A DNA stretch of 64,000 bases from Prolixibacteraceae bacterium (GTDB taxonomy: Bacteria > Bacteroidota > Bacteroidia > Bacteroidales > Prolixibacteraceae): positions 3,906,001 to 3,970,000 of the forward strand of contig CP082230.1 in NCBI GenBank assembly GCA_019856515.1. The letters run 5' to 3'. Shown one piece after another: positions 1 to 64,000 of this stretch. Within the stretch, counting starts at the first letter, position 1. Each line of letters starts with the position of its first letter. The notes beneath the pieces were generated by a model, which was not told the DNA's origin, did no database searches, and saw only the letters and a list, made by a program, of their open reading frames with translations. Made by a program: the position numbers and the translations under genes.

Positions 1-1443
1 TATTATCTTTCTTCTTTGCGTGATTCTATATATGAGAAAGCACAAGAAACAGGAATGCGTTTCAATATGATTGCTGCCTCGGAGAATCTCGAACTAATAA
101 AGAGCTATTTTTCTGATTATGAGAAGAAAATAGGATATTTTGTTGAATATCCTCATCGACAGAGAGAGTTCCCTGATATGTTAGAGACCTATGTTAAGTC
201 TGACTCGACAGTGGTTGATGGATGGTATAACTCATTGTCAGATCATTCGAGTCTATGGGTTAAGTCAAGGAAAAACTCTATTGGTAATACAGGAAATTAT
301 ACTATTGGTCCCTATCGTAAGGGGGATACTTTTTTAATGGATATAGGATATCTATCGTTTGATAAATCGGATCCATTTATACTCGGAATCACTGTTGACC
401 TTAAACGTTTTCATCAGAAAGTTGCAAAGATGGATATCCGTTCGAGTAATTATTTAGAGATTCTCGATGAAAATGGAAGGTATATTTATCATCCAGAAGA
501 GCAGTTGATAGGACAGTTGTCCCCAAGTCAAATTGATAGGGCCATTGTGAAGAATTGTGACCCTGAGATGTTTAGTACATACCGATCCGTATTCTCTGGT
601 TTTTTACAGTCGGAAGTAATACGTTCTTATCGCGTTATGCATGTAGGTGGACAGCAATGGTTGCTCATCGGAAATACTCCTAAGTTCAACTATACTGAAT
701 TCTTAAGTGCAATAGAGCGTAACTTGGCATTGATATTGATACTTTTTCTCATTTGTGTTTTATCCATTGTGATGGTGTCATGGTTCTTTTCTGATCGAGA
801 ACATAAGTTGAGATTACGAGCGGAAGAGTCTCTTTTTCTAACAAAAATTAGTGAAGAGCGAAAGAGTAAAGAGCTTGCAATGACTGAGCTTCAATTGTTG
901 AAAACGGGTCTTGATCCTCATTTCGTATTTAATTCATTAAGTTCTCTTATAGTACTTATCCCACGAAATCCAGTAGATGCTTGTACGTTTGCGAAAAGAT
1001 TATCTAACTTGTTACGTTATCAGCTATCTACGCAGATGAAAGATTTAGTTACATTGAAGTCCGAGCTTAAATTTGCAAATGATTACTTTGCAATACAAAA
1101 GTTGCGTTTTGGTGAACGTGTATCTTTCGATGTAGATGTCTTATTGGATGAACAGGTTCAACCTATTCAGTTGCCTCCAGCATCTTTACAATTATTGGTG
1201 GAGAATGCTTTAAAGCATAACATAGCGACCAAAGAAGAGCCTCTTAAGATTGAAATATTTAAGGATGGCGATTTTATTGTTGTCCGTAACAATTTAAACA
1301 GGAGAGACCAAAGTGGATTCTCTATGAATTTAGGTCATCGATTAATGAGATTGAGGTATAAAACATTTACACTTAAATCTTGTAACTTTTATCATGATGA
1401 GAATTATTATATTTCAGAATTACCTATCATAAGAGAAAAATAG
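1..1443 (+). CDS. LytS/AgrC-type sensor histidine kinase, 5'-truncated by window edge
   Basis: The reading frame is open to base 1, and the first in-frame candidate start (TTG at 16) is unlikely to be real, so the N-terminus and first membrane helix are outside the window. What remains is an extracytoplasmic sensor region resembling a Cache-like fold, a hydrophobic helix (about bases 715-785, NLALILILFLICVLSIVMV), then a short coiled linker. The His_kinase family domain follows: the phosphoacceptor motif LDPHFVFNSL has its His at bases 919-921, and the ATP-binding N-box is LLVENALKHN near 1195-1220. The glycine-rich box at the C-end is degenerate, as is common in this family. It should phosphorylate a LytR-type regulator, but none lies downstream; it may lie upstream, outside the window. 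Family call is firm; ligand unknown. Confidence 0.85.
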   Translation, partial: YYLSSLRDSIYEKAQETGMRFNMIAASENLELIKSYFSDYEKKIGYFVEYPHRQREFPDMLETYVKSDSTVVDGWYNSLSDHSSLWVKSRKNSIGNTGNYTIGPYRKGDTFLMDIGYLSFDKSDPFILGITVDLKRFHQKVAKMDIRSSNYLEILDENGRYIYHPEEQLIGQLSPSQIDRAIVKNCDPEMFSTYRSVFSGFLQSEVIRSYRVMHVGGQQWLLIGNTPKFNYTEFLSAIERNLALILILFLICVLSIVMVSWFFSDREHKLRLRAEESLFLTKISEERKSKELAMTELQLLKTGLDPHFVFNSLSSLIVLIPRNPVDACTFAKRLSNLLRYQLSTQMKDLVTLKSELKFANDYFAIQKLRFGERVSFDVDVLLDEQVQPIQLPPASLQLLVENALKHNIATKEEPLKIEIFKDGDFIVVRNNLNRRDQSGFSMNLGHRLMRLRYKTFTLKSCNFYHDENYYISELPIIREK

Positions 1444-1696
1444 GGGTAATCATTCACTCCTGTTTTTTGTCTATTGACTCCTAAATACTGTCATTTCATT
1501 CATTATCCCTTCAAAATAATAGTAATCTTCCTTTTTTTTATGTGTTCTTGAAAGAGATTGCATCTTATTGTGACAGTTTGTTATTTAAGTGCGGTTGTTA
1601 ATAACAACTTGTATTAATGACTTCATAGAGTGTTTGGAACTGTAAACGAATAATAGATCATCTCTTATTATTTAAAATTAAGGAAAAAGCGATAAT
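1444..1696. other. Intergenic region before the metalloprotease operon
   Basis: About 250 bases with no supported gene. No perfect TAnnTTTG promoter box was found; the promoter for the metalloprotease must lie here but could not be placed. No clear terminator hairpin follows the histidine kinase. Confidence 0.5.
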
Positions 1697-4255
1697 ATGT
1701 TTAGAGTAGTTGCTGCATTAATTCTTCTTGCCGCGATGGTGAATCCAATGGAGTCATCGGCACAGTTTAAGTGGTTAAAGAGAAAAAACAAGGATAAGGA
1801 TGCCAAAGAAGAGGTAGTCAAGACGCCGTATGACAAGGAATTTTTGAAAGCAGAATGTGACTCTGGTTTCATTAATGTACTTTGTAAGGATACAAATAAC
1901 TACTATTTTGAGATTCCTCTTAAAATGATGGATCGTGATATGCTTGTGGTTAATAAGCTATCTAAAGTTCCTGCAAAGTTAAATGATGCAGGTCTAAATC
2001 AAGGAATCAAATTTGAAAGTTTGGTAGTACAATTTCATCTTAATAGATTAGAGAAAAAGGTCTTCGTCATGAACTATAAGCCCTTTGTTGACTCTCCTAA
2101 AGATGATAATATAACAAAGAGTGTAGATCGAAATTTTACGAAGTCAATCTTAGAAAATTTCAAAGTAGAAGCTTATAATAATGACTCTACAGCAGTTGTT
2201 ATTAAAGTGAATAAGATATATGATGGTAGTGAGAAGAGTATTGTAAATGTGTTTGGTTCGGTAGGAATGGGAACTAGCCCATCAAAGAACTTTGGATATA
2301 TTGGTAAAGTTAAATCTTTTCCAGAGAATGTACTTGTTAAGACAGTTCAGACAACTAAGATTCCAGGAATGGAATCGGAGGCTCGTATGACTGTTGAAGT
2401 TACATCTAATCTTGTTCTTCTTCCTGAAGAGCCAATGACACCACGTTTCTCTGATGAAAGAGTGGGGTATTTTACTGAAGATCGTTGGTACTTTAATGAT
2501 GCACAGCAAGAGGTTGAAAAAAGAGAACTGATTACACGTTGGAAATTAGAGCCTAAAGATCCTGAGGCATATGCTAGAGGTGAGTTGGTAGAGCCTAAAA
2601 AACAGATCGTATATTATGTCGATCCTGCAACTCCTAATCAGTGGCAACAGCCGATTATTGATGGTGTGAATGATTGGAATGTTGCATTCGAGAAAGCTGG
2701 ATTCAAAAATGCTATCACTTGTAAGTTGGTAACTGAGGAGGATAAAGATTTTGATATTGATGATGTTCGCTATTCAGTAATTACATATGCAGCATCTGAC
2801 CAATCGAATGCTATGGGTCCTAGTGTTGTTGATCCTCGTTCAGGAGAAATTATTGAAGCGGATGTAATATGGTGGCATAATGTATTGGTGGCAGTGCAAG
2901 ATTGGATGCGTGTTCAAACGGGTATTATAGATCCTAAATCAAGAGACAATGTGTTCTCTGATAAACATATGGGAGAAGCTGTACGCTTTGTCTCTTCTCA
3001 TGAGATCGGACACACTTTAGGGTTAGCTCATAATATGGGGTCTTCTTATACATATCCAATTGATTCGTTGAGAAGTAAGACTTTTACGAAGAGTGCAGCA
3101 ACAGCCCCTTCTATTATGGATTACGCTCGATTTAATTATGTCGCACAAGAGGCAGACCACTTGAAGCATATCACTCCAAAAATTGGAGAGTATGATGTGT
3201 TTGCTATAGAGTGGGGATATCACTTCACTGGTGTAAAAGATGTTCATAATGAAAAATCATGGTCTCGTAAAACCATCGAGGAGGCATATCAGAATCCTCA
3301 TTGCCATTTCTTAGCACAACAAGGAATGCGTGATGCTGTTGATCCACGAGCTCAAATTGAGGATCTTGGAGACAACGCAATGAAGGCTAGTGAATTTGGA
3401 TTGATCAATTTGAAGAAGACTATTCCTCATGTTGAAGAGTGGACAACTAAATCTGGTGATAACTACGTTACTGCCGGTAAACTGATGAATGGTATTATTG
3501 GTCAATGGCATCGTTACTCTTACCATGTATTGGCAAATATTGGAGGGGTTTACCAAAACAATATTGTTAAAGGAGACCATGAGCATGCATATGATTATGT
3601 TCCAGGTAAAGTGCAAAAAGAGGCCGTAGATTATTTAGAGAAGAATGTGTTTACTTTTCCTAAGTGGTTATTTGCTGCGCCTATATATAGCAAGGTGTAT
3701 CCAATTAAAACATCACCGATTGGATATAATGAATATGAGCCTACAGCCTCTTATTATGGTGCTATTTCATATGTAATGTGGGATCTGTTAAATGATACTC
3801 GTATGCACCGTATGACTCTAGCTAAGGATGCTGAAGGGACGAAAGGATATGGTCCTGATCAGATGTTGGAGGATCTATATAAATATATTTTCCGTCAAAC
3901 CATCAAAGGTAGAAGTCTATCATTCAACGATAGAATGATAGAGAAAACATTCGTTGATGCATTAATTATTGCTTCAGATAGAAATGCTTCGAAAGAGAAG
4001 AAGAAGAAGCTACATAGTGATGTCGTTGAATCTTGGTTACATGTTGGAATGCCATGTTTTCACGAGGGTTGTCATATCGATTCAAAGAGGCGTTTCAAAA
4101 CAGGGCTTCGTTCAGATGATATTGTAAGCTGTAAAAGAGGAACACTTCTTCGCATTGAGAAGTTACTGAAAACAAAAAGATATACCGGAGATGTTGCAAC
4201 AAGAAATCACTATGAAGATCTATTGTTGAGAATTGAGCAATCTCTAAGAAAATAA
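1697..4255 (+). CDS. Secreted zinc-dependent metalloprotease (DUF5117/DUF5118/DUF4953 type)
   Basis: A signal peptide is visible at residues 1-22 (hydrophobic RVVAALILLAAMV, then SSAQ). The metzincin zinc motif HEIGHTLGLAH starts at His435, with Glu436 as catalytic base, and a Met-turn-like SIMDY follows with Met474. Upstream residues, including YYVDPATPNQW, match the arrangement in large Bacteroidota zinc-dependent metalloproteases of about 800-850 residues carrying DUF5117, DUF5118 and DUF4953. It probably acts in the periplasm or at the cell surface on proteins or peptides. It is 92 bases upstream of a SusC/SusD pair on the same strand, so a protease plus transporter unit is likely (inference). 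ATG start at 1697 fits the signal peptide. Confidence 0.87.
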   Translation: MFRVVAALILLAAMVNPMESSAQFKWLKRKNKDKDAKEEVVKTPYDKEFLKAECDSGFINVLCKDTNNYYFEIPLKMMDRDMLVVNKLSKVPAKLNDAGLNQGIKFESLVVQFHLNRLEKKVFVMNYKPFVDSPKDDNITKSVDRNFTKSILENFKVEAYNNDSTAVVIKVNKIYDGSEKSIVNVFGSVGMGTSPSKNFGYIGKVKSFPENVLVKTVQTTKIPGMESEARMTVEVTSNLVLLPEEPMTPRFSDERVGYFTEDRWYFNDAQQEVEKRELITRWKLEPKDPEAYARGELVEPKKQIVYYVDPATPNQWQQPIIDGVNDWNVAFEKAGFKNAITCKLVTEEDKDFDIDDVRYSVITYAASDQSNAMGPSVVDPRSGEIIEADVIWWHNVLVAVQDWMRVQTGIIDPKSRDNVFSDKHMGEAVRFVSSHEIGHTLGLAHNMGSSYTYPIDSLRSKTFTKSAATAPSIMDYARFNYVAQEADHLKHITPKIGEYDVFAIEWGYHFTGVKDVHNEKSWSRKTIEEAYQNPHCHFLAQQGMRDAVDPRAQIEDLGDNAMKASEFGLINLKKTIPHVEEWTTKSGDNYVTAGKLMNGIIGQWHRYSYHVLANIGGVYQNNIVKGDHEHAYDYVPGKVQKEAVDYLEKNVFTFPKWLFAAPIYSKVYPIKTSPIGYNEYEPTASYYGAISYVMWDLLNDTRMHRMTLAKDAEGTKGYGPDQMLEDLYKYIFRQTIKGRSLSFNDRMIEKTFVDALIIASDRNASKEKKKKLHSDVVESWLHVGMPCFHEGCHIDSKRRFKTGLRSDDIVSCKRGTLLRIEKLLKTKRYTGDVATRNHYEDLLLRIEQSLRK

Positions 4256-4269
4256 AATAATACCAAAGT

Positions 4270-4300
4270 CTTGTCTTCTCTTCTAGTGAGAGAAGACAAG
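4270..4300 (+). promoter_or_regulatory. Perfect 12-bp intergenic hairpin between protease and SusC
   Basis: Arms CTTGTCTTCTCT (4270-4281) and AGAGAAGACAAG (4289-4300) are perfectly complementary around a 7-base loop. No T-run follows, so it is not a standard terminator. It could set a processing or stability boundary, or attenuate expression between the protease and the downstream SusC gene. Confidence 0.6.
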
Positions 4301-4347
4301 CAATCAACTATTCAAATTAATCAATCTTTGTAAATCAACTATTTAAA

Positions 4348-7300
4348 ATGAAGAAACAATATTCTTTATTCTTACTTCTACTCCTGTTCTGTTGTTCTTG
4401 GAGCGTTAGCGCACAAGAGACAAGAACAATTCATGGGGTAGTGTTCGATGCTGCTTCTGGAGAAACGCTTCCTGGAGCATCTGTATTTCTAGACAACACC
4501 GTTGTAGGTGTATTAAATGAAGTACAGAGTAATACTGTAGTCAACTATAGTCAAGGAACAATTTCAAATATCAATGGTGTATTTTCATTGAAGGTTCCAA
4601 AAAGTGCTGAATTCGTATCTTGTAGCTTTGTAGGCTATGAAACGAAAAAAATAGCTATTCCTTCTTCTGGTAAGTTGGTCATTCAACTTAAGTCTGATGT
4701 ATCAAACATAGAAGAGATTGTTGTGACTGGTTACCAAAATATCAAAGAGCGTAAACTAACCGCATCTGTAGTGAAGCTTAAAACAGATGATATTATCCAA
4801 GCAAACGTTTCGAGTATCGATCAAATGCTTGCAGGACAGTTAGCTGGTGTGCAAACTACTGTTACATCAGGTGCTCCAGGTGCTCCAGCAAAGATACGTA
4901 TTCGTGGTAATGCATCACTGAATGGATCCCAAGATCCTCTTTGGGTAGTGGATGGTGTTCCTTTGACTAATACGGATGTACCTAGCCTTGATGGTAAAGA
5001 TATTAGTGACCTTACGAATAGTAGTATTGCTGGTCTGAACCCGAACGACATTGAAAGTATCACAGTTCTTAAAGATGCTGCAGCGACTGCTATCTATGGT
5101 GCTCGTGCATCAAATGGTGTAATTGTTGTTACCACCAAAAAAGGTAAAAAGGGTAAGGTTAATGTGAACATTAACTCTAATATCTCTTTTGTACAGCGTC
5201 CAAAAATGAATGACTTAAACTTACTGAATGCGAGTGAGAAAGTTGATCTAGAACTTCAGATGGCTGGCAGAACTGATTTCTCACCTTGGGGATCTTATAA
5301 TTATCATGGTGGTGAGGTGATGAGAATCTTAGAGAATGATAAGAATGGCCAAAGTAATGAGCTTTCAATTTATCAAGATAAAGGCTTCGATCATCTAAGT
5401 AAAGTAAAGCAAGATCAAATCAGTGCATTGAGATCAAGTGGGTCTGATTGGGGAAAAGAAATTTATCGTTCTGCTGTGAATCAAAATCATAACCTTAGTG
5501 TATCAGGAGGTAGTGATTTTGCAACCTACTATGTGTCTATGGGATACTATGATGAAAAAGGTACGACTGTAGGGACTGGAATGAATAGAAGTAGTATAAC
5601 GATGCGTACGGACTTTAATGTAACTAACAATTTAAATGTTGGCCTTAAAGTATTCGCAAATAGACGTAAAAACTCATCTTTCCTACAAGGAACTGAAAAT
5701 TATACCAACCCAAATAGATACTCGAGAAATGTGAACCCATACTTGAATATTTACAATAAAGATGGTAGCTATAAGTATGATCGAGATACGCAGACAAATG
5801 GTAATGAATATTTGCCATTTAACTTTGTAGAGGAACGAGAAGGTACAATGTATAACCTTACATCAATGAGTTATTTAGCTCAGTTTGATTTAGAATGGAG
5901 GATATTGAAAGACTTAACATTCCGTTCTACTTTAGGTTATCAGTATGATCAATCGTTAGCTGAAAAACGTGCAGATTGGGAAACATTCTATTCGAGACAT
6001 CGTAATTATAAATCAGAGTATACGGATAGTGATGGCAATAAACAACATTTTCTTCCAGAAGGACAAATTAGAAATAATTTGGATCGCCGTATCAATCAAT
6101 GGAATGTTAAGAATATTTTAGAATACAATAAAACTTTCGGAAGTAAACATGAACTTGATTTGATGATAGGTGATGAAATCAGACATGATGATCTTGCACA
6201 GCGTGAGTCATGGGTGTATGGTTTTAATCCAGTTACATTAACATCGAAACCTTTAGTCTATCACAGAGAAAGTGATGCAAATGGATTTCCAACTTATGGA
6301 GAAGCTGCTGCAGAGAATGCATATGTTTCTTACTTTGGTACATTTAGTTATAGCTTTGATCGCCGTTATTCATTATTTGGTAGTATTAGAACTGATGCAT
6401 CAAATATTTTTGGAAAGAATACGAATGATCTGTTCGTTCCTTTATGGGCAATGGGTGCAGCTTGGAATATTGATAAAGAAGCATTTTATAATCTTGATTT
6501 TATGAATAAGGCCAAATTACGTCTTTCATATGGTCTTCAGGGGAATATTGATAAGTCAACAGCCCCTACTCTTGTAGGAGAATGGAATCAGCACAATATT
6601 CTTGGTGGGTTAAACGAAAATGCGATTGTAGTAACAGGAGCACCCAACCCAGATTTGATGTGGGAAAAAACTACAAACTACGATCTAGGAATTGAGTTGG
6701 GATTCTTTAAAAATCGTTTACAGTTTACTGCAGATATTTATTCTCGTAATTCTTATGACTTAATTGGAACAAAAGAATTAGCACATGAGACTGGTTTTTA
6801 TACATCTCCAGTGAACTGGGCTGAGGTTAGTAATAAAGGTTATGAATTAAGTTTGACTGCTCAGCCTATTAGATCAAAACGATTTAGTTGGGATGTTACA
6901 TTTAACTGGTCACATAATAAAGATCAGGTGGAAAAAATACATGTTGGAGATCAGCAGGTAGTACCATCTCGTGAAGGATTACCAGTAAATGCGATGTTTG
7001 GTTTTAAAACCAGAGGTTTGAGTGAAACTGGAATGCCAATATATGATGATAATGGAAAGGGAGTATCTGCAACAGAGTTTTTTAAACTAGAAGCATTATG
7101 GGATTATGCTCCATTGACAGCTTCTACATTAAGCTCTGATGAAATTAGAGATAGATATACTTATATGGGTACGACAGATCCAAAGTTCACCGGAGGTATT
7201 GTAAATAGTTTTCGTTATAAAGGATTTACACTTTATGTTGCTGCAAACTTCTTCTTAAAAGGAATGAAACGTGAAACACCATTCTATAGTGCAGGTTCTT

Positions 7301-7710
7301 TTGATCGATCAAGAAACTATTCTAGTAAGGTTAATCAAATTTGGTCTCCTGAGAATAAAGATGGAGTTTATCCTGCAATTATGTCTTCCACTAGTGATCC
7401 TGAAAACCCATATGAATACTATGCATATAACTCAGGTGGTTTAGGTTCCTTTGAGCCTTTTAAAGATCTAGATATTTGGTTTAAGGAAGTAAACTATATT
7501 CGTATTTCAAATATTCGATTGAGTTACAATCTTCCAAAGAGTTTTACAGACAAACTTGGAGTTGGTACTACTTCTGTGAAAGTTGAAGCATTAAATCCGT
7601 TTGTGTTTGGAACGGACTATAGTGGCTATTTTGATCCTGAGACATATGGTAGTGTATATTCTCAACCAATTGCGAAGTCATTCTCCGTTGGTCTAAACCT
7701 AAGTTTCTAA
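4348..7710 (+). CDS. SusC/RagA-family TonB-linked outer membrane receptor (pair 1)
   Basis: 1120 residues. Signal peptide at 1-22 (LFLLLLLFCCSWSVSAQ). Next comes a carboxypeptidase-regulatory-like beta-sandwich domain (about 26-112, LPGASVFLDN) with an insertion of roughly 20 residues around NEVQSNTVVNYSQGT. The TonB plug follows (about 128-260; motifs RIRGNASLNG, DPLWVVDGVPL, TVLKDAAATAIYGARASNGVI), then a long beta-barrel ending in aromatic SFSVGLNLSF. It should import a nutrient across the outer membrane with energy from TonB, its lid being the SusD protein encoded 21 bases downstream. Substrate is unknown; the metalloprotease upstream favours peptides. Its plug differs clearly from those of the two other SusC proteins in this window. 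Confidence 0.95.
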   Translation: MKKQYSLFLLLLLFCCSWSVSAQETRTIHGVVFDAASGETLPGASVFLDNTVVGVLNEVQSNTVVNYSQGTISNINGVFSLKVPKSAEFVSCSFVGYETKKIAIPSSGKLVIQLKSDVSNIEEIVVTGYQNIKERKLTASVVKLKTDDIIQANVSSIDQMLAGQLAGVQTTVTSGAPGAPAKIRIRGNASLNGSQDPLWVVDGVPLTNTDVPSLDGKDISDLTNSSIAGLNPNDIESITVLKDAAATAIYGARASNGVIVVTTKKGKKGKVNVNINSNISFVQRPKMNDLNLLNASEKVDLELQMAGRTDFSPWGSYNYHGGEVMRILENDKNGQSNELSIYQDKGFDHLSKVKQDQISALRSSGSDWGKEIYRSAVNQNHNLSVSGGSDFATYYVSMGYYDEKGTTVGTGMNRSSITMRTDFNVTNNLNVGLKVFANRRKNSSFLQGTENYTNPNRYSRNVNPYLNIYNKDGSYKYDRDTQTNGNEYLPFNFVEEREGTMYNLTSMSYLAQFDLEWRILKDLTFRSTLGYQYDQSLAEKRADWETFYSRHRNYKSEYTDSDGNKQHFLPEGQIRNNLDRRINQWNVKNILEYNKTFGSKHELDLMIGDEIRHDDLAQRESWVYGFNPVTLTSKPLVYHRESDANGFPTYGEAAAENAYVSYFGTFSYSFDRRYSLFGSIRTDASNIFGKNTNDLFVPLWAMGAAWNIDKEAFYNLDFMNKAKLRLSYGLQGNIDKSTAPTLVGEWNQHNILGGLNENAIVVTGAPNPDLMWEKTTNYDLGIELGFFKNRLQFTADIYSRNSYDLIGTKELAHETGFYTSPVNWAEVSNKGYELSLTAQPIRSKRFSWDVTFNWSHNKDQVEKIHVGDQQVVPSREGLPVNAMFGFKTRGLSETGMPIYDDNGKGVSATEFFKLEALWDYAPLTASTLSSDEIRDRYTYMGTTDPKFTGGIVNSFRYKGFTLYVAANFFLKGMKRETPFYSAGSFDRSRNYSSKVNQIWSPENKDGVYPAIMSSTSDPENPYEYYAYNSGGLGSFEPFKDLDIWFKEVNYIRISNIRLSYNLPKSFTDKLGVGTTSVKVEALNPFVFGTDYSGYFDPETYGSVYSQPIAKSFSVGLNLSF

Positions 7711-7731
7711 TTCACCAATTTATTGAAGACA

Positions 7732-9078
7732 ATGAAAAAGATACATATTTTAGTGGGATTAATTATTGCCACTTTTTTATCTAGTTGTAGTGATTTCCTA
7801 GATATTACTCCGGTAGGTAAGGTACTTCCTACCACAGTTGAAGACTATCGTGCATTATTGACCGATAGTTACAATCAAAATAATAACAATCTAGGATTGA
7901 TAGATTATCGTTCAGATGATTATACCTTTAAGGGAGGAGACGATAACGCAATGTATATAGAGCATTATTTTTGGAATGAGAATAATGGTGATATAAATAC
8001 AATCATATATACATATAAAACTCAATATGAGATTATTTTTGGGTGTAATCAGGTAATTGCTGCTCAAGGAAAAATGACCCAAGGGACAGAAGTTGATGAA
8101 AATCAGTTGGTTGCTGAGGCATACGCATTGAGAGCAATGGTATATTTGGATTTAGTAAATGTTTTTGCTGATACCTACATGGCATCAACAGCATCTACAA
8201 CTAAATCAGTTCCTCTTGTTTTAAAACCAGAAGTTGATCTTAATGGTCAATTTAATCGAGAAAACTTATCTGTGATTTATAGCCAAATCAATAATGATTT
8301 AATAGAGGCAGGTAAGCTTATGGTTGTTGAACAACAAAAAGACAAAGCACTTTCGTATAGGTTTAGCAAAGTAGCATTACATGCCTTGAAAGCTAAAGTC
8401 GGGTTATTACAAGGTTCATGGTCTAATGTAATTTCAGATGCTAATGAAGCATTAGTGTTACAGTCTTCTTTGCAAAATGTGAATACTGAAAAAGATGATT
8501 TTCTTACATATAAGTCAGTTGAAAACATCTTGTCGATTCATAAAATATATAGTTTTCCATCACAAAGAAACTTGATAATTGCTTCAACTCCATTAAATGA
8601 AGGAATGTCTGAGGACGGTTCTATGAGAAAAGAAGCTATGCTTTTTGATGATGGAAAAACAAAAGTAATGAGTAGTAATGAATTTAAAACAACTTTCCGT
8701 GTTCCTGAAGTGATGCTTATGCTTGCTGAGGCCTCTTTACGTCTTGATGCTCCTGATGCGTCAACAGCAAAGACACAACTGAAGAAGCTTATTGAAGCAC
8801 GATATACTCCAGCTGGGGCAGCTACGCTTAATGCAAAGATTGATGCTATGGATAATGCAGCTTTGCTTAAAGAAGTCCTACGTCAACGTCGTATGGAGTT
8901 GGCATTCCAAGGAAAGCGATGGGTTGATCTGAAGCGTCTTGGAAAACCTTCGATTACTCATGAGTTTAAAGATGATGCTGGTGAAACTAGAACAGAGACA
9001 TTACTAGAGAATGATCCTCGTTATGTAGTTAAATTTCCATTGGAAGCAATTCGTTTGAATCCAAATCTTGCACAATAA
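7732..9078 (+). CDS. SusD/RagB-family nutrient-binding lipoprotein (pair 1)
   Basis: 448 residues. ATG at 7732 is chosen over an in-frame TTG at 7723 because MKKIHILVGLIIATFLSSC forms a compact lipoprotein signal with the lipobox Cys19. SFLDITPVGKV-type residues after the Cys are typical of SusD proteins. The C-terminal signature LRQRRMELAFQGKRWVDLKRLGKP is the conserved SusD end, where the protein packs against SusC. It is the surface lid of the transporter formed with the preceding SusC, in the same operon, and a terminator follows at 9109-9144. It is slightly shorter than most SusD proteins (about 500 residues). Confidence 0.93.
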   Translation: MKKIHILVGLIIATFLSSCSDFLDITPVGKVLPTTVEDYRALLTDSYNQNNNNLGLIDYRSDDYTFKGGDDNAMYIEHYFWNENNGDINTIIYTYKTQYEIIFGCNQVIAAQGKMTQGTEVDENQLVAEAYALRAMVYLDLVNVFADTYMASTASTTKSVPLVLKPEVDLNGQFNRENLSVIYSQINNDLIEAGKLMVVEQQKDKALSYRFSKVALHALKAKVGLLQGSWSNVISDANEALVLQSSLQNVNTEKDDFLTYKSVENILSIHKIYSFPSQRNLIIASTPLNEGMSEDGSMRKEAMLFDDGKTKVMSSNEFKTTFRVPEVMLMLAEASLRLDAPDASTAKTQLKKLIEARYTPAGAATLNAKIDAMDNAALLKEVLRQRRMELAFQGKRWVDLKRLGKPSITHEFKDDAGETRTETLLENDPRYVVKFPLEAIRLNPNLAQ

Positions 9079-9108
9079 ATAGAGATATATTATTATATCA
9101 TTTTATTG

Positions 9109-9144
9109 AAAGAGGGTGCCTATATATTTGGGCATCCTCTTTTT
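9109..9144 (+). terminator. Rho-independent terminator after SusCD pair 1
   Basis: AAAGAGGGTGCC (9109-9120), a 9-10 base loop, then GGCATCCTCTTTTT. The stem has one G-T pair and ends in a T-run. It closes the protease-SusC-SusD transcription unit. Confidence 0.85.
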
Positions 9145-9657
9145 GTCTGTTATATCTATGACTTTAGATGTGTATTGAATTGAAGTACCCCTTGTTTATA
9201 TCCTCTTAGAACATGAATTCATTCTATTTAAATTTATGTCGAAATAATTACTTAAAATACAAATGTTAAGGGAGCTTTTTGATATCCCATTATATTAGTA
9301 TACTCTTAAGTTATTTGTATACCCTCTTCTGTAAATAAATGTAGTTTTTATGATATGACCCTATTGTAAATTGATGCTTTATCACTTTATCAGATCTTTA
9401 AACACGTCATAAGTGTTAAAATAACAGGGGTTGATTGTTTAAAAAATATTAATTTGAAATTATTAACAGTATCAATAATTTAGTTAATAAACAGTTGTTG
9501 GTTAACATTGCCTTAACTTATATTCTTTAGTCTTATGTTATATCTGTTTGATATTGAGCATTAAAGCCTTTGTTAACAATATTTGGTAGATATTATTAGT
9601 TGCACCATTTGAGTGATAAAGTGTAAGTAAAAAGGGTGTTTATACTTACAGATCATT
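9145..9657. other. Gene-free AT-rich spacer
   Basis: About 510 bases with no ORF of note and no recognised RNA. No sigma or anti-sigma factor gene accompanies the SusCD pairs here, unlike many Bacteroidota nutrient loci. Confidence 0.5.
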
Positions 9658-9687
9658 TTTGATAATATGTTTCCTCGTATATATTTG
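9658..9687 (+). promoter_or_regulatory. Bacteroidota sigma-A promoter for SusCD pair 2
   Basis: TTTG at 9658-9661 and TATATTTG (TAnnTTTG) at 9680-9687, separated by 18 bases, match the Bacteroidota -33/-7 consensus. Transcription should start near 9694, giving a leader of about 160 bases before the SusC start codon. Confidence 0.75.
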
Positions 9688-9693
9688 CATTCG

Positions 9694-9853
9694 GAAAATA
9701 TTCGTACTGTGGTGTAGTCGAATTAGTTTACAACTAAGAGATGCAATTTTGCCGTGATCACTTTCATATCTATTTGTAACGGGATAGATATCGTTAAATG
9801 GCAGTATCATAGTCGATATTTTACGAGAACAATAAAATCAAATATTTAAGTCT
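9694..9853 (+). promoter_or_regulatory. Long structured 5' leader of SusC 2
   Basis: The predicted transcript carries about 160 bases before ATG. It holds a 6-bp stem (TTAGTT/AACTAA near 9724-9738) and an 8-bp stem ATATCTAT (9766-9773) with ATAGATAT (9784-9791). The last bases, AAAATCAAATATTTAAGTCT, recur almost unchanged ahead of SusC 3. Function not known. Confidence 0.45.
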
Positions 9854-12800
9854 ATGAGAAAACAATTGTTAATTTGGGCCTTCTTGGTCTTGGTTACGAT
9901 ACAGTCTGCTTTTGCACAGACTCGTGTTATAACAGGTAATGTTATAGCAAGTAAAGATCAACAACCAATTCCAGGGGCATCTGTTGTTGTCACTTCAACG
10001 ACAGTTGGTACTGTAACTGATTTTGATGGAAACTTCTCTTTAAAAGTTCCTTCTGATGCTTCTAATATCACTGTGAGTTTCATGGGAATGAAATCACAAG
10101 TCGTTTCACTAACTGAGCAAAAAAACTATAGCGTTGTTCTAGCAGAAGATAATATTGCGATGGATGAGGTTGTCATCACAGCTCTCGGTATATCAAGAGA
10201 TAAAAAGGCACTAGGTTATTCCGTACAGAATGTTGGTGGTGATGATTTAACTCAAACGAAACAGAGCAATGTTGTATCTGCGCTTTCAGGTAAAGTGTCT
10301 GGAGTACAAGTCTCAGGATCTTCTGGATCAATGGGTGGTTCTAGTCGTATTTTGATACGTGGTGCTAGTTCTATCACAGGTAACAACCAACCTCTTTTCG
10401 TTGTAGATGGTGTCCCTATTGATAATTCAGACTTCAATGGTTCAGAAGCTGCACGAGGTGCTGGTGGATATGATTATGGTAATATGGCTCAGGATATTAA
10501 TCCTGAAGATATTGAAACAATGTCTGTACTGAAAGGACCTTCTGCTGCTGCACTATATGGTTCACGTGCTGCTAATGGTGTGATCATGATTACTACAAAG
10601 AAAGGTTCAAAGGGAAATAAAGGTATCGGTGTAAGTGTGAGCACTGGTGTTTCTATTGAGAAAGTGAATCGTCTTCCTGATTACCAAACATCTTATGGTG
10701 GTGGTATTGGTGGTTTTGAAGAAGTAACTTTCAATGGTCAATCTTATGATGCTGTGAGTTATAATATTGATGAGAGCTGGGGACCTAAATACGATCCTAA
10801 CAAACAAGTCCTTCATTGGGATGCATTCAATCAAAATGATCCATCTACATACTTAAAGACACGTCCTTGGATAGCGCCAGAGCATGATGTGGAAGATTTC
10901 TTCGATACAGGAGTGACATACAATAACTCTGTTTCTCTTTCGGGATCTGACGATAAAGGTTCATTTAGAATGTCTATATCAAGTGTGAATACCGATGGAT
11001 ATATGCCAAACTCTAATCTTGATAAATATACTGTTAGCTTTAATGGTTCTCGTAAATTGTCCGATAAATTTACCGTTAACGCTGGGGTGTCATATGTAAA
11101 CACTGCTGCATTAGGACGTCCTGAAACGGGCTATGGTGACAATAATGTCATGGTGAAGTTTACCCAGTGGGGACAGCGCCAGTTGGATATGGAGCATTTG
11201 AAGAACTATAAGAATCCAGATGGAACTCAAAATAGTTGGAATAGAACTTCTGCATATGATGGAACACCTGCTTATTCGAACAATCCATATTGGACACGTT
11301 ACGAGAATTATACGGAAGATGAAAGAAACCGTTATATCGGAAATATTGGATTGACTTATGATGTTACAAGTGATCTAAAGGCAAGTCTAAAAACTTACCA
11401 TGATTCCTACACTTTCCGTAATAGTCAACGTTCTGCTATTGGTTCACAAGAGACTTCTGGTTATTCAGAGCAAGTACGTCAATCTGTGGAGAATAATTAT
11501 GAATTCATGTTGAACTATAATAAGCAATTGACTGATGACCTTAGTTTAACAGCAATGGCTGGGGGAAACATACGTAAGAATAACTATTATTCTAACTATG
11601 CAACCACTCAGGGGGGACTTGTTCTGCCTGATCTATATACAACTACGAACTCAAAAGATCCTTCTAAGGTTACCGACTATGAGGAGCATAAGTTAGTTTA
11701 TAGTGCTTATGGTAACTTTAGTTTAGGATATAAGAATACATACTACTTTGATGCCACATTCCGTAACGATTGGTCTTCTACTTTACCTGAAGCTCATCGT
11801 TCGTTTTTCTATCCATCATTTACAGGTAGTCTTGTTCTTTCTGAATTAAATGGACTGAAAGATTTATCTTGGTTCTCTTTTGGTAAGATACGTGCTGGAT
11901 GGGCCATGGTAGGTAATGATACAGACCCTTACTCTTTGAAAGAAACTTTTACAAACTATCAGCCTAATTTTGATGGTACTCCACGTTACAGTACTCCGAA
12001 TACTCTGCCTAATGAGAATCTGAAGCCAGAGACTACTTATTCATGGGAAATTGGAGCGGAACTGAAGTTCTTCAAAAACCGTTTGGGAGTCGACGCGACT
12101 TACTACTCTAATCGTACAGAGGATCTTATTACCAATGTGGCATTATCAGGATCTACAGGTTACCTGTACAAAACGATGAATGCGGGAGTCATGAGTAATA
12201 AAGGTATTGAGTTAATGTTAACTGGTACACCTGTTCAAACACGTGATTTTTCATGGGATATTGCAGTGAACTTTGCAAAGAACAGCAACAAATTAGTTGA
12301 GTTAACAGATGGAATTGATAACTACCAAATGGCTAGAGCTCCTTTCAATGTGACAGTAAATGCGTTCGTTGGAGAGTCTTATGGTGCAATAATGGGTAGA
12401 AACTATGTCTACGACGATGCAGGAAACAAAGTCATTGGAACCAATGGTCGTTATCTAAAAACTGATTCACCAGAAGTACTAGGTACTGTACTTCCTGATT
12501 TCAATATGGGACTTAACAACTCTTTCAGCTACAAAAACTTTACGTTTACTGCTTTGATTGATATTCAACAAGGTGGTAGCTACTTCTCTACTTCAAATAT
12601 GTGGGGAATGTATTCAGGGATGATCCAAGAATCTGTATATCACAATGGTGTGGATATTCGAGAGAATGGAATTGTTTTAGATGGTGTATACGGAAGAGTC
12701 GATGGTAATGGAAATGTAGTACATACCGATGCTGCTGGGGATGTCTCAGGAAATGCTGTGGACAATGAGACTAATATCTCTGCTCAGCGCTATGCTTCAG

Positions 12801-13078
12801 ACTTCTATTCTGGACCTGATGCTCAAAGTGTTTTTGATGCTTCGTATATCAAATTACGTGAAGTTACATTTGGTTATACTTTCCCAAGTCGTCTTACAGG
12901 ACCAATAAGAAACCTAAATATTTCATTGTATGGACGAAATCTTGCTGTTTGGGGATTGGATAATCCTGATTTTGATCCAGAATCGGCTGTAACTTCTTCA
13001 GGAAACGTACAAGGAATTGAAGGTGGTGCATTACCTTCTACAGCAAACTATGGTGTTAACCTGAAATTTAGCTTCTAA
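9854..13078 (+). CDS. SusC/RagA-family TonB-linked outer membrane receptor (pair 2)
   Basis: 1074 residues. Signal peptide 1-21 (LLIWAFLVLVTIQSAFAQ), carboxypeptidase-regulatory-like domain (about 26-105, IPGASVVVTSTTVGTVTDFDG), TonB plug (about 117-260; VSALSGKVSGVQVSG, QPLFVVDGVPIDN, SVLKGPSAAALYGSRAANGV), then the barrel ending NYGVNLKFSF. It is nearly identical in the plug to SusC 3 (15228-18461) and closely similar along the barrel, so the two are recent paralogs. It should form a lidded outer-membrane importer with the SusD-like protein 49 bases downstream. Expressed from its own promoter at 9658-9687. Substrate unknown. Confidence 0.95.
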   Translation: MRKQLLIWAFLVLVTIQSAFAQTRVITGNVIASKDQQPIPGASVVVTSTTVGTVTDFDGNFSLKVPSDASNITVSFMGMKSQVVSLTEQKNYSVVLAEDNIAMDEVVITALGISRDKKALGYSVQNVGGDDLTQTKQSNVVSALSGKVSGVQVSGSSGSMGGSSRILIRGASSITGNNQPLFVVDGVPIDNSDFNGSEAARGAGGYDYGNMAQDINPEDIETMSVLKGPSAAALYGSRAANGVIMITTKKGSKGNKGIGVSVSTGVSIEKVNRLPDYQTSYGGGIGGFEEVTFNGQSYDAVSYNIDESWGPKYDPNKQVLHWDAFNQNDPSTYLKTRPWIAPEHDVEDFFDTGVTYNNSVSLSGSDDKGSFRMSISSVNTDGYMPNSNLDKYTVSFNGSRKLSDKFTVNAGVSYVNTAALGRPETGYGDNNVMVKFTQWGQRQLDMEHLKNYKNPDGTQNSWNRTSAYDGTPAYSNNPYWTRYENYTEDERNRYIGNIGLTYDVTSDLKASLKTYHDSYTFRNSQRSAIGSQETSGYSEQVRQSVENNYEFMLNYNKQLTDDLSLTAMAGGNIRKNNYYSNYATTQGGLVLPDLYTTTNSKDPSKVTDYEEHKLVYSAYGNFSLGYKNTYYFDATFRNDWSSTLPEAHRSFFYPSFTGSLVLSELNGLKDLSWFSFGKIRAGWAMVGNDTDPYSLKETFTNYQPNFDGTPRYSTPNTLPNENLKPETTYSWEIGAELKFFKNRLGVDATYYSNRTEDLITNVALSGSTGYLYKTMNAGVMSNKGIELMLTGTPVQTRDFSWDIAVNFAKNSNKLVELTDGIDNYQMARAPFNVTVNAFVGESYGAIMGRNYVYDDAGNKVIGTNGRYLKTDSPEVLGTVLPDFNMGLNNSFSYKNFTFTALIDIQQGGSYFSTSNMWGMYSGMIQESVYHNGVDIRENGIVLDGVYGRVDGNGNVVHTDAAGDVSGNAVDNETNISAQRYASDFYSGPDAQSVFDASYIKLREVTFGYTFPSRLTGPIRNLNISLYGRNLAVWGLDNPDFDPESAVTSSGNVQGIEGGALPSTANYGVNLKFSF

Positions 13079-13127
13079 TTATTGAGATTTCATCTCAAGA
13101 GAAGTAAAAATCCAAAAACCATTGATA

Positions 13128-14768
13128 ATGATTAGAAAGATAAAATATACAGCTTTCGCAGCCGCATTGTTTTTTGCTAGCTGTACAGAGAAGTTGACAG
13201 AGACAAATGAGAATCCGAATAGTCCAGTGACTGTTCCTACTACCACCTTATTGATCAATGCTCAATATCGCTTGGTAGATGATATTAGAGATCAGTGGTA
13301 TTCTGGTCGTATGGCTTTGGTTTGGTCACAATATTGGGCACAAGCTAATTATACCGAAGAAGATCGATACCAATATCGTGAAAATTCAAATTCAAGTTCG
13401 TGGAAGGTCATCTACACGGATTTGATGGATTTGAAGACTATTGCGGATCTAAATACAGATCCTGCAACTAAGGACATGATGTCGGCTTATGGGAATAATA
13501 ACAACCAAATTGCCGTAGCGCGTATCCTTAAATCATGGACTTTTATGTTGCTTACTGAGACTTATGGCCCCATCCCTTATGAGTCTTACGGAAATGATAA
13601 TCCTTCATTTCAAGCACTAAAAGCAAAGGAAAATATTCTAAATCCAGTGTATGCTGACCCAAAAGATGTTTACACAGATATCCTTAAAGAATTACGTGAA
13701 GCTGCTGATATGATTGACGTATCTGAAGTTGCTTTTACTGAAGGGGATCGTATTTTTGGTGGCGACGCTTCAAAGTGGAAGAAGCTAGCAAATTCTCTTA
13801 TTCTTAGAGGGGCATTGCGTATTAAAGCTGCGGTTCCTGAGATTGCAAATCTTGCAATAACAGCAGCACTACATAGTGGGATTATGGACAGTGATACTGA
13901 TAATGCACTATTCCGTGGCGAAGCAACAGCGGCCAATGCATCACCTTTCTATAAAGCATTTGCAGTGGATAACCGAACTGATTTTACTGTAGCTAAACCA
14001 TTCGTAGATCTTCTGAAAGCAAATGTAGGTCCATTCGCCTCTATTGATCCACGTCTATACTACTTTGCTGCACCTTTTGATGCAACAGCAACAGCTTCTG
14101 CTGGACCTGCAATTTCCAAAGGCGATTATTTACCAAAAGCTTCGGATATTCTAGGGACTGGGAAATATAATCCAGATAATTATATTGGCATGCCTTATGG
14201 TTTGGAAAGTGAGTATGCTTCTAAAATTGGAGCGACTAAGGTCTCCCTTCCAAATATGCCAATGCAAGCTACTTTTGGTAACCCTTTTATGGATTATGCA
14301 GAAGTCTGTTTTATTCAGTCAGAGTTAAATGGTTGGAATCAAGAATGGTATGAGAAAGGTGTTCGTGCATCCATGATAAGATGGGGTGTGAATGCTGCAA
14401 GTATTGATACTTATATGGCAACATTGCCTGCTGCTTCTGAGGAGACTGTATTGACACAGAAGTATATAGCCCTTTATATGCAGCCATATAATGCGTGGGC
14501 TGAGTATCGTAGAACAGGATATCCTAAAACGCTAGTAAAACCTGGTGATGTATCATTTGTTGATACGGACGGAATCATAAGTAAAGATGATGCAGGTAAG
14601 GAGTATGTATTCACTACGTTGGTAAGTGATGTGACAGATGACCTTCCAAGTCGTGTTAAATTTGCTAATGATGAACCGCTATTAAACCCAAGTGGTTATG
14701 ATTCAGGTGTAGTAGAACTTGGAGGTAGTGATAAGATGAGCACCAAACTTTGGTGGGATGTGAACTAG
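13128..14768 (+). CDS. SusD/RagB-family lipoprotein, SusD-like_2 type (pair 2)
   Basis: 546 residues. ATG at 13128 is preferred to an in-frame TTG at 13122, as MIRKIKYTAFAAALFFASC gives a normal lipoprotein signal with Cys19. Helical repeat region and signatures KSWTFMLLTETYGPIPY and YMQPYNAWAEYRRTGYPKTL fit the SusD-like_2 family rather than classical SusD. It is the surface nutrient-binding lid for the preceding SusC, and its closest relative in the window is the protein at 18506-20152, with shared length and motifs. Confidence 0.92.
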   Translation: MIRKIKYTAFAAALFFASCTEKLTETNENPNSPVTVPTTTLLINAQYRLVDDIRDQWYSGRMALVWSQYWAQANYTEEDRYQYRENSNSSSWKVIYTDLMDLKTIADLNTDPATKDMMSAYGNNNNQIAVARILKSWTFMLLTETYGPIPYESYGNDNPSFQALKAKENILNPVYADPKDVYTDILKELREAADMIDVSEVAFTEGDRIFGGDASKWKKLANSLILRGALRIKAAVPEIANLAITAALHSGIMDSDTDNALFRGEATAANASPFYKAFAVDNRTDFTVAKPFVDLLKANVGPFASIDPRLYYFAAPFDATATASAGPAISKGDYLPKASDILGTGKYNPDNYIGMPYGLESEYASKIGATKVSLPNMPMQATFGNPFMDYAEVCFIQSELNGWNQEWYEKGVRASMIRWGVNAASIDTYMATLPAASEETVLTQKYIALYMQPYNAWAEYRRTGYPKTLVKPGDVSFVDTDGIISKDDAGKEYVFTTLVSDVTDDLPSRVKFANDEPLLNPSGYDSGVVELGGSDKMSTKLWWDVN

Positions 14769-14795
14769 AAATTTTCATAGATTTACATAGTGTTG

Positions 14796-14832
14796 AGAGA
14801 TAATGTTCTTTGTGAACATTATCTCTTTTTTT
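14796..14832 (+). terminator. Rho-independent terminator after SusCD pair 2
   Basis: AGAGATAATGTTC (14796-14808), 5-base loop, GAACATTATCTCT (14814-14826), then a T-run. Immediately upstream is a 23-base block (CATAGATTTACATAGTGTTG core) repeated exactly before the pair 3 terminator. Confidence 0.9.
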
Positions 14833-15101
14833 GTGCTTATTGTTTAAAGATTGTAGGTTTTTAGTTGTTTATTATGTCAATTTATGTGATTATAATCAAA
14901 GTTAATATAAATTTAATATAGTGGTTGTATATGTATAACTATGTGTACTTTTATTAATATATAATAGCTTGATTATCAAGTTTTATTATTATGATGTGCA
15001 TGTGTCTTTTGATATAGTATTATTTGTATGATCTGTGTGTGATTATGTAAGTATATGGTGTCGTGTTATTGCATAATGTAATTAAACTGTTGTAAAACAC
15101 A
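14833..15101. other. AT-rich spacer between SusCD pairs 2 and 3
   Basis: About 270 bases, strongly AT-rich, without a supported gene. It separates the terminator of pair 2 from the -7 box of pair 3. Confidence 0.5.
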
Positions 15102-15109
15102 TATATTTG
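15102..15109 (+). promoter_or_regulatory. Probable -7 promoter element for SusCD pair 3
   Basis: TATATTTG matches TAnnTTTG. No well-spaced TTTG -33 box was found (nearest TTG is too close at 15090). The implied start near 15116 gives a leader of about 110 bases. Confidence 0.45.
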
Positions 15110-15227
15110 TACTCTATGGCATAACATAAAATGTCATATATTTTATTCTGTTTGTATTATTTGTCATTTGTGAATTAAATAATGGACTACAGAGTAAAAC
15201 ACAAAAATCAAATATTTATATAAGTCT

Positions 15228-18200
15228 ATGAGAAAGCAATTACTAATCCTTGTAACATTACTATTGTGTAGTGTGCAAGTTTCATTAGCACAGACCAGAG
15301 TTATTACTGGGGTGGTGCGATCTGCATCAGATAACTCTGTAATCCCAGGGGCATCTGTTGTTGTAACTTCAACAACTGTTGGTACTGTAACTGATTTTGA
15401 TGGTGCCTTTAAACTTAAAATTCCAGAAGGTGCTCCATCTTTGACGATAAGTTTCATTGGAATGAAAAAGATAGTTCTTCCTTTGACCGACAAAATTGTT
15501 TATGATGTCACTCTAGAAGAGGATCATGTTGCTGTGGGTGAAGTAGTAGTTGCTGCCTTAGGAATCTCAAGAGAGAAAAAATCTTTGGGTTATTCAGTTC
15601 AAAATGTTAGTGGTGATGAATTGAACCAAACCAAACAGAGTAATGTTGTTTCTGCTCTTTCTGGAAAAGTATCAGGAGTACAAGTGTCAGGTTCTTCAGG
15701 ATCTATGGGAGGATCAAGTCGTATTCTTATTCGTGGTGCAAGTTCTGTTACAGGTAATAACCAACCTTTATTTGTTGTGGATGGGGTTCCAATCGATAAT
15801 TCTAATTTCAACTCGTCAACGGCTGAGCGTGGTGCTGGAGGATATGACTATGGTAATATGGCTCAAGATATCAATCCAGAGGATATTGCGACGATGTCTG
15901 TTCTTAAAGGCCCATCAGCTGCAGCACTATATGGATCTCGTGCTGCTAACGGTGTGATCATGATCACTACCAAGAAGGGCAGTAAAGGAAATGGAATTGG
16001 AATATCTGTAAGTTCAGGTGTTGCTTTTGAGAGAGTTAATCGTCTGCCTCAATATCAAACTAGTTATGGTGGTGGTAATGGTTCTTTTGAGCAAGAAGAG
16101 ATCAATGGACAGAAATATAATGTAGCAGCTTATAAAGTAGATGAAAGTTGGGGACCTAAATACGATCCAACCTTACAAGTACTACACTGGGATGCCTTTT
16201 TAAATGGCGATAAAGACTTAAAAACACGTCCTTGGGTAGCTCCTGCAAATGATGTGGAAAAATTCTTTGACACTGGTGTTACTTATAACAACTCTGTCTC
16301 TTTTGCTGGTGGTAATGAAAAAAGCAAGTTTAGAATGTCAATATCTAGTGTTAATACAGATGGATATATCCCAAACTCAAACTTAGATAAGTATACTATT
16401 AGCTTTAATGGTTCAACTGCATTAACAGATAAATTAAAAGTTACAGCAGGTGTGTCATATGTAAATACTGCAGCATTAGGTCGTCCTGAAACTGGGTATG
16501 GTGATAATAATATTATGGTGAAGTTTTCTCAATGGGGTCAGCGTCAGGTAGACATGGATCGTTTGAAGAACTACAAGAATGATGATGGTACACAGAATAC
16601 TTGGAATAGAACCTCTTCAAGTAATTCTGCTCCTAAATATCATGATAATCCATATTGGACAAGATATCAGAACTATTCAGAGGATGAGCGTGCTAGATAT
16701 ATGGGTAATGTAGGTCTTACTTATGACTTTAATAAATCGTTGAAAGCAAGTGTAAAAACATATCATGACTCATATGTGTTCCGTAGTTCTGAACGTGTTG
16801 CTGTTGGTTCCCAAAAGACTTCAAGTTATGCAGAGCGCGTAAGACAATCAAACGAGAATAACTTTGAAGGAATGTTGAATTTTAATAAGAATGTTACTGA
16901 TGATATTAGTGTTGCTGCCATGGTTGGTGGAAATATTAGAAAAAATGCATATCATTATAATTATGTATCTACTAAAGGTGGATTGAACCTGCCAAATCTT
17001 TACGTTGTATCAAACTCGAAGGATCCTGTTGAAACTATAGATAAATATACATCAATGAGACCAATTGAGAAAAAATTAGTTTATAGTGCATATGGAAGTT
17101 TAGGCTTAGGTTTCAAAAATACCTATTATCTTGATGCAACTTTCCGTAATGATTGGTCATCCACTCTTCCAATTGAGAATCGCTCATTTTTCTACCCTTC
17201 ATTTACAGGAAGTGTTGTTATCTCGGAGCTATCAGCTCTTAAAGATCTTCCATGGTTTACTTTCGGTAAAGTTCGAGCTGGATGGGCGATGGTAGGTAAT
17301 GACACTAGTCCATATTCACTACAGGAGACTTATACAAATTATCAACCAAATTTTGGAGGTGTTGCTCGTTATAGTACGCCAAACACACTTCCTACTGCAA
17401 CATTAAAACCAGAGATTACTAAATCATGGGAAATCGGTGCTGAATTGAAGTTCTTTAATAACCGTATAGGAATTGATGCTACATACTATTCGAATCGTAC
17501 AGAAGATTTGATTACAAGTGTTGCAGTATCTCCAGCAAGTGGTTATCTATATAACAAGATGAATGCAGGGGTAATGACCAACAAGGGCTTTGAAATCATG
17601 TTTACTGCTACTCCAATCCAGACATCTGATTTCTCTTGGGATCTGTCTTTGAACTTTGCGAAGAACAACAACAAATTAGTAGAACTTGCTGAAGGTATCG
17701 ACAACTATAAAATGGCGAATGCGCCGTTTGAAGTTACTGTAAATGCATTTGTAGGTGAGACTTACGGTGCAATTATGGGAACAAATTTTGTATTCGATAA
17801 TGCTGGTAATAAAATTGTTTCTACTAAAGGTGAATATTTGAAGTCCGAAACAGCTGAAGTATTGGGTACTGTGCTTCCTGATTATAATCTTGGTCTTAAC
17901 AACTCATTTAGATACAAAAACTTAACTGTAACTGCTCTTATCGATGTGCAAAAAGGTGGAAGTTACTTCTCTACGACAAACATGTGGGGAATGTATACAG
18001 GTATGTTAGAAGGATCTGTACACCAAAATGGCGTTGATATTCGTGAGAAGGGTATCGTCATTGATGGAGTATATGGTAAAATAGGAGATGATGGTAATGT
18101 AGTATATACAGATAAAGATGGCAATACCTCTGCATCTCCGATAGCGAATACAAAGAACCTTAAAGGGGAAGATTATTCAAGGGGTTATTATACTGGGCCT

Positions 18201-18461
18201 AATGCACAAAATGTGTTCGATGCTTCTTATATCAAGCTACGTGAAGTAACTGTGGGGTATACTATTCCTGGAAGATATACTGGTCCAATAAAGAATGTGA
18301 ATATATCATTGTATGGTCGTAACCTTGCTGTTTGGGGATTAAGCAATGAGTCATTTGACCCAGAATCTGCAGTAACTTCATCGGGAAATGTACAAGGTAT
18401 AGAAGGTGGAGCACTTCCTTCAACAGCAACTTTTGGAGTGAACCTAAAACTTAAGTTCTAA
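15228..18461 (+). CDS. SusC/RagA-family TonB-linked outer membrane receptor (pair 3)
   Basis: 1077 residues with the same order of parts as SusC 2: signal peptide (LLILVTLLLCSVQVSLAQ), carboxypeptidase-regulatory-like domain (IPGASVVVTSTTVGTVTDFDG), plug (VSALSGKVSGVQVSG, QPLFVVDGVPIDN, SVLKGPSAAALYGSRAANGV), and a barrel ending in FGVNLKLKF. Long identical peptide stretches with SusC 2, plus a shared leader just before ATG, indicate tandem duplication of a SusCD unit. Differences concentrate in barrel segments likely to form extracellular loops, which may mean altered substrate preference (inference). Its SusD partner begins 44 bases downstream. Confidence 0.95.
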   Translation: MRKQLLILVTLLLCSVQVSLAQTRVITGVVRSASDNSVIPGASVVVTSTTVGTVTDFDGAFKLKIPEGAPSLTISFIGMKKIVLPLTDKIVYDVTLEEDHVAVGEVVVAALGISREKKSLGYSVQNVSGDELNQTKQSNVVSALSGKVSGVQVSGSSGSMGGSSRILIRGASSVTGNNQPLFVVDGVPIDNSNFNSSTAERGAGGYDYGNMAQDINPEDIATMSVLKGPSAAALYGSRAANGVIMITTKKGSKGNGIGISVSSGVAFERVNRLPQYQTSYGGGNGSFEQEEINGQKYNVAAYKVDESWGPKYDPTLQVLHWDAFLNGDKDLKTRPWVAPANDVEKFFDTGVTYNNSVSFAGGNEKSKFRMSISSVNTDGYIPNSNLDKYTISFNGSTALTDKLKVTAGVSYVNTAALGRPETGYGDNNIMVKFSQWGQRQVDMDRLKNYKNDDGTQNTWNRTSSSNSAPKYHDNPYWTRYQNYSEDERARYMGNVGLTYDFNKSLKASVKTYHDSYVFRSSERVAVGSQKTSSYAERVRQSNENNFEGMLNFNKNVTDDISVAAMVGGNIRKNAYHYNYVSTKGGLNLPNLYVVSNSKDPVETIDKYTSMRPIEKKLVYSAYGSLGLGFKNTYYLDATFRNDWSSTLPIENRSFFYPSFTGSVVISELSALKDLPWFTFGKVRAGWAMVGNDTSPYSLQETYTNYQPNFGGVARYSTPNTLPTATLKPEITKSWEIGAELKFFNNRIGIDATYYSNRTEDLITSVAVSPASGYLYNKMNAGVMTNKGFEIMFTATPIQTSDFSWDLSLNFAKNNNKLVELAEGIDNYKMANAPFEVTVNAFVGETYGAIMGTNFVFDNAGNKIVSTKGEYLKSETAEVLGTVLPDYNLGLNNSFRYKNLTVTALIDVQKGGSYFSTTNMWGMYTGMLEGSVHQNGVDIREKGIVIDGVYGKIGDDGNVVYTDKDGNTSASPIANTKNLKGEDYSRGYYTGPNAQNVFDASYIKLREVTVGYTIPGRYTGPIKNVNISLYGRNLAVWGLSNESFDPESAVTSSGNVQGIEGGALPSTATFGVNLKLKF

Positions 18462-18505
18462 TCACAATAAGAATTTAGGTCAAATAAACTATTAATAGCA
18501 TTATC

Positions 18506-20152
18506 ATGAAAAGGATATTATATACTGCATTTGCAGCCCTATTTTTACTAACAAGTTGTTCTGATTTGTTGACTGAGACAAACGTGAATCCAAATGAACC
18601 AACATATGTTCCTACTTCATCATTGCTAACCAACGCACAATTTCGTTTGGTTGATGATATTAGAGATGAATGGTATTCAGGACGTATGGCATTAACTTGG
18701 ATCCAATATTTTGCACAGACAAGTTATACACAAGAGAGTCGCTACCAATATAGAAAGAACTCTAACTCATCTGCATGGAAATTAATTTATGCTGACCTAG
18801 GTGATCTGCAGGCAATTATTGATTTAAATACAAATCCAAAAACCAAGGTGCAAGCTGCATCTAATGGACCAAATGTAAGTCAAATTGCAGTTGCTAGAGT
18901 GTTGAAGTCATGGACTTTTATGTTGCTAACTGAAACATATGGTCCTATTCCTTACCATTCTGTAGGTGTTGATAATCCTAATTTCCAAGCATTACAGTTA
19001 AAACAAGGTATTGTTTCACCTGCGTTTGCTGACTCAAAAGAGATATATCTTGATATCTTAAAAGAGTTGAGAGCTGCTGCAGATGATCTTGCAAAGAATG
19101 AGGGTGATAAAGCATTCATTTTAGGGGATCAAATGTTTAATGGTGACGCAACCAAATGGAAACGTTTTGCGAACTCTCTAATACTTCGTGGAGCAACACG
19201 TATTAGTGCGGTTTATCCTGCAGAATCAAAAGATGCGATGGATAAAGCGATTGCTTCTGGTGTTATGAAAAGCAATGCCGACAATGCAATGTTTAAAGGA
19301 GAGAAGACAACAGCGAATGCTTCACCATTCTATCAAGCATTTGCAGGAAAGAATAGAGAAGATTTTGCCGTTGCTAATTCATTCGTTGATCTACTTAAAG
19401 GGGAGAGTGGTCCTTTCGGTACTGTAGATCCTCGTCTATATTATTATGCTTCTCCAGTTGGAGCTTCAGCTTTGGCTGCAACGGGACTAAATATCTGTAA
19501 GGGAGACTATGTTCCTAAAGCTTCTGATAAGTTGGGTGAGGGCTCTTTTGCTCCCAAAAACTATATTGGAATGCCTTATGGTATTGAGAGCAAGTATGCT
19601 AATAAGATTAAGGATAAATCACTTCCTAACATGCCAATATTAGCAGAATTTAGTAATCCATTAATGGACTATGCTGAAGTTTGTTTCTTACTCTCTGAAA
19701 GAGATGGATGGAATAAGGATCAGTATGAAAAAGGGGTACGTGCTTCGATGGAGAGATGGGGAGTACAAATAGGTGCTATTGATGCGTATATGAAAACGCT
19801 TAAGCCTGCAACAGAAGAGAATGTATTAACACAAAAATATATTGCGTTATATATGCAACCACATAATGCATGGGCTGAGTACAGAAGAACAGGATTTCCT
19901 AAAACATTGTTGATGCCTGGGGATGTTACATTTGTAGATAAGGCAGGTATTCTGAATAAAAAGGATGATAAAACATTGGGTAAAGAGTATAAGTTTACCT
20001 CTCTTATAGATGAACTTACTACTACTTTACCATCAAGAATAGGATACTCTATTGATTCACCTTTGTTGAATAAAAAAGAATATCAAAAAGCTTTATTGCT
20101 TTTGGAAGGTAAAGACAATATGGCCACTAAACTTTGGTGGGCTAAGAAGTAA
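18506..20152 (+). CDS. SusD/RagB-family lipoprotein, SusD-like_2 type (pair 3)
   Basis: 548 residues. Lipoprotein signal MKRILYTAFAALFLLTSC with Cys18, then DLLTETNVNPN. Family signatures KSWTFMLLTETYGPIPY and YMQPHNAWAEYRRTGFPKTL are shared with the pair 2 SusD, with which it aligns throughout. It is the surface-exposed substrate-binding partner of SusC 3. A GC-rich hairpin terminator follows 27 bases after the stop codon. Confidence 0.92.
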   Translation: MKRILYTAFAALFLLTSCSDLLTETNVNPNEPTYVPTSSLLTNAQFRLVDDIRDEWYSGRMALTWIQYFAQTSYTQESRYQYRKNSNSSAWKLIYADLGDLQAIIDLNTNPKTKVQAASNGPNVSQIAVARVLKSWTFMLLTETYGPIPYHSVGVDNPNFQALQLKQGIVSPAFADSKEIYLDILKELRAAADDLAKNEGDKAFILGDQMFNGDATKWKRFANSLILRGATRISAVYPAESKDAMDKAIASGVMKSNADNAMFKGEKTTANASPFYQAFAGKNREDFAVANSFVDLLKGESGPFGTVDPRLYYYASPVGASALAATGLNICKGDYVPKASDKLGEGSFAPKNYIGMPYGIESKYANKIKDKSLPNMPILAEFSNPLMDYAEVCFLLSERDGWNKDQYEKGVRASMERWGVQIGAIDAYMKTLKPATEENVLTQKYIALYMQPHNAWAEYRRTGFPKTLLMPGDVTFVDKAGILNKKDDKTLGKEYKFTSLIDELTTTLPSRIGYSIDSPLLNKKEYQKALLLLEGKDNMATKLWWAKK

Positions 20153-20179
20153 ACTACTCTCATAGATTTACATAGTGTT

Positions 20180-20217
20180 GAGGGGATAGTGTTCGCAAGA
20201 ACGTTATCTCCTCTTTT
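20180..20217 (+). terminator. Rho-independent terminator after SusCD pair 3
   Basis: GAGGGGATAGTGTTC, loop GCAA (20195-20198), GAACGTTATCTCCTC, then TTTTT. It is preceded by the same 23-base block found before the pair 2 terminator. Confidence 0.9.
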
Positions 20218-20354
20218 TATGTGACGAAAAAACCTATCAAAATATATACATAAATATATAATCTATTGATAATCAGGTATGCTTTGTTAGGCTAGATTCT
20301 GAGATGAGCTAAATAATGCTTATTTTAGGGTAAGAAACTAAGCATTAAATTATT

Positions 20355-21560
20355 ATGAAGAGATACATTACATTTATTGTGCTACTTTCAGTCATCTCTC
20401 TCTTTGAAAGTTGCAATCCATTTAATAAGTTCCCTGAAGCTTATCGTGATGATTTACAACAAGCAGTAAGTCAAGCTGGCGATAATGCAATAGAAATTGA
20501 AACCGCTTTAGATAAAGTTCCATCAAAGCAAAAAGAAGCGATGGCATATTTGGTTTCCTATATGCCCCAAATGGACCTAGATCAGGTTAAAGCAGACTAC
20601 CTTTTGAAGAATGTTGATCTTGCTTATCAGGCCAGAAGTAAATATAATTGGGCAAAAGAGATTCCTGATTCTATCTTCTTTAATGATGTGGTTCCTTATG
20701 CTTCGATCAATGAACATCGTGATGATTGGCGAAAAGATTTTATGGATCGTTTTTCCAACTTTATTACTCCAGAAATGTCGATGAAAGAGGCGATATATGC
20801 TGTCAATAAAAATGCAAAGAAAGAGCTTGGTGTAGCGTATAACACCAATCGTTGGAAACCTGATCAAAGCCCTTATGAATCGATGCAACAGAGTCGTGCT
20901 ACATGTACTGGTTTGTCTGTATTACTTATTGATGCCTTCCGTGCTGTTGGAATACCTGCTCGTTTTGCAGGGACCTACAATTGGTTCGATGATAGAGGCA
21001 ACCACAGCTGGGTTGAAGTATGGTTAGATGGCCAATGGTATTTTACGGAGTACTATTTCGAAGATCTAGACAAGGCTTGGTTTCTTTCGGATGCAGGAAA
21101 AGCCAATCCAAACGAATACAATCATGCTATCTTTGCAACCTCTTGGAAGCCACGAAAAGATCACTTCCCTGCCGTATGGAATGAGAATATCAAATGGATA
21201 CATGCGGAGAATGTCACAGATAGATATCTTAAAGTATATCAGAAATCTATTGAAGGACAACCACTAAAAGAAGACGAGGTCATGTTGCGTGTTGTACTAC
21301 TCAAAACAATGGCCTGCTCTGATCAGAGTGACGCTCGTGTTGCTCGTCAAATCGACCTCTACCACAAGGATAAAATCATTAGTTCTGGACAATCTCCAGA
21401 TGCATACGATGACTTGAACAACTTCCTTAAGTTTAAGGTGAAAAAGAATCAAACGTATACATTTACCTTCCCTGGAACTAACGGAGAACCTCGTTCAACG
21501 GAATTTAAAGCTACTGCCGAAAAAGATCAGATGGTACGACTGTATCAATCTGAAGAGTAG
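20355..21560 (+). CDS. Transglutaminase-like domain lipoprotein
   Basis: 401 residues. MKRYITFIVLLSVISLFESC is a lipoprotein signal with Cys20. The transglutaminase-like (papain-fold) core lies at about 175-240: Cys184 in RATCTGLSVLL, His217 in GNHSWVEVWL, and a following acidic residue in TEYYFEDLD as candidate third member of the triad. Such proteins in Bacteroidota usually act as surface or periplasmic proteases or peptide-handling enzymes; the exact reaction is not predictable. The C-terminal part (about 290-395) looks like a beta-sandwich. It follows the SusCD region on the same strand but beyond a terminator, so it is separately transcribed. A link to peptide uptake is inference. Confidence 0.82.
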   Translation: MKRYITFIVLLSVISLFESCNPFNKFPEAYRDDLQQAVSQAGDNAIEIETALDKVPSKQKEAMAYLVSYMPQMDLDQVKADYLLKNVDLAYQARSKYNWAKEIPDSIFFNDVVPYASINEHRDDWRKDFMDRFSNFITPEMSMKEAIYAVNKNAKKELGVAYNTNRWKPDQSPYESMQQSRATCTGLSVLLIDAFRAVGIPARFAGTYNWFDDRGNHSWVEVWLDGQWYFTEYYFEDLDKAWFLSDAGKANPNEYNHAIFATSWKPRKDHFPAVWNENIKWIHAENVTDRYLKVYQKSIEGQPLKEDEVMLRVVLLKTMACSDQSDARVARQIDLYHKDKIISSGQSPDAYDDLNNFLKFKVKKNQTYTFTFPGTNGEPRSTEFKATAEKDQMVRLYQSEE

Positions 21561-21574
21561 TTTTTATTTCATAC

Positions 21575-21613
21575 AAAAAAGGATCCTTATTTTTTGTAAA
21601 TAAGGATCCTTCT
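21575..21613. terminator. Convergent hairpin terminator
   Basis: AAGGATCCTTATTT (21579-21592) pairs with AAATAAGGATCCTT (21598-21611). On the minus strand the stem is followed by TTTTTTG, so it chiefly ends the amidohydrolase transcript; it may also stop the transglutaminase gene from the other side. Confidence 0.85.
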
Positions 21614-21635
21614 CATGATTGGAGTTATGAACAAT

Positions 21636-22835
21636 CTAGCCTTCTTGTTGAAAACGTATAGCCAAATACGCTAAGTTCGACATGGCTGTTTTTAATGCCT
21701 TCTCGTCAATATCGAATTTAGGGGTGTGCAACCCTCCTTTAATGTCTTCTCCTTCTCCTTTTACACCAAAGCGCATAAAACAAACTGGATATTCTAAAGA
21801 GTAATAGGCAAAATCTTCACAAGTCATCCTTAGATCCATCGACTCGACACACGCTTCTCCTAACAGCTCCTTGGCATATCCCATGGCCCGTACAGTGGCT
21901 TTATCGTCATTGTGAAGTACGGGGTAACCATGTTTAATTTCCAAATCTACAGATGCCCCCATGGCTGCAGCCGTTCCATGAGCAACCTCCGCCATACGTC
22001 GCTTCGCTTCGGCTCTCCAAGCTTCGTTCATTGTACGGAATGTACCTGCTACCACCACTTCATTGGGTATGATATTGGTCGCTCCGTCTGCAATCACCTT
22101 CCCAAAAGAGAGAACTGTAGGTATCGTAGCAGGAGCATTGCGACTAACAATCTGTTGCATGGATGTCAATATATGGGCTGTCGTAAGTACGGTATCGGTT
22201 AGTTTATGTGGAAGTGCACCGTGTCCTCCTTTGCCTTTCACCGTAAAGTGGATCTCATCTCCAGAAGCCATATACATTCCTGGTCTGAAACCAACATGTC
22301 CAACCTCCATCTCAGGTAATACATGCTGTCCTAAAATTATATCGGGCTTAAAAGCATCTAATGCACCAGATTCTAACATGAGCTTCGCTCCACCTGGGTG
22401 CTCTTCTTCTCCTGGTTGGAAGATAAGAACGATAGTACCAGCAAATTCATCCTCTAACTGTTTTAACATCTTTGCCGCCCCCAGTAGTGCAGCACTATGT
22501 GCATCATGACCACAGGCATGCATCACACCACTGTTTGTCGAACAGTATGGCGCATCGCTATCTTCCTTGATTGGAAGTGCATCCATATCTGCACGAAGAG
22601 CGATGGTAGGTCCTGTGCCCTTCTTCTTGCCTTCTATATGGCCTACGATTCCAGTCTTAACATATCCAGCGGTGAAAGGTATTTGAAGTTCTGTAAGCTT
22701 CTCCTGTATATACTTAGAGGTCTCAAACTCTTCAAACGAGAGCTCTGGGTTTTGGTGAAAGTGTCGTCTAAAGCCAACGACTTCGTCATAAAACGACTCC
22801 GCTAATTCATCTATTTGGTGAATAAGGTTTTGCAT
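21636..22835 (-). CDS. M20-family metal-dependent amidohydrolase
   Basis: 399 residues from the ATG at 22835; a longer frame reaching 22880 would overlap the upstream permease gene and adds unusual residues. Zinc ligands are visible in ALRADMDALPI (about 80-89), HACGHDAH (106-113, with Cys108, His110) and PGEEEHPGGA (141-150, Glu143/144). This is the M20D pattern of N-acyl-amino-acid, hippurate and IAA-amino-acid hydrolases, with an inserted dimerisation domain (GKGGHGALPH). It probably releases amino acids from N-acyl conjugates in the cytoplasm. It lies 16 bases downstream of a TSUP permease in one likely operon. Substrate not determined. Confidence 0.9.
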   Translation of the reverse strand: MQNLIHQIDELAESFYDEVVGFRRHFHQNPELSFEEFETSKYIQEKLTELQIPFTAGYVKTGIVGHIEGKKKGTGPTIALRADMDALPIKEDSDAPYCSTNSGVMHACGHDAHSAALLGAAKMLKQLEDEFAGTIVLIFQPGEEEHPGGAKLMLESGALDAFKPDIILGQHVLPEMEVGHVGFRPGMYMASGDEIHFTVKGKGGHGALPHKLTDTVLTTAHILTSMQQIVSRNAPATIPTVLSFGKVIADGATNIIPNEVVVAGTFRTMNEAWRAEAKRRMAEVAHGTAAAMGASVDLEIKHGYPVLHNDDKATVRAMGYAKELLGEACVESMDLRMTCEDFAYYSLEYPVCFMRFGVKGEGEDIKGGLHTPKFDIDEKALKTAMSNLAYLAIRFQQEG

Positions 22836-22851
22836 AGGGTTATCTATCTTT

Positions 22852-23220
22852 CTATTTTCCAAAAAACATTTTAATTCCAATCAATACAAGGTAGACAGCA
22901 AATATTTTTTTCAACATCTTATCTGGTATCGAAACGCTAAATTTCGCACCTATCCAAGCTCCGAGAACAAAAACGATCATAATGATGAAAGCATATTGCC
23001 AATTGATGTTACCATGTTTGTGATAGGTGATAGCAGCTAAGATTCCCGTTGGAGGTAGTAGTATCGCGATGCTTGTTCCTTGGGCCATGTGTTGTGACAT
23101 TCCAAAAAACAGTGCAAGTGCTGGTATCAATACGATTCCCCCTCCAACACCTAATGCTCCACTTACAACTCCAGCTATCAAACCAATCAGTCCGAGTATT
23201 ACAATATCATTTATTGCCAT
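22852..23220 (-). CDS. Short TSUP (TauE/SafE-like) membrane permease
   Basis: 122 residues from ATG at 23220, preferred over TTG at 23232. Contains the TSUP signature GLIAGVVSGALGVGGGIVLIPAL near the N-terminus and four hydrophobic segments. This is half the usual length of a TauE/SafE exporter (about 250 residues with two repeats), so it may dimerise; single-repeat family members are known. TSUP proteins move sulfite, sulfoacetate or related organic anions. It is first in a two-gene unit with the M20 amidohydrolase. Confidence 0.85.
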   Translation of the reverse strand: MAINDIVILGLIGLIAGVVSGALGVGGGIVLIPALALFFGMSQHMAQGTSIAILLPPTGILAAITYHKHGNINWQYAFIIMIVFVLGAWIGAKFSVSIPDKMLKKIFAVYLVLIGIKMFFGK

Positions 23221-23519
23221 AATAAGATACAATTTTCTTAGTTAACACTAACCGTAAAACTAACAAAATACTTGGGGGAAAAGATCTTTAATAGTATTGG
23301 AAATATGCACTTTGTGCTAATTTATAATCAATAATACTAAGGCATGGTCGATTGTACTATCCATCTCTCATTTCATCTTGTAATCCTTCAGATTAAAGAA
23401 TAATCAGAAGAAGAGATGACACCTCAATTTCATGATTCAATTGCAGTAAAGTAGTATTTACAACCTTCCGTTAGGGTGAGGTGCTATCTCAAGACATAAT
23501 TGGAGTGCAATATCAAGAC
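23221..23519. other. Intergenic region with an interrupted inverted repeat
   Basis: No gene seen. GAGATGACACCTCA (23413-23426) and TGAGGTGCTATCTC (23477-23490) are complementary except at one or two positions, around a 50-base spacer. This might form a hairpin downstream of the haemoglobin gene (minus strand) or be a relic of a small element. Confidence 0.35.
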
Positions 23520-23906
23520 TTAATCCATAGAGAAAGGCTTGTCTTTATAAGCTCCAATTCTCTGTTGGAACATCTTTGCAATATTCTGAGCCCTGACTTT
23601 TGCGTGGTCTGCTACTGGACCAAAGAATAGTTCATCCAAAGTAATCAAAAAGAGCTGTACCCATCTCTCAAAATGCTCTTCGGAGATTGGGAGTGTAAGG
23701 TGTTTCATTAATGGATTACCGACATAATTGTTTTGATCTAGAAGCATTGATCCCCAGAAGCGATACATCTTCTCTAGATGTTCGGGCCAATTTCCTTGAA
23801 TCTTCTCATTGAAGATTGGTGCCAAGATTTCGTCTTCGCCTACCTTAGCATAGAAGCTGTCTACCATTAACTTAATGTCAGCTTCGTTGGTGATATCATG
23901 TTTCAT
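23520..23906 (-). CDS. Group III truncated haemoglobin
   Basis: 128 residues, the usual size for the family. Features of group III (Ctb-like) globins: FYAKVGEDEILAPIFN at the N-terminus, WPEHLEKMYRFWGSML (40-55) and proximal haem ligand His78 in EEHFERWVQLF. It binds haem in the cytoplasm and is generally tied to oxygen or nitric oxide handling under low oxygen, which suits an organism that also carries cytochrome bd. Single-gene unit with a promoter box just upstream (23925-23932). Confidence 0.9.
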   Translation of the reverse strand: MKHDITNEADIKLMVDSFYAKVGEDEILAPIFNEKIQGNWPEHLEKMYRFWGSMLLDQNNYVGNPLMKHLTLPISEEHFERWVQLFLITLDELFFGPVADHAKVRAQNIAKMFQQRIGAYKDKPFSMD

Positions 23907-23924
23907 TATCTATACCTTTTATTA

Positions 23925-23932
23925 CAAAGTTA
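23925..23932 (-). promoter_or_regulatory. -7 promoter element for truncated haemoglobin
   Basis: CAAAGTTA on plus reads TAACTTTG on minus, matching TAnnTTTG. The implied start leaves a 5' leader of about 12 bases. No clear -33 box. Confidence 0.5.
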
Positions 23933-24051
23933 CAAAAAGAGACGTTAATATCTTTTATTTGAAGTGTTATAAAAACAAAACAAGCATAAGGATGGAGTCA
24001 TCGTATATGCTTGTTTGTCATGATATTATTATTATGAACCAATTGTTCTAT

Positions 24052-25401
24052 CTAGAACATTACACCAGTATAGTTGTGTGGTGTAATGGCTTTAAGCTCC
24101 TCTTTAATGTCCTCATTAACATCTAATGTGTCGATAAAGTCATGAATCACTTCTTGATTCATCTTCTTGTTGGTACGAGTTAACTCTTTAAGCTTCTCAT
24201 AAGGATTAGGATAGGCCTCACGACGAAGTATCGTTTGAATGGCTTCTGCTACCACAGCCCAATTGTCATCAAGATCCTTCTCTAACTCATCGTTGTTCAG
24301 AAGAAGTTTATCAAGTCCTTTCAATGTCGACTTAATAGAGATAACTGTGTGAGCAAAAGGAACTCCAATATTTCTTAAAACAGTTGAATCTGTTAAATCA
24401 CGTTGTAGACGTGAAACAGGAAGTTTTGCTGAAAGATGTTCAAACATTGCATTGGCTATTCCCACATTTCCTTCAGAATTCTCAAAATCGATAGGATTCA
24501 CTTTATGTGGCATGGCTGACGATCCTACTTCTCCCGCTTTGATCTTCTGCTTGAAGTATCCCATCGAGATATAGGTCCACATATCACGATTCAAATCCAA
24601 AATGATCGTATTGATACGTTTCATGTTGTCAAATGTAGCACTATAGTTGTCATAGTGTGCAATTTGTGTTGTCAACTGAGATCTCTCTAGCTTTAGGTGA
24701 TCGTTCACAAAATTGTTTGCAAACTCAACCCAATTAATCTCTGGGTAGGCAACAATATGTGCATTGAAATTACCTGTGGCGCCACCAAATTTTGCATAAC
24801 ATGGAATGGCTTTAAGAAGCTCTAACTGTACAAGCAAACGCTCTACAAAAACAAGTATCTCTTTCCCTAATCGGGTAGGAGAAGCTGGTTGACCATGTGT
24901 TTTAGCCAACATTGGAATCTGCTTCCACTCTTCTGCTAGTTGTGTTAATTTCTCAATTAACTCTTCTAACATCGGAAGATAAACCTCTTGAATAGCATCT
25001 TTTATAGAGCAAGGAACAGAGGTGTTGTTTATATCTTGTGATGTTAATCCAAAATGGATAAACTCTTTATCGTCCCCAATCTGAAGCGCATCGAATCTCT
25101 CTTTGATGAAATACTCTACCGCTTTTACATCGTGGTTCGTAACTGACTCTATCTCTTTGATACGAAGCGCATCCTTCTCTGTGAAGTTTTTATATATATC
25201 ACGAATGGCATCATATTTCGATTTGTCGAATCCCTCCAATTGTGGTAATGGAAGTTCGCATAGTGCGATAAAATATTCGATTTCAACAAACACACGATAT
25301 TTAATCAATGCATATTCTGAGAAGTACTCTCCAAGTGAAGCAACTTTGCCTCGATATCTTCCGTCTACAGGAGATATGGCTGTAAGATTATTCAGTTCCA
25401 T
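24052..25401 (-). CDS. purB: Adenylosuccinate lyase
   Basis: 449 residues, close to the 456 of the E. coli-type enzyme. Begins MELNNLTAISPVDGRYRGKV, characteristic of that type. Contains KTHGQPASPTRLGK (167-180, general-acid His169) and the fumarase/lyase signature GSSAMPHKVNPIDFENSEGN (293-312) with the flexible-loop serines. It catalyses two steps of purine synthesis: SAICAR to AICAR, and adenylosuccinate to AMP, releasing fumarate. Monocistronic, with a TAnnTTTG box at 25432-25439. Confidence 0.97.
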   Translation of the reverse strand: MELNNLTAISPVDGRYRGKVASLGEYFSEYALIKYRVFVEIEYFIALCELPLPQLEGFDKSKYDAIRDIYKNFTEKDALRIKEIESVTNHDVKAVEYFIKERFDALQIGDDKEFIHFGLTSQDINNTSVPCSIKDAIQEVYLPMLEELIEKLTQLAEEWKQIPMLAKTHGQPASPTRLGKEILVFVERLLVQLELLKAIPCYAKFGGATGNFNAHIVAYPEINWVEFANNFVNDHLKLERSQLTTQIAHYDNYSATFDNMKRINTIILDLNRDMWTYISMGYFKQKIKAGEVGSSAMPHKVNPIDFENSEGNVGIANAMFEHLSAKLPVSRLQRDLTDSTVLRNIGVPFAHTVISIKSTLKGLDKLLLNNDELEKDLDDNWAVVAEAIQTILRREAYPNPYEKLKELTRTNKKMNQEVIHDFIDTLDVNEDIKEELKAITPHNYTGVMF

Positions 25402-25431
25402 GACCTTTATTTCAGATGTTTTGAATATTTA

Positions 25432-25439
25432 CAAAAGTA
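25432..25439 (-). promoter_or_regulatory. -7 promoter element for purB
   Basis: CAAAAGTA on plus is TACTTTTG on minus (TAnnTTTG). The start codon is about 25 bases from the implied transcription start. Confidence 0.5.
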
Positions 25440-25808
25440 GTAAATTGTTGCAAGATATTTGTTGTAAAAACGCCAACACCACATCCTTCCTGCTTAAACC
25501 AATGTTTTATAGTTTGGTTCAAATAACTTATGTGAAAGATTGATTATTTACTATGTTGTAAGTTAGGTTGTTGTGTTTGAACTGTTGTTAGTTTAATTAT
25601 TTGTGAAATAATATATGTCTTACCTAAACGATATTCATAAAAATGTTTGCCAATAGACTATATGTTTACAATAAATTCAGTTATCTAAAATAGTGCCTTG
25701 CAATCTTGTCTAATGTTGAATATTATCACCGTTTTATCACATGATGAAGCGATAGTGTATTCGTTCATTATTTACTCGATTCTATAGTGGATTAGGAGGG
25801 AGATAACC

Positions 25809-25904
25809 ATGAAACTACACTATCATAAAAACACGTATAAATTACGATTACGTTACGGTTTCCTTACCTTTTTGCCCTGTTTTGGTAAGGGAAGGGTAAG
25901 TTAA
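25809..25904 (+). CDS. Possible 31-residue basic peptide (uncertain)
   Basis: ATG at 25809 is preceded by GGAGGGAGATAACC, a strong Shine-Dalgarno-like run that is unusual in Bacteroidota. The peptide begins MKLHYHKNTYKLRLRYGFLT and continues with FLPCFGKG; it is strongly basic then hydrophobic and ends inside the first of three 11-bp repeats. No family recognised. It could be a chance frame in a repeat module. Confidence 0.25.
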   Translation: MKLHYHKNTYKLRLRYGFLTFLPCFGKGRVS

Positions 25905-25925
25905 GGGTAACTTAAGGGTAAGTTT
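25893..25925 (+). repeat. Three 11-bp direct repeats, A-B-A pattern
   Basis: AGGGTAAGTTA, AGGGTAACTTA, AGGGTAAGTTT, contiguous with exact 11-base period. The middle copy differs from the outer two at one core position. Preceded by TTGCCCTGTTTT at 25872-25883. A module with similar layout occurs on the minus strand at 56712-56744. Confidence 0.8.
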
Positions 25926-26347
25926 ACCCCCTGTTTGCCCCTTGTTTGCTATAGTGTTGGGGCTGTTTTGAATGGTGTTGTTTATTTATTGATGAGGAAA
26001 AAGAAGTAGTGTGAAGTGTGGTCATTTTTTATTTTCAAGATTATGAGATTGTCTCAAAAGTTTGTAGATATCCTATTATATCCCCCCCTGTAGTTTGCGA
26101 TATTAGAAGGGTTTGATGTTTGACATGTGTTTTTATTATGTTGATTTTTTTTTGCATGCCTTACATCTATTGAAATGTTGCCAAACCATAAAGAAGACGT
26201 GGTTTCTTCTAGAATGTTTTAAAATGAGCAGAACTTTGTGAAAAAAGATTTTAAACGATTCAAGCTATAACCTTAAGATTATGAATGTAGTCGAGGTTGT
26301 AGGGACTTGTGCGTAGTGGTAAAGATGAAAAAAGATTGGTTAAAATG

Positions 26348-26378
26348 TTTGCAACAAATAGAAATTGACCTATATTTG
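26348..26378 (+). promoter_or_regulatory. Consensus promoter for the tRNA-Val cluster
   Basis: TTTG (26348-26351), 19-base spacer, TATATTTG (26371-26378): a textbook Bacteroidota housekeeping promoter, about 20 bases before the first tRNA. Confidence 0.88.
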
Positions 26379-26398
26379 CACCGCAATTGTGAACAAAT

Positions 26399-26473
26399 GG
26401 GAGATTAGCTCAGTTGGTTTAGAGCATCTGCCTTACAAGCAGAGGGTCGCTGGTTCGAATCCAGCATTTCCCA
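26399..26473 (+). tRNA. tRNA-Val (TAC), copy 1
   Basis: Cloverleaf: acceptor GGGAGAT/ATTTCCC, D arm GCTC/GAGC, anticodon stem TCTGC/GCAGA with loop CTTACAA (anticodon TAC), T arm GCTGG/CCAGC with TTCGAAT loop. Followed by CCA at 26474-26476, which the other two copies lack, so the encoded CCA may be chance. Confidence 0.96.
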
Positions 26474-26498
26474 CCATTGAACACATTGATATCCATTC

Positions 26499-26573
26499 GG
26501 GAGATTAGCTCAGTTGGTTTAGAGCATCTGCCTTACAAGCAGAGGGTCGCTGGTTCGAATCCAGCATTTCCCA
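26499..26573 (+). tRNA. tRNA-Val (TAC), copy 2
   Basis: Identical to copy 1 over the mature tRNA and placed exactly 100 bases later. Spacer contains TTGATATCCATTC. The 3' end is ACGA, so CCA must be added after transcription. Confidence 0.96.
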
Positions 26574-26598
26574 CGAAAAAACGTATTGATATCCATTC

Positions 26599-26673
26599 GG
26601 GAGATTAGCTCAGTTGGTTTAGAGCATCTGCCTTACAAGCAGAGGGTCGCTGGTTCGAATCCAGCATTTCCCA
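26599..26673 (+). tRNA. tRNA-Val (TAC), copy 3
   Basis: Identical mature sequence, again at 100-base spacing with the same spacer block TTGATATCCATTC. No encoded CCA. Followed directly by a terminator. Confidence 0.96.
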
Positions 26674-26680
26674 CATTAAG

Positions 26681-26715
26681 AAAAAGCCACTTCATTTTAT
26701 GAGGTGGCTTTTTTG
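26681..26715 (+). terminator. Terminator of the tRNA-Val cluster
   Basis: AAAAAGCCACTTCA (26681-26694) pairs with TGAGGTGGCTTTTT (26700-26713) with one G-T pair, then a T-run. Confidence 0.9.
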
Positions 26716-26957
26716 TTTTATTCATATTCGATGTCTGGTATATGCTATAAATAATCTACTATTGTGTTTTATTATTCGATATTACTACAAATGTTAATTA
26801 ATGCAATAATGTATTTAAATAGCAGAAATACAGCGGTTTGAATGTGTGTTTTGTGGTAGTTGTTGTTACTCAGTTGTTAACAATAATTATTTAAATGTTA
26901 TATATAGTCTTCGAAAATATTTATATTCGCTATTGATAATTAACATGTTATTGACTT

Positions 26958-29234
26958 ATGATGAGTTCTTCCTTTAAATTAAGTTTTCTTTTTCTATTTT
27001 CAGCCCTACTAGTAGGGTGTCAGGATGTCAAAAAAGAGAAGATAGAATTGAATGTTCTTCCCAAAGTCGCATCTGCAGATATGGGAGATGGATTTTATGT
27101 TGTCCCTAGTGAATTAAGGCTGGCAACCAATACTGCACTTCTGAGGCAAGTTGCTAAAACAGGAGGAGAATTACTTCATGAAGCAACAGGAGTAACTGTT
27201 AAAAGAAGTAAGGAGAACCCTAATATTAAGGTTCGGTTGATTAAAGATAGCCGTTTAAATAACGAAGGCTATCACCTCCAGGTGACTAGTTCGGGCATCG
27301 TGATAGAGGCAAATAAAAAGGAAGGTATTTTATACGGCTTCCAAACGTTGTCTCAATTGATGGAAAAAAGGGACAGCAGTCAGGTAACTATCCCTTGTGT
27401 TAATATTGCAGACACTCCAACATTTGAATATAGGTGTCTTGATCTAGATGTATGTCGCCATTTTTATTCCATAGAAGATCTTAAACGCATCATTAAAGTG
27501 ATGTCGCATATAAAGATGAATAAGCTTGTATTGGAGTTGTCAGATAATGCAGGATGGCGTATCGAAATTAAATCTTATCCTGAGCTTACAAAGGTTGCAG
27601 CATGGAGACCATCTGTTGGTTATCCGTCGAATCAAAAATATGGTATAAATAAAGATGATGGGAAGAAGTATGGTGGTTATTATAAACAATCTGAGTTAAG
27701 AGATTTAGTTCGTTTTGCAAAGAAATTGAATATTGAGATCATTCCTCAGGTAGAGGTATCTAACCATATGAAGGCTGCAGCTAGTGCTTATCCATATTTG
27801 TCTTGTGTTAATTATGATGGTCTTAAAGATAAGGATGTAAAAAAGAGTTATCCAGCCTGTATGGGTAATCCTGAAGTGTTAAAGTTTTGGGACACTGTAA
27901 TTACTGAACTTGGACATGTGTTTGATTCTCCTTTTGTTCATGTTGGTGGTGGTTATATGTCGGCACCTTATGAACAGTTGTGTGAAGGGTGTCATGATCA
28001 TATGAAGGAGCACGGTTTTAAATCAACAGATGAACTTCAGGATCATTTTATGTCGGATATTGAGGAGGTCATATATAAACATGGGAAGAAATTAGTTGGC
28101 TGGAATAAGATTTATAGGTACTCTTCCAACCCTAATTCAATGGCAATGGTGTGGCAGAGTACAGGTGCTGGAAAGCAGAATATTCTACATAAACATCCAA
28201 TAATAATATGTCCTCAAAGAAAATATTCATTAAAGATATCGCAGACTCTGGATGGCTACTCCAAAGCAAAAAGAGGATTGTTAACTCTGAGAGAGGTGTA
28301 TGAATTTGCTCCTAATTTTGATGAGAAAAAGAATAAGGTCGCTGCAAAATATATAAAAGGAGTAGCGGCTCTGTTGTGGACAAATACGTCTCCTGATATT
28401 GATATTGTTAGTTATCGTCTATTTCCTCGACTGTTTGCTATTGCAGAGAGTGGATGGAGTGGTTATGGTGATAAAGATTGGAATGATTTTAACTCTAGGC
28501 AGAAGCTTTTGATACCCTACTTGAAAAGAAATAATTTACGATATGGACATCTTGCTCATAAAGTTGAGTTTCGTACGAAACAACAGCCGAATGGGAAGTT
28601 TGCGCTTACTTTATCTAACGATGCAGATACACAGATACGCTATACTCAAGATGGAAAAGAGCCAACGGTTGAATCGACACTCTACTCTAAACCAATACCG
28701 ATAAGAGGAAAGATGTTAATAAAAGCTTGCTCTTTTTATAAAGATGGTACAAGAGCCAAGGTGTATGGAAAACGATTACAGGAACACAAGGGGTTGATGG
28801 CAAAAACGTCATTTCGTTATATGTATTCAAGTGACCAAGGGATTTTCCGACCTGATGTGTTAGTGGATGGTATTCGAAATGATTTCCAAACAATGGAGAT
28901 GGAGAATATGGATGTAACTCTAGATTTGGGTAAGCGAGTAGAGGTTTTTCGTATCAATACCGATTGGTTGGTTCGTCCGAATAAGTCAGTATTTGAACCG
29001 AAATCGGTTAAATATCTTGTATCAGAAGATGGGATCTCATTTAAGAATATTTTTCATGAAATTTATCCTGCTAATGGACATAAAGAGTTTGTTCAGAGTG
29101 TGGACTGTTTCCCCGGAGGAATGAAAATCCGTTATATTCGTATTATTGGTGAAAACAGACGGAATAATCCTTCTTGGCACAAGTTTTCGGATCGCTATGC
29201 ATGGTTATATCTTGACGAAATAGTCATTGAGTAG
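26958..29234 (+). CDS. GH20-like lipoprotein with degenerate active site (probable pseudo-hexosaminidase)
   Basis: 758 residues. Lipoprotein signal LSFLFLFSALLVGC. Order of parts: GH20 N-terminal domain 2 (about 30-150), GH20 barrel (about 155-510), chitobiase C-terminal beta domain (about 540-620, TQIRYTQDGKEPT), discoidin/CBM32-like domain (about 630-758). The barrel is recognisable (LDLDVCRHFYS, AGWRIEIKSYPELT, FPRLFAIAESGWS), but the catalytic HxGGDE motif reads HVGGGY: Gly332 and Tyr333 replace Asp and Glu. HWHLTDDQGW-type residues read LVLELSDNAGW, GWDE reads GWNK (382-384), and the WxE near the end is WTN (474-476). Beta-N-acetylhexosaminidase activity is therefore unlikely; a sugar-binding role is possible. 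No stop or frameshift is present, so it is not an ordinary pseudogene. Confidence 0.85.
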   Translation: MMSSSFKLSFLFLFSALLVGCQDVKKEKIELNVLPKVASADMGDGFYVVPSELRLATNTALLRQVAKTGGELLHEATGVTVKRSKENPNIKVRLIKDSRLNNEGYHLQVTSSGIVIEANKKEGILYGFQTLSQLMEKRDSSQVTIPCVNIADTPTFEYRCLDLDVCRHFYSIEDLKRIIKVMSHIKMNKLVLELSDNAGWRIEIKSYPELTKVAAWRPSVGYPSNQKYGINKDDGKKYGGYYKQSELRDLVRFAKKLNIEIIPQVEVSNHMKAAASAYPYLSCVNYDGLKDKDVKKSYPACMGNPEVLKFWDTVITELGHVFDSPFVHVGGGYMSAPYEQLCEGCHDHMKEHGFKSTDELQDHFMSDIEEVIYKHGKKLVGWNKIYRYSSNPNSMAMVWQSTGAGKQNILHKHPIIICPQRKYSLKISQTLDGYSKAKRGLLTLREVYEFAPNFDEKKNKVAAKYIKGVAALLWTNTSPDIDIVSYRLFPRLFAIAESGWSGYGDKDWNDFNSRQKLLIPYLKRNNLRYGHLAHKVEFRTKQQPNGKFALTLSNDADTQIRYTQDGKEPTVESTLYSKPIPIRGKMLIKACSFYKDGTRAKVYGKRLQEHKGLMAKTSFRYMYSSDQGIFRPDVLVDGIRNDFQTMEMENMDVTLDLGKRVEVFRINTDWLVRPNKSVFEPKSVKYLVSEDGISFKNIFHEIYPANGHKEFVQSVDCFPGGMKIRYIRIIGENRRNNPSWHKFSDRYAWLYLDEIVIE

Positions 29235-29250
29235 TTGAATACAATAGATC

Positions 29251-29290
29251 AAAAAAAATGCCTGTATTGACTCAATACAGGCATTTTTTT
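29251..29290. terminator. Bidirectional terminator between convergent genes
   Basis: AAAAATGCCTGTATTGA and TCAATACAGGCATTTTT form a near-perfect palindrome with A-run on one side and T-run on the other (29251-29270, 29272-29290). It can end both the GH20-like gene and the minus-strand lipoprotein gene. Confidence 0.92.
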
Positions 29291-29317
29291 TGATCTACTG
29301 TTGTTTGAAATGATTGG

Positions 29318-29911
29318 CTACTGTTGTTGTACAATAAAAATGGATTGAACTACAGGCTCCGCTTTTTTTAGGATCTCATTGTTTGTTGAGATACCTTTAT
29401 CTCCAATTAGTTTCATGTAGTCATTTCCAACTTCTTTTGTAAGTTCAAATTGGAATCCAATTTTAGCATCGTTTAAAGTCCCTTTCCCCCAATCAGTGAC
29501 TGTTCCTGCTAAGTCCCTGTCGATTTCGTAGCCCATTATTTTGAATGACGCACCATTGATCTTCTCTACTTCACTTAATGTTGTGCCGATATGAATTCCA
29601 TCTTTGGTTTTCCATTCTGAATTTTTGTTATCTGTTTTGATAATGACAGGTTTTACTTTTTTTGATGTCTGCCAAGTGATATGGATGTTGTTATTGGCAT
29701 TTTTAAATAGAACTTCTGTGCCCAGAGCTCCTGTGCCTTCGTCCATCGTCTCTTTTAAACTTTTATCCCCATAAAGTTTTACTAGTTGTTCGTGGGTTGT
29801 TTGTAGTGTTACTTGCCCAATCTGGTTGTGTGTGATAATAAATGTCTCTTTTTTATTACAAGAAAAGAGTCCGATGCATAGACATGCCAATAGAAATGTA
29901 ATTTTTTTCAT
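29318..29911 (-). CDS. Hypothetical lipoprotein
   Basis: 197 residues. Signal MKKITFLLACLCIGLFSC with lipobox Cys18, then KKET. The remainder is a soluble mixed alpha/beta protein with two repeats of a possible motif: IGQVTLQTTHEQLVKLYG early and DGIHIGTTLSEVEKINGASF near the middle, the pattern of a domain that occurs twice. I do not recognise a family. It sits between the GH20-like gene (convergent) and endonuclease I (same strand, separated by a terminator), so it is probably a single-gene unit. Function unknown. Confidence 0.75.
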   Translation of the reverse strand: MKKITFLLACLCIGLFSCNKKETFIITHNQIGQVTLQTTHEQLVKLYGDKSLKETMDEGTGALGTEVLFKNANNNIHITWQTSKKVKPVIIKTDNKNSEWKTKDGIHIGTTLSEVEKINGASFKIMGYEIDRDLAGTVTDWGKGTLNDAKIGFQFELTKEVGNDYMKLIGDKGISTNNEILKKAEPVVQSIFIVQQQ

Positions 29912-29959
29912 CTGTGATATTTATTTAAATTATAATATAGGGGGATAAGTGCAAAGTAG

Positions 29960-29990
29960 AAAAAAAAAGGGACCCATTGTAGGGTCCCAA
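29960..29990 (-). terminator. Terminator of the endonuclease gene
   Basis: GGGACCC (29969-29975), 6-base loop, GGGTCCC (29982-29988); on the minus strand it is followed by a run of nine T residues. Confidence 0.88.
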
Positions 29991-30017
29991 GTGAATTATT
30001 TAATTGTAAGGTTGTTT

Positions 30018-31880
30018 TTATCTCTTAATAAACTTCTTTACAGTTATTTTCCCGCTGGATGTATATAATTTCACTATATATACTCCTGCGTTAAGTGTAT
30101 TAAGGTCTATTTTTTGATCTTGAATTTGTAATGCTCGTTGTTTTACAACCATCCCCATGATATTGTATATCTCAAGTTTTGTGAATTGAGTATCTTGGGT
30201 ATTATTCTGTATCTGAATAAACTCTGCTGCTGGGTTTGGATGAATATAGACCTTACTTGCTAATGTGAGATCATTAACATCTGTTGTTTTGTTTGTCTCT
30301 CCAGTGACTTCTAAACGGTCAATTTGCCACCATGATGTTTCACCATTGCCTGTTCCAGAGGTAACATAGTGTATTGCAATGAACAGTTTAGTATGATCAT
30401 TTGATGGTATATTACCTGATTGGATATCTCTTTTCCAAGTATTAGAATTCGCTGAAGGATAGTCAAGATTTAGCTCTATCCATGTGCCATTTTCTGATGG
30501 ATTGCCCTCGTTGTAGTCATATGAATAAAGAATCTTAAATGGCTGTGAATTTCCACCGTCTGCATATTTGGTCCATAGATCAGTTGTAATGTTAAAGTTC
30601 ATAACATTGCTGATGTCTATCTCTTTAGATATGTACCATAGGTCCGCTGGTTCAGGACCTCTATGGGCATTAAAGGCAAGAACTGTATTTTTGTAGATGT
30701 ATGGTGTTTTTGAATTTGTATTTTTGTACAGTGTCATGGTAGTACTACCATTGAACTCTTCATTAAATAATGAAAGAGGTAATAGGTCACTGTTCTTAAT
30801 ACTATTCACTGTACTGGTAGTTTTTTTATCTTTATTATCTACTAATTCGATTTTAAAGAATACCTCTTTCAATTTTGCATCTACATTAAGAGGATAGTTA
30901 TTTTGATCATTCTTGGTGATAACTTCTACATTCGAAAGATCATCTTTTGTAGATCCCCAGTATAGTTTCATTGACTTGACGCCGTTAGGACATTCAAACT
31001 CTGTGTGGATTGTGATTTTACCCGTTTTGAATGATTGAGGCTCGGTTGTCGTTGTGGTGAAATATGGCTCATCTGTTGTCCATATCATCTCAACATATTC
31101 CGGATGGTCAATAAATGGATTACGGTTTTCTTGAACCTTATAAACATTGTTATTTCTGTCTATCTCGCGCTTGCTGACAGGGTCTTGTTTGTTCCATTTT
31201 AGAAGGACTTTAATAAACCATGGTTTAAACGAAGGGAACTCTTTTCCCGTTAGTACTGAACCTCCTTTTGCATTCCAACTAGAAATTTTGTCATTGTAGC
31301 AGGTAGACATATATAGATAACTACGTGCAATATCACCTTTGTACTCATCAATAGGTTCAAAAACGATTCCAGTGTATCCTTCATCTGCACATGTACCAAT
31401 TTTTGAACCGTTCGTTGTTGTTGTTGTTGCATTCTTTACATCTCCATGTGGATAACTTCCTCTAAGGTTGTTTACTTTGATGTCTGTTGGATATACATGG
31501 AAGAAGTCATTTCTCATAGGAGATTTTTTCCCGAACCAACTTTGGGGTACGATGTGTTCTCTATTATATCCTTCGCCCTCATTTTTTGCAGAGGCTCCAG
31601 ATTGATTAAAAGAGTACAGATATTTAGGTTTTCCGTTTGGAATGTCTGAATACATATCCAAGACTTTGCTCGGATCGTCTGTACGTGCATCGGTCTCAGG
31701 ATAATATGTCAGAAGTCCACCATATCCATTATCCTTATGGGTTTTGATGATGTTATGAAGTGCCAGTTTTAATTCTTGTCCACTTTTACCGTCTGCCGTT
31801 TTATAGTATCCTGCAGGAATCTGACCAAAGGATAGTGATGCGACTAATAATGAAATAAATAAAGTAAAGGTCCTAATCAT
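30018..31880 (-). CDS. Secreted endonuclease I family nuclease with T9SS sorting domain
   Basis: 620 residues. Signal peptide LFISLLVASLSFGQ. The endonuclease I (EndA/NucM, beta-beta-alpha-metal) domain spans about 30-270; its catalytic motif is NREHIVPQSWF with His109, followed by NDFFHVYPTD and NNLRGSYPHGDV. The middle (about 370-535) looks like a cleaved-adhesin or jelly-roll domain (WWQIDRLEVTG). The C-terminal 80 residues are a type A T9SS sorting domain (YIHPNPAAEF, GVYIVKLYTSSG, KKFIKR). Expected to degrade extracellular DNA or RNA for nutrients after export by T9SS. Preceded by a TAnnTTTG box (31914-31921) within a short inverted repeat. Confidence 0.92.
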   Translation of the reverse strand: MIRTFTLFISLLVASLSFGQIPAGYYKTADGKSGQELKLALHNIIKTHKDNGYGGLLTYYPETDARTDDPSKVLDMYSDIPNGKPKYLYSFNQSGASAKNEGEGYNREHIVPQSWFGKKSPMRNDFFHVYPTDIKVNNLRGSYPHGDVKNATTTTTNGSKIGTCADEGYTGIVFEPIDEYKGDIARSYLYMSTCYNDKISSWNAKGGSVLTGKEFPSFKPWFIKVLLKWNKQDPVSKREIDRNNNVYKVQENRNPFIDHPEYVEMIWTTDEPYFTTTTTEPQSFKTGKITIHTEFECPNGVKSMKLYWGSTKDDLSNVEVITKNDQNNYPLNVDAKLKEVFFKIELVDNKDKKTTSTVNSIKNSDLLPLSLFNEEFNGSTTMTLYKNTNSKTPYIYKNTVLAFNAHRGPEPADLWYISKEIDISNVMNFNITTDLWTKYADGGNSQPFKILYSYDYNEGNPSENGTWIELNLDYPSANSNTWKRDIQSGNIPSNDHTKLFIAIHYVTSGTGNGETSWWQIDRLEVTGETNKTTDVNDLTLASKVYIHPNPAAEFIQIQNNTQDTQFTKLEIYNIMGMVVKQRALQIQDQKIDLNTLNAGVYIVKLYTSSGKITVKKFIKR

Positions 31881-31909
31881 ATGAAATAGTTTTTAAGGAT
31901 TTGTAACTA

Positions 31910-31938
31910 CAGTCAAAGTTAGTTGTTGTATTTGACTG
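31910..31938 (-). promoter_or_regulatory. -7 element of endonuclease gene inside an inverted repeat
   Basis: CAAAGTTA (31914-31921) is TAACTTTG on minus. It overlaps the left arm of a perfect 8-bp inverted repeat, CAGTCAAA (31910-31917) and TTTGACTG (31931-31938), with a 13-base spacer. The position suggests a repressor operator, though this is inference. Confidence 0.45.
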
Positions 31939-32241
31939 TAATATATTGTGTGTATTAATTAAATAAGGTTAAATTATTAATAAAGGGGAACAAATGTAAT
32001 CACCTTCTATTTTTTATCATGTGACTTTCGTCATTTGGAATCGGTTATGGGGTTAATTTGAGTGCTATTTTTAAACAGTATAAATTGTGTTTTGTGATTA
32101 TATTTAAAAACATTATGTCATGCTTGAACATATATAAAGCATTGGTGTTCAGTTATTAGTATTGGTTGTGGTCAAGGTGCTTTTATGATAGTGAATATTA
32201 TATAGTATAAGAAAAAAGCATCTTATATTCTTTTATTGAAA
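31939..32241. other. Divergent intergenic region
   Basis: About 300 bases between the endonuclease gene and the cyd operon. AT-rich, no gene. Promoters for both directions lie at its edges. Confidence 0.5.
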
Positions 32242-32249
32242 TAAGTTTG
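32242..32249 (+). promoter_or_regulatory. -7 promoter element for the cyd operon
   Basis: TAAGTTTG matches TAnnTTTG, placing transcription start near 32256 and leaving about 23 bases before the DUF4492 start codon. No convincing -33 box. Confidence 0.5.
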
Positions 32250-32278
32250 TATTTTCACGGAATAAGAGTGAATTTAAA

Positions 32279-32512
32279 ATGAAACACATGAATATATTTA
32301 AACGAGTTTTTCAATTTTATTATCAAGGATTTAAATCTATGACTTGGGGAAAACAGGCATGGGCGGTAATTCTTGTGAAGTTGTTTGTAATGTTTTTTGT
32401 GTTGAAGTTATTTTTCTTCCCCAATAAATTAAATACAGAGTTTACTACTGATCAGGAGCGAAGCTCTCATGTAATTGATAATTTGACAAACATTCAAACA
32501 GATAATAAATAA
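32279..32512 (+). CDS. DUF4492 small membrane protein, cytochrome bd-associated
   Basis: 77 residues with one membrane helix (about 29-47, AVILVKLFVMFFVLKLFFF) after an amphipathic segment (FKRVFQFYYQGFKSMTWGKQ). This matches DUF4492, a small protein typically encoded directly before cydA in Bacteroidota and some Campylobacterota. Its stop codon overlaps the cydA start (TAATG), implying translational coupling. It is likely an accessory or assembly factor of the bd oxidase; exact role unknown. Confidence 0.85.
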   Translation: MKHMNIFKRVFQFYYQGFKSMTWGKQAWAVILVKLFVMFFVLKLFFFPNKLNTEFTTDQERSSHVIDNLTNIQTDNK

Positions 32513-34071
32513 TGATTGAGACTTTAGACTTATCGACAGTAGACTGGTCGAGAGCCCAGTTTGCACTTACAGCTATGTATCACTGGCTGTTTGTTCCATT
32601 AACTCTTGGTATTACGTTTCTTTTGGCTATAATGGAAACGATTTACTATAAGACAGGCAATGAGAAATGGAAGAAAGCAACTATATTTTGGATGAAGTTG
32701 TTCGGTATAAACTTTGCTATTGGGGTATCTACAGGTATCATCTTAGAGTTTGAGTTTGGAACGAACTGGTCCAACTATTCTTGGTTTGTTGGAGATATTT
32801 TTGGTGCTCCGTTGGCTATTGAAGGTATGTTGGCTTTCTTCATGGAGTCCACTTTTATTGCAGTGATGTTCTTTGGATGGAACAAAGTAAGTAAGGGGTA
32901 TCACTTAGCCGCAACTTGGTTGACAGCGATTGGTGCTAACCTTTCTGCATTATGGATATTAATTGCTAACGCATGGATGCAGAATCCTGTAGGAATGCAA
33001 TTTAATCCAGACACCGCACGAAATGAGATGGTTAATTTTTGGGATGTGGCTTTGAGTCCAATGGCTGCCAATAAAGTTGTTCACACTATCGGTTCAGGAT
33101 TGGTTACAGGAAGCATCTTTATTTTAGGTATTTCATGTTGGTTCTTGTTGAGAAAAAGAGAGATTGGTTTTGCGAAGCGAAGTATCTTAGTTGCTAGTAT
33201 CTTTGGATTGATCAGTTCTCTATTTTTAGCTGCAACTGGTGATGGATCGGGCCAGATGGTTGCGAAACACCAGCCGATGAAGTTTGCTGCAATGGAAGGG
33301 TTGTATCGTGGGCAAGAAGGTGCTCCTCTGATTGCTTTAGGAGTTCTATCTAACGATAAGGTCAAGGATCACTCTACACGTGATGCTGATAAGTTTGCTT
33401 TTAAGCTAGAGATTCCAAAAGGGGGTTCTATGTTGGCTTTTCATGATGCCAATGCTTATGTTCCTGGCGTATATGATATTTTAGATGGTGTTCCTGAAAG
33501 AGGTATGCTATCGACAACGGAAAAGATAGAGAGAGGTCGTGAGGCAATTCTTACACTGAAAGAGTATAAGAAGGCGAAGCGCTCGAAGAAGACTGAGGAG
33601 GCAGCGGTATTAAGAGATAAATTTATGAGTAAGTCTTTTCAGGAGAATTACTTTAAATATTTTGGATACGGTTATTTTAAAAACCCAGAAGACATTATTC
33701 CTAACGTACCGTTGGTATTCTATAGTTTCCATATTATGGTTGCTTTAGGTAGTTTCTTTATTGTACTATTTGGTTTGGCACTGTTCCTTTCATTAAAAGG
33801 ACAAATAACGAAGCATAAATGGTTTTACTATTTGTCGCTTCTTTCATTGCCTTTGGTGTATGTTGCAGGAGAGGCTGGTTGGGTTGTTGCAGAAGTGGGA
33901 CGTCAACCTTGGGTGATTCAAGACCTAATGCCTACCATTGCAGCTGTAACGAATATTGATTCGAGTGCAGTGGTGGTGACATTCTGTCTTTTTGCAATAG
34001 TGTTTACATTCTTGCTGATTGCAGAGATAATGATTATGGTTAAGCAAATTAAAATTGGCCCTAAGCAGTAG
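32512..34071 (+). CDS. cydA: Cytochrome bd ubiquinol oxidase subunit I
   Basis: 519 residues with about nine membrane helices. The haem b595 ligand His is in AMYHWLFVPLTLG near the N-terminus. NKVVHTIGSGLVTGS carries the b558 His and FYSFHIMVALGSFF includes the b558 Met region. GRQPWVIQDLMPT is the family signature. It reduces oxygen to water with electrons from quinol, generating proton motive force without pumping; high oxygen affinity suits micro-oxic growth or oxygen detoxification. Second gene of the operon DUF4492-cydA-cydB-small ORF. Confidence 0.97.
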   Translation: MIETLDLSTVDWSRAQFALTAMYHWLFVPLTLGITFLLAIMETIYYKTGNEKWKKATIFWMKLFGINFAIGVSTGIILEFEFGTNWSNYSWFVGDIFGAPLAIEGMLAFFMESTFIAVMFFGWNKVSKGYHLAATWLTAIGANLSALWILIANAWMQNPVGMQFNPDTARNEMVNFWDVALSPMAANKVVHTIGSGLVTGSIFILGISCWFLLRKREIGFAKRSILVASIFGLISSLFLAATGDGSGQMVAKHQPMKFAAMEGLYRGQEGAPLIALGVLSNDKVKDHSTRDADKFAFKLEIPKGGSMLAFHDANAYVPGVYDILDGVPERGMLSTTEKIERGREAILTLKEYKKAKRSKKTEEAAVLRDKFMSKSFQENYFKYFGYGYFKNPEDIIPNVPLVFYSFHIMVALGSFFIVLFGLALFLSLKGQITKHKWFYYLSLLSLPLVYVAGEAGWVVAEVGRQPWVIQDLMPTIAAVTNIDSSAVVVTFCLFAIVFTFLLIAEIMIMVKQIKIGPKQ

Positions 34072-34092
34072 GCTGTATAATATTTATAGATT

Positions 34093-35229
34093 ATGTTAGG
34101 ATTCTTATCGTATAGTTTTTTACAACATTATTGGTGGGCCATCATCTCTTTGTTGGCGAGTCTATTGGTTTTCTTGCTTTTTGTTCAAGGTGGTCAGTCG
34201 ATGATCTTCTCTTTTGCAAAAAATGAGACTGAGAAGACTTTGTTGATTAATGCATTAGGTCGAAAGTGGGAGTTTACCTTTACAACATTAGTTACTTTTG
34301 GTGGAGCCTTTTTTGCATCGTTCCCATTGTTCTACTCTACAAGTTTTGGAGGTGCTTATTGGGCATGGATGGCGCTACTATTTTGCTTTATTATCCAAGC
34401 GGTATCGTATGAGTTTCGTAAACGACCAAATAACTTCTTAGGTAGTCGTACGTTTGAGGTTTTTTTGTTTATCAATGGCGCATTGGCCCCACTATTGATT
34501 GGTGTCGTGGTTGGAACATTCTTCACCGGAGCTAATTTTAAATTGGATGAGATGAACTTCTCTTCATGGGAACATCCTATGCGTGGTTTGGAGGCTGTAT
34601 TTAACTACATTAATGTGTCATTAGGATTGGCAGTGGTGTTCTTAGCTCGAGTATTGGCATTACACTATTTCATGAATAGTATTAGTTATGATGGTTTTAT
34701 CTCTAGATATAGAAAAGCTATTGTCGTTAACTCCGCACTGTTCTTACTGTTCTTTTTGACATTTTTAATCTCGATTCTTTTTATTGATGGAAGAGCTTAT
34801 GATGCTGCCGGGGTTGTCTCTATTGTACCAAATAAGTATTTGTTAAACTTACTGGAGATGCCAATAAACACTGTGGCATTATTGGTTGGAGTGGTACTGG
34901 TGCTTTGGGGGATTATTAAATCGATTCGATTTCCAGAGAAGCAGAAGGCGATTTGGTTCTCTGGAGTAGGAACCGTTTTGACGGTATTTGCACTTTTTAT
35001 ATTAGCTGGATATAATAATACATGTTATTATCCATCAAATGTAGATATGCAATCGTCGTTGAGTATTCAAAGTAGCTGTTCTTCGGAGTATACCTTAACT
35101 GTAATGAGCTGGGTCTCTTTAATTGTTCCTTTTGTAGTCGCTTATATTTTCTATGCTTGGAGAGCAATAAATAAGAAAGATATTACAGAGGCTGAGGTTT
35201 CTGAGCACGGAGATACTCATATTTACTAA
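34093..35229 (+). CDS. cydB: Cytochrome bd ubiquinol oxidase subunit II
   Basis: 378 residues, standard size. Starts FLSYSFLQHYWWAIISLLASLLVFLLFVQGGQS, the usual first helix with the conserved QGGQ-type turn. About eight hydrophobic helices follow, including YYPSNVDMQSSLSIQSSCS near the last helix, also typical. It forms the oxidase with CydA and stabilises the haems. Begins 21 bases after cydA and is followed 19 bases later by a 37-codon membrane-peptide ORF. Confidence 0.96.
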   Translation: MLGFLSYSFLQHYWWAIISLLASLLVFLLFVQGGQSMIFSFAKNETEKTLLINALGRKWEFTFTTLVTFGGAFFASFPLFYSTSFGGAYWAWMALLFCFIIQAVSYEFRKRPNNFLGSRTFEVFLFINGALAPLLIGVVVGTFFTGANFKLDEMNFSSWEHPMRGLEAVFNYINVSLGLAVVFLARVLALHYFMNSISYDGFISRYRKAIVVNSALFLLFFLTFLISILFIDGRAYDAAGVVSIVPNKYLLNLLEMPINTVALLVGVVLVLWGIIKSIRFPEKQKAIWFSGVGTVLTVFALFILAGYNNTCYYPSNVDMQSSLSIQSSCSSEYTLTVMSWVSLIVPFVVAYIFYAWRAINKKDITEAEVSEHGDTHIY

Positions 35230-35248
35230 CGAATTAAATGTGTTGATC

Positions 35249-35362
35249 ATGTATACAAGTTCAATATTATGGTTGCTGTCAGTTCCAGTGGTAATTACGG
35301 TGGCCTATCAGATAATAAAGATTATAGCTGTGAGGTATGAAGATACTTTTACAGATGAATAA
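35249..35362 (+). CDS. CydX-like single-helix small subunit (37 residues)
   Basis: ATG at 35249 opens a 37-codon frame: MYTSSILWLLSVPVVITVAY, then a further hydrophobic stretch QIIKIIAV and an acidic, charged end (RYEDTFTDE). One membrane helix with acidic C-terminus, and position directly after cydB, parallel CydX of Proteobacteria (also 37 residues), which stabilises the bd oxidase haems. No sequence identity to CydX is claimed. It lies between cydB and the operon terminator, so it would be co-transcribed. Confidence 0.65.
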   Translation: MYTSSILWLLSVPVVITVAYQIIKIIAVRYEDTFTDE

Positions 35363-35364
35363 AT

Positions 35365-35395
35365 AAAAAAGCGGGTTTAAGGACCCGCTTTTTTT
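35365..35395. terminator. Bidirectional terminator after the cyd operon
   Basis: AAAAAAGCGGGT (35365-35376) with ACCCGCTTTTTT (35383-35394): GC-rich stem with A-run and T-run. It ends the cyd transcript and touches the stop codon of the convergent queuosine transporter gene. Confidence 0.93.
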
Positions 35396-36110
35396 ATCTC
35401 AGTGTTTCATCATAAATGAAACTGTTCTTCTTCTTAATGCGTCTTGCTAGATATACAAATGGGGTGTCTGCCGCTGCAACGACCCATTTGAGTACATAGG
35501 TTGATATAAAAATCTGTAATAGGTCATTGTTAGAGAAGACACCATAGAATGCTGCAACGGTAAAAAATCCACTATCTATTAGTTGTGATACCATTGTTGA
35601 GAGGTTGTTGCGTATCCACAACTGATTATCCTTGGGAAAATATCTTCTCCAGAAATGGAATGCCCATACATCATGTCTTTGTGATATGATGTAAGATATC
35701 AGGCTCGCAATGGCAATACGAGGCATGAGTTTAAATATCATAGACAGAGACTCGTGTGTCTTTTCAGACATGGTATCTCCAGTCAAGGGGGTGAATAGGA
35801 GTGCTAAATTCATCAGTATCACCATGGAGATAAGGCTGAAGAAACCTATCCATACTGCTTGATTGGCATCTCTTTTTCCATAGTTCTCGGAGAGGATATC
35901 CGTAACTAAAAAGGAGGAGGCATAAACAATGTTCCCTAAAGTTGCGACCATTCCAAATAGGTGTACCGTTTGCATTACTTGAATGTTGGCGATGATCGTA
36001 GAGATCGGTATCCATACAAGTAGTCCTCTTCTACCGAATATTTTATAGGCAAGAACGATTAAAATAAAATTGGCTAGTAACATCACTAACCACATTATAG
36101 CATTATTCAT
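35394..36110 (-). CDS. Queuosine precursor transporter (VUT/YhhQ family)
   Basis: 238 residues, six or more membrane segments. Family landmarks: VYASSFLVTDILSENYGKRDA, SQRHDVWAFHFWR, and LSTMVSQLIDSGFFTVAAF. YhhQ-family proteins import 7-cyano- or 7-aminomethyl-7-deazaguanine for queuosine tRNA modification. No queuosine synthesis gene is adjacent, consistent with salvage. Convergent with the cyd operon. Confidence 0.88.
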   Translation of the reverse strand: MNNAIMWLVMLLANFILIVLAYKIFGRRGLLVWIPISTIIANIQVMQTVHLFGMVATLGNIVYASSFLVTDILSENYGKRDANQAVWIGFFSLISMVILMNLALLFTPLTGDTMSEKTHESLSMIFKLMPRIAIASLISYIISQRHDVWAFHFWRRYFPKDNQLWIRNNLSTMVSQLIDSGFFTVAAFYGVFSNNDLLQIFISTYVLKWVVAAADTPFVYLARRIKKKNSFIYDETLR

Positions 36111-36349
36111 CTTTCATTTAGATTATAGCTCCTTAGGTCCGTTTTGGGCTATGTTTAGTTCTGTGTGACTAATTCAAGCGGAAGTTTCTACTGAGGAGAT
36201 AATTATTACGGTGTAAAGTTGTCAAATCTTTTTTTATTTTCTTACTCTTTTGAATAAATAGACTGTCAATTTAGCATAGGCACGATTTTTGACTACTCTA
36301 TTATTAGATCGATAACAATTCGTTTGGAGATTGTATCAATTGTTTTTGT

Positions 36350-36357
36350 TATTTTTG
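36350..36357 (+). promoter_or_regulatory. -7 promoter element deciding the Bax-inhibitor start
   Basis: TATTTTTG matches TAnnTTTG; a TTTG lies 23 bases upstream (36323-36326). Transcription from here begins near 36364, which rules out the upstream in-frame start at 36324 and supports ATG 36402. Confidence 0.6.
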
Positions 36358-36401
36358 TGGAATCTAATCAGACCAACAAATTAAAATTAGAGAATAGAAT
36401 T

Positions 36402-37094
36402 ATGGAAAATAGATGGATGCAGCGGGATGCCTCAGAGGTTCAGTCCGCTTTTATGCAGAAAGTATACGCTTGGATGTTTTCAGCTTTGTTGATAACTGCA
36501 GGTGTCGCGTATTATAGTGCCTCTTCGGCTACAATTATCAATATGGTATTTAGTAGTGGATATGGTATATTTCCTTTTATTATAGCTGAGTTTGCTTTGG
36601 TGTATTATATCTCATCTCGTATCGATAGGATCTCGTCACAAACAGCGAAGTTGCTGTTCTTTTTGTATTCGGCTTTAAATGGGGTGACCATGGGTATTAT
36701 ATTCTTAGCTTACACTTCGGCATCGATATACTATACATTCTTAATTACAGCAGTAATGTTTGGTATTATGAGTGTGTATGGCATGGTAACCAAGAAAGAT
36801 TTGTCTTCGATTGGGAACATTGCATTTATGGCTTTGATCGGTATTATTATTGCATCGGTGGTAAATATATTTCTGAATAGTGAGGCTTTGTATTGGATTA
36901 TCAGTTATGCTGGAGTGATCTTATTTACAGGTTTAACGGCTTATGATACACAGAAAATTAAGAAGATGCATTCGGTAATGGCACATGACGAAGAGTCAGG
37001 AAATAAGGTGGCTATCCTAGGTGCATTAACTCTGTATTTAGATTTCATCAACCTGTTCCTTTTCCTTCTACGTTTCTTCGGTAGAAGAAATTAA
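36402..37094 (+). CDS. Bax inhibitor-1/YccA family membrane protein
   Basis: 230 residues from ATG 36402, the usual length for the family; the frame extends upstream but includes the promoter. Seven hydrophobic segments, with family motifs AWMFSALLITAGVAYY near the N-terminus, SALNGVTMGIIFLAYTSASI in the middle, and GLTAYDTQKIKKMH near the end, followed by ALTLYLDFINLFLFLLRFFG. It is an inner-membrane protein of the BI-1 superfamily, members of which leak calcium in a pH-dependent way or interact with FtsH. Physiological role here unknown. Single-gene unit. Confidence 0.92.
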   Translation: MENRWMQRDASEVQSAFMQKVYAWMFSALLITAGVAYYSASSATIINMVFSSGYGIFPFIIAEFALVYYISSRIDRISSQTAKLLFFLYSALNGVTMGIIFLAYTSASIYYTFLITAVMFGIMSVYGMVTKKDLSSIGNIAFMALIGIIIASVVNIFLNSEALYWIISYAGVILFTGLTAYDTQKIKKMHSVMAHDEESGNKVAILGALTLYLDFINLFLFLLRFFGRRN

Positions 37095-37157
37095 CCATCA
37101 TGGGCTGTCATTTCAAATTGTTATGGGTGCAACCGATGAATGAAAAATATAGATATG

Positions 37158-37190
37158 TCCTTCTAGTCTTCGGGCTAGAAGGATTTATTT
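37158..37190 (+). terminator. Probable terminator after Bax-inhibitor gene
   Basis: CCTTCTAG (37159-37166) and CTAGAAGG (37175-37182) with loop TCTTCGGG, followed by ATTTATTTT, an imperfect T-rich tail. Confidence 0.65.
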
Positions 37191-37214
37191 TGTCTTATGA
37201 TAAAATAAAACTGT

Positions 37215-37727
37215 ATGAGTAAGAGAGAATTAAAAAAGCATTTGGAGACTTTAGATGAGAACCAATTGAAAGAGCAGATAATGGACCTTTATGAGCGTTT
37301 TAAGGACATCAAAGAGTTCTATAAGTTCTACTTTAATCCAAATGAAGAAAAGCTCTTAGAGGAGGCTAAAGTGGCAGTTACAAAGGAGTTTTATCCTCCA
37401 AGGTCACGTAGACCCAAAATGAGACCAACAACTTTTAAGAAGTATATGAAACAGTTGGTTACATTAGGGGTGTCTGTGGATAACCAGTTTGATTTTGCTT
37501 TTTACTATATCGATCTAGCCGTCAGTTTTCCTAGGAGTCGTAATATTCGTAAGGCAAATTTTCATCAAAGTATCTACAAGAGTTTTGAAGAGACCGTGAG
37601 CTTGATATTCAAAGAAGGTTTTGATGGTGTTTATCTCAAAAAGATGGAAAAGGTAGTGGATGAAGTGTGGAAGAAAGATTGGCCAAATAAATCTAGTTTT
37701 GATAAAGTGCTAGATCTGTATCTATAA
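37215..37727 (+). CDS. DUF6155-like conserved protein
   Basis: 170 residues, soluble, highly charged and mostly helical. MSKRELKKHLETLDENQLKEQIMDLYERFKDIKEFYKFYF at the start resembles the DUF6155 family of Bacteroidota and Bacillota; family assignment is from memory of this N-terminal pattern and is moderate. No catalytic motif is evident. Lies 51 bases before a MATE transporter on the same strand and may be co-transcribed. Confidence 0.65.
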   Translation: MSKRELKKHLETLDENQLKEQIMDLYERFKDIKEFYKFYFNPNEEKLLEEAKVAVTKEFYPPRSRRPKMRPTTFKKYMKQLVTLGVSVDNQFDFAFYYIDLAVSFPRSRNIRKANFHQSIYKSFEETVSLIFKEGFDGVYLKKMEKVVDEVWKKDWPNKSSFDKVLDLYL

Positions 37728-37777
37728 CATTTGCGTCATACATATTTGAGGTGAAATTCTATCTCGACATAAATCAT

Positions 37778-39085
37778 ATGAATAAGAAAATATTAAGGTT
37801 GGCTATCCCCAACATCATCAGTAATATCACTGTTCCTCTATTATCGTTAGTGGACTTAGCATTGATGGGACACTTGGATTCTGATATATATATTGGTGCG
37901 ATCTCCCTTGGAGGTGTTCTGTTTAATTTCATCTATTGGGCTTTTAATTTCCTTCGAATGGGAACCAGTGGATTAACAGGACAGGCTTACGGTGCAGGAG
38001 ATAAATGGAAGGTAAATCACCTGTTCTACCAATCTCTCTTGGTCTCTTTAATTATTGCCTTGTCACTAATTCTACTACAATCTCCAATTGAATGGATGAG
38101 CTTTGGTATTTTAGAGGGAAGTGATGCCGTAAAAGAGTCTGCAAAAGTCTATTTCCGTATACGTATATGGGCAGCCCCAGCAACACTAGGCTTGTATGCC
38201 CTAAATGGTTGGTTGGTGGGTATGAAGAATGCAAAGATTCCGATGATGGTTGCTATCTTGGTGAATATTGTGAATATTCTTCTTAACTCCTTTTTTGTTT
38301 TGGTGTTAAAGATGACCTCTGATGGTGTCGCACTCGCTACGGTTATTTCTCAATTTGTCGGTTTTACTGTCACAGGAGTGATGATATATCGTGCTTTTCC
38401 TGACAGGATTTCATGGCATAATTTACGTTACTATTTGAATGTCGATGACCTGAAGAAGTTCTTTACGCTAAATAGAGATATATTTATTCGTACGCTGTGT
38501 ATTATTTTGGTGTTTACTTTCTTCACCTCGAAGTCGGCAGGAGTAGATAATCAAATACTTGCAGCCAACACACTTCTACTTCAATTTATGATGTTCTTCT
38601 CCTTCTTTATGGATGGTTTCGCTTACGCAGGTGAGTCTCTCTCTGCCAACTACTATGGTGCAAGAGACAAATCATCTTTTCGAAATTTATTAAAACTACT
38701 ATTTGTATGGGGGGTAGGACTCGCGGGGTTATTTACTGTTGTATATGCTTTTGCAGGGGAGACAATATTACGATTATTGACAAACAATAGGGAGGTCATT
38801 GAGGTTGCAAACCAATATATGTGGTGGGTAATCCTTGTTCCTATACTGAGTTTTCCCGCTTATATATGGGATGCGATATATATTGGTGTTACTTCATCAA
38901 AAGGTATGAGAAATACGATGATATTGGCCACTCTAGTGCTATTTTTCCCAATGTGGTTTATTTTTAAACCTTATCTTGGGAACCATGCTTTATGGCTTGC
39001 GATGGTTGCTTTTATGTTTGGGCGAGGCTTCTTCCAAACAGTTCTTGCCAAAAAAGAGATCTTCCGTAAGATAGATGCCATATGA
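37778..39085 (+). CDS. MATE-family efflux transporter (DinF-like)
   Basis: 435 residues from ATG 37778; the GTG at 37751 adds nine residues atypical for the family. Starts NKKILRLAIPNIISNITVPLLSLVDLALMG, the DinF-subfamily pattern. Twelve hydrophobic helices arranged in two halves; FLRMGTSGLTGQAYGAGD and FMDGFAYAGESLSANYYGARD are the matching motifs of each half. It exports cationic compounds or toxic metabolites using a sodium or proton gradient. Substrate not predictable. Confidence 0.93.
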   Translation: MNKKILRLAIPNIISNITVPLLSLVDLALMGHLDSDIYIGAISLGGVLFNFIYWAFNFLRMGTSGLTGQAYGAGDKWKVNHLFYQSLLVSLIIALSLILLQSPIEWMSFGILEGSDAVKESAKVYFRIRIWAAPATLGLYALNGWLVGMKNAKIPMMVAILVNIVNILLNSFFVLVLKMTSDGVALATVISQFVGFTVTGVMIYRAFPDRISWHNLRYYLNVDDLKKFFTLNRDIFIRTLCIILVFTFFTSKSAGVDNQILAANTLLLQFMMFFSFFMDGFAYAGESLSANYYGARDKSSFRNLLKLLFVWGVGLAGLFTVVYAFAGETILRLLTNNREVIEVANQYMWWVILVPILSFPAYIWDAIYIGVTSSKGMRNTMILATLVLFFPMWFIFKPYLGNHALWLAMVAFMFGRGFFQTVLAKKEIFRKIDAI

Positions 39086-39104
39086 TTTTAATTCTATGTC
39101 ATAT

Positions 39105-39138
39105 AGAAGGCAACCAATAGTTATTTTGGTTGCCTTCT
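39105..39138. terminator. Bidirectional terminator hairpin
   Basis: AGAAGGCAACCAA (39105-39117) with TTGGTTGCCTTCT (39126-39138), 13-bp perfect stem between convergent genes. T-runs are weak on both sides. Confidence 0.75.
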
Positions 39139-39148
39139 GTATTGATAA

Positions 39149-40807
39149 TTAATATTCAAAACTACTTCCTCCAAGAAACTCTCTTAAGATCGAGGTGGGA
39201 GGGATCTCTGTAGCATTAAAGCTCCTAAAATAGGATATGAAGTTGAGTAGTCGTTTTGCCTCAGCATACTCTGGTGCCTTCTCTTTTACTCCCCTTAGTC
39301 GATAGACAAGGTATGGTTTGAGAACACTTAATTCATATATTAAAGCCGAGTTAAACATCACATCTGCCTCTTCTTGATAAGGAAAAATGTGTTTCTCTTC
39401 TCCTTTGCGAACACTAGGCCACCTTTGAATGGTTTCCGCAGCACTATAATTGCGAAATTTACTGTCGCGAACAATTCTACGTATTAAGCGATTGTCAGTT
39501 GAAGGGATATAATTGTGTTCGTCGAGTGATATTGGGGTAAGTGCAGATATAAATATCTTATAGATATGCTCTGGAGCCACTTGATTTATTAGCTTTGGGT
39601 TCAAGGCATGGATCCCCTCAATAATCAATATGTCTTGCTTGCCTAGATGCATTAGATCATCGGTCTTAACTCTTGTTCCACTCGTGAAATCAAAACGATA
39701 ACGGTTTACCTCATCTCCTTCAAAAAGTGCCTTCAATTGACTGTTAAGAAAGGTGTGGTCTACGGCTTCGAAAGCTTCGAAATCATAATTACCATCTTCG
39801 TCAAGAGGTGTGTCGACTCTATCTACAAAATAGTCATCTAACGAGAGTTGTTTTGGTGTACATCCCAATACCGAGAGTTGGATACTTAATCTCTTGCTAA
39901 AAGTTGTTTTTCCAGAGCAAGAAGGTCCAGCAATAAGAACGATCTTTATCTCATCTCTACTCTGTATGATCTTATCGGCAATCCTTGCAATCTCCTTTTC
40001 ATGGAAAGCTTCCGCGATCTTGATTAAGTCGCGATCCCACTCTCTGTATTTACAGTCATTAAGTTGAGATAAGTTACGTGCATTAAGCGTGCTTGCCCAA
40101 TCTCTATGATATCTTATAGTTTGAAACAACTTCTGCTGGTTGTGAATCGGTTCTAACTCTCCATGATTTGTTTTTGTTGGGAGTCGTAGTATAAAACCAT
40201 CCGCGTAAGGCTCTAGATCGAAACTCTTAAGATTGTTACTATTGGGAACCAGGTGATTGTAAAAGAAGTTATGGTGTCCATTAAACTCATTTAGGGGAGC
40301 ATATAGATTACCATACTCTTGAAACAGTCGTCTCTTGGCCATTAGCCCCTCTTTTGTTAAGATGTCTGCACACTCGTCGATAGGATATAAATAACGGTGA
40401 AAAGGGATGTTCTCTTCTACAAGACGATGCATCTCACTGAGTAGTATCTCTAGAAAGTTTAATGGCAAAGTATCTGGATTGGTAAATTTACAGAAGTAGC
40501 CTCCAGATACTGAATTACGTATGGATAATTCGTGTTCGGGAAAGCAGTGTAATCCCGCCACCCACAATAAGAAAGATAGAGATTTGGCATACATTCGTCT
40601 ACCTTCAGGATGTTCATACCCAAAGAAAGCGATGGTTTTGGGTTTTACGACAGGATAATCTAATGATTTACATCTGTTATTGACCATCGCTCCAAGAAGA
40701 TCACTATCTATCTGGACATCTTGATCCTCCGCGATCTCTTTTAAAGTTACACCTAATGGATAGTTTCTTCGAATGCCTGTATTATTGCAATATATTTGAA
40801 TCTCCAT
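39149..40807 (-). CDS. Nucleoside (uridine) kinase-like protein with TGS domain
   Basis: 552 residues. N-terminal TGS/ubiquitin-like domain (about 1-65, IYCNNTGIRRNYPLGVTLKEIA), a middle threonyl-tRNA-synthetase-like additional domain (about 65-230), then a P-loop kinase domain of the phosphoribulokinase/uridine kinase family (about 285-500): Walker A AGPSCSGKTTFSKRL, LSLDDYFVDRVDTP, and IIEGIHALNP. This three-part layout is typical of Bacteroidota and Bacillota nucleoside kinases annotated as uridine kinase. The likely reaction is ATP-dependent phosphorylation of a nucleoside; regulation by the TGS part is inference. Confidence 0.88.
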   Translation of the reverse strand: MEIQIYCNNTGIRRNYPLGVTLKEIAEDQDVQIDSDLLGAMVNNRCKSLDYPVVKPKTIAFFGYEHPEGRRMYAKSLSFLLWVAGLHCFPEHELSIRNSVSGGYFCKFTNPDTLPLNFLEILLSEMHRLVEENIPFHRYLYPIDECADILTKEGLMAKRRLFQEYGNLYAPLNEFNGHHNFFYNHLVPNSNNLKSFDLEPYADGFILRLPTKTNHGELEPIHNQQKLFQTIRYHRDWASTLNARNLSQLNDCKYREWDRDLIKIAEAFHEKEIARIADKIIQSRDEIKIVLIAGPSCSGKTTFSKRLSIQLSVLGCTPKQLSLDDYFVDRVDTPLDEDGNYDFEAFEAVDHTFLNSQLKALFEGDEVNRYRFDFTSGTRVKTDDLMHLGKQDILIIEGIHALNPKLINQVAPEHIYKIFISALTPISLDEHNYIPSTDNRLIRRIVRDSKFRNYSAAETIQRWPSVRKGEEKHIFPYQEEADVMFNSALIYELSVLKPYLVYRLRGVKEKAPEYAEAKRLLNFISYFRSFNATEIPPTSILREFLGGSSFEY

Positions 40808-40914
40808 ATTTTTACGTTTAAATGTACCCTACGAACTACTTGCTAGGTAATTTAAAGAAAAAAAGGGGTATTTAAAAGAGATAGGGTGAGTAGTTTATGG
40901 AAGTGGGCCTCAAA

Positions 40915-40958
40915 AATGTAACCATCACCGTAGAGATAGACAATCTACGGTGGTGGTT
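40915..40958 (-). terminator. Terminator of the Crp/Fnr gene
   Basis: ACCATCACCGTAGA (40921-40934) with TCTACGGTGGTGGT (40944-40957). On the minus strand the stem is followed by ACATTTTTG. Confidence 0.8.
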
Positions 40959-40964
40959 ATCTTT

Positions 40965-41666
40965 TTAGCCAAGCATTGATATCTTTTCTAAAGCTTCAAT
41001 ATCGAGAAGGCGAATCTTACGGCCATCAATGGCAATCACCTTTTCGTTCGCAAAAGTGGATAACGTTCGAATGGCATTAGATGTAGTCATATTCGATAAG
41101 TTGGCGATATCTTCTCGTGATAGATAGACCTTCAACGTCGCATTGTCGTTTTCAAAGTCATATTTGTCTCTAAGAAGAAGTAAACTTTCGGCCAGTCTAC
41201 CTCGAATATGCTTCTGGGTCAAACTTATAGTTCGTTTATTGGAGAACCCTAACTCTTGAGCTAGATTCTGCAAAAGACGCAAAGAGAAGTTATTATTTTT
41301 CAATAACGTGTTGAAAAGAAAATCCTCTGGTACACAGTGGATCACACTCTCTTCTAACGCAACAGCAGACGATATATGATTTTCACCAGCTAGTAATGAT
41401 CTAAAACCTACTAAACCTCTAGATTTTACCATGCGGATAATCTGTTCTCGTCCTCCGACACCTTCTTTGTAGATCTTTACCTTTCCTTCATGAAGATAAA
41501 CCATACCCGTTGGAGTGTCGCCTTCCTTATAAATTATCTCATTACGACGACAACGAATTACTTGTCTCGCTTTTTCTAATTCTTTAAGTTCTTCTGGCGA
41601 CAAAACTGTAAATATGCTTTCTCTCTCTTCAAAGTGACCCTCTAGATCGAAATTTGAATTAAACAT
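40965..41666 (-). CDS. Crp/Fnr-family transcriptional regulator
   Basis: 233 residues. Cyclic-nucleotide-binding beta-roll at about 20-135 (GDTPTGMVYLHEGKVKIYKEG), dimerisation helix, then a winged HTH at about 165-225 (LSREDIANLSNMTTSNAIRTLSTF, VIAIDGRKIRLLD). No N-terminal cysteine cluster for an iron-sulfur centre, so it is not a classical oxygen-sensing FNR; ligand unknown. Bacteroidota members often control respiration or stress genes. Single-gene unit with promoter at 41695-41702. Confidence 0.93.
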   Translation of the reverse strand: MFNSNFDLEGHFEERESIFTVLSPEELKELEKARQVIRCRRNEIIYKEGDTPTGMVYLHEGKVKIYKEGVGGREQIIRMVKSRGLVGFRSLLAGENHISSAVALEESVIHCVPEDFLFNTLLKNNNFSLRLLQNLAQELGFSNKRTISLTQKHIRGRLAESLLLLRDKYDFENDNATLKVYLSREDIANLSNMTTSNAIRTLSTFANEKVIAIDGRKIRLLDIEALEKISMLG

Positions 41667-41694
41667 ACTCCACTCTGTTTATGTTATACAGCAT

Positions 41695-41702
41695 CAAAGT
41701 TA
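41695..41702 (-). promoter_or_regulatory. -7 promoter element for the Crp/Fnr gene
   Basis: CAAAGTTA on plus, TAACTTTG on minus, about 28 bases before the start codon. Confidence 0.5.
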
Positions 41703-41823
41703 ATGAAATAATCCTGATATAAAATTATTTAGAATTATTTATGTGACCGAATATACAATAAATTTGAAAAAAAAAGTGCGTCTTGTGAACTGTTTTTATT
41801 CTCGATTGTTTACTTGGGCTTAC

Positions 41824-41857
41824 AAAATAGAAGAGAGAAGCTTTTCACCTCTCTCTT
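41824..41857 (-). terminator. Terminator after nadE
   Basis: AAGAGAG (41831-41837) with CTCTCTT (41851-41857) around an A/C-rich loop; on the minus strand followed by CTATTTTG. Confidence 0.65.
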
Positions 41858-41880
41858 GAATAATTTTATATCCTTAACTA

Positions 41881-43530
41881 TCAGTTCTGATATTTTGCAA
41901 CGATTGGCATTTTACGACCACCTCCAAAAGCCTTCGATGAGACTCTAATTATAGGTGGACATTGGAAACGTTTATATTCGTTTCTATCTACCATCCCAAC
42001 AATCCTCTCTACTACATCTCTTGGGTATCCATGTGAAACAATCTGATCGTTTGACATGGTCTTTTCAATATAGAGATAAAGAATGCTGTCGAGTAGATCA
42101 TAATCAGGTAGTGAATCACTGTCTTGTTGATCGGGTCTTAACTCAGCCGATGGAGGTTTTACAATGGTATTCACAGGAATGATCTCTTCATTTCTGTTGA
42201 TATAGTGAGCTAGTTTGAATACATCTGTTTTATAGACATCACCAAGTACAGAAAGACCACCGTTCATATCTCCGTAAAGTGTGCCATACCCAACGGCTGC
42301 TTCACTTTTGTTGGAGGTGTTCAGTAGGATATTTCCAAATTTATTGGAGATGGCCATCATTAAAGTTCCTCGTATTCGGGCTTGAATATTCTCTTCTGTA
42401 ACGTCCTCTTTTAATCCTGCAAACACATTAGATAAACTTCCTTCAAAAGCAGTTACTGCATCGACAATTGGAACTAAGTCATATTGAATACCAAGATTCT
42501 TTGCAAGCTCCTCAGCGTCCTTTACAGAGTGATCTGAAGAGTATTTAGATGGCATAAGCAATACCCTTACATTTTCTGCTCCTAGCGCTTCTACGGCTAA
42601 AACAACGGTAACAGCAGAGTCTATCCCTCCCGAAAGTCCTAGCGTCGCAGATCTAAACCCTGACTTATGGAAGTAGTCTTTGATTCCAACAACCAATGCA
42701 TCGTGGATTTTACCAATATTGTCTTTGAATGGTTGAATCGATGGTTTGCTCTTTGCTGCTGTATCAATAACAGCAAAATCTTCCTTGAAATAAGCCAATT
42801 CATTCTGAATTGATCCATCAGGGAGTGCATAAACAGACCCACCATCAAAAAGAATCTCTGATTGGGCTCCTACTTGACTAACATATATAAATGGTAGTCT
42901 ATATTTCGATGCATGCTGTTGTATTGTTTTCTTCCTCTTGGTCTCTTTGTCATGAGAATAAGGAGATGCCGATAGGTTGATTGCAATATCTGGATTAAGT
43001 CTACTTAGCTCCTCCATTGGCGAAACAGTGTAGAGCTTCTTTTGAGCAAAATTGTTATCCGAACTTTGTTCATCCCATATATCCTCACATATAGTGATAG
43101 CAATCTTTTTTCCACCTATCTCAACCAAACGGAACGTTTTGTTTGGCTCAAAATGTCTATATTCATCAAAGATATCGTATGTGGGTAACAGTGTTTTATG
43201 GATGATATCTAAAACTTTTCCATCTTGAAGAATATAGGCAGAGTTAAAAAGACGCTTCCCTTTTGATGTCTTATTAATCGATGGTGCACCAACCATAACA
43301 GTGATGTCGTGTGCATGCTCCGCAATCTTATTAACAGATTCAATACAACTGTTAACAAATCGTTCTTTCTCTAAAAGATCTTGAGGGTAGTATCCACAAA
43401 CGGCTAGTTCAGAAAATACTACTACATCTGCATTCTCTCTCTTGGCCTTCTCTATGTGATGGAGGATCTTTTCTGTGTTCTGTTCAAAATTACCGACATG
43501 GTAATTAAGCTGTGCTAATGCTATCTTCAT
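41881..43530 (-). CDS. nadE: Glutamine-dependent NAD+ synthetase
   Basis: 549 residues. N-terminal nitrilase-type glutaminase domain with the Glu41-Lys112-Cys148 triad (VVFSELAVCGY, IIHKTLLPTYD, ITICEDIWDE), then the NAD synthetase domain with the ATP pyrophosphatase P-loop SGGIDS (300-305). It converts nicotinate adenine dinucleotide to NAD+ using ammonia channelled from glutamine. It lies 55 bases after a beta-barrel protein gene on the same strand and shares the region with nadB and nadC further along. Confidence 0.97.
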   Translation of the reverse strand: MKIALAQLNYHVGNFEQNTEKILHHIEKAKRENADVVVFSELAVCGYYPQDLLEKERFVNSCIESVNKIAEHAHDITVMVGAPSINKTSKGKRLFNSAYILQDGKVLDIIHKTLLPTYDIFDEYRHFEPNKTFRLVEIGGKKIAITICEDIWDEQSSDNNFAQKKLYTVSPMEELSRLNPDIAINLSASPYSHDKETKRKKTIQQHASKYRLPFIYVSQVGAQSEILFDGGSVYALPDGSIQNELAYFKEDFAVIDTAAKSKPSIQPFKDNIGKIHDALVVGIKDYFHKSGFRSATLGLSGGIDSAVTVVLAVEALGAENVRVLLMPSKYSSDHSVKDAEELAKNLGIQYDLVPIVDAVTAFEGSLSNVFAGLKEDVTEENIQARIRGTLMMAISNKFGNILLNTSNKSEAAVGYGTLYGDMNGGLSVLGDVYKTDVFKLAHYINRNEEIIPVNTIVKPPSAELRPDQQDSDSLPDYDLLDSILYLYIEKTMSNDQIVSHGYPRDVVERIVGMVDRNEYKRFQCPPIIRVSSKAFGGGRKMPIVAKYQN

Positions 43531-43585
43531 CCTCGGTCTGTTTATTATTTATGATTTTATCGTTCTTCGACTATTGGCAACAAAT

Positions 43586-44248
43586 CTAAAATATAAAGGC
43601 TAAGTTCAATCTGACATTTCGCAGTGATGCATCTGTTATGAAAGCATCTTTTGTGGTGGTGTCTGTAAAACCATTCTGATATATTATACCAATATTCAGT
43701 GCATTCTTTCCACCTAAGTCATATTCGAAGCCTCCCCCGACATTATATCCTAGGTTGTAGAAAGATAGATCGTCTTTGATATTCTTTCCATTGAGTGTCT
43801 TATCTTTTGTGTTAACACTACTCCCAATGTTGAGCCAGTTGGTGAGTCCAAATTGTGCGTAAAAGATTGATCTGTGACGTTGGCTCGATCGTAGTTTAAT
43901 TGCCAGAGGGATCTCTAAGTATTTGTATCCGAGTTTTACCTCTTCTCCTTTAGAAACGACAACACCTTGAATCGTCTTATCTTCCGTATAACTCTGTTTT
44001 GTGCCCATCGAAGATAGAAGTACACCTGTAACAATCGAATAGCGATGCTCTGGTTCTAAAAAGATATCGCTTTCGATACCAAAACTAAAGCCAAATCTTG
44101 CTTTCGATTCATCCACTGTACTGTCGCTTGATTTCATCCATCCTATTTGAGGTGAAGCAACAAATGAGAATCTAAATTTCTGTTGTGCAAAAGTACTAAC
44201 GATTCCTAAACACAAAAAAGCAGAAGTGATTACAAGTTTTTTAATCAT
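43586..44248 (-). CDS. Outer membrane beta-barrel protein (porin family)
   Basis: 220 residues. Signal peptide MIKKLVITSAFLCLGIVSTFAQ, then alternating strands (FRFSFVASPQIGWMKS, RFGFSFGIESDIFLE, YSIVTGVLLSSMG) and a C-terminal aromatic residue (LRNVRLNLAFIF), as in the OMP beta-barrel (PorT-like) group. Eight strands are plausible. Role unknown. Probably co-transcribed with nadE downstream. Confidence 0.85.
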   Translation of the reverse strand: MIKKLVITSAFLCLGIVSTFAQQKFRFSFVASPQIGWMKSSDSTVDESKARFGFSFGIESDIFLEPEHRYSIVTGVLLSSMGTKQSYTEDKTIQGVVVSKGEEVKLGYKYLEIPLAIKLRSSQRHRSIFYAQFGLTNWLNIGSSVNTKDKTLNGKNIKDDLSFYNLGYNVGGGFEYDLGGKNALNIGIIYQNGFTDTTTKDAFITDASLRNVRLNLAFIF

Positions 44249-44299
44249 AACATAGGTTTTTGTAGTATTATCTTTTTAAAGTCATCATAATTGTAACTT

Positions 44300-44307
44300 C
44301 AAAAGTA
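44300..44307 (-). promoter_or_regulatory. -7 promoter element for barrel protein and nadE
   Basis: CAAAAGTA on plus reads TACTTTTG on minus (TAnnTTTG). Implied leader of about 45 bases. Confidence 0.5.
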
Positions 44308-44425
44308 CTTTAATAGTTTTAAAGTTGGTTTTTAATTTACTAAAAGATTCTCATTTTTGTTGGAGGATTCTACAAAAAGTAGTAGCATCACGATCTATTT
44401 ATTGTTGTTTTTAATATCTATTGTT

Positions 44426-45427
44426 ATGAATATTAGGAGTTTTTATCTATTGCCTCTGTTTCTGTCTACACTTTGCCTCTCTTGTGCAACGGAAAATCGA
44501 GATGTTTCCACCAAAGGAGCCAAAACGGTGGAACAAGTGGTCCATATTGAAAAGATTCTTTCTCCACAAAATAGAAGTATACAGAATTTAAATGCTTTTG
44601 TTCAAGAGGATGATGAAGCAGCTCAGTTTTTTGCAACACAGGTGTTGGGTGTGAATGATCTTAAAAGTCCTGATTTTATCAATATATGCCAACAATTCCT
44701 ATCTGATTCGGTTGTTTCGAAAGCATATCATTCGGTGGACTCTCTGTTCAATAAAAAAAATGACAATGACTACTTTACTTCATTTCGTTATTTTAACCAT
44801 TATTTCCCTGCTAAACCGTTGCCTCAGATCTACACTCTAGTTTCTGGTTTCAACCATAGTCTTGTCTATAATCAAACACAAATAGGGGTGAGTTTAGATA
44901 AGTATTTAGGTGCAAACTGTAAGTACTATGAGATGTTAGGGATTCCAAGCTATAAGCGAAAGCAAATGAAGCCAGAAAGGGTTGCTATCGATGTGATGGA
45001 ACTATGGTTGCGAATACAGTATCCGCTTTCGATAAAGAAACGTAAACTTATAGATCATATAATTTATGAAGGACAAATCCTATATGCATTAAGCTACCTA
45101 TTTCCTGACCAAGAACTTTATTATCCAATAGGATTTACAAAACAACAGTGGGAGTGGTGCCAAAATAGTGAAATCGGGATGTGGAATTACTTGGTGGACC
45201 AGAAATTACTATTTAAAAGTGATCCGCTATTGATTCGCAAAATGGTTGGTCCTGCTCCATTTACTAACTTTTTTACCCCTAAATCACCAGGTCAATGCGG
45301 TCGATGGATTGGATACAAAATCATTCAATCCTACATGAAGAATCATAAGAATTTATCTTTAGAGGAACTATTAGGAAGAACGAACTCCTCTGAAATATTA
45401 AATGAGTCAAGCTATTCACCTCGTTAA
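44426..45427 (+). CDS. gldB: GldB-like gliding motility lipoprotein
   Basis: 333 residues from ATG 44426; a TTG at 44357 would add residues ahead of the signal. NIRSFYLLPLFLSTLCLSC is a lipoprotein signal with Cys20. Family landmarks of GldB: VSGFNHSLVYNQTQIGVSLDKYLGANCKYYEM, then IPSYKRKQMKPERVAIDVMELWL, and an acidic/aromatic C-terminal half. GldB belongs to the accessory set linked to T9SS-dependent gliding in Bacteroidota, though many non-gliding species also have it. Divergent from the nadE unit; no gldC follows. Confidence 0.82.
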   Translation: MNIRSFYLLPLFLSTLCLSCATENRDVSTKGAKTVEQVVHIEKILSPQNRSIQNLNAFVQEDDEAAQFFATQVLGVNDLKSPDFINICQQFLSDSVVSKAYHSVDSLFNKKNDNDYFTSFRYFNHYFPAKPLPQIYTLVSGFNHSLVYNQTQIGVSLDKYLGANCKYYEMLGIPSYKRKQMKPERVAIDVMELWLRIQYPLSIKKRKLIDHIIYEGQILYALSYLFPDQELYYPIGFTKQQWEWCQNSEIGMWNYLVDQKLLFKSDPLLIRKMVGPAPFTNFFTPKSPGQCGRWIGYKIIQSYMKNHKNLSLEELLGRTNSSEILNESSYSPR

Positions 45428-45431
45428 ACAG

Positions 45432-45457
45432 TCGCTATTATAGCTTGTTATTATAGC
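45432..45457 (+). terminator. Possible terminator hairpin after gldB
   Basis: CGCTATTATA (45432-45441) and TATTATAGCG (45448-45457) pair with one T-T mismatch. No T-run, so termination is uncertain. Confidence 0.4.
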
Positions 45458-45469
45458 GTATGCAATTCA

Positions 45470-45477
45470 ATATATTT
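45470..45477 (+). promoter_or_regulatory. Orphan -7 promoter-like element
   Basis: TATATTTG lies downstream of gldB with a TTG 23 bases upstream (45444-45446). No plus-strand gene of normal size follows before the terminator at 45624, so it may be chance or drive a small RNA. Confidence 0.3.
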
Positions 45478-45621
45478 GGTTTTAACAGAGCATATTTAAT
45501 CCTATTGTATGAAAATAAACGAAGCAATATGTGATTTACACTCTCCATATAGCATTAGTGAATGATGATGAGTTGGATAACCTAACAAATGATACTTCCA
45601 TTTAGTGTGGTTGACGACATG

Positions 45622-45660
45622 AAAAAAGGGCTAAACCTTAATGGTTTAGCCCTTTTAATA
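45622..45660. terminator. Bidirectional terminator
   Basis: AAAAGGGCTAAACC (45624-45637), loop TTAAT, GGTTTAGCCCTTTT (45643-45656). A perfect 14-bp stem serving the minus-strand isomerase gene and any plus transcript. Confidence 0.93.
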
Positions 45661-45677
45661 TCTTGTGATGAGATCGA

Positions 45678-47783
45678 CTAGTAGAACTTAATTCTAAAAT
45701 CTTTCACATCTGCGGTTTCTCTTAAATCATTGTATGCTTGGAAAGCTGCGCGATAAGAAACTTCACTTGCTAGACGCTTTTGAGCAGCATCCACGTTGTT
45801 GTCTGTTCCTTTCTCTTTCTTTGTAACTTTCACTACATATACACCATTGTTTCCAACTACAGGAGCTGAAACTTGGTTTAGTTTGCATGATGCTGCAGCT
45901 CCAATAACAGCTGGTTCGATACCTGCGCCTGGAATTGCATATGATGAGAAGTTAAGGTTGTCAGCATTCTTCACTGTAAGGTCGTTTGCTGATGCAATAG
46001 ATGCAAGTTCAGAACCTTTCATCTTTGTTGCAATATATTCTCCTTTTTTCTCTTTTTCTACAGCCATCTTCACTTGTGTTCTAACTGCTTCAAAAGTAGA
46101 GTTTCCTTTTTCTTGCTTTGCAGATAGTAGTGCCACAACAAAGTTGTCATCACATTCGAAAATAGCAGCATCTTTACTGTCAAGAATCAATTTGTTTCTG
46201 TCTTTAGCTTGGAATGCCGAACGAATAATTGATCTTGAATGAGGAATACCAGCTATATCTTGTTGAGTTGTTGAAAGCGTTGCAATACGTGGAGCAACTT
46301 TCATCGCTTCAGCTTGCTTATCAAATGACTTCTCATTAGACGCTTCAGCTACAAATTGTGATGCTTTGTCGTATACATTACGATAAGTACGAGTACTAGG
46401 CTCAATATTACGAACAAGAATAGCAACATTTACATTCTCAGCTTTTTTACCACTCTTAATTACTTCAATCAAGTGGAATCCAAACTGTGATTGTACAATT
46501 TGAAGCTCTTTGTTTCCAGAGAATGCAGCAGCCTCAAATTGAGGAACCATCTGACCTCTTTTGAACCACCCTAAGTCACCACCTTTAACGGCCGAACCTG
46601 GATCTTGTGAATAAGTTTTCGCAGCAGCAGCAAATGTTGTCTTTTTCGTTTCGATAGCACTCTTCAAGCTGTCGATTAGGTGTTGGTTTTTCACCATATC
46701 AGCTTGGTTACGTACTGAAAGAAGAATATGTCTTGCGTTAACAGAATCAGGCATCTCTTTGAAGTCAACAATTTTAGCCATCTTCCAGCTGTTACCTTCT
46801 TGATAAGGACCATATACTGTTCCTTCTTTTCCGTCTTGAACAAACTCTTTAAGGTTTGCAGCCACTTCTGAAGGTTTTACATAACTGTCAGCATAAGCAA
46901 CATCTGAATTCAATCGCATGAAAGAAGTTAAGTTTGCTGTAGTAGTAAACTCCTCTTTACGATCTTCCATCCACTGTTTTGTCTGAAGGTCATCATCTTG
47001 TGACGGTGCTACATTAAATACAACATATTTGATCGTAGCATTTTCATCATGAGAATAGTTGTCTTTATGGTTGTTGTAGTATGCTTTTAGATCAGCATCG
47101 CTTACCTTTACCAAGCTATCACTTACAGAACTAAAGCTTTTCACAACATAATCGATGTTAAATTGATTGTTACGCTCTGCAAGATCCAATTGTGCTTCTT
47201 GTTTTGTTACAAAAAGTCCTTTGTTGATAAGGCTACTGTACTTAGAAAACTCTCTGTCTTTGATCATTTGATCTTCTAGGAAGTTCCAATACATCTTCTG
47301 TTGTGCTGAAGCGGTTGTTTCAAGAGACTGTAAAAACTGAACTATTGCAGTTCTGTTAACTTCTCCAGTCTGTGGGTTTCCGAACAACTGTTTGATCATT
47401 GGGTGAATGTTCTCTCCCTGGATCATATCCAGTAACTCTTCAGAGCTTACATTAATGTCTAGATCTTCGTATATGTCTTCCATAACATATTTACGAACTA
47501 GCACTTGCCATGCTTGCTCACGAATTTGTTGCGATACACGTTCGTCTACTGAAGCACCACCTGCTCTCATCTTATAAACTTCTGTGTAGTCGTCTACTAT
47601 CTTTTGATATTCAGGTTGCTTAATAGAGTTTCCATTGATTTCAGCTACTTCCATCGCTTCATCACGACTAAATGAGCTTCCCGATTTTAGTAGACCTCCA
47701 AGTACAAAGGCTAGAAGAGCTCCTCCAATCAGAACTGCTGTGAAGACGCCACCCTTATCTCGAATCTTTTGTAATGTTGCCAT
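45678..47783 (-). CDS. SurA/PpiD-type peptidylprolyl isomerase
   Basis: 701 residues. One N-terminal membrane anchor (about 12-32, VFTAVLIGGALLAFVLGGLL), a SurA-like chaperone segment (about 40-240), a parvulin-type PPIase domain (about 345-455: ARHILLSVRN, FAAAAKTYSQDPGSAVKGGDLGWFKRGQMVPQFEAAAFS), and a long C-terminal region. It folds outer-membrane and secreted proteins in the periplasm while anchored to the inner membrane. Last gene of the cofactor/envelope cluster, 158 bases after the CorC-like gene, probably with its own promoter. Confidence 0.93.
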   Translation of the reverse strand: MATLQKIRDKGGVFTAVLIGGALLAFVLGGLLKSGSSFSRDEAMEVAEINGNSIKQPEYQKIVDDYTEVYKMRAGGASVDERVSQQIREQAWQVLVRKYVMEDIYEDLDINVSSEELLDMIQGENIHPMIKQLFGNPQTGEVNRTAIVQFLQSLETTASAQQKMYWNFLEDQMIKDREFSKYSSLINKGLFVTKQEAQLDLAERNNQFNIDYVVKSFSSVSDSLVKVSDADLKAYYNNHKDNYSHDENATIKYVVFNVAPSQDDDLQTKQWMEDRKEEFTTTANLTSFMRLNSDVAYADSYVKPSEVAANLKEFVQDGKEGTVYGPYQEGNSWKMAKIVDFKEMPDSVNARHILLSVRNQADMVKNQHLIDSLKSAIETKKTTFAAAAKTYSQDPGSAVKGGDLGWFKRGQMVPQFEAAAFSGNKELQIVQSQFGFHLIEVIKSGKKAENVNVAILVRNIEPSTRTYRNVYDKASQFVAEASNEKSFDKQAEAMKVAPRIATLSTTQQDIAGIPHSRSIIRSAFQAKDRNKLILDSKDAAIFECDDNFVVALLSAKQEKGNSTFEAVRTQVKMAVEKEKKGEYIATKMKGSELASIASANDLTVKNADNLNFSSYAIPGAGIEPAVIGAAASCKLNQVSAPVVGNNGVYVVKVTKKEKGTDNNVDAAQKRLASEVSYRAAFQAYNDLRETADVKDFRIKFY

Positions 47784-47941
47784 CGATATTTATTTGTGAA
47801 TTTGTAATTACAAGTTTAAATAACTCCTATTGAGCTACGAATATAGTAAAATAGTTGTGAATATAAAGCGACTATATCGATCGAGTTGATCAAATAATTT
47901 GTTCTTATGGATGTAAAATTAACAAATATTTAGATGTGTGC

Positions 47942-49213
47942 CTAGTTTGCATTCATATCTTTTATTGTCAACTCAACTAATTCGATCCGTGTAGGAGTAC
48001 TTTTGAGTATTTTCCATTGATATGCTCCATCTTTTATCACCTCTTGCATCTTAGGAATACGCTCACTTCGATCGATAATTAAACCAGCAATAGTTTTGTA
48101 ACTTTCGCTTTCTGGTAGAGAAAGATGGAACCTTTCATTCAGATCATCTATTTCTAGCCTCCCTGAGAGTATAAAGGTGTTTTCGTCTATTTTATTTGCG
48201 ATATACTCATCACTGTCATGCTCGTCTTCAATCTCTCCAAAGATCTCTTCTAAGATATCTTCATTGGTTACTATTCCTGCAGTACCACCAAACTCATCCA
48301 CTACTACTGCGATACTTTCATTCTGTTTTAGAAACTTAGAAAGTAGCTTACTCGCTTCCATCGTTTCTGGAACAAAGGCAATAGTTCTCAATATATCTTT
48401 AATGCTATCAGGGTGTTTAAAAAGGTCAGAAGAGTGCACGTATCCAACGATATGATCAATCGAATTTTCAAAGATCAATATCTTACTAAATCCAGTCTCA
48501 ATCAGCATCTGTTTCATTTCGGAAATAGTACTATCAATCTCCAAGGCATGTATCTCTGGACGAGGCACGATACACTCTCTTAATTTGACTTTTGAGAAAT
48601 CAAGGGCATTCTTGAATAGTTTGATCTCATTCTCTGGTATATGTTCTAGGTCTTCAAGCTTATGTTCATTCAAAAGGTTGTCTAAATCGACTCTTCCAAA
48701 AATTTGCTTCTCTTGATCATTGATGACATTATTTCCTCTTGAAAAGAGTTTCATGACCACCTTTGTAAATGCCTGTGTTAGTGATGTGATAGGGTAGAAG
48801 AGAACATAGAACATCGCAACTGGGATAGAAAAAATATTGATGGCTAAGTTCGGGTTAACACGAAACAGTGCTTTGGGAAGAAATTCCGCAAAAACTAATA
48901 TAAGGAGTGTTGAAAAGAGTGTCTGAAAAAGAAGTGCAGCTGTAGATGAAGTAACGTAACCATATATGAGTGGCTCTAAGATCTTTGAAAAAGCCAAACC
49001 ATAGATCACTAAAGCTATATTATTTCCGACCAACATTGTGGAAATATATCTACTCGGATGTTTGGTATAGATGTTTAAAAGACGTGAGTTTAACGCATTT
49101 CGATTTTTGTCTACTTCTAATCTTAACTTGTTAGCTGACAAATATGCGATCTCCATGCCTGAAAAAAATGCAGAGAGAACCATGGTAATGATAACAATGG
49201 CAAAACTACTCAT
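47942..49213 (-). CDS. CorC/HlyC-type transporter-associated protein (DUF21, CBS pair)
   Basis: 423 residues. N-terminal DUF21/CNNM membrane domain with three to four helices (SSFAIVIITMVLSAFFSGMEIAYLSANK), a tandem CBS-domain pair (about 205-330; VPRPEIHALEID, VVVDEFGGTAGIVTNEDILEEIFGEIEDEHD) and a C-terminal CorC_HlyC domain. Such proteins export magnesium or cobalt or regulate envelope functions; in gliding Bacteroidota the related GldE has the same layout, so GldE is an alternative name. Begins 23 bases after lptC in the same operon. Confidence 0.9.
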   Translation of the reverse strand: MSSFAIVIITMVLSAFFSGMEIAYLSANKLRLEVDKNRNALNSRLLNIYTKHPSRYISTMLVGNNIALVIYGLAFSKILEPLIYGYVTSSTAALLFQTLFSTLLILVFAEFLPKALFRVNPNLAINIFSIPVAMFYVLFYPITSLTQAFTKVVMKLFSRGNNVINDQEKQIFGRVDLDNLLNEHKLEDLEHIPENEIKLFKNALDFSKVKLRECIVPRPEIHALEIDSTISEMKQMLIETGFSKILIFENSIDHIVGYVHSSDLFKHPDSIKDILRTIAFVPETMEASKLLSKFLKQNESIAVVVDEFGGTAGIVTNEDILEEIFGEIEDEHDSDEYIANKIDENTFILSGRLEIDDLNERFHLSLPESESYKTIAGLIIDRSERIPKMQEVIKDGAYQWKILKSTPTRIELVELTIKDMNAN

Positions 49214-49236
49214 CTTAAGATAAAATTGGTTTATAT

Positions 49237-49827
49237 TTACTTCTTTTGGATATCATTATCATCAATATCCATTTGTATCTTAGAGTTATACAGAACTCTA
49301 TTCTCAAAATTCTCATCTGATTCGAATCGGTCACCAGTGATAATTCGATCTTTTTGAATGATTTTTACAAATACATCTGAATAGATCTTCTTCTCTTGTT
49401 GAAGATAGATGAGATGTTCGGTTTTAAGTGTATCTCCTTTATCGTTTGAGACAATTACATTTCCTCGTGCTTCAAATCGATGTAGTGCCTCTTCTTGTTT
49501 TCCGTAATCGGCTGAAATATGTCCAACCTGAACCCCGTCATTGTTGAAGCGTTCTACGATAAAACCTTTGGGACAAACTTTAAACTGTTCTATTTCGTCA
49601 TCTACCTCTTTGGTATCAACCACTAGCACTGGAGCTGTGAAATGCATCGTAACTCTGGCTGAGTCAGTAAAAGTCATCTCAAAGTTCTCTGCTGTCGAAA
49701 TAGGTACGTGCTTGTATTCAGGAAGTATATTTTGGTCACTTCCCGTATTTTTACATGAAAAAAGGAATAGAGTGGACACTACTGTAAGTAGTGCCACCAT
49801 ATTCCTATATTTTTTTATTACCAACAT
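49237..49827 (-). CDS. lptC: LPS transport periplasmic protein LptC
   Basis: 196 residues. Lipoprotein-like N-terminus (VALLTVVSTLFLFSC); most Proteobacterial LptC proteins keep a membrane anchor instead. The beta-jellyroll is recognisable (LHRFEARGNVIVSNDKGDTLKTEHLIYLQQEKKIYSDVFVKI, with the repeat of short strands typical of OstA-like domains). It passes lipopolysaccharide from the LptBFG ABC transporter towards LptA. Six bases downstream of the TPR-protein gene. Confidence 0.88.
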   Translation of the reverse strand: MLVIKKYRNMVALLTVVSTLFLFSCKNTGSDQNILPEYKHVPISTAENFEMTFTDSARVTMHFTAPVLVVDTKEVDDEIEQFKVCPKGFIVERFNNDGVQVGHISADYGKQEEALHRFEARGNVIVSNDKGDTLKTEHLIYLQQEKKIYSDVFVKIIQKDRIITGDRFESDENFENRVLYNSKIQMDIDDNDIQKK

Positions 49828-49833
49828 ATGGTA

Positions 49834-51459
49834 CTATTTATTTCTAGCTTTGGTTGATTCGTTAATCCATCCACCAAGCTGTATTGTTTGTCCTGATTTA
49901 TATCCTTGGAAGAATAACTCATTCTTCTCAGGGAAATATTTCTTGTAAGTAGACATCTTCTTTTGAGCTTCTGCTGCAACAGATGGGTCTACTCGTTTTG
50001 CTTTTGCGAAATAGTCATAAGCCAACCAGAATACCATTGAGTGTTCAAAACTACTCTTACCGTATGTTTTTGAACCCACTGCTAAGATATTTCCTGCAAG
50101 AATATATGCTTTCCCCTCTTCTGGATCCGCTTTGATAGCTAATTTAGTATACTTAAGGGCTTTGCCAAAAGAACTTTTTTGGTAATAAAGTGCACCTAAA
50201 TAGTAATTTGCAGAGAAATCATTAGCAATATTCTTCTCTGTCTTATTCATCTCAAGAGCCTTGTTCAAATACTCGATAGCTTTGTCCGCTTCTTGATTTC
50301 TCATATAACGCTGTGCCATTGAGATCGCAGATCCAGCTGATGGTTCAAGAGAATAAAGACGTTCAGCTCCTTCATTGAATAGGTCACTATCTGTACAATC
50401 CTGACGACGGAATAATCTCATCATCTTTCTTAGCATCGCGATATCGTCTGGATTTGCTTTAATCTTAGGCTCGTAAATAGCAACGATAGATTCACAATCT
50501 AGTGCTCCACTTCTTACTACCATTTTGTCTATTGAAGACTTAATCGTATTGAATGAATCACTTTCTGTTTCATCATTTGCATCGATGATCGCAGAGGTCG
50601 TATCGTAGTTCTTAATCATCTGCTCTTTGCTCAACTCTCCTATACGGTAAAGATCTCCAGAAACTTGCATATAAAGTAGGATAACTGCTGCTTGCGACTT
50701 GTTTCCTTGTTCTTTAATTGATGCATCAAGCATCGTGTAACCTTTCTTGCAAACCACCTTTAGTTGATCGTCAGTCATGTTCTCTTTATTGTACATGTGC
50801 TGAAGATAACTAATTGCTTTTCGTCCTTCAATATATCCTTTTTTACCGAAGTATTTAGCACGTTGGTCATAGATCTCTAGCTCTTTGTTCATCAACTCAT
50901 CAATCTCACTCTTAGTAGAAGCAAGGTTAATGAAAGCATCATACATCTTAACCCCTTTGATATAGATGTTAACTGATGATTTAGGATACTTAGTGTAAAG
51001 AATCTTCCATGGCTTCAATGCGCTCTTATAATCCTTTTGTTTATAGAAATCAGAGAATAAGCTGTAATTTCTAGTATAGTCTGCATTCTTGGCTTTAGCT
51101 AACTCAGAATGTGAGCCTAAGTTCACACCACCTACTGCAGCTTTTGGTGCCTCAAATGGCTTTCCACCGTAGTTATAGTTAAAAACATTCCCTTCTTTAC
51201 CTTCGATGTCTAACTTCTCCTCTTTGTCTGGAAATGCAAAACGAATATATTTTGATTTCGAAGAGATCGTTAGTTCATACTTGCCATCGAAACTAGTAAA
51301 AAACGAGTCTTTCGATTTGTGTGCAGACACTTCCACTCCTGCGGCTGGTTTACCTTCTTTGTAAACTACCCCGGTGATTTTCTTTTGCGCTAATGCTGCT
51401 ACGCTACTCAAAGAGATTGCGATCATCAACATTAGTGTTCTTTTAAAAATTGCTTTCAT
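49834..51459 (-). CDS. TPR-repeat protein with carboxypeptidase-regulatory-like domain
   Basis: 541 residues. Signal peptide (LMLMIAISLSSVAALAQ), then a short beta-sandwich (ITGVVYKEGKPAAGVEVSAHKS) of the carboxypeptidase-regulatory type, followed by TPR-like helices. The clearest repeat units are at about 385-480 (ADKAIEYLNKALEMNKTEKN, YYLGALYYQKSSFGKALKYTKLAIKADPEEGKAYILAG). It is a periplasmic or outer-membrane-associated scaffold; partner unknown. Located between the FadL-like gene (35 bases) and lptC (6 bases), in an order I believe to be common in Bacteroidales. Confidence 0.85.
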   Translation of the reverse strand: MKAIFKRTLMLMIAISLSSVAALAQKKITGVVYKEGKPAAGVEVSAHKSKDSFFTSFDGKYELTISSKSKYIRFAFPDKEEKLDIEGKEGNVFNYNYGGKPFEAPKAAVGGVNLGSHSELAKAKNADYTRNYSLFSDFYKQKDYKSALKPWKILYTKYPKSSVNIYIKGVKMYDAFINLASTKSEIDELMNKELEIYDQRAKYFGKKGYIEGRKAISYLQHMYNKENMTDDQLKVVCKKGYTMLDASIKEQGNKSQAAVILLYMQVSGDLYRIGELSKEQMIKNYDTTSAIIDANDETESDSFNTIKSSIDKMVVRSGALDCESIVAIYEPKIKANPDDIAMLRKMMRLFRRQDCTDSDLFNEGAERLYSLEPSAGSAISMAQRYMRNQEADKAIEYLNKALEMNKTEKNIANDFSANYYLGALYYQKSSFGKALKYTKLAIKADPEEGKAYILAGNILAVGSKTYGKSSFEHSMVFWLAYDYFAKAKRVDPSVAAEAQKKMSTYKKYFPEKNELFFQGYKSGQTIQLGGWINESTKARNK

Positions 51460-51494
51460 TTTGATTTCAATATATAATTCTACGTATTATATTC

Positions 51495-52805
51495 TTAGTC
51501 GATCTTACGTTTAAAGAACCAGTAATCATGAAGTGCAAAACTAATATACAGCTTCGTGTAGTCTTGTTTAAACGTTGTACTTGTCGAGCTTCCTTTTGTT
51601 CCAAATTCTACCCCTATATTTAACGTCGAACGTTGACGTGCAATAGGCAGCCCGATACCTGCTGTAACAGCATACGTATTAATATTGTTGCCGTTGATCT
51701 TTATGTAATCCTGTTCCATTCGAACTCCTGCACGATAGGAGATTCGTTTTAAATAGTTTCTTAAAGCGAATTTCTCTGGGATCCACTCTACACCTGCAGC
51801 AGCAATGTAACGATTTCCATAAGTTACATCTTTTGTTGCATACCCAACATTATCATTGTAATCACTCCAATCTTCCATATAGAAGTCTGCCGAAAGAGTT
51901 AATTTGTTTGGAACATTATATGATGCACCTAAACCAAGACCTAAAGGTAAATTAACATCCTTTGAGCTACCTGTCATATTTTGTATGGTGTCATTCGTAC
52001 TCGTTACAGATCCACCGCTCGTTATGTTGTGATTAGAATAATATCTTAGTATATCATAATCCCTTTTCAATTTAGTATTAAATTTAGCTGTAGCTCCAAA
52101 TACCATATATGGACCTTTGCCTTCTGGATCCAAATCAAGCTGATATTGTAGACCTGCATCAACACCTAACCCCCTAATCCTATTCGTATTATTAAAATAG
52201 ATGTCAGAACTCAATGTTTGCTTAAAGTCTGAACTTGAATTCGTTGTTAAAGTACCAAAATAATAGTTTGCATTGATCCCTAAAGACAAGTTTTTAAATA
52301 GTTTAACACCTGTTCCGAAAAAGAATTTAGAGACACTGCCGTCCCCTGAATAGAGCACTGTAGCCTCTTCTGTAGTGCCTGCTTTTAGTGTGCTGGACAT
52401 CGAATAGCCTCTATTGGTATATGGTTGTAAACCAAAAGCTAGAGCTATTCCATTCTGTATACGGAAAGACAGTGCGATGTAATCAAAGTTACTGTCATTT
52501 GTATTGTTAACTGCCCCATTGCTTGCAAAACGAGTCTGTTTTCCACTCGCACCCATTTCGAATACCATAGACATACTGTCTCTTGCAGTATAAGATGCTG
52601 GATTGGCTGGGTTAATTTGGTCACGAAAACGCATACCAATAGCCGTTCCTCCCATGGCATTAGATCTACCGGTGGATTTGTTGGATAACTCTCCAAATCC
52701 AAATGCTGAAAAAGGAGAACTTGTATTGTTATTCTGTGCCATGGTGTAGTTTGAAATACAAACCATCAGAATGGCTAAACAAAAAGTGTAGAATTTATTT
52801 GTCAT
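51495..52805 (-). CDS. FadL-like outer membrane barrel protein
   Basis: 436 residues. Signal peptide (FYTFCLAILMVCISNYTMAQ) and a mature start SSPFSAFGFGELSNKSTGRSNAMGGTAIGMRFRDQINPANPASYTA, with the SRSxAMGG-like pattern of FadL/OMPP1-type barrels. The rest consists of alternating amphipathic strands ending in YISFALHDYWFFKRKID. May transport hydrophobic compounds, or act as a PorV/FadL-like component of export; the present sequence does not decide. Its start overlaps the coaX stop by 11 bases, so they are translationally linked. Confidence 0.82.
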   Translation of the reverse strand: MTNKFYTFCLAILMVCISNYTMAQNNNTSSPFSAFGFGELSNKSTGRSNAMGGTAIGMRFRDQINPANPASYTARDSMSMVFEMGASGKQTRFASNGAVNNTNDSNFDYIALSFRIQNGIALAFGLQPYTNRGYSMSSTLKAGTTEEATVLYSGDGSVSKFFFGTGVKLFKNLSLGINANYYFGTLTTNSSSDFKQTLSSDIYFNNTNRIRGLGVDAGLQYQLDLDPEGKGPYMVFGATAKFNTKLKRDYDILRYYSNHNITSGGSVTSTNDTIQNMTGSSKDVNLPLGLGLGASYNVPNKLTLSADFYMEDWSDYNDNVGYATKDVTYGNRYIAAAGVEWIPEKFALRNYLKRISYRAGVRMEQDYIKINGNNINTYAVTAGIGLPIARQRSTLNIGVEFGTKGSSTSTTFKQDYTKLYISFALHDYWFFKRKID

Positions 52806-53520
52806 TATCTATGAGGATTCGGTTTAGTCCTATTAACGTTACATTTAAGTCTACAAATATGGAATTTTTTAGGATCGTTTCAAAGAAAACAGCATCTCCT
52901 CCTGTTATAATAACATGAAGATCATGATATTTTTCTGAAAAATGACTGATATATTTCTCTACTTCAAAGGTCAATCCTAACCCTACACCACTCTGTATTG
53001 CATTGGTAGTGTCTTTCCCTATCTCTTCCTCCACTGCTTTGACTTCAAGTAGTGGGAGTTTTCCCGTATAATCATGCAGTGCACGAAAACGAGTTTGTAA
53101 TCCAGGAGAAATATTTCCTCCTAAATATGTTCCTGTTTGATCAATAAAATCATAGGTTATCGCTGTACCTGCATCGATAACTAAACTATTTCTGTTTGGA
53201 AAACGACTCCATGCACCAACAACGGCAGCAATGCGATCTTTACCTAGTGTTTCAGGAGTCCGATAGCTATTGTTAATGGGTAGAGTTGTTTTTTCATCTA
53301 AGAATAAAACTTTAGATAATAGTTTCATGAGATCTGCTTCGATCTGATGACGTACGTCTCGAACATCCGAAACGATAGCACTTTTGATTGGATAATCCTC
53401 TACCCATTTTGTTATCAAAGGGAGATCAAAATCAGAAGTTGACTCCAAATGGATCAACTTCTGACTTTCGAAAAGTGCATATTTAATACGGGTATTCCCA
53501 ATATCAATGATCAAATTCAT
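52795..53520 (-). CDS. coaX: Type III pantothenate kinase
   Basis: 241 residues from ATG 53520; the longer start four codons upstream would overlap nadC. N-terminal phosphate motif IIDIGNTRIK, central NSLVIDAGTAITYDFID, and GTYLGGNISPGLQTRFRALHDYTGKLP are the type III (CoaX) signatures. It phosphorylates pantothenate as the first step of coenzyme A synthesis, is not inhibited by CoA in known members, and needs a monovalent cation. One base separates it from nadC, in one operon. Confidence 0.96.
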   Translation of the reverse strand: MNLIIDIGNTRIKYALFESQKLIHLESTSDFDLPLITKWVEDYPIKSAIVSDVRDVRHQIEADLMKLLSKVLFLDEKTTLPINNSYRTPETLGKDRIAAVVGAWSRFPNRNSLVIDAGTAITYDFIDQTGTYLGGNISPGLQTRFRALHDYTGKLPLLEVKAVEEEIGKDTTNAIQSGVGLGLTFEVEKYISHFSEKYHDLHVIITGGDAVFFETILKNSIFVDLNVTLIGLNRILIDNDK

Positions 53521-53521
53521 C

Positions 53522-54361
53522 TTAACCCACAAAATTCATGCTGATGTCTAGTGCCTTTACCGAATGGGTGATGGCACCAACAGAAATAAAATCAACGCCA
53601 GTCTCTGCTACAGATGCAATACGATCCAATGTCATATTTCCTGAGGCCTCCACTTTTGCACGACCATTAATAAATTCAACACACTTTCGCGTCAAGTTGT
53701 TGTCCATATTATCTAACATGATGATATCAACATCCGAAGCTACGGCCTCCTCTACCTCTTCAAAAGTGGTCGTTTCAACCTCTATCTTTATAGAATTTGG
53801 AATATGCAACCTTACTTGCTCTACAGCTTTAGTAATGCTTCCCGCCATCTTGATATGATTATCCTTAATCATCACCATGTCGTATAATCCGATTCGGTGA
53901 TTCGTTCCCCCACCTGCAAAAACAGAGTACTTATCTAAGTGACGAAATGCTGGTAAGGTTTTACGTGTATCTAATATTTTTGCTTTTGTGCCTTTCGTTT
54001 CCGCAACATATTTATGAGTCTCTGTGGCAATTCCAGACATTCTTTGAAGAAAGTTAAGTGCGATTCGCTCTGCAATAAGTAGTGATCTATAAGGTCCATA
54101 CATTACTGCAATAATATCTCCTTTTTTAACCCACTGTCCTTCGTCAACTAATGGCTTATAATTAATGTCTTCATCGTGATAATTAAAAACTTCGTTTACC
54201 ACTTCTAGGCCTGCAATTACCCCATCCTCTTTAGCACGCATCGACGCTTTACCTTCTTTGCCCAGCGGGATGATATTATTAGAAGTAATATCACCATCTT
54301 TTAGATCTTCTTCAAATGCTGAATGTATTAAAAATGATATGTCATCAAAATCTAGCTTCAT
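53522..54361 (-). CDS. nadC: Nicotinate-nucleotide pyrophosphorylase (carboxylating)
   Basis: 279 residues. Motifs of quinolinate phosphoribosyltransferase: DGDITSNNI near the start, RIALNFLQRMSGIAT, KILDTRKTLPAFRHLDKYSVFAGGG, MIKDNHI, IEVETTTFEE and IMLDNM. It converts quinolinate and PRPP to nicotinate mononucleotide with release of CO2. Follows nadB by 70 bases; nadA is not in the cluster. Confidence 0.97.
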   Translation of the reverse strand: MKLDFDDISFLIHSAFEEDLKDGDITSNNIIPLGKEGKASMRAKEDGVIAGLEVVNEVFNYHDEDINYKPLVDEGQWVKKGDIIAVMYGPYRSLLIAERIALNFLQRMSGIATETHKYVAETKGTKAKILDTRKTLPAFRHLDKYSVFAGGGTNHRIGLYDMVMIKDNHIKMAGSITKAVEQVRLHIPNSIKIEVETTTFEEVEEAVASDVDIIMLDNMDNNLTRKCVEFINGRAKVEASGNMTLDRIASVAETGVDFISVGAITHSVKALDISMNFVG

Positions 54362-54431
54362 AGTTCTTTTATTGCGTTACGATTTTCTTGCAATCTAGCA
54401 AAAATAATTTTTTAATTTTATTAATGTTTTA

Positions 54432-55976
54432 TTAATGTTTCGTATGTTCTTTAAAAGCTTCATCACTTTTGGGGTAATCACTTCGGATATGCCCCCCTCT
54501 CGACTCTTTACGTGAACTCGCCATCTCGATCATTAATAAACAACTGTTAATTCTTTGAATTATAGCTATTCCCTCAATGCTATTGGGCTCCATGACTTTT
54601 GCCTTTAGTCCCACTAGTATCTCTTGTGCTAGTGAAAGTGAATTGCCATTACGAATGATGCCCACATATTGCATCATCACAACACTCATTTCATGAATAA
54701 TCTCTTGATGTTGTGTTAACGACGATTCACTAGCATGAAATAGACGTGCTATATCTGTAATCTTAACCTCTTGATCAAACTCCACAGTCTCCGCTGTCGA
54801 ATGAGCTACTGCTCTATGTGCAAAGACCAAACATTCTAATAACGAATTACTCGCTAGTCGATTGGCCCCCATTACTCCTGTTGATGCCACTTCTCCTACT
54901 GCATATAGATGATTCATCGATGTCTCACCATGACTTCCCGTTGCAACTCCTCCTACCATATAGTGTGCAGCAGGGGCCACAGGTATATCCTCTTTGGTGA
55001 AGTCAATGCCTAAATCCATCAGGAAGCGATTGATAGATTGAAAACGCTCTCGCATCTTCTCTCCATCTAAATGTCTTAGGCTAAGATAAACAAAATTAGA
55101 TGAATCACTTTTCATCTCTCTAAATATTGCACTAGCCACGATATCCCTTGGAGCCAGTTCACCATTCGGATGCTGACCCACCATAAACCTCTCTCCTTTA
55201 GAGTTCAAAAGATATGCCCCTTCTCCACGGACCGCTTCGCTGATCAAAAAAGAGGGTTTGCCCTCTATCGATAGTGCGGATGGATGGAATTGAATAAACT
55301 CAAGGTCCTGTACACCCACTCCTGCTGCAATGGCCATCGAAATACCATCCCCTGTAGCTGTATCAGGGTTGGTTGATCTAGAATATACTTTTGATATACC
55401 ACCACTAGCCAAAACAATGTGCTTGCCGATGAATGCCTTTGACTCCCCTCTGGAAAGAGGATATGCTACGACACCATAAGCTCGATTGTCTCGATGAAGA
55501 ATAGAGGTAGCAGACATGTTTTCAAATATAGTCACATTATCAAGTTTCAGAACCTGTTCTAACATAAAGGAGGTCAGTCGAGCACCTGTTTCATCTCCCC
55601 CAGCATGAAGTATCCGACGGTGAGAATGTCCCCCTTCTAATCCTAAAATAATCTCATGATGCTCATCTGTATCAAACTGCATACCTAGCTCAATCACCTC
55701 CTTGACACGGTCCACACCCTCTTTGACAAGTATGTTGACTGTCGACTCATTACACAGCTCTCTACCTGCAATCAATGTATCCTCTACATGTTTCTCTAAC
55801 CTATCCTCTCTGTCATAAACACAGGCAATCCCTCCTTGCGCAAAGTGAGAGTTGCTTGTCTGAGCTGTGGATTTGGTCAGAATTGCAACGTTTCCATATT
55901 TGGATGCGTGGTATGCAGTGGCTAAGCCTGCCAATCCGCTACCTACGACAATATAATCGAAATGAAATATTTCCAT
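54432..55976 (-). CDS. nadB: L-aspartate oxidase
   Basis: 514 residues. FAD-binding N-terminus DYIVVGSGLAGLATAYHASKYG, QTSNSHFAQGGIACV, catalytic-face motifs GGHSHRRILHAGGDETG, and MVGGVATGSHGETSMNHLYAVGEV, then RGGHIRSDYP near the C-end, all typical of NadB. It oxidises aspartate to iminoaspartate, which NadA condenses to quinolinate. First gene of the nadB-nadC-coaX run and preceded by a TAnnTTTG box. nadA must be elsewhere. Confidence 0.97.
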   Translation of the reverse strand: MEIFHFDYIVVGSGLAGLATAYHASKYGNVAILTKSTAQTSNSHFAQGGIACVYDREDRLEKHVEDTLIAGRELCNESTVNILVKEGVDRVKEVIELGMQFDTDEHHEIILGLEGGHSHRRILHAGGDETGARLTSFMLEQVLKLDNVTIFENMSATSILHRDNRAYGVVAYPLSRGESKAFIGKHIVLASGGISKVYSRSTNPDTATGDGISMAIAAGVGVQDLEFIQFHPSALSIEGKPSFLISEAVRGEGAYLLNSKGERFMVGQHPNGELAPRDIVASAIFREMKSDSSNFVYLSLRHLDGEKMRERFQSINRFLMDLGIDFTKEDIPVAPAAHYMVGGVATGSHGETSMNHLYAVGEVASTGVMGANRLASNSLLECLVFAHRAVAHSTAETVEFDQEVKITDIARLFHASESSLTQHQEIIHEMSVVMMQYVGIIRNGNSLSLAQEILVGLKAKVMEPNSIEGIAIIQRINSCLLMIEMASSRKESRGGHIRSDYPKSDEAFKEHTKH

Positions 55977-56005
55977 GGCTTGTTTTTAGTACCCTATACC
56001 ATATA

Positions 56006-56013
56006 CAAAATTA
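56006..56013 (-). promoter_or_regulatory. -7 promoter element for nadB operon
   Basis: CAAAATTA on plus, TAATTTTG on minus (TAnnTTTG). Start codon about 25 bases beyond the implied transcription start. Confidence 0.5.
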
Positions 56014-56325
56014 GTATTTTCTTTTTACTAATGTCTATTTTAGATCATGCTTCCATAGAAAACAGTTAGGTCTCATATGGATTGTAATGTAACGGGTTAG
56101 TTACACCATTTCACTTTCAATAGGGTTTAGTTGTATAACTCATTGATTGCTTAACTGTTGCTGAATTCCTAAGTCCATTGGGTCTATTCGATGATAATAC
56201 CTAATAACAGCATCTATTTGTCTGATACTTGTGCTATCCCTTTTCGTGACTCCACTGCAGTAATCACTTTGCTTCTGTTTATGGCGTAATAGAAAAGTAT
56301 CCCATTTGAACTCTACAATTGATCG

Positions 56326-56493
56326 TTAGCGGTTCAACCTAAGGAACGTGTTCGTGTGGAAAAGAAGGTGTATAAATATTGATACGGTAATAAAAAAAGG
56401 CTCTTTCCGAGATTTGATGGGTAACCACATATCGCCTTCACCAAAACTAGTAACATAGAAGAGTTTAGATGCCTATTAAAGCAGTACAATTAT
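56326..56493 (+). pseudogene. Possible decayed coding relic
   Basis: One frame over 56 codons reads LAVQPKERVRVEKKVYKY, stop, YGNKKRLFPRFDG, stop, PHIAFTKTSNIEEFRCLLKQ. Residue composition looks protein-like (basic, transposase-like) and stops are few for such AT-rich DNA, but no family was identified and it could be chance. Confidence 0.22.
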
Positions 56494-56711
56494 TGAACAA
56501 CAAATTCAAGATGGAAGAAGAACACGAATCAATGAAATATTGCCCTAAAGGATACAACCTGCGTGATTAAGACGTTTTAGATAAATCGAGATTCATAAAG
56601 AACTCTTAAAGCCCCCATCACCTGACTAACATGCTACTATCACCTAATTTCTCTTGGGTGTCATACCAAGAAAATTCGAAATTCCCTCACCCAAAAAGGG
56701 AAATCGATGAA

Positions 56712-56744
56712 TGAACTTCGAGTGAACTTTGAATGAACTTCGAG
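56712..56744 (-). repeat. Three 11-bp direct repeats, A-B-A pattern
   Basis: On plus: TGAACTTCGAG, TGAACTTTGAA, TGAACTTCGAG. On minus the units read CTCGAAGTTCA with a variant middle copy, and are preceded by TTGCTCCTGCTTTT. Same architecture and AAGTT core as the module at 25893-25925. Confidence 0.8.
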
Positions 56745-56882
56745 CCATCTCAGGGGAAAAGCAGGAGCAAGTAGCTTGTTGGTCAGAGTAAGGTGATATT
56801 GATGTGGTCGGATGTGATAAGGGTATATGAGCATTGTTCTATTTAATATGGTCATCCACAAAGTTTCGGAAAAAGCCTAATA

Positions 56883-56927
56883 AAAAAGCGCTGTGTAAAG
56901 GAGTTATCCTTCACACAACGCTTTTAA
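56883..56927. terminator. Terminator after the T9SS cargo gene
   Basis: AAAAGCGCTGTGTAAAGGA pairs imperfectly with TCCTTCACACAACGCTTTT (about 56885-56925); the minus strand ends in TTTTTTA. Confidence 0.75.
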
Positions 56928-56961
56928 TAGAATTATAGATGTGATCTACAATCGAGTTGTA

Positions 56962-58551
56962 TTATTTCTTAAGAATCTTTTGAAATTCAACGGTTCCTCT
57001 TTCCCCATGTAGTTTCACTACATATAAGCCTGGAGCCAAAGTGCTAGCATCCACACCATCTTGTGCTGTAACAGTAAGATCTGCCACTTTATTTCCTAAG
57101 ATGCTATAAACCTCTACTCTGTTTATACGCTCTGTTCCTGAGATATTGAATTGTGAAACAACTGGATTAGGATAAATGGTCCATTGTGCTTGTTTCTTAT
57201 CATCGCCTACTGCAGTCGAAGTAGATTTCTTTGTAGATACGTTAATATCATCTAATAACAAGTTAGTTGCTGTTGCATCACTGAAATTAGTTCTGAAAGC
57301 AAAACGTACTTTTTTTCCAGCAAAATCAGAAAGATTTACTTTTCCTGAATTTGTCCACTCTGGGGTGTAATAGTACCCCTTGTTCGTTTCTCCCCAAGTA
57401 ACTCTTGATGTGATGTTATGCGTTGCAGTGATTTGATCCGCAGGATCTCCATCTCCATCATATCCTGTATATCCTTCAATTACTAGAAGTTCAATATTGT
57501 AATTTGCGAACGTTCCATATCTTACAGAGTTTTTAAATTCCATATATGCATTAGAAACATTTGTTAAGTCAAGCTCAGGTGAAATAAACCATGCTACACG
57601 ATTAAGATTGGCATTTTTTCCTGTAAGTCTTACATATCTATTATCTATACCAAATTTTCCAGCTTCAAACTCTTTAGTAGAATTTGATTGGAAAACATAG
57701 AAGTTCTGTTGATTAAGATCCGCCACTTGATTAATTGCATGTTTTTCGAATTCACTTCCTACAGGGCCAATTTGATATCCATCAACGTATGCGCCACCAA
57801 AGTCAGCTCCTGCAACAGTACCATATGAATCATCTTCGAAGTCTACAGATAATGAAGATGTGAAGCCCGAGTAGTCAACTTGTTCTGTTACACGAATATC
57901 ACCTATACGAAACATTAATGGAGAACCATTATCTGCTTTAGTACCAGTATAATCACAGGTGTATTTGACGGCAATTCTTACATTCTTACCAACAAACGGA
58001 GCTAGCTCAATCGTATGTCTGTAGTATTCTATTTTTGGGTCAACAGTGTTATCAATTTGTTTATATTCAGCAGGAGTAATATCAGTCCATGTTGCTGCTT
58101 GAATATTTGCACTGTTAACGTCTCCCGAAAAATCAGTTGTTGCTAGAATTTGTACTCGTGATTGTCCACCTGATTTATCTGCACTACGAATAGAGTAGTA
58201 GTAGTCAAGATTAACTGCCCCAATTGCATTTTGTAGGTTGACTTGATCTAATACTAACCAAGACTCTGTTTCGGTAACAGTTGTTCCGTTGCTTTCTAAG
58301 GCTGTTATTGCTACGTACTTGTAGTCATCCGTAGCTGCTGGACGTGTGTAATCAATTAGACTTTCACTAATTTTGTTACCCCTAGTCCAAATCTTTTCTG
58401 TTTCTGGTGCATTCCCTATAATAGTCACAGGAGTGGCTCCATTACTACCTTTTAGGTATCTTAAAGTTGGATAAAATAATACTGATTCCTGAGCGAATAC
58501 ACTTGAAAATGCCACTAGTGACATAGTAATTAAAAGTAGAACTTTTTTCAT
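56962..58551 (-). CDS. T9SS-exported adhesin-like protein (choice-of-anchor J domains)
   Basis: 529 residues. Signal peptide KVLLLITMSLVAFSSVFAQ. Two jelly-roll segments of the cleaved-adhesin/choice-of-anchor J kind (about 75-225, SWLVLDQVNL; and about 235-435, SVDFEDDSYG ... WFISPELDLTNVSNAYMEFKNSV, KVRFAFRTNFSDATATNLLLDDINV). C-terminal type A T9SS sorting domain (about 450-529, WTIYPNPVVSQFNISG, GLYVVKLHGERGTVEFQKILKK). A secreted surface or extracellular protein, perhaps for attachment or substrate binding. No catalytic domain seen. Confidence 0.88.
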   Translation of the reverse strand: MKKVLLLITMSLVAFSSVFAQESVLFYPTLRYLKGSNGATPVTIIGNAPETEKIWTRGNKISESLIDYTRPAATDDYKYVAITALESNGTTVTETESWLVLDQVNLQNAIGAVNLDYYYSIRSADKSGGQSRVQILATTDFSGDVNSANIQAATWTDITPAEYKQIDNTVDPKIEYYRHTIELAPFVGKNVRIAVKYTCDYTGTKADNGSPLMFRIGDIRVTEQVDYSGFTSSLSVDFEDDSYGTVAGADFGGAYVDGYQIGPVGSEFEKHAINQVADLNQQNFYVFQSNSTKEFEAGKFGIDNRYVRLTGKNANLNRVAWFISPELDLTNVSNAYMEFKNSVRYGTFANYNIELLVIEGYTGYDGDGDPADQITATHNITSRVTWGETNKGYYYTPEWTNSGKVNLSDFAGKKVRFAFRTNFSDATATNLLLDDINVSTKKSTSTAVGDDKKQAQWTIYPNPVVSQFNISGTERINRVEVYSILGNKVADLTVTAQDGVDASTLAPGLYVVKLHGERGTVEFQKILKK

Positions 58552-58980
58552 AAGCCAAATTGATTTTATTATTTACACTATTAGTTTTTTTGAACAGTAA
58601 CTTATTCTTTGTTGATCATGAGTTTTTAAAGGTGCATGACCATGATAAAGCATAACAGTGCAAATATTATAATTCAAATTTCAACTCGATGGTATAATCG
58701 TTCAGTAGAAATATCACTATAGTCCAACGTGGGTTATCCCTATAATCGTGGTTGTGTGAATTTTGTGTTTATAATCTACTGATTTACAGGCGTGTGTGTA
58801 TATGGGTAGAGTCCCATATTATTTAAATGTGCTACACAACATACATAATATTTGTCACGAGTTGTGATTAAATGTTTTGTATAGTCCACTCTTTTATTAA
58901 CAATATGATTAATAGGGTAGTGTCTTGTTCTGCGTGTAAACTATTGAGGGGTAGATTCATAATTAGGCATAAATAAAAAA
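58552..58980. other. Divergent intergenic region before the hairpin array
   Basis: About 430 bases without a gene. Near-consensus boxes exist (for example AATATTTG on plus at about 58847) but no perfect TAnnTTTG was found, so promoter positions remain open. Confidence 0.4.
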
Positions 58981-59006
58981 GGTTCGAATGAACTATCATT
59001 CGAACC
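58981..59006 (+). other. First stem-loop of the array
   Basis: GGTTCGAATGA (58981-58991), loop ACTA, TCATTCGAACC (58996-59006): perfect 11-bp stem preceded by AAAAAA. Followed by GTGTTA/TAACAC (59032-59048), the small hairpin of unit 1. Confidence 0.75.
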
Positions 59007-59084
59007 CAACTTGCAATTAATGCAAAGTACGTGTTATTCCCCTTAACACTAAAACTATAACCAACTATCTATATATCTAAATCT

Positions 59085-59156
59085 ATGAAATCTCTTTTTG
59101 AAATATCTTGTCGATCAAACAGTGTGTTTGACCAACAAGACCTAATAACTAACTAA
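59085..59156 (+). CDS. Micro-ORF 1 of the array (23 codons)
   Basis: Starts MKSLFEISCRSNSV and ends FDQQDLITN; the coding stretch includes a large hairpin TCAAACA/TGTTTGA. Translation is unproven; the conserved leader and ATG argue for it. No homolog recognised. Confidence 0.35.
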   Translation: MKSLFEISCRSNSVFDQQDLITN

Positions 59157-59211
59157 ACCGTGTTGAGAACACGAAACTAAAACCAACTATCTATATCTAT
59201 ATCTAAAATCT

Positions 59212-59283
59212 ATGAAATCTCTTTTTAAAATATCTTGTCGATCAAACAGAGTGTTTGACCAACAAGACCTAATAACTAACTAA
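59212..59283 (+). CDS. Micro-ORF 2 of the array (23 codons)
   Basis: MKSLFKISCRSNRV then FDQQDLITN. Differs from unit 1 by Glu-to-Lys at position 6 and Ser-to-Arg at the hairpin loop. Translation unproven. Confidence 0.35.
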   Translation: MKSLFKISCRSNRVFDQQDLITN

Positions 59284-59331
59284 ACCGTGTTGAGAACACG
59301 AAACTAAAACCAACTATCTATATCTAAATCT

Positions 59332-59403
59332 ATGAAATCTCTTTTTAAAATATCTTGTCGATCAAACAGTATGTTTGACCAACAAGACCTAATAACTAAC
59401 TAA
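59332..59403 (+). CDS. Micro-ORF 3 of the array (23 codons)
   Basis: MKSLFKISCRSNSM then FDQQDLITN. Loop triplet is GTA; the stem is unchanged. The loop change creates a TATGTTTG box found only in this unit. Confidence 0.35.
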   Translation: MKSLFKISCRSNSMFDQQDLITN

Positions 59404-59451
59404 ACCGTGTTGAGAACACGAAACTAAAACCAACTATCTATATCTAAATCT

Positions 59452-59523
59452 ATGAAATCTCTTTTTAAAATATCTTGTCGATCAAACAGAGTGTTTGACC
59501 AACAAGACCTAATAACTAACTAA
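59452..59523 (+). CDS. Micro-ORF 4 of the array (23 codons)
   Basis: Same peptide as micro-ORF 2. Followed by a small hairpin with loop AAA instead of GAG (CGTGTTAAAAACACG). Confidence 0.35.
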   Translation: MKSLFKISCRSNRVFDQQDLITN

Positions 59524-59572
59524 ACCGTGTTAAAAACACGAAACTAAAACCAACTATCTATATCTAAAATCT

Positions 59573-59599
59573 ATGAAATCAAATTTATTGTTCTTGTAA
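59573..59599 (+). CDS. Micro-ORF 5 of the array (8 codons)
   Basis: MKSNLLFL, then stop. Followed by a perfect 14-bp stem ACTTAGGATAGAAC (59614-59627) and GTTCTATCCTAAGT (59631-59644). Confidence 0.25.
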   Translation: MKSNLLFL

Positions 59600-59726
59600 T
59601 CGAGAAAAAGATAACTTAGGATAGAACCTTGTTCTATCCTAAGTAAAATATCTGCTTATGAAAAAAAACGTGTTATTAATAATAACACAAAACTAAAACC
59701 AACTATCTATATCTATATCTAAATCT

Positions 59727-59744
59727 ATGAAATCTCATTACTAA
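59727..59744 (+). CDS. Micro-ORF 6 of the array (5 codons)
   Basis: MKSHY, then stop. Preceded by TGTTATTA/TAATAACA (59671-59687) and followed by a 9-bp stem GTGGTGGAG (59773-59781) with CTCCACCGC (59791-59799). Confidence 0.2.
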   Translation: MKSHY

Positions 59745-59877
59745 GAACTGTAGAGTCTTTTTTAGAAAAAAAGTGGTGGAGTAATTGATCCTCCACCGCT
59801 CAAAATATCTGCTTATGAAAAAAACGTGTTATCTTGTAACACAAAACTAAAACCAACTATCTATATCTAAAAAATCT

Positions 59878-59895
59878 ATGAAATCTCTACAATGA
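59878..59895 (+). CDS. Micro-ORF 7 of the array (5 codons)
   Basis: MKSLQ, then stop. Last unit before the histidine kinase promoter. Preceded by the stem GTGTTA/TAACAC (59826-59842). Confidence 0.2.
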   Translation: MKSLQ

Positions 59896-60071
59896 TTGTT
59901 GTGGTATTTACAGAAACCCAACATTTAAAAGAACTCTGTAATAAACAAGTGAACTTGTTCCCTATTTGTTACATTACAAATGTAGGGTGAAAGAACAGAC
60001 ATTGCGGTTAAAGCGCGGTTAATTACAGTTAACGAAAAGTTAACACACTAAATATGCTCCTTTTTATTACT

Positions 60072-60079
60072 TATCTTTG
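60072..60079 (+). promoter_or_regulatory. -7 promoter element for the two-component operon
   Basis: TATCTTTG matches TAnnTTTG, about 27 bases before the start codon. No -33 TTTG at the right distance. This suggests the kinase is not read mainly from the array upstream. Confidence 0.55.
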
Positions 60080-60105
60080 AACTAGTTCAGAAATAAAAGG
60101 ACAAT

Positions 60106-61701
60106 ATGAAGAAAGCTTACATTAATTTATTAATTGGTCTTATGACCATCTCTTTGGCTGGTATCACAGGTATTCAAATTTATTGGATTAAGAATGCCAT
60201 AGACGTCAAGAACGAAATCTTTGAACGTAGCGTTAATGATGCGATATACCAAACAGCTCGCCGACTTGAGAACTATAAGAAGATGGAGTTTGCAAACCAT
60301 ATTCTCTTTTCTGATTCCCTTAATATAAATAAACTACTATTAAAGGGTGGCCAGATTGTACAGGGAATGGTCCCTCAAAATATGATTCCTCAAGGTAAGG
60401 TTACAGTCGAAATTCAGGCTCACCCCTATCTAAATCAAATGAATCAGAACAACCTTCATATTGACATCCCTTTAGATCCTGAAGTAAAGCGTCAAATACA
60501 ACAAAGCAGTAATTCTAAAGCAACACAACAAGTTGGTCCAACTCAGAGTGCATCTAGAAGTCTAGATGTCGAACTAAAAAATATTAATGGTTCCATTATG
60601 GAGCAAATGGGTGAAATCGAGAGCTTCATGATGAAGGTTGCCAATGAAGTTAGGAGTTGGGAAGAAGGACACAAGATGGACCCTAAGTTGGTGAATAAAA
60701 TATTAAATGAAGAGTTACGTAATAAAGGAATAAAAACAGATTATGCCTACTGCTTGTCTGCCCAAAATAAGAGACTATTTTGCTCTTCTAATGAATTTGA
60801 AAGTAAAAAAGCAACTTACGCCTCTCTCTTTCCATCCGCAATACTTCGAATGGGTTATAAGCTTGGGGTTAGTTTCCCTCACCGTAAGAACTATATTGTA
60901 GGATCTATCGTTGGAATGCTGCTACTGTCCACTCTATTTTCATTAATAATTATTGTGACTTTTGCATTGAGTCTTTATCTTATATTGAAGCAGCGAAAGA
61001 CATCGGCGATGCAGAATGACTTTATTAATAATATGACCCATGAGTTCAAGACTCCTATCGCGACAATTGGTGTGGCTGCCGACACAATAATGAATGACCG
61101 TATTATTGATAATCCAGAACAGATATCTTTCTTTGCACAGATGATTAAGAAAGAGAATAAACGAATGAATTCACATGTAGAGAAGATCCTTCGTATTGCT
61201 CGTTTTGAAAGAAAAGAGCTCGAATTAAACTTTACTGAATTTGATGTTCATGAACTTCTTGAGAGGTGTATACAAAGCTTTAAGCTACAAGTAGAGCAGA
61301 GAGGTGGAAGTATCTATTTCGAACCAGATGCAAAGAATCCAATGATTTTTACTGATCCGAATCACTTCTCTAGTGTGATTAATAATTTACTAGACAATGC
61401 AAATAAATATTCTTCAGAAGCTCCTGAAATAACTGTTCGTACTCGAAACAAAGAGGGCGGTGTTCTGTTCTCTGTAGAAGACAAGGGGATGGGAATGAGT
61501 CGTTCTGTTCAAAATAAAGTCTTTGAACGTTTCTATCGTCAGACCTCTGGAAATATCCATAATGTCAAAGGATTTGGTCTTGGATTGAACTATGTAAAAG
61601 CCATCGTAGATGCCCATAAAGGTAAAGTAACGGTGAAGAGTGAGCCTGGTAAAGGGAGTACATTTGAGGTCTATATTCCTCACTATGTAAACGTAAAGTA
61701 A
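60106..61701 (+). CDS. RprX-like sensor histidine kinase
   Basis: 531 residues. Two membrane helices (about 7-27 and 263-296) enclose a periplasmic sensor region of about 235 residues rich in Gln and Asn. HisKA motif MTHEFKTPIATIG with His312, N-box LLDNANKYSS, G1 EDKGMGMS, F-box VFERFYRQ and G2 GFGLGLNYVKAI. Layout and start MKKAYINLLIGLMTISL resemble the RprX kinases of Bacteroidales. Paired with a response regulator gene 31 bases downstream. Signal unknown; envelope stress is a guess from related systems. Confidence 0.93.
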   Translation: MKKAYINLLIGLMTISLAGITGIQIYWIKNAIDVKNEIFERSVNDAIYQTARRLENYKKMEFANHILFSDSLNINKLLLKGGQIVQGMVPQNMIPQGKVTVEIQAHPYLNQMNQNNLHIDIPLDPEVKRQIQQSSNSKATQQVGPTQSASRSLDVELKNINGSIMEQMGEIESFMMKVANEVRSWEEGHKMDPKLVNKILNEELRNKGIKTDYAYCLSAQNKRLFCSSNEFESKKATYASLFPSAILRMGYKLGVSFPHRKNYIVGSIVGMLLLSTLFSLIIIVTFALSLYLILKQRKTSAMQNDFINNMTHEFKTPIATIGVAADTIMNDRIIDNPEQISFFAQMIKKENKRMNSHVEKILRIARFERKELELNFTEFDVHELLERCIQSFKLQVEQRGGSIYFEPDAKNPMIFTDPNHFSSVINNLLDNANKYSSEAPEITVRTRNKEGGVLFSVEDKGMGMSRSVQNKVFERFYRQTSGNIHNVKGFGLGLNYVKAIVDAHKGKVTVKSEPGKGSTFEVYIPHYVNVK

Positions 61702-61732
61702 GAAATGGTTAAAGCGTTAAAAATAATAACAT

Positions 61733-62440
61733 ATGTCAGATAAATCACGAATATTCTTTTTAGAAGATGATCTTAGTTTCGGGACGGTACTAAAATCATA
61801 TTTAGAGATCAACAACTACGATGTTACATGGGTTAATGACGGAGCATTAGCTGTAGATACATTTAAGAAGAGTCATTATGATTTATGTATCCTTGATGTC
61901 ATGCTTCCTAATGTCGATGGTTTCTCTGTAGGCAAAGAGATTCGACTTATTAACAAAGATATTCCGTTGATATATCTTACAGCAAAAGCGATGAAAGAAG
62001 ATATTCTTCAAGGTTATCATGTTGGAGCGGATGACTATATTACTAAACCTTTTGATACTGAAGTGTTGATTTGTAAAGTTCAAGCAATTCTTAGTCGTAA
62101 AGGAAACAAAGAAGAGGAACAGCAGGAGGAGTATCGAATTGGAACAGTCTCTTTCTCTCCAATCACAAGAGTGATCAAATCAGGAAATACAACCAAACAG
62201 TTATCACCTAAGGAAGCTGCACTATTAGAACTTCTTTGTCAACATAAGAATAAACTGCTGACTAGAGAGACTGCACTGAAGAAGATTTGGGGTGAAGATG
62301 ACTATTTTACTGCAAGAAGTATGGATGTGTTTATCACCAAATTGAGAAAATATATGAAACTAGATCCAAATATTGAGATTAAGAATATTCATGGAAGTGG
62401 ATTTATTATGACAGATGGACCAGATCTTAGCTCTTATTAA
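61733..62440 (+). CDS. OmpR/RprY-like response regulator
   Basis: 235 residues. Receiver domain (1-120) with acidic pocket Glu11-Asp12-Asp13, phosphoacceptor Asp55 in LCILDVMLPN, Thr83 and Lys105 in YITKPFD. DNA-binding winged helix (about 135-230; LSPKEAALLELLCQHKN, RSMDVFITKLRKYMKLDPNIEIKNIHGSGFIM) is OmpR/PhoB type. Phosphorylated by the kinase encoded upstream. Target genes cannot be read from the sequence; the divergent TolC gene downstream is not obviously linked. Confidence 0.95.
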   Translation: MSDKSRIFFLEDDLSFGTVLKSYLEINNYDVTWVNDGALAVDTFKKSHYDLCILDVMLPNVDGFSVGKEIRLINKDIPLIYLTAKAMKEDILQGYHVGADDYITKPFDTEVLICKVQAILSRKGNKEEEQQEEYRIGTVSFSPITRVIKSGNTTKQLSPKEAALLELLCQHKNKLLTRETALKKIWGEDDYFTARSMDVFITKLRKYMKLDPNIEIKNIHGSGFIMTDGPDLSSY

Positions 62441-62452
62441 TAAAAAATAAAG

Positions 62453-62497
62453 ATGGGGAATAGACTTTTGTGTGAAGAGTCTATTCCCCATTCTTTT
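62453..62497. terminator. Terminator between the response regulator and tolC genes
   Basis: ATGGGGAATAGACT (62453-62466) with AGTCTATTCCCCAT (62478-62491), then TCTTTT. Convergent position suits both directions. Confidence 0.88.
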
Positions 62498-62534
62498 GGA
62501 TAAAAAAATACTATTACGCTCTAGCTTGTAGTGA

Positions 62535-63830
62535 TTAATTCTTTATCTCCGTATAGTCATTTAATATGCCTCCGGTCAATTTAACTAAGCCTACGTTAGT
62601 TTCGATCAGACGATATTTAGATCGAACCATACCTAATGCTGCATTCTGATAAGCAATTTGAATATCACGATAGTTAAATGAGTTGATTGCTCCGACATTA
62701 TATCGCTCTTGGGCAATCTCAAGATTCAATAAAGAACTCTTCTCAGCTTCATTTGCCACTTCAAAAAGCTCTCTCTCCAACATGTACTTGTTGAATTGGT
62801 TTATCAACTGATTCTTAAGCCCAAGCCATAGAGATTCCGTCCTAAGCTCTTGTACCTCTACATTATACTTAGCAACTTTCTTTGCTCGTTTCTGAATACC
62901 TCCATTAAACAAATTGTATCTCACACCCATCTCAATAAAGAGATTACTTACAGGGGCATTGCCCATCGAACCTGATGCGTCAGACCAACCATGTCCATAA
63001 TTATAAGATCCCGTTACATTAACCGAAGGATAGTCTCCACTCTTTGATAAGCGGTAGTCATCTGTAATAACAGCAAGTGATAAATATTGATTGATAAGGT
63101 TACGGTTCGAACTTCTCATCTTCTGTTCCAAATCAATCATTACATAGTCCGCTTTGGGAACTTCTAATGGAGTCGTTAACTTATACGAAACAGAACTATC
63201 ATCTCCCATTAGATATGCTAAGTTACGTTCTAAGTTTTGTGTCGTAACACTAAGACTTAATAACTTCGCTTTATCGGCCAAATAGTTATTCTTCGCTTGT
63301 AAGTAATCAAATTTTACCGATGTACCGACTTTACGTTGCTCTTCCACATACTTTAATCGATCGTATGAAAGTTGCTTTACACGTGCAAGTACTTCCTTTT
63401 CGGACTGGTTCTGTAACAACTGATAGTATCCTAAAATAATACTTTGAACTGTATTCTCTATTATAACCATTGCATTGCCTTCAGAGAACTTCTGTAGATC
63501 TGCTAGTTTTGCTTTGGTAATATTAATACGGAAACCATCAAATAGTACCCAATTTAATGTTACCCCACCTGTAACACTATATTGATGTGAAAGGGTCGGA
63601 GAATAATTATCTTGGTTGGTTCCTTTGCCAACAAAGGTTATAGATGGGTATCTTCCAGCTTGTCCCCAACTGTTAAGTGTGGTAGCCTTTGCTACCTCTT
63701 TGTCTTGAATCCTGATATCATAGTTGTTCTCTAACCCTCTCTGAATTGCTTCTTCTAATGAGAGAGGTTGTTGTGCCCATGCTCCTAATGGCAATAAAAA
63801 CAAACATAAACATCTAAATAGTATCTTCAT
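62535..63830 (-). CDS. TolC-family outer membrane efflux protein
   Basis: 431 residues, typical size. Signal peptide (LFRCLCLFLLPLGAWAQ), LSLEEAIQRGLENNYDIRIQDKEVAKA at the N-terminus, two long coiled-coil stretches, and the repeat structure of TolC (for example LFIEMGVRYNLFNGGIQKRAKKVAKYNVEVQELR). It forms the outer-membrane channel of an RND or ABC efflux or secretion system. The partner inner-membrane genes may lie upstream (beyond 64000, same strand). Confidence 0.93.
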   Translation of the reverse strand: MKILFRCLCLFLLPLGAWAQQPLSLEEAIQRGLENNYDIRIQDKEVAKATTLNSWGQAGRYPSITFVGKGTNQDNYSPTLSHQYSVTGGVTLNWVLFDGFRINITKAKLADLQKFSEGNAMVIIENTVQSIILGYYQLLQNQSEKEVLARVKQLSYDRLKYVEEQRKVGTSVKFDYLQAKNNYLADKAKLLSLSVTTQNLERNLAYLMGDDSSVSYKLTTPLEVPKADYVMIDLEQKMRSSNRNLINQYLSLAVITDDYRLSKSGDYPSVNVTGSYNYGHGWSDASGSMGNAPVSNLFIEMGVRYNLFNGGIQKRAKKVAKYNVEVQELRTESLWLGLKNQLINQFNKYMLERELFEVANEAEKSSLLNLEIAQERYNVGAINSFNYRDIQIAYQNAALGMVRSKYRLIETNVGLVKLTGGILNDYTEIKN

Positions 63831-63856
63831 TATATTCTTCTTTTGAAGTGTAAACC

Positions 63857-63896
63857 CACTCTTCCACTTATAATTTTCATTATAAGTAGAAGAGTG
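63857..63896. promoter_or_regulatory. Intergenic hairpin upstream of tolC
   Basis: CACTCTTC-CACTTATAAT (63857-63874) pairs with ATTATAAGT-AGAAGAGTG (63879-63896), about 17 bp with one bulge and loop TTTC. No T-run on the minus strand, so it may separate tolC from the preceding gene by RNA processing rather than termination. Confidence 0.55.
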
Positions 63897-63927
63897 TTAT
63901 GATATAAACTAAGAAAACTTATGACGC

Positions 63928-64000
63928 TCAGTCATCATTATTTAGATGCAAATCTAAATCGCCAACCAACGTATTGACATCTTTCGATGAGTCATACATT
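63928..64000 (-). CDS. Possible C-terminal end of an upstream gene, cut by window edge
   Basis: The minus frame ends with stop at 63928 and runs open to 64000, ending SSKDVNTLVGDLDLHLNNDD. Its position ahead of tolC would suit an efflux-partner or other operon gene, but 24 codons are too few to assign a family. Could be a chance frame. Confidence 0.3.
   Translation of the reverse strand, partial: MYDSSKDVNTLVGDLDLHLNNDD

What the first reader, a model, noticed from the sequence alone, without database searches (positions are those of the whole stretch)
58981..59895. Tandem array of stem-loop plus leader plus identical start codon, in a gene-free region
Seven units repeat a large hairpin, a small hairpin, a constant leader (core AACCAACTATCTATATCTAA) and ATGAAATC. 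Among units 1-4 differences lie mostly in hairpin loops (loop triplets GTG, GAG, GTA, GAG; small-hairpin loop GAG or AAA). In units 5-7 the stem sequences are different but still fully paired. That pattern suggests selection for RNA folding and for a repeated translation start, not simple satellite DNA. Possible roles (inference): an array of small RNAs, a regulatory decoy for a leader-binding protein or ribosome, or leftover recombination sites from a cassette system.
Basis: seen in the sequence. Interest (0 to 1): 0.8.

Follow-up and report, generated by a model that had tools for sequence, protein, structure and literature searches.

The report
Tandem array of candidate small RNAs
Beside a two-component sensor gene pair, a group of related Bacteroidota carries a chain of repeated RNA-like units whose constant part is predicted to pair with the start codons of nutrient-import genes, which could let one signal switch many surface proteins off together; none of this has been tested in cells.

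Summary
The array is real (seven units, window 58976-59885). It lies at the same place in the four genomes of this genus that the searches returned; 57 other relatives have no array (pattern search), and a covariance search of 295 genomes of the order hit the own genome only. Read leftward, it follows a TAnnTTTG box at fixed distance from a putative four-repeat operator of the neighbouring RprXY-like two-component system and ends at a terminator-like hairpin. Each unit is a 40-nt element (E1), a small hairpin, in some units a second element (E2; two of seven here), and a changing long hairpin. E1 is identical over 40 nt in three species whose silent sites are near saturation. Its predicted pairing is strongest with start regions of SusC importer genes (G000: -15.5 vs -11.7 kcal/mol in controls, p=2.7e-7), seen again in two sister species; two array-less genera show it more weakly, so part is generic. 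[quoted passage not shown] Best reading: a two-component-controlled array of base-pairing sRNAs. Transcription, control, processing and repression are inferred.

The parts
60007..60043 (.). Putative RprY operator: four GTTAA direct repeats (60007, 60018, 60028, 60039; spacing 11, 10, 11)
   Evidence: Positions; similar repeats upstream of RprX-like kinase genes in other Bacteroidota; the only exact four-repeat match, both strands, in about 1.26 Mb of this genome examined. Binding by the regulator is inferred.
59977..59984 (-). Leftward -7 box TACATTTG (TAnnTTTG) of the putative array promoter; start site expected near 59970
   Evidence: A TAnnTTTG box is present here in all four genomes of the genus; box 30-31 nt left of the first repeat in 31 of 37 rows with an operator (my recount). 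Consensus TAnnTTTG recalled.
60072..60079 (+). Rightward -7 box TATCTTTG of the histidine kinase gene
   Evidence: 27-28 nt after the last repeat in 27 of 37 rows (my recount)
59886..59970 (-). Presumed leader of the array RNA
   Evidence: Between the promoter box and the first unit
59735..59885 (-). First unit of the leftward RNA: E1, H1, E2, H2
   Evidence: R1 model hit 93.8 bits
59581..59734 (-). Second unit: E1, H1, E2, H2 (14-bp stem)
59460..59580 (-). Third unit: E1, H1, GGTTTAGTTAGTTATTAG element, 17-bp H2; contains the exact 40-nt E1 used in the tests (59541-59580)
59340..59459 (-). Fourth unit, same type as the third
59220..59339 (-). Fifth unit, same type as the third
59093..59219 (-). 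Sixth unit, same type as the third
58976..59092 (-). Terminal unit: E1, H1, a small hairpin, then the terminator; no E2
   Evidence: R1 hit 59 bits
58975..59006 (-). Terminator-like end for leftward transcription: 11-bp stem 58981-59006 and U run 58975-58980
   Evidence: kept in the other three genomes
59811..59822 (-). E2 core of the first unit, antisense to GCTTATGAAAAA
59654..59665 (-). E2 core of the second unit, antisense to GCTTATGAAAAA
56962..58551 (-). Secreted surface protein (DUF5017, choice-of-anchor J, T9SS sorting tail): predicted E2 target; its start region 58544-58555 is the only other genomic GCTTATGAAAAA
   Evidence: homologues of 71%, 46% and 49% identity flank the array in G001, G002 and G003
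60106..61701 (+). Histidine kinase, called RprX-like here because its partner is RprY-like; no family model named it so
61733..62440 (+). OmpR-type response regulator, best NCBIfam match RprY (287.7 bits, below the 370-bit cut-off)
15228..18461 (+). SusC-type importer gene: strongest predicted E1 partner, -25.1 kcal/mol at its start codon
9854..13078 (+). SusC-type importer gene: predicted E1 partner, -20.7 kcal/mol

Best explanation
The array is one non-coding transcription unit read leftward from a divergent promoter next to the rprXY-like genes and controlled by their regulator. The RNA is a chain of units, each with a largely unpaired 40-nt seed (E1), a constant small hairpin (H1), in some units a second seed (E2), and a long hairpin (H2); it ends at an intrinsic terminator. 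When the two-component system is active the RNA would be made, perhaps cut between units, and act as a multicopy base-pairing sRNA: E1 covers the start regions of a subset of SusC-type importer and other surface-protein mRNAs, and E2 covers the start codon of the flanking T9SS surface-protein mRNA, so that ribosomes cannot start. Shown by computation: array, synteny, strand-specific signals, conservation, excess predicted pairing. Inferred: transcription, control by the regulator, processing, repression.
For: Leftward box, its spacing to the operator, and the far-end terminator are kept in all four genomes. H2 stems are kept while sequence changes: between the second units of G000 and G001 all 14 pairs remain with four changed pairs, two changed on both sides (read by eye from sequences). 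Odd pairs in stems are G.U on the leftward strand more often than A.C, 42 to 19 over 36 distinct hairpins. E1 is less paired than the rest of its unit in 26 of 28 units, mean 0.58 vs 0.37 unpaired. E1 is identical over 40 nt in G000, G002 and G003 while four-fold sites of the kinase agree at 31% (G000-G002) and 41% (G000-G003). E1 with SusC starts: G000 -15.54 (n=32) vs -11.67 in 281 signal-peptide controls, p=2.7e-7; G002 -14.19 (26) vs -11.22 (65), p=2.7e-4. The excess peaks in windows starting -40 and -20 from the start codon and at E1 positions of the leftward RNA. Dinucleotide shuffles of E1 reaching the value: 0 of 300 in G000, 3 of 300 in G002. G003, against shuffles only: z -4.0, 0 of 400. 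E2 with the neighbour's start: -16.2, -20.5, -11.1, -12.2 kcal/mol in G000, G001, G002, G003; letter shuffles reaching it 0, 0, 14 and 0 of 300.
Against: No expression data. E1 also pairs better than its shuffles with SusC starts in two genera without the array (G032 z -2.65, 4 of 400 shuffles; G029 z -1.83, 19 of 400; G032 against controls p=0.0064), so part of the signal is a general SusC start signature; array versus array-less genomes differ only at p=0.028. SusC genes are paralogues, not independent. Only 11 of 32 SusC starts in G000 and 7 of 26 in G002 reach -17 kcal/mol, and 23 of 281 and 3 of 65 controls do too. Pairing energies ignore mRNA structure. E2 is in only two of seven units here and two of five in G001, and its pairing in G002 is weak. 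In 8 of 27 units the opposite strand folds better, and the whole array has a larger z on the plus strand. H1 hardly varies and gives no covariation support. Some scattered windows away from the start codon also show excess in G002 (to -1.28).
Confidence: 0.6

Rival explanations
1. The leftward array RNA is a sponge or protein decoy: repeated E1-H1 units bind an RNA-binding protein (RbpB-like or other) or ribosome component, and the fit to SusC starts reflects a shared binding or start signature, not pairing.
For: E1 is conserved far more strongly than the H2 part; the pairing signal is partly present in genera without the array; many near-identical copies suit titration.
Against: E1 is complementary to start regions rather than similar to them; 50 windows of the plus strand show no such preference; E2 separately matches the neighbour's start codon in four species.
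Confidence: 0.2
2. Structured leader or attenuator: transcription of the array runs on into the T9SS surface-protein gene and tunes it in cis.
For: Same strand and same neighbour in four genomes; many other Bacteroidota have a leftward gene with a signal-peptide-like start beside the same operator.
Against: A terminator-like hairpin with U run separates array and gene in all four genomes, followed here by about 420 nt before the gene; the E1 excess is at genes elsewhere.
Confidence: 0.13
3. Array of short peptides or repeated translation starts on the plus strand.
For: Seven ATGAAATC with a constant leader; four units here and two in G001 have similar 22-23-codon frames.
Against: Frames of 8, 5 and 5 codons in the other units here and mostly 5 or 9 codons in G002 and G003; promoter and terminator signals face the other way.
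Confidence: 0.04
4. Plain minisatellite or recombination residue without function.
For: Copies within a species are homogenised; copy number varies (5, 7 and 9 units in G001, G000 and G002).
Against: 40-nt identity between species near silent-site saturation, fixed synteny, stems kept through change, promoter box and terminator kept.
Confidence: 0.03

Closest known systems
FopS sRNAs of Bacteroides thetaiotaomicron (14 paralogues; PMC11697453, passages read)
   Same: Multicopy, structured, Bacteroidota; bind near the start codon of SusC mRNAs and repress translation; the authors think bile and perhaps other membrane stresses enhance them
   Different: FopS copies lie at multiple loci with canonical promoters; here one tandem, apparently single-promoter array beside a two-component system, with a second seed. 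Sequence homology to FopS was not tested (its letters were not held).
LhrC1-5 of Listeria under LisRK (PMC4132741, passages read)
   Same: Five copies of a similar sRNA, all dependent on one two-component system, bind a surface-protein mRNA and impede translation
   Different: Each copy has its own promoter; adjacency to the two-component genes is not mentioned in the passages seen; different phylum and motifs (recalled)
csRNAs of Streptococcus pneumoniae under CiaRH (PMC4507080, start of abstract seen in a search listing)
   Same: Five highly similar small RNAs controlled by one response regulator
   Different: Other target (comC) and phylum; separate genes (recalled)
CcsR tandem sRNAs of Rhodobacter sphaeroides (recalled; only a search listing seen)
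   Same: Tandem homologous sRNAs in one transcript (recalled)
   Different: Co-transcribed with a protein gene, sigma-factor controlled, other motifs (recalled)

Membership tests
Multicopy base-pairing sRNAs under a two-component system (LhrC/csRNA type) | Several similar structured units | tested here: met
   5 (G001), 7 (G000) and 9 (G002) units; in G003 six full units, one cut by a contig end, one degenerate and a terminal one
Multicopy base-pairing sRNAs under a two-component system (LhrC/csRNA type) | Transcription controlled by the response regulator | tested here: inconclusive
   Putative operator and promoter at fixed spacing; no binding or expression data
Multicopy base-pairing sRNAs under a two-component system (LhrC/csRNA type) | Own promoter for each copy | tested here: inconclusive
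   By motif only: TAGTTTTG, which fits TAnnTTTG, lies in some units, TAGTTTCG, which does not, in others
Multicopy base-pairing sRNAs under a two-component system (LhrC/csRNA type) | Pairs with start regions of surface-protein mRNAs | tested here: inconclusive
   Predicted excess pairing; no experiment
FopS family | Sequence homology to FopS/GibS | not tested
   FopS letters not held; no Rfam family reached its gathering score in the array
FopS family | SusC start-codon targeting | tested here: inconclusive
   Predicted only
FopS family | Dispersed copies | tested here: not met
   E1 core pattern with up to one mismatch in the own genome: six in the array, one hit inside a gene elsewhere
FopS family | Bound by RbpB | not testable with these tools
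   Needs CLIP or a shift assay
RprXY two-component system | Response regulator over the NCBIfam RprY cut-off | tested here: not met
   287.7 bits, best of 94 families at E <= 0.001, cut-off 370; hence 'RprY-like'
Integron attC or recombination array | Integrase nearby | tested here: inconclusive
   None among six neighbouring proteins scanned against Pfam; other genes not scanned

The most novel reading that the evidence does not exclude
A two-seed, single-promoter sRNA array wired to an RprXY-like system: one signal makes a long RNA carrying up to nine copies of an anti-SusC seed and two to eight copies of an anti-T9SS-protein seed, so the cell closes much of its nutrient-import surface at once, and species tune the strength by gaining or losing units. 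The array would stand where other Bacteroidota carry a secreted-protein gene at the same divergent operator.
Probability: 0.4. Interest if true: 0.75.

Novelty: new variant of a known kind. Interest (0 to 1): 0.6.

Why it matters
If true, it gives an RprXY-like two-component system an RNA arm, and shows that start-codon targeting of SusC importers by multicopy sRNAs, known from FopS in Bacteroides, also exists in another Bacteroidota group in a quite different, tandem form. The operator with two divergent boxes at fixed spacing could also be used at once to look for further targets of this regulator. In the listings of five paper searches (one search showed 10 of 11 papers and 10 of 24) I saw no title or abstract start reporting a tandem sRNA array beside rprXY or sRNAs in this group; subscription papers are mostly not held.

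Tried and rejected
Rejected: coding or peptide array (frames vary); recombination cassettes; minisatellite; a known Rfam family (weak hits far below gathering scores). E1 as exact antisense of one gene: AATCTATGAAATC outside the array only inside a frame on the other strand. GCTTATGAAAAA rarity alone is not significant: 3 sites, backward control also 3. E2 against SusC starts: weak (p=0.03, 1 of 100 shuffles as good). H1 covariation: uninformative. Comparable arrays upstream of other RprX-like kinases: none seen by TRF in 57 loci outside the genus ones, though short repeats were (TRF also missed the G001 array in one of its two loci). Control design: the first SusC test chose starts differently for SusC and controls; searches use one start rule and signal-peptide controls or shuffles. 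Rows dropped: G000 46 SusC loci fetched, 42 with a start, 32 with signal-peptide score; G002 30, 30, 26; G003 20, 19, 16; G032 30 loci, 25 used; G029 20 regions, 17 used. One search used 150 of the 281 G000 controls.

Full report
The array. Seven units lie between a histidine kinase gene (60106-61701, +) and a gene for a secreted DUF5017/T9SS-sorted protein (56962-58551, -). The genome is one 5.19-Mb contig. A search of 61 genomes with the core CCAACTATCTATATCTA found arrays in the four genomes of the genus (own included); of the other 57, two had a single one-mismatch hit. G001 and G002 carry the array between homologues of the same two genes; in G003 both contigs end inside the array, one carrying the kinase gene and the other the surface-protein gene, so adjacency there is inferred. 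The surface-protein homologues are 71%, 46% and 49% identical in G001, G002 and G003. A covariance model of the constant part hits seven units in the own genome and nothing in 294 other genomes of the order (sister genomes not in that draw; stricter filters used).

Which strand. Read leftward, each unit is GATTTCATAGATTTTAGATATAGATAGTTGGTTTTAGTTT (E1, with small length variants), a hairpin GTGTTA..TAACAC (H1), in some units TTTTTTTCATAAGCAGATATTT (E2), then a long hairpin (H2) that differs between unit types. E2 is in 2 of 7 units of G000, 2 of 5 of G001, 8 of 9 of G002 and in all 7 non-terminal units of G003 examined. Four units here carry GGTTTAGTTAGTTATTAG in place of E2. The last unit ends in an 11-bp stem and six U, a terminator only for leftward transcription; the other three genomes keep such an end. 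At the other end a TAnnTTTG box faces left in all four genomes. H2 of the third to sixth units is an unbroken 17-bp stem on the leftward strand with G.U pairs but is interrupted on the other strand (units fold at -28.7 to -29.1 against -17.5 kcal/mol). Over 27 units the leftward strand folds better in 19, and the odd pairs in 36 distinct hairpins are G.U 42 times and A.C 19 times (two H1 stems were picked out of register by that script). Against this, the whole array has a larger folding z on the plus strand (-13.2) than on the minus strand (-9.4), each from 20 shuffles.

The switch. The regulator gene behind the kinase is RprY-like: best NCBIfam match, but under the cut-off. Between the kinase promoter and the array promoter lie four GTTAA repeats spaced 11, 10, 11. 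Of 57 loci with a related kinase, 37 rows had a recognisable operator; a leftward TAnnTTTG box lies 30-31 nt from the first repeat in 31 of these 37 (my recount; the script's own count, 32, also takes one box at 20 nt). Six of the 37 rows are the four genomes of this genus, and about a dozen are Pontibacter species. A rightward box lies 27-28 nt after the last repeat in 27 of 37 rows (my recount). In many of the other loci a leftward frame with a signal-peptide-like start begins just left of the operator (no family search done on them); here the array takes that place. This makes a conserved divergent promoter pair under this regulator likely; binding is not shown. That OmpR-type regulators bind such direct repeats is recalled.

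Conservation. Four-fold sites of the kinase agree at 39% (G000-G001), 31% (G000-G002) and 41% (G000-G003), near or a little above chance for such AT-rich DNA, yet exact 40-nt E1 copies occur in G000 (1), G002 (5) and G003 (7), with further copies one T shorter in G000 (2), G002 (3) and G001 (1). Copies within a species are homogenised, so identity between species is the informative part. E1 is the less paired part of its unit in 26 of 28 units (0.58 against 0.37 unpaired).

E1 and SusC. In 832 gene starts from about 1.26 Mb the best E1 duplex was at a SusC start codon in the window (15228, -25.1 kcal/mol) and another SusC (9854) ranked seventh. With one start rule and signal-peptide controls: G000 32 SusC -15.54 against 281 controls -11.67, p=2.7e-7; G002 26 against 65, -14.19 against -11.22, p=2.7e-4. 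The excess peaks in windows starting -40 and -20 from the start codon in both species, is smaller at -60 and -80, and a few distant windows of G002 reach -1.28. Forty-base windows along the leftward RNA show it at E1; 50 windows of the plus strand and 300 T-rich 40-mers of the window do not reach it. In G002, windows over H1 and the GGTTTAGTTAGTTATTAG element also show excess. Of 300 dinucleotide shuffles of E1, 0 reach the G000 value, 3 the G002 value, none both (with 150 of the 281 G000 controls). Nine of the 40 best partners among 788 genes are SusC (42 SusC in the set); several others look like lipoproteins or secreted proteins by eye.

The important control. In genera without the array the same E1 still pairs better than its shuffles with SusC starts: G032 z -2.65 (4 of 400 shuffles as good), G029 z -1.83 (19 of 400), against -4.94 (G000, 0), -3.13 (G002, 1) and -4.00 (G003, 0). 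Pooled, 74 SusC of array genomes average -15.09 and 42 of array-less genomes -13.80, p=0.028. So E1 fits a general SusC start signature, and the fit is somewhat better where the array exists. SusC genes are related, so these p-values are optimistic.

E2 and the neighbour. GCTTATGAAAAA occurs three times in the genome: twice in the array and once over the start codon of the neighbouring surface-protein gene; the backward control also has three hits, so rarity alone proves nothing. But E2 pairs with that start in all four species: -16.2 (G000), -20.5 (G001), -11.1 (G002) and -12.2 (G003), with 0, 0, 14 and 0 of 300 letter shuffles as good. GCTTATGA sits at the start codon of 2 of 832 genes, and in G000 that gene ranks 8th of 832 for E2. 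The four genes are homologues, so these are not four independent events.

Reading. The simplest account is a two-component-controlled array of base-pairing RNAs. FopS sRNAs of Bacteroides repress SusC mRNAs by binding next to the start codon (PMC11697453, passages), and LhrC shows a multicopy sRNA under a two-component system acting on a surface-protein mRNA (PMC4132741, passages). RprY of Porphyromonas is linked to the oxidative stress response (PMC6032018, passages); the signal here is unknown. The array works like these in prediction; it is not shown to be homologous to FopS, and it differs in being one tandem array with apparently one promoter and two seeds. Expression, processing and repression remain to be tested.

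Noticed in passing
window 60007-60079 and loci L035-L090: Kinase genes related to this one share, in 37 of 57 loci examined, a GTTAA-repeat operator, mostly with two divergent TAnnTTTG boxes at fixed distances and often a leftward secreted-type frame.
   Followed up: partly
window 26399-26674: Three tRNA-Val(TAC) genes in a 100-bp tandem repeat.
   Followed up: no
window 4348-7710, 9854-13078, 15228-18461: Three SusC-type importer genes in the same window; two share the TCTATGAGAAA start context, also seen at a G003 SusC gene (L332).
   Followed up: partly
L031 310-469: One degenerate, rearranged unit near the terminator end of the G003 array.
   Followed up: no
L029 4215-5073: In six units of G002 the E2 anti-start element can pair within its own unit (TTCATAAGC with GCTTATGAA), so that seed may be masked there.
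   Followed up: no
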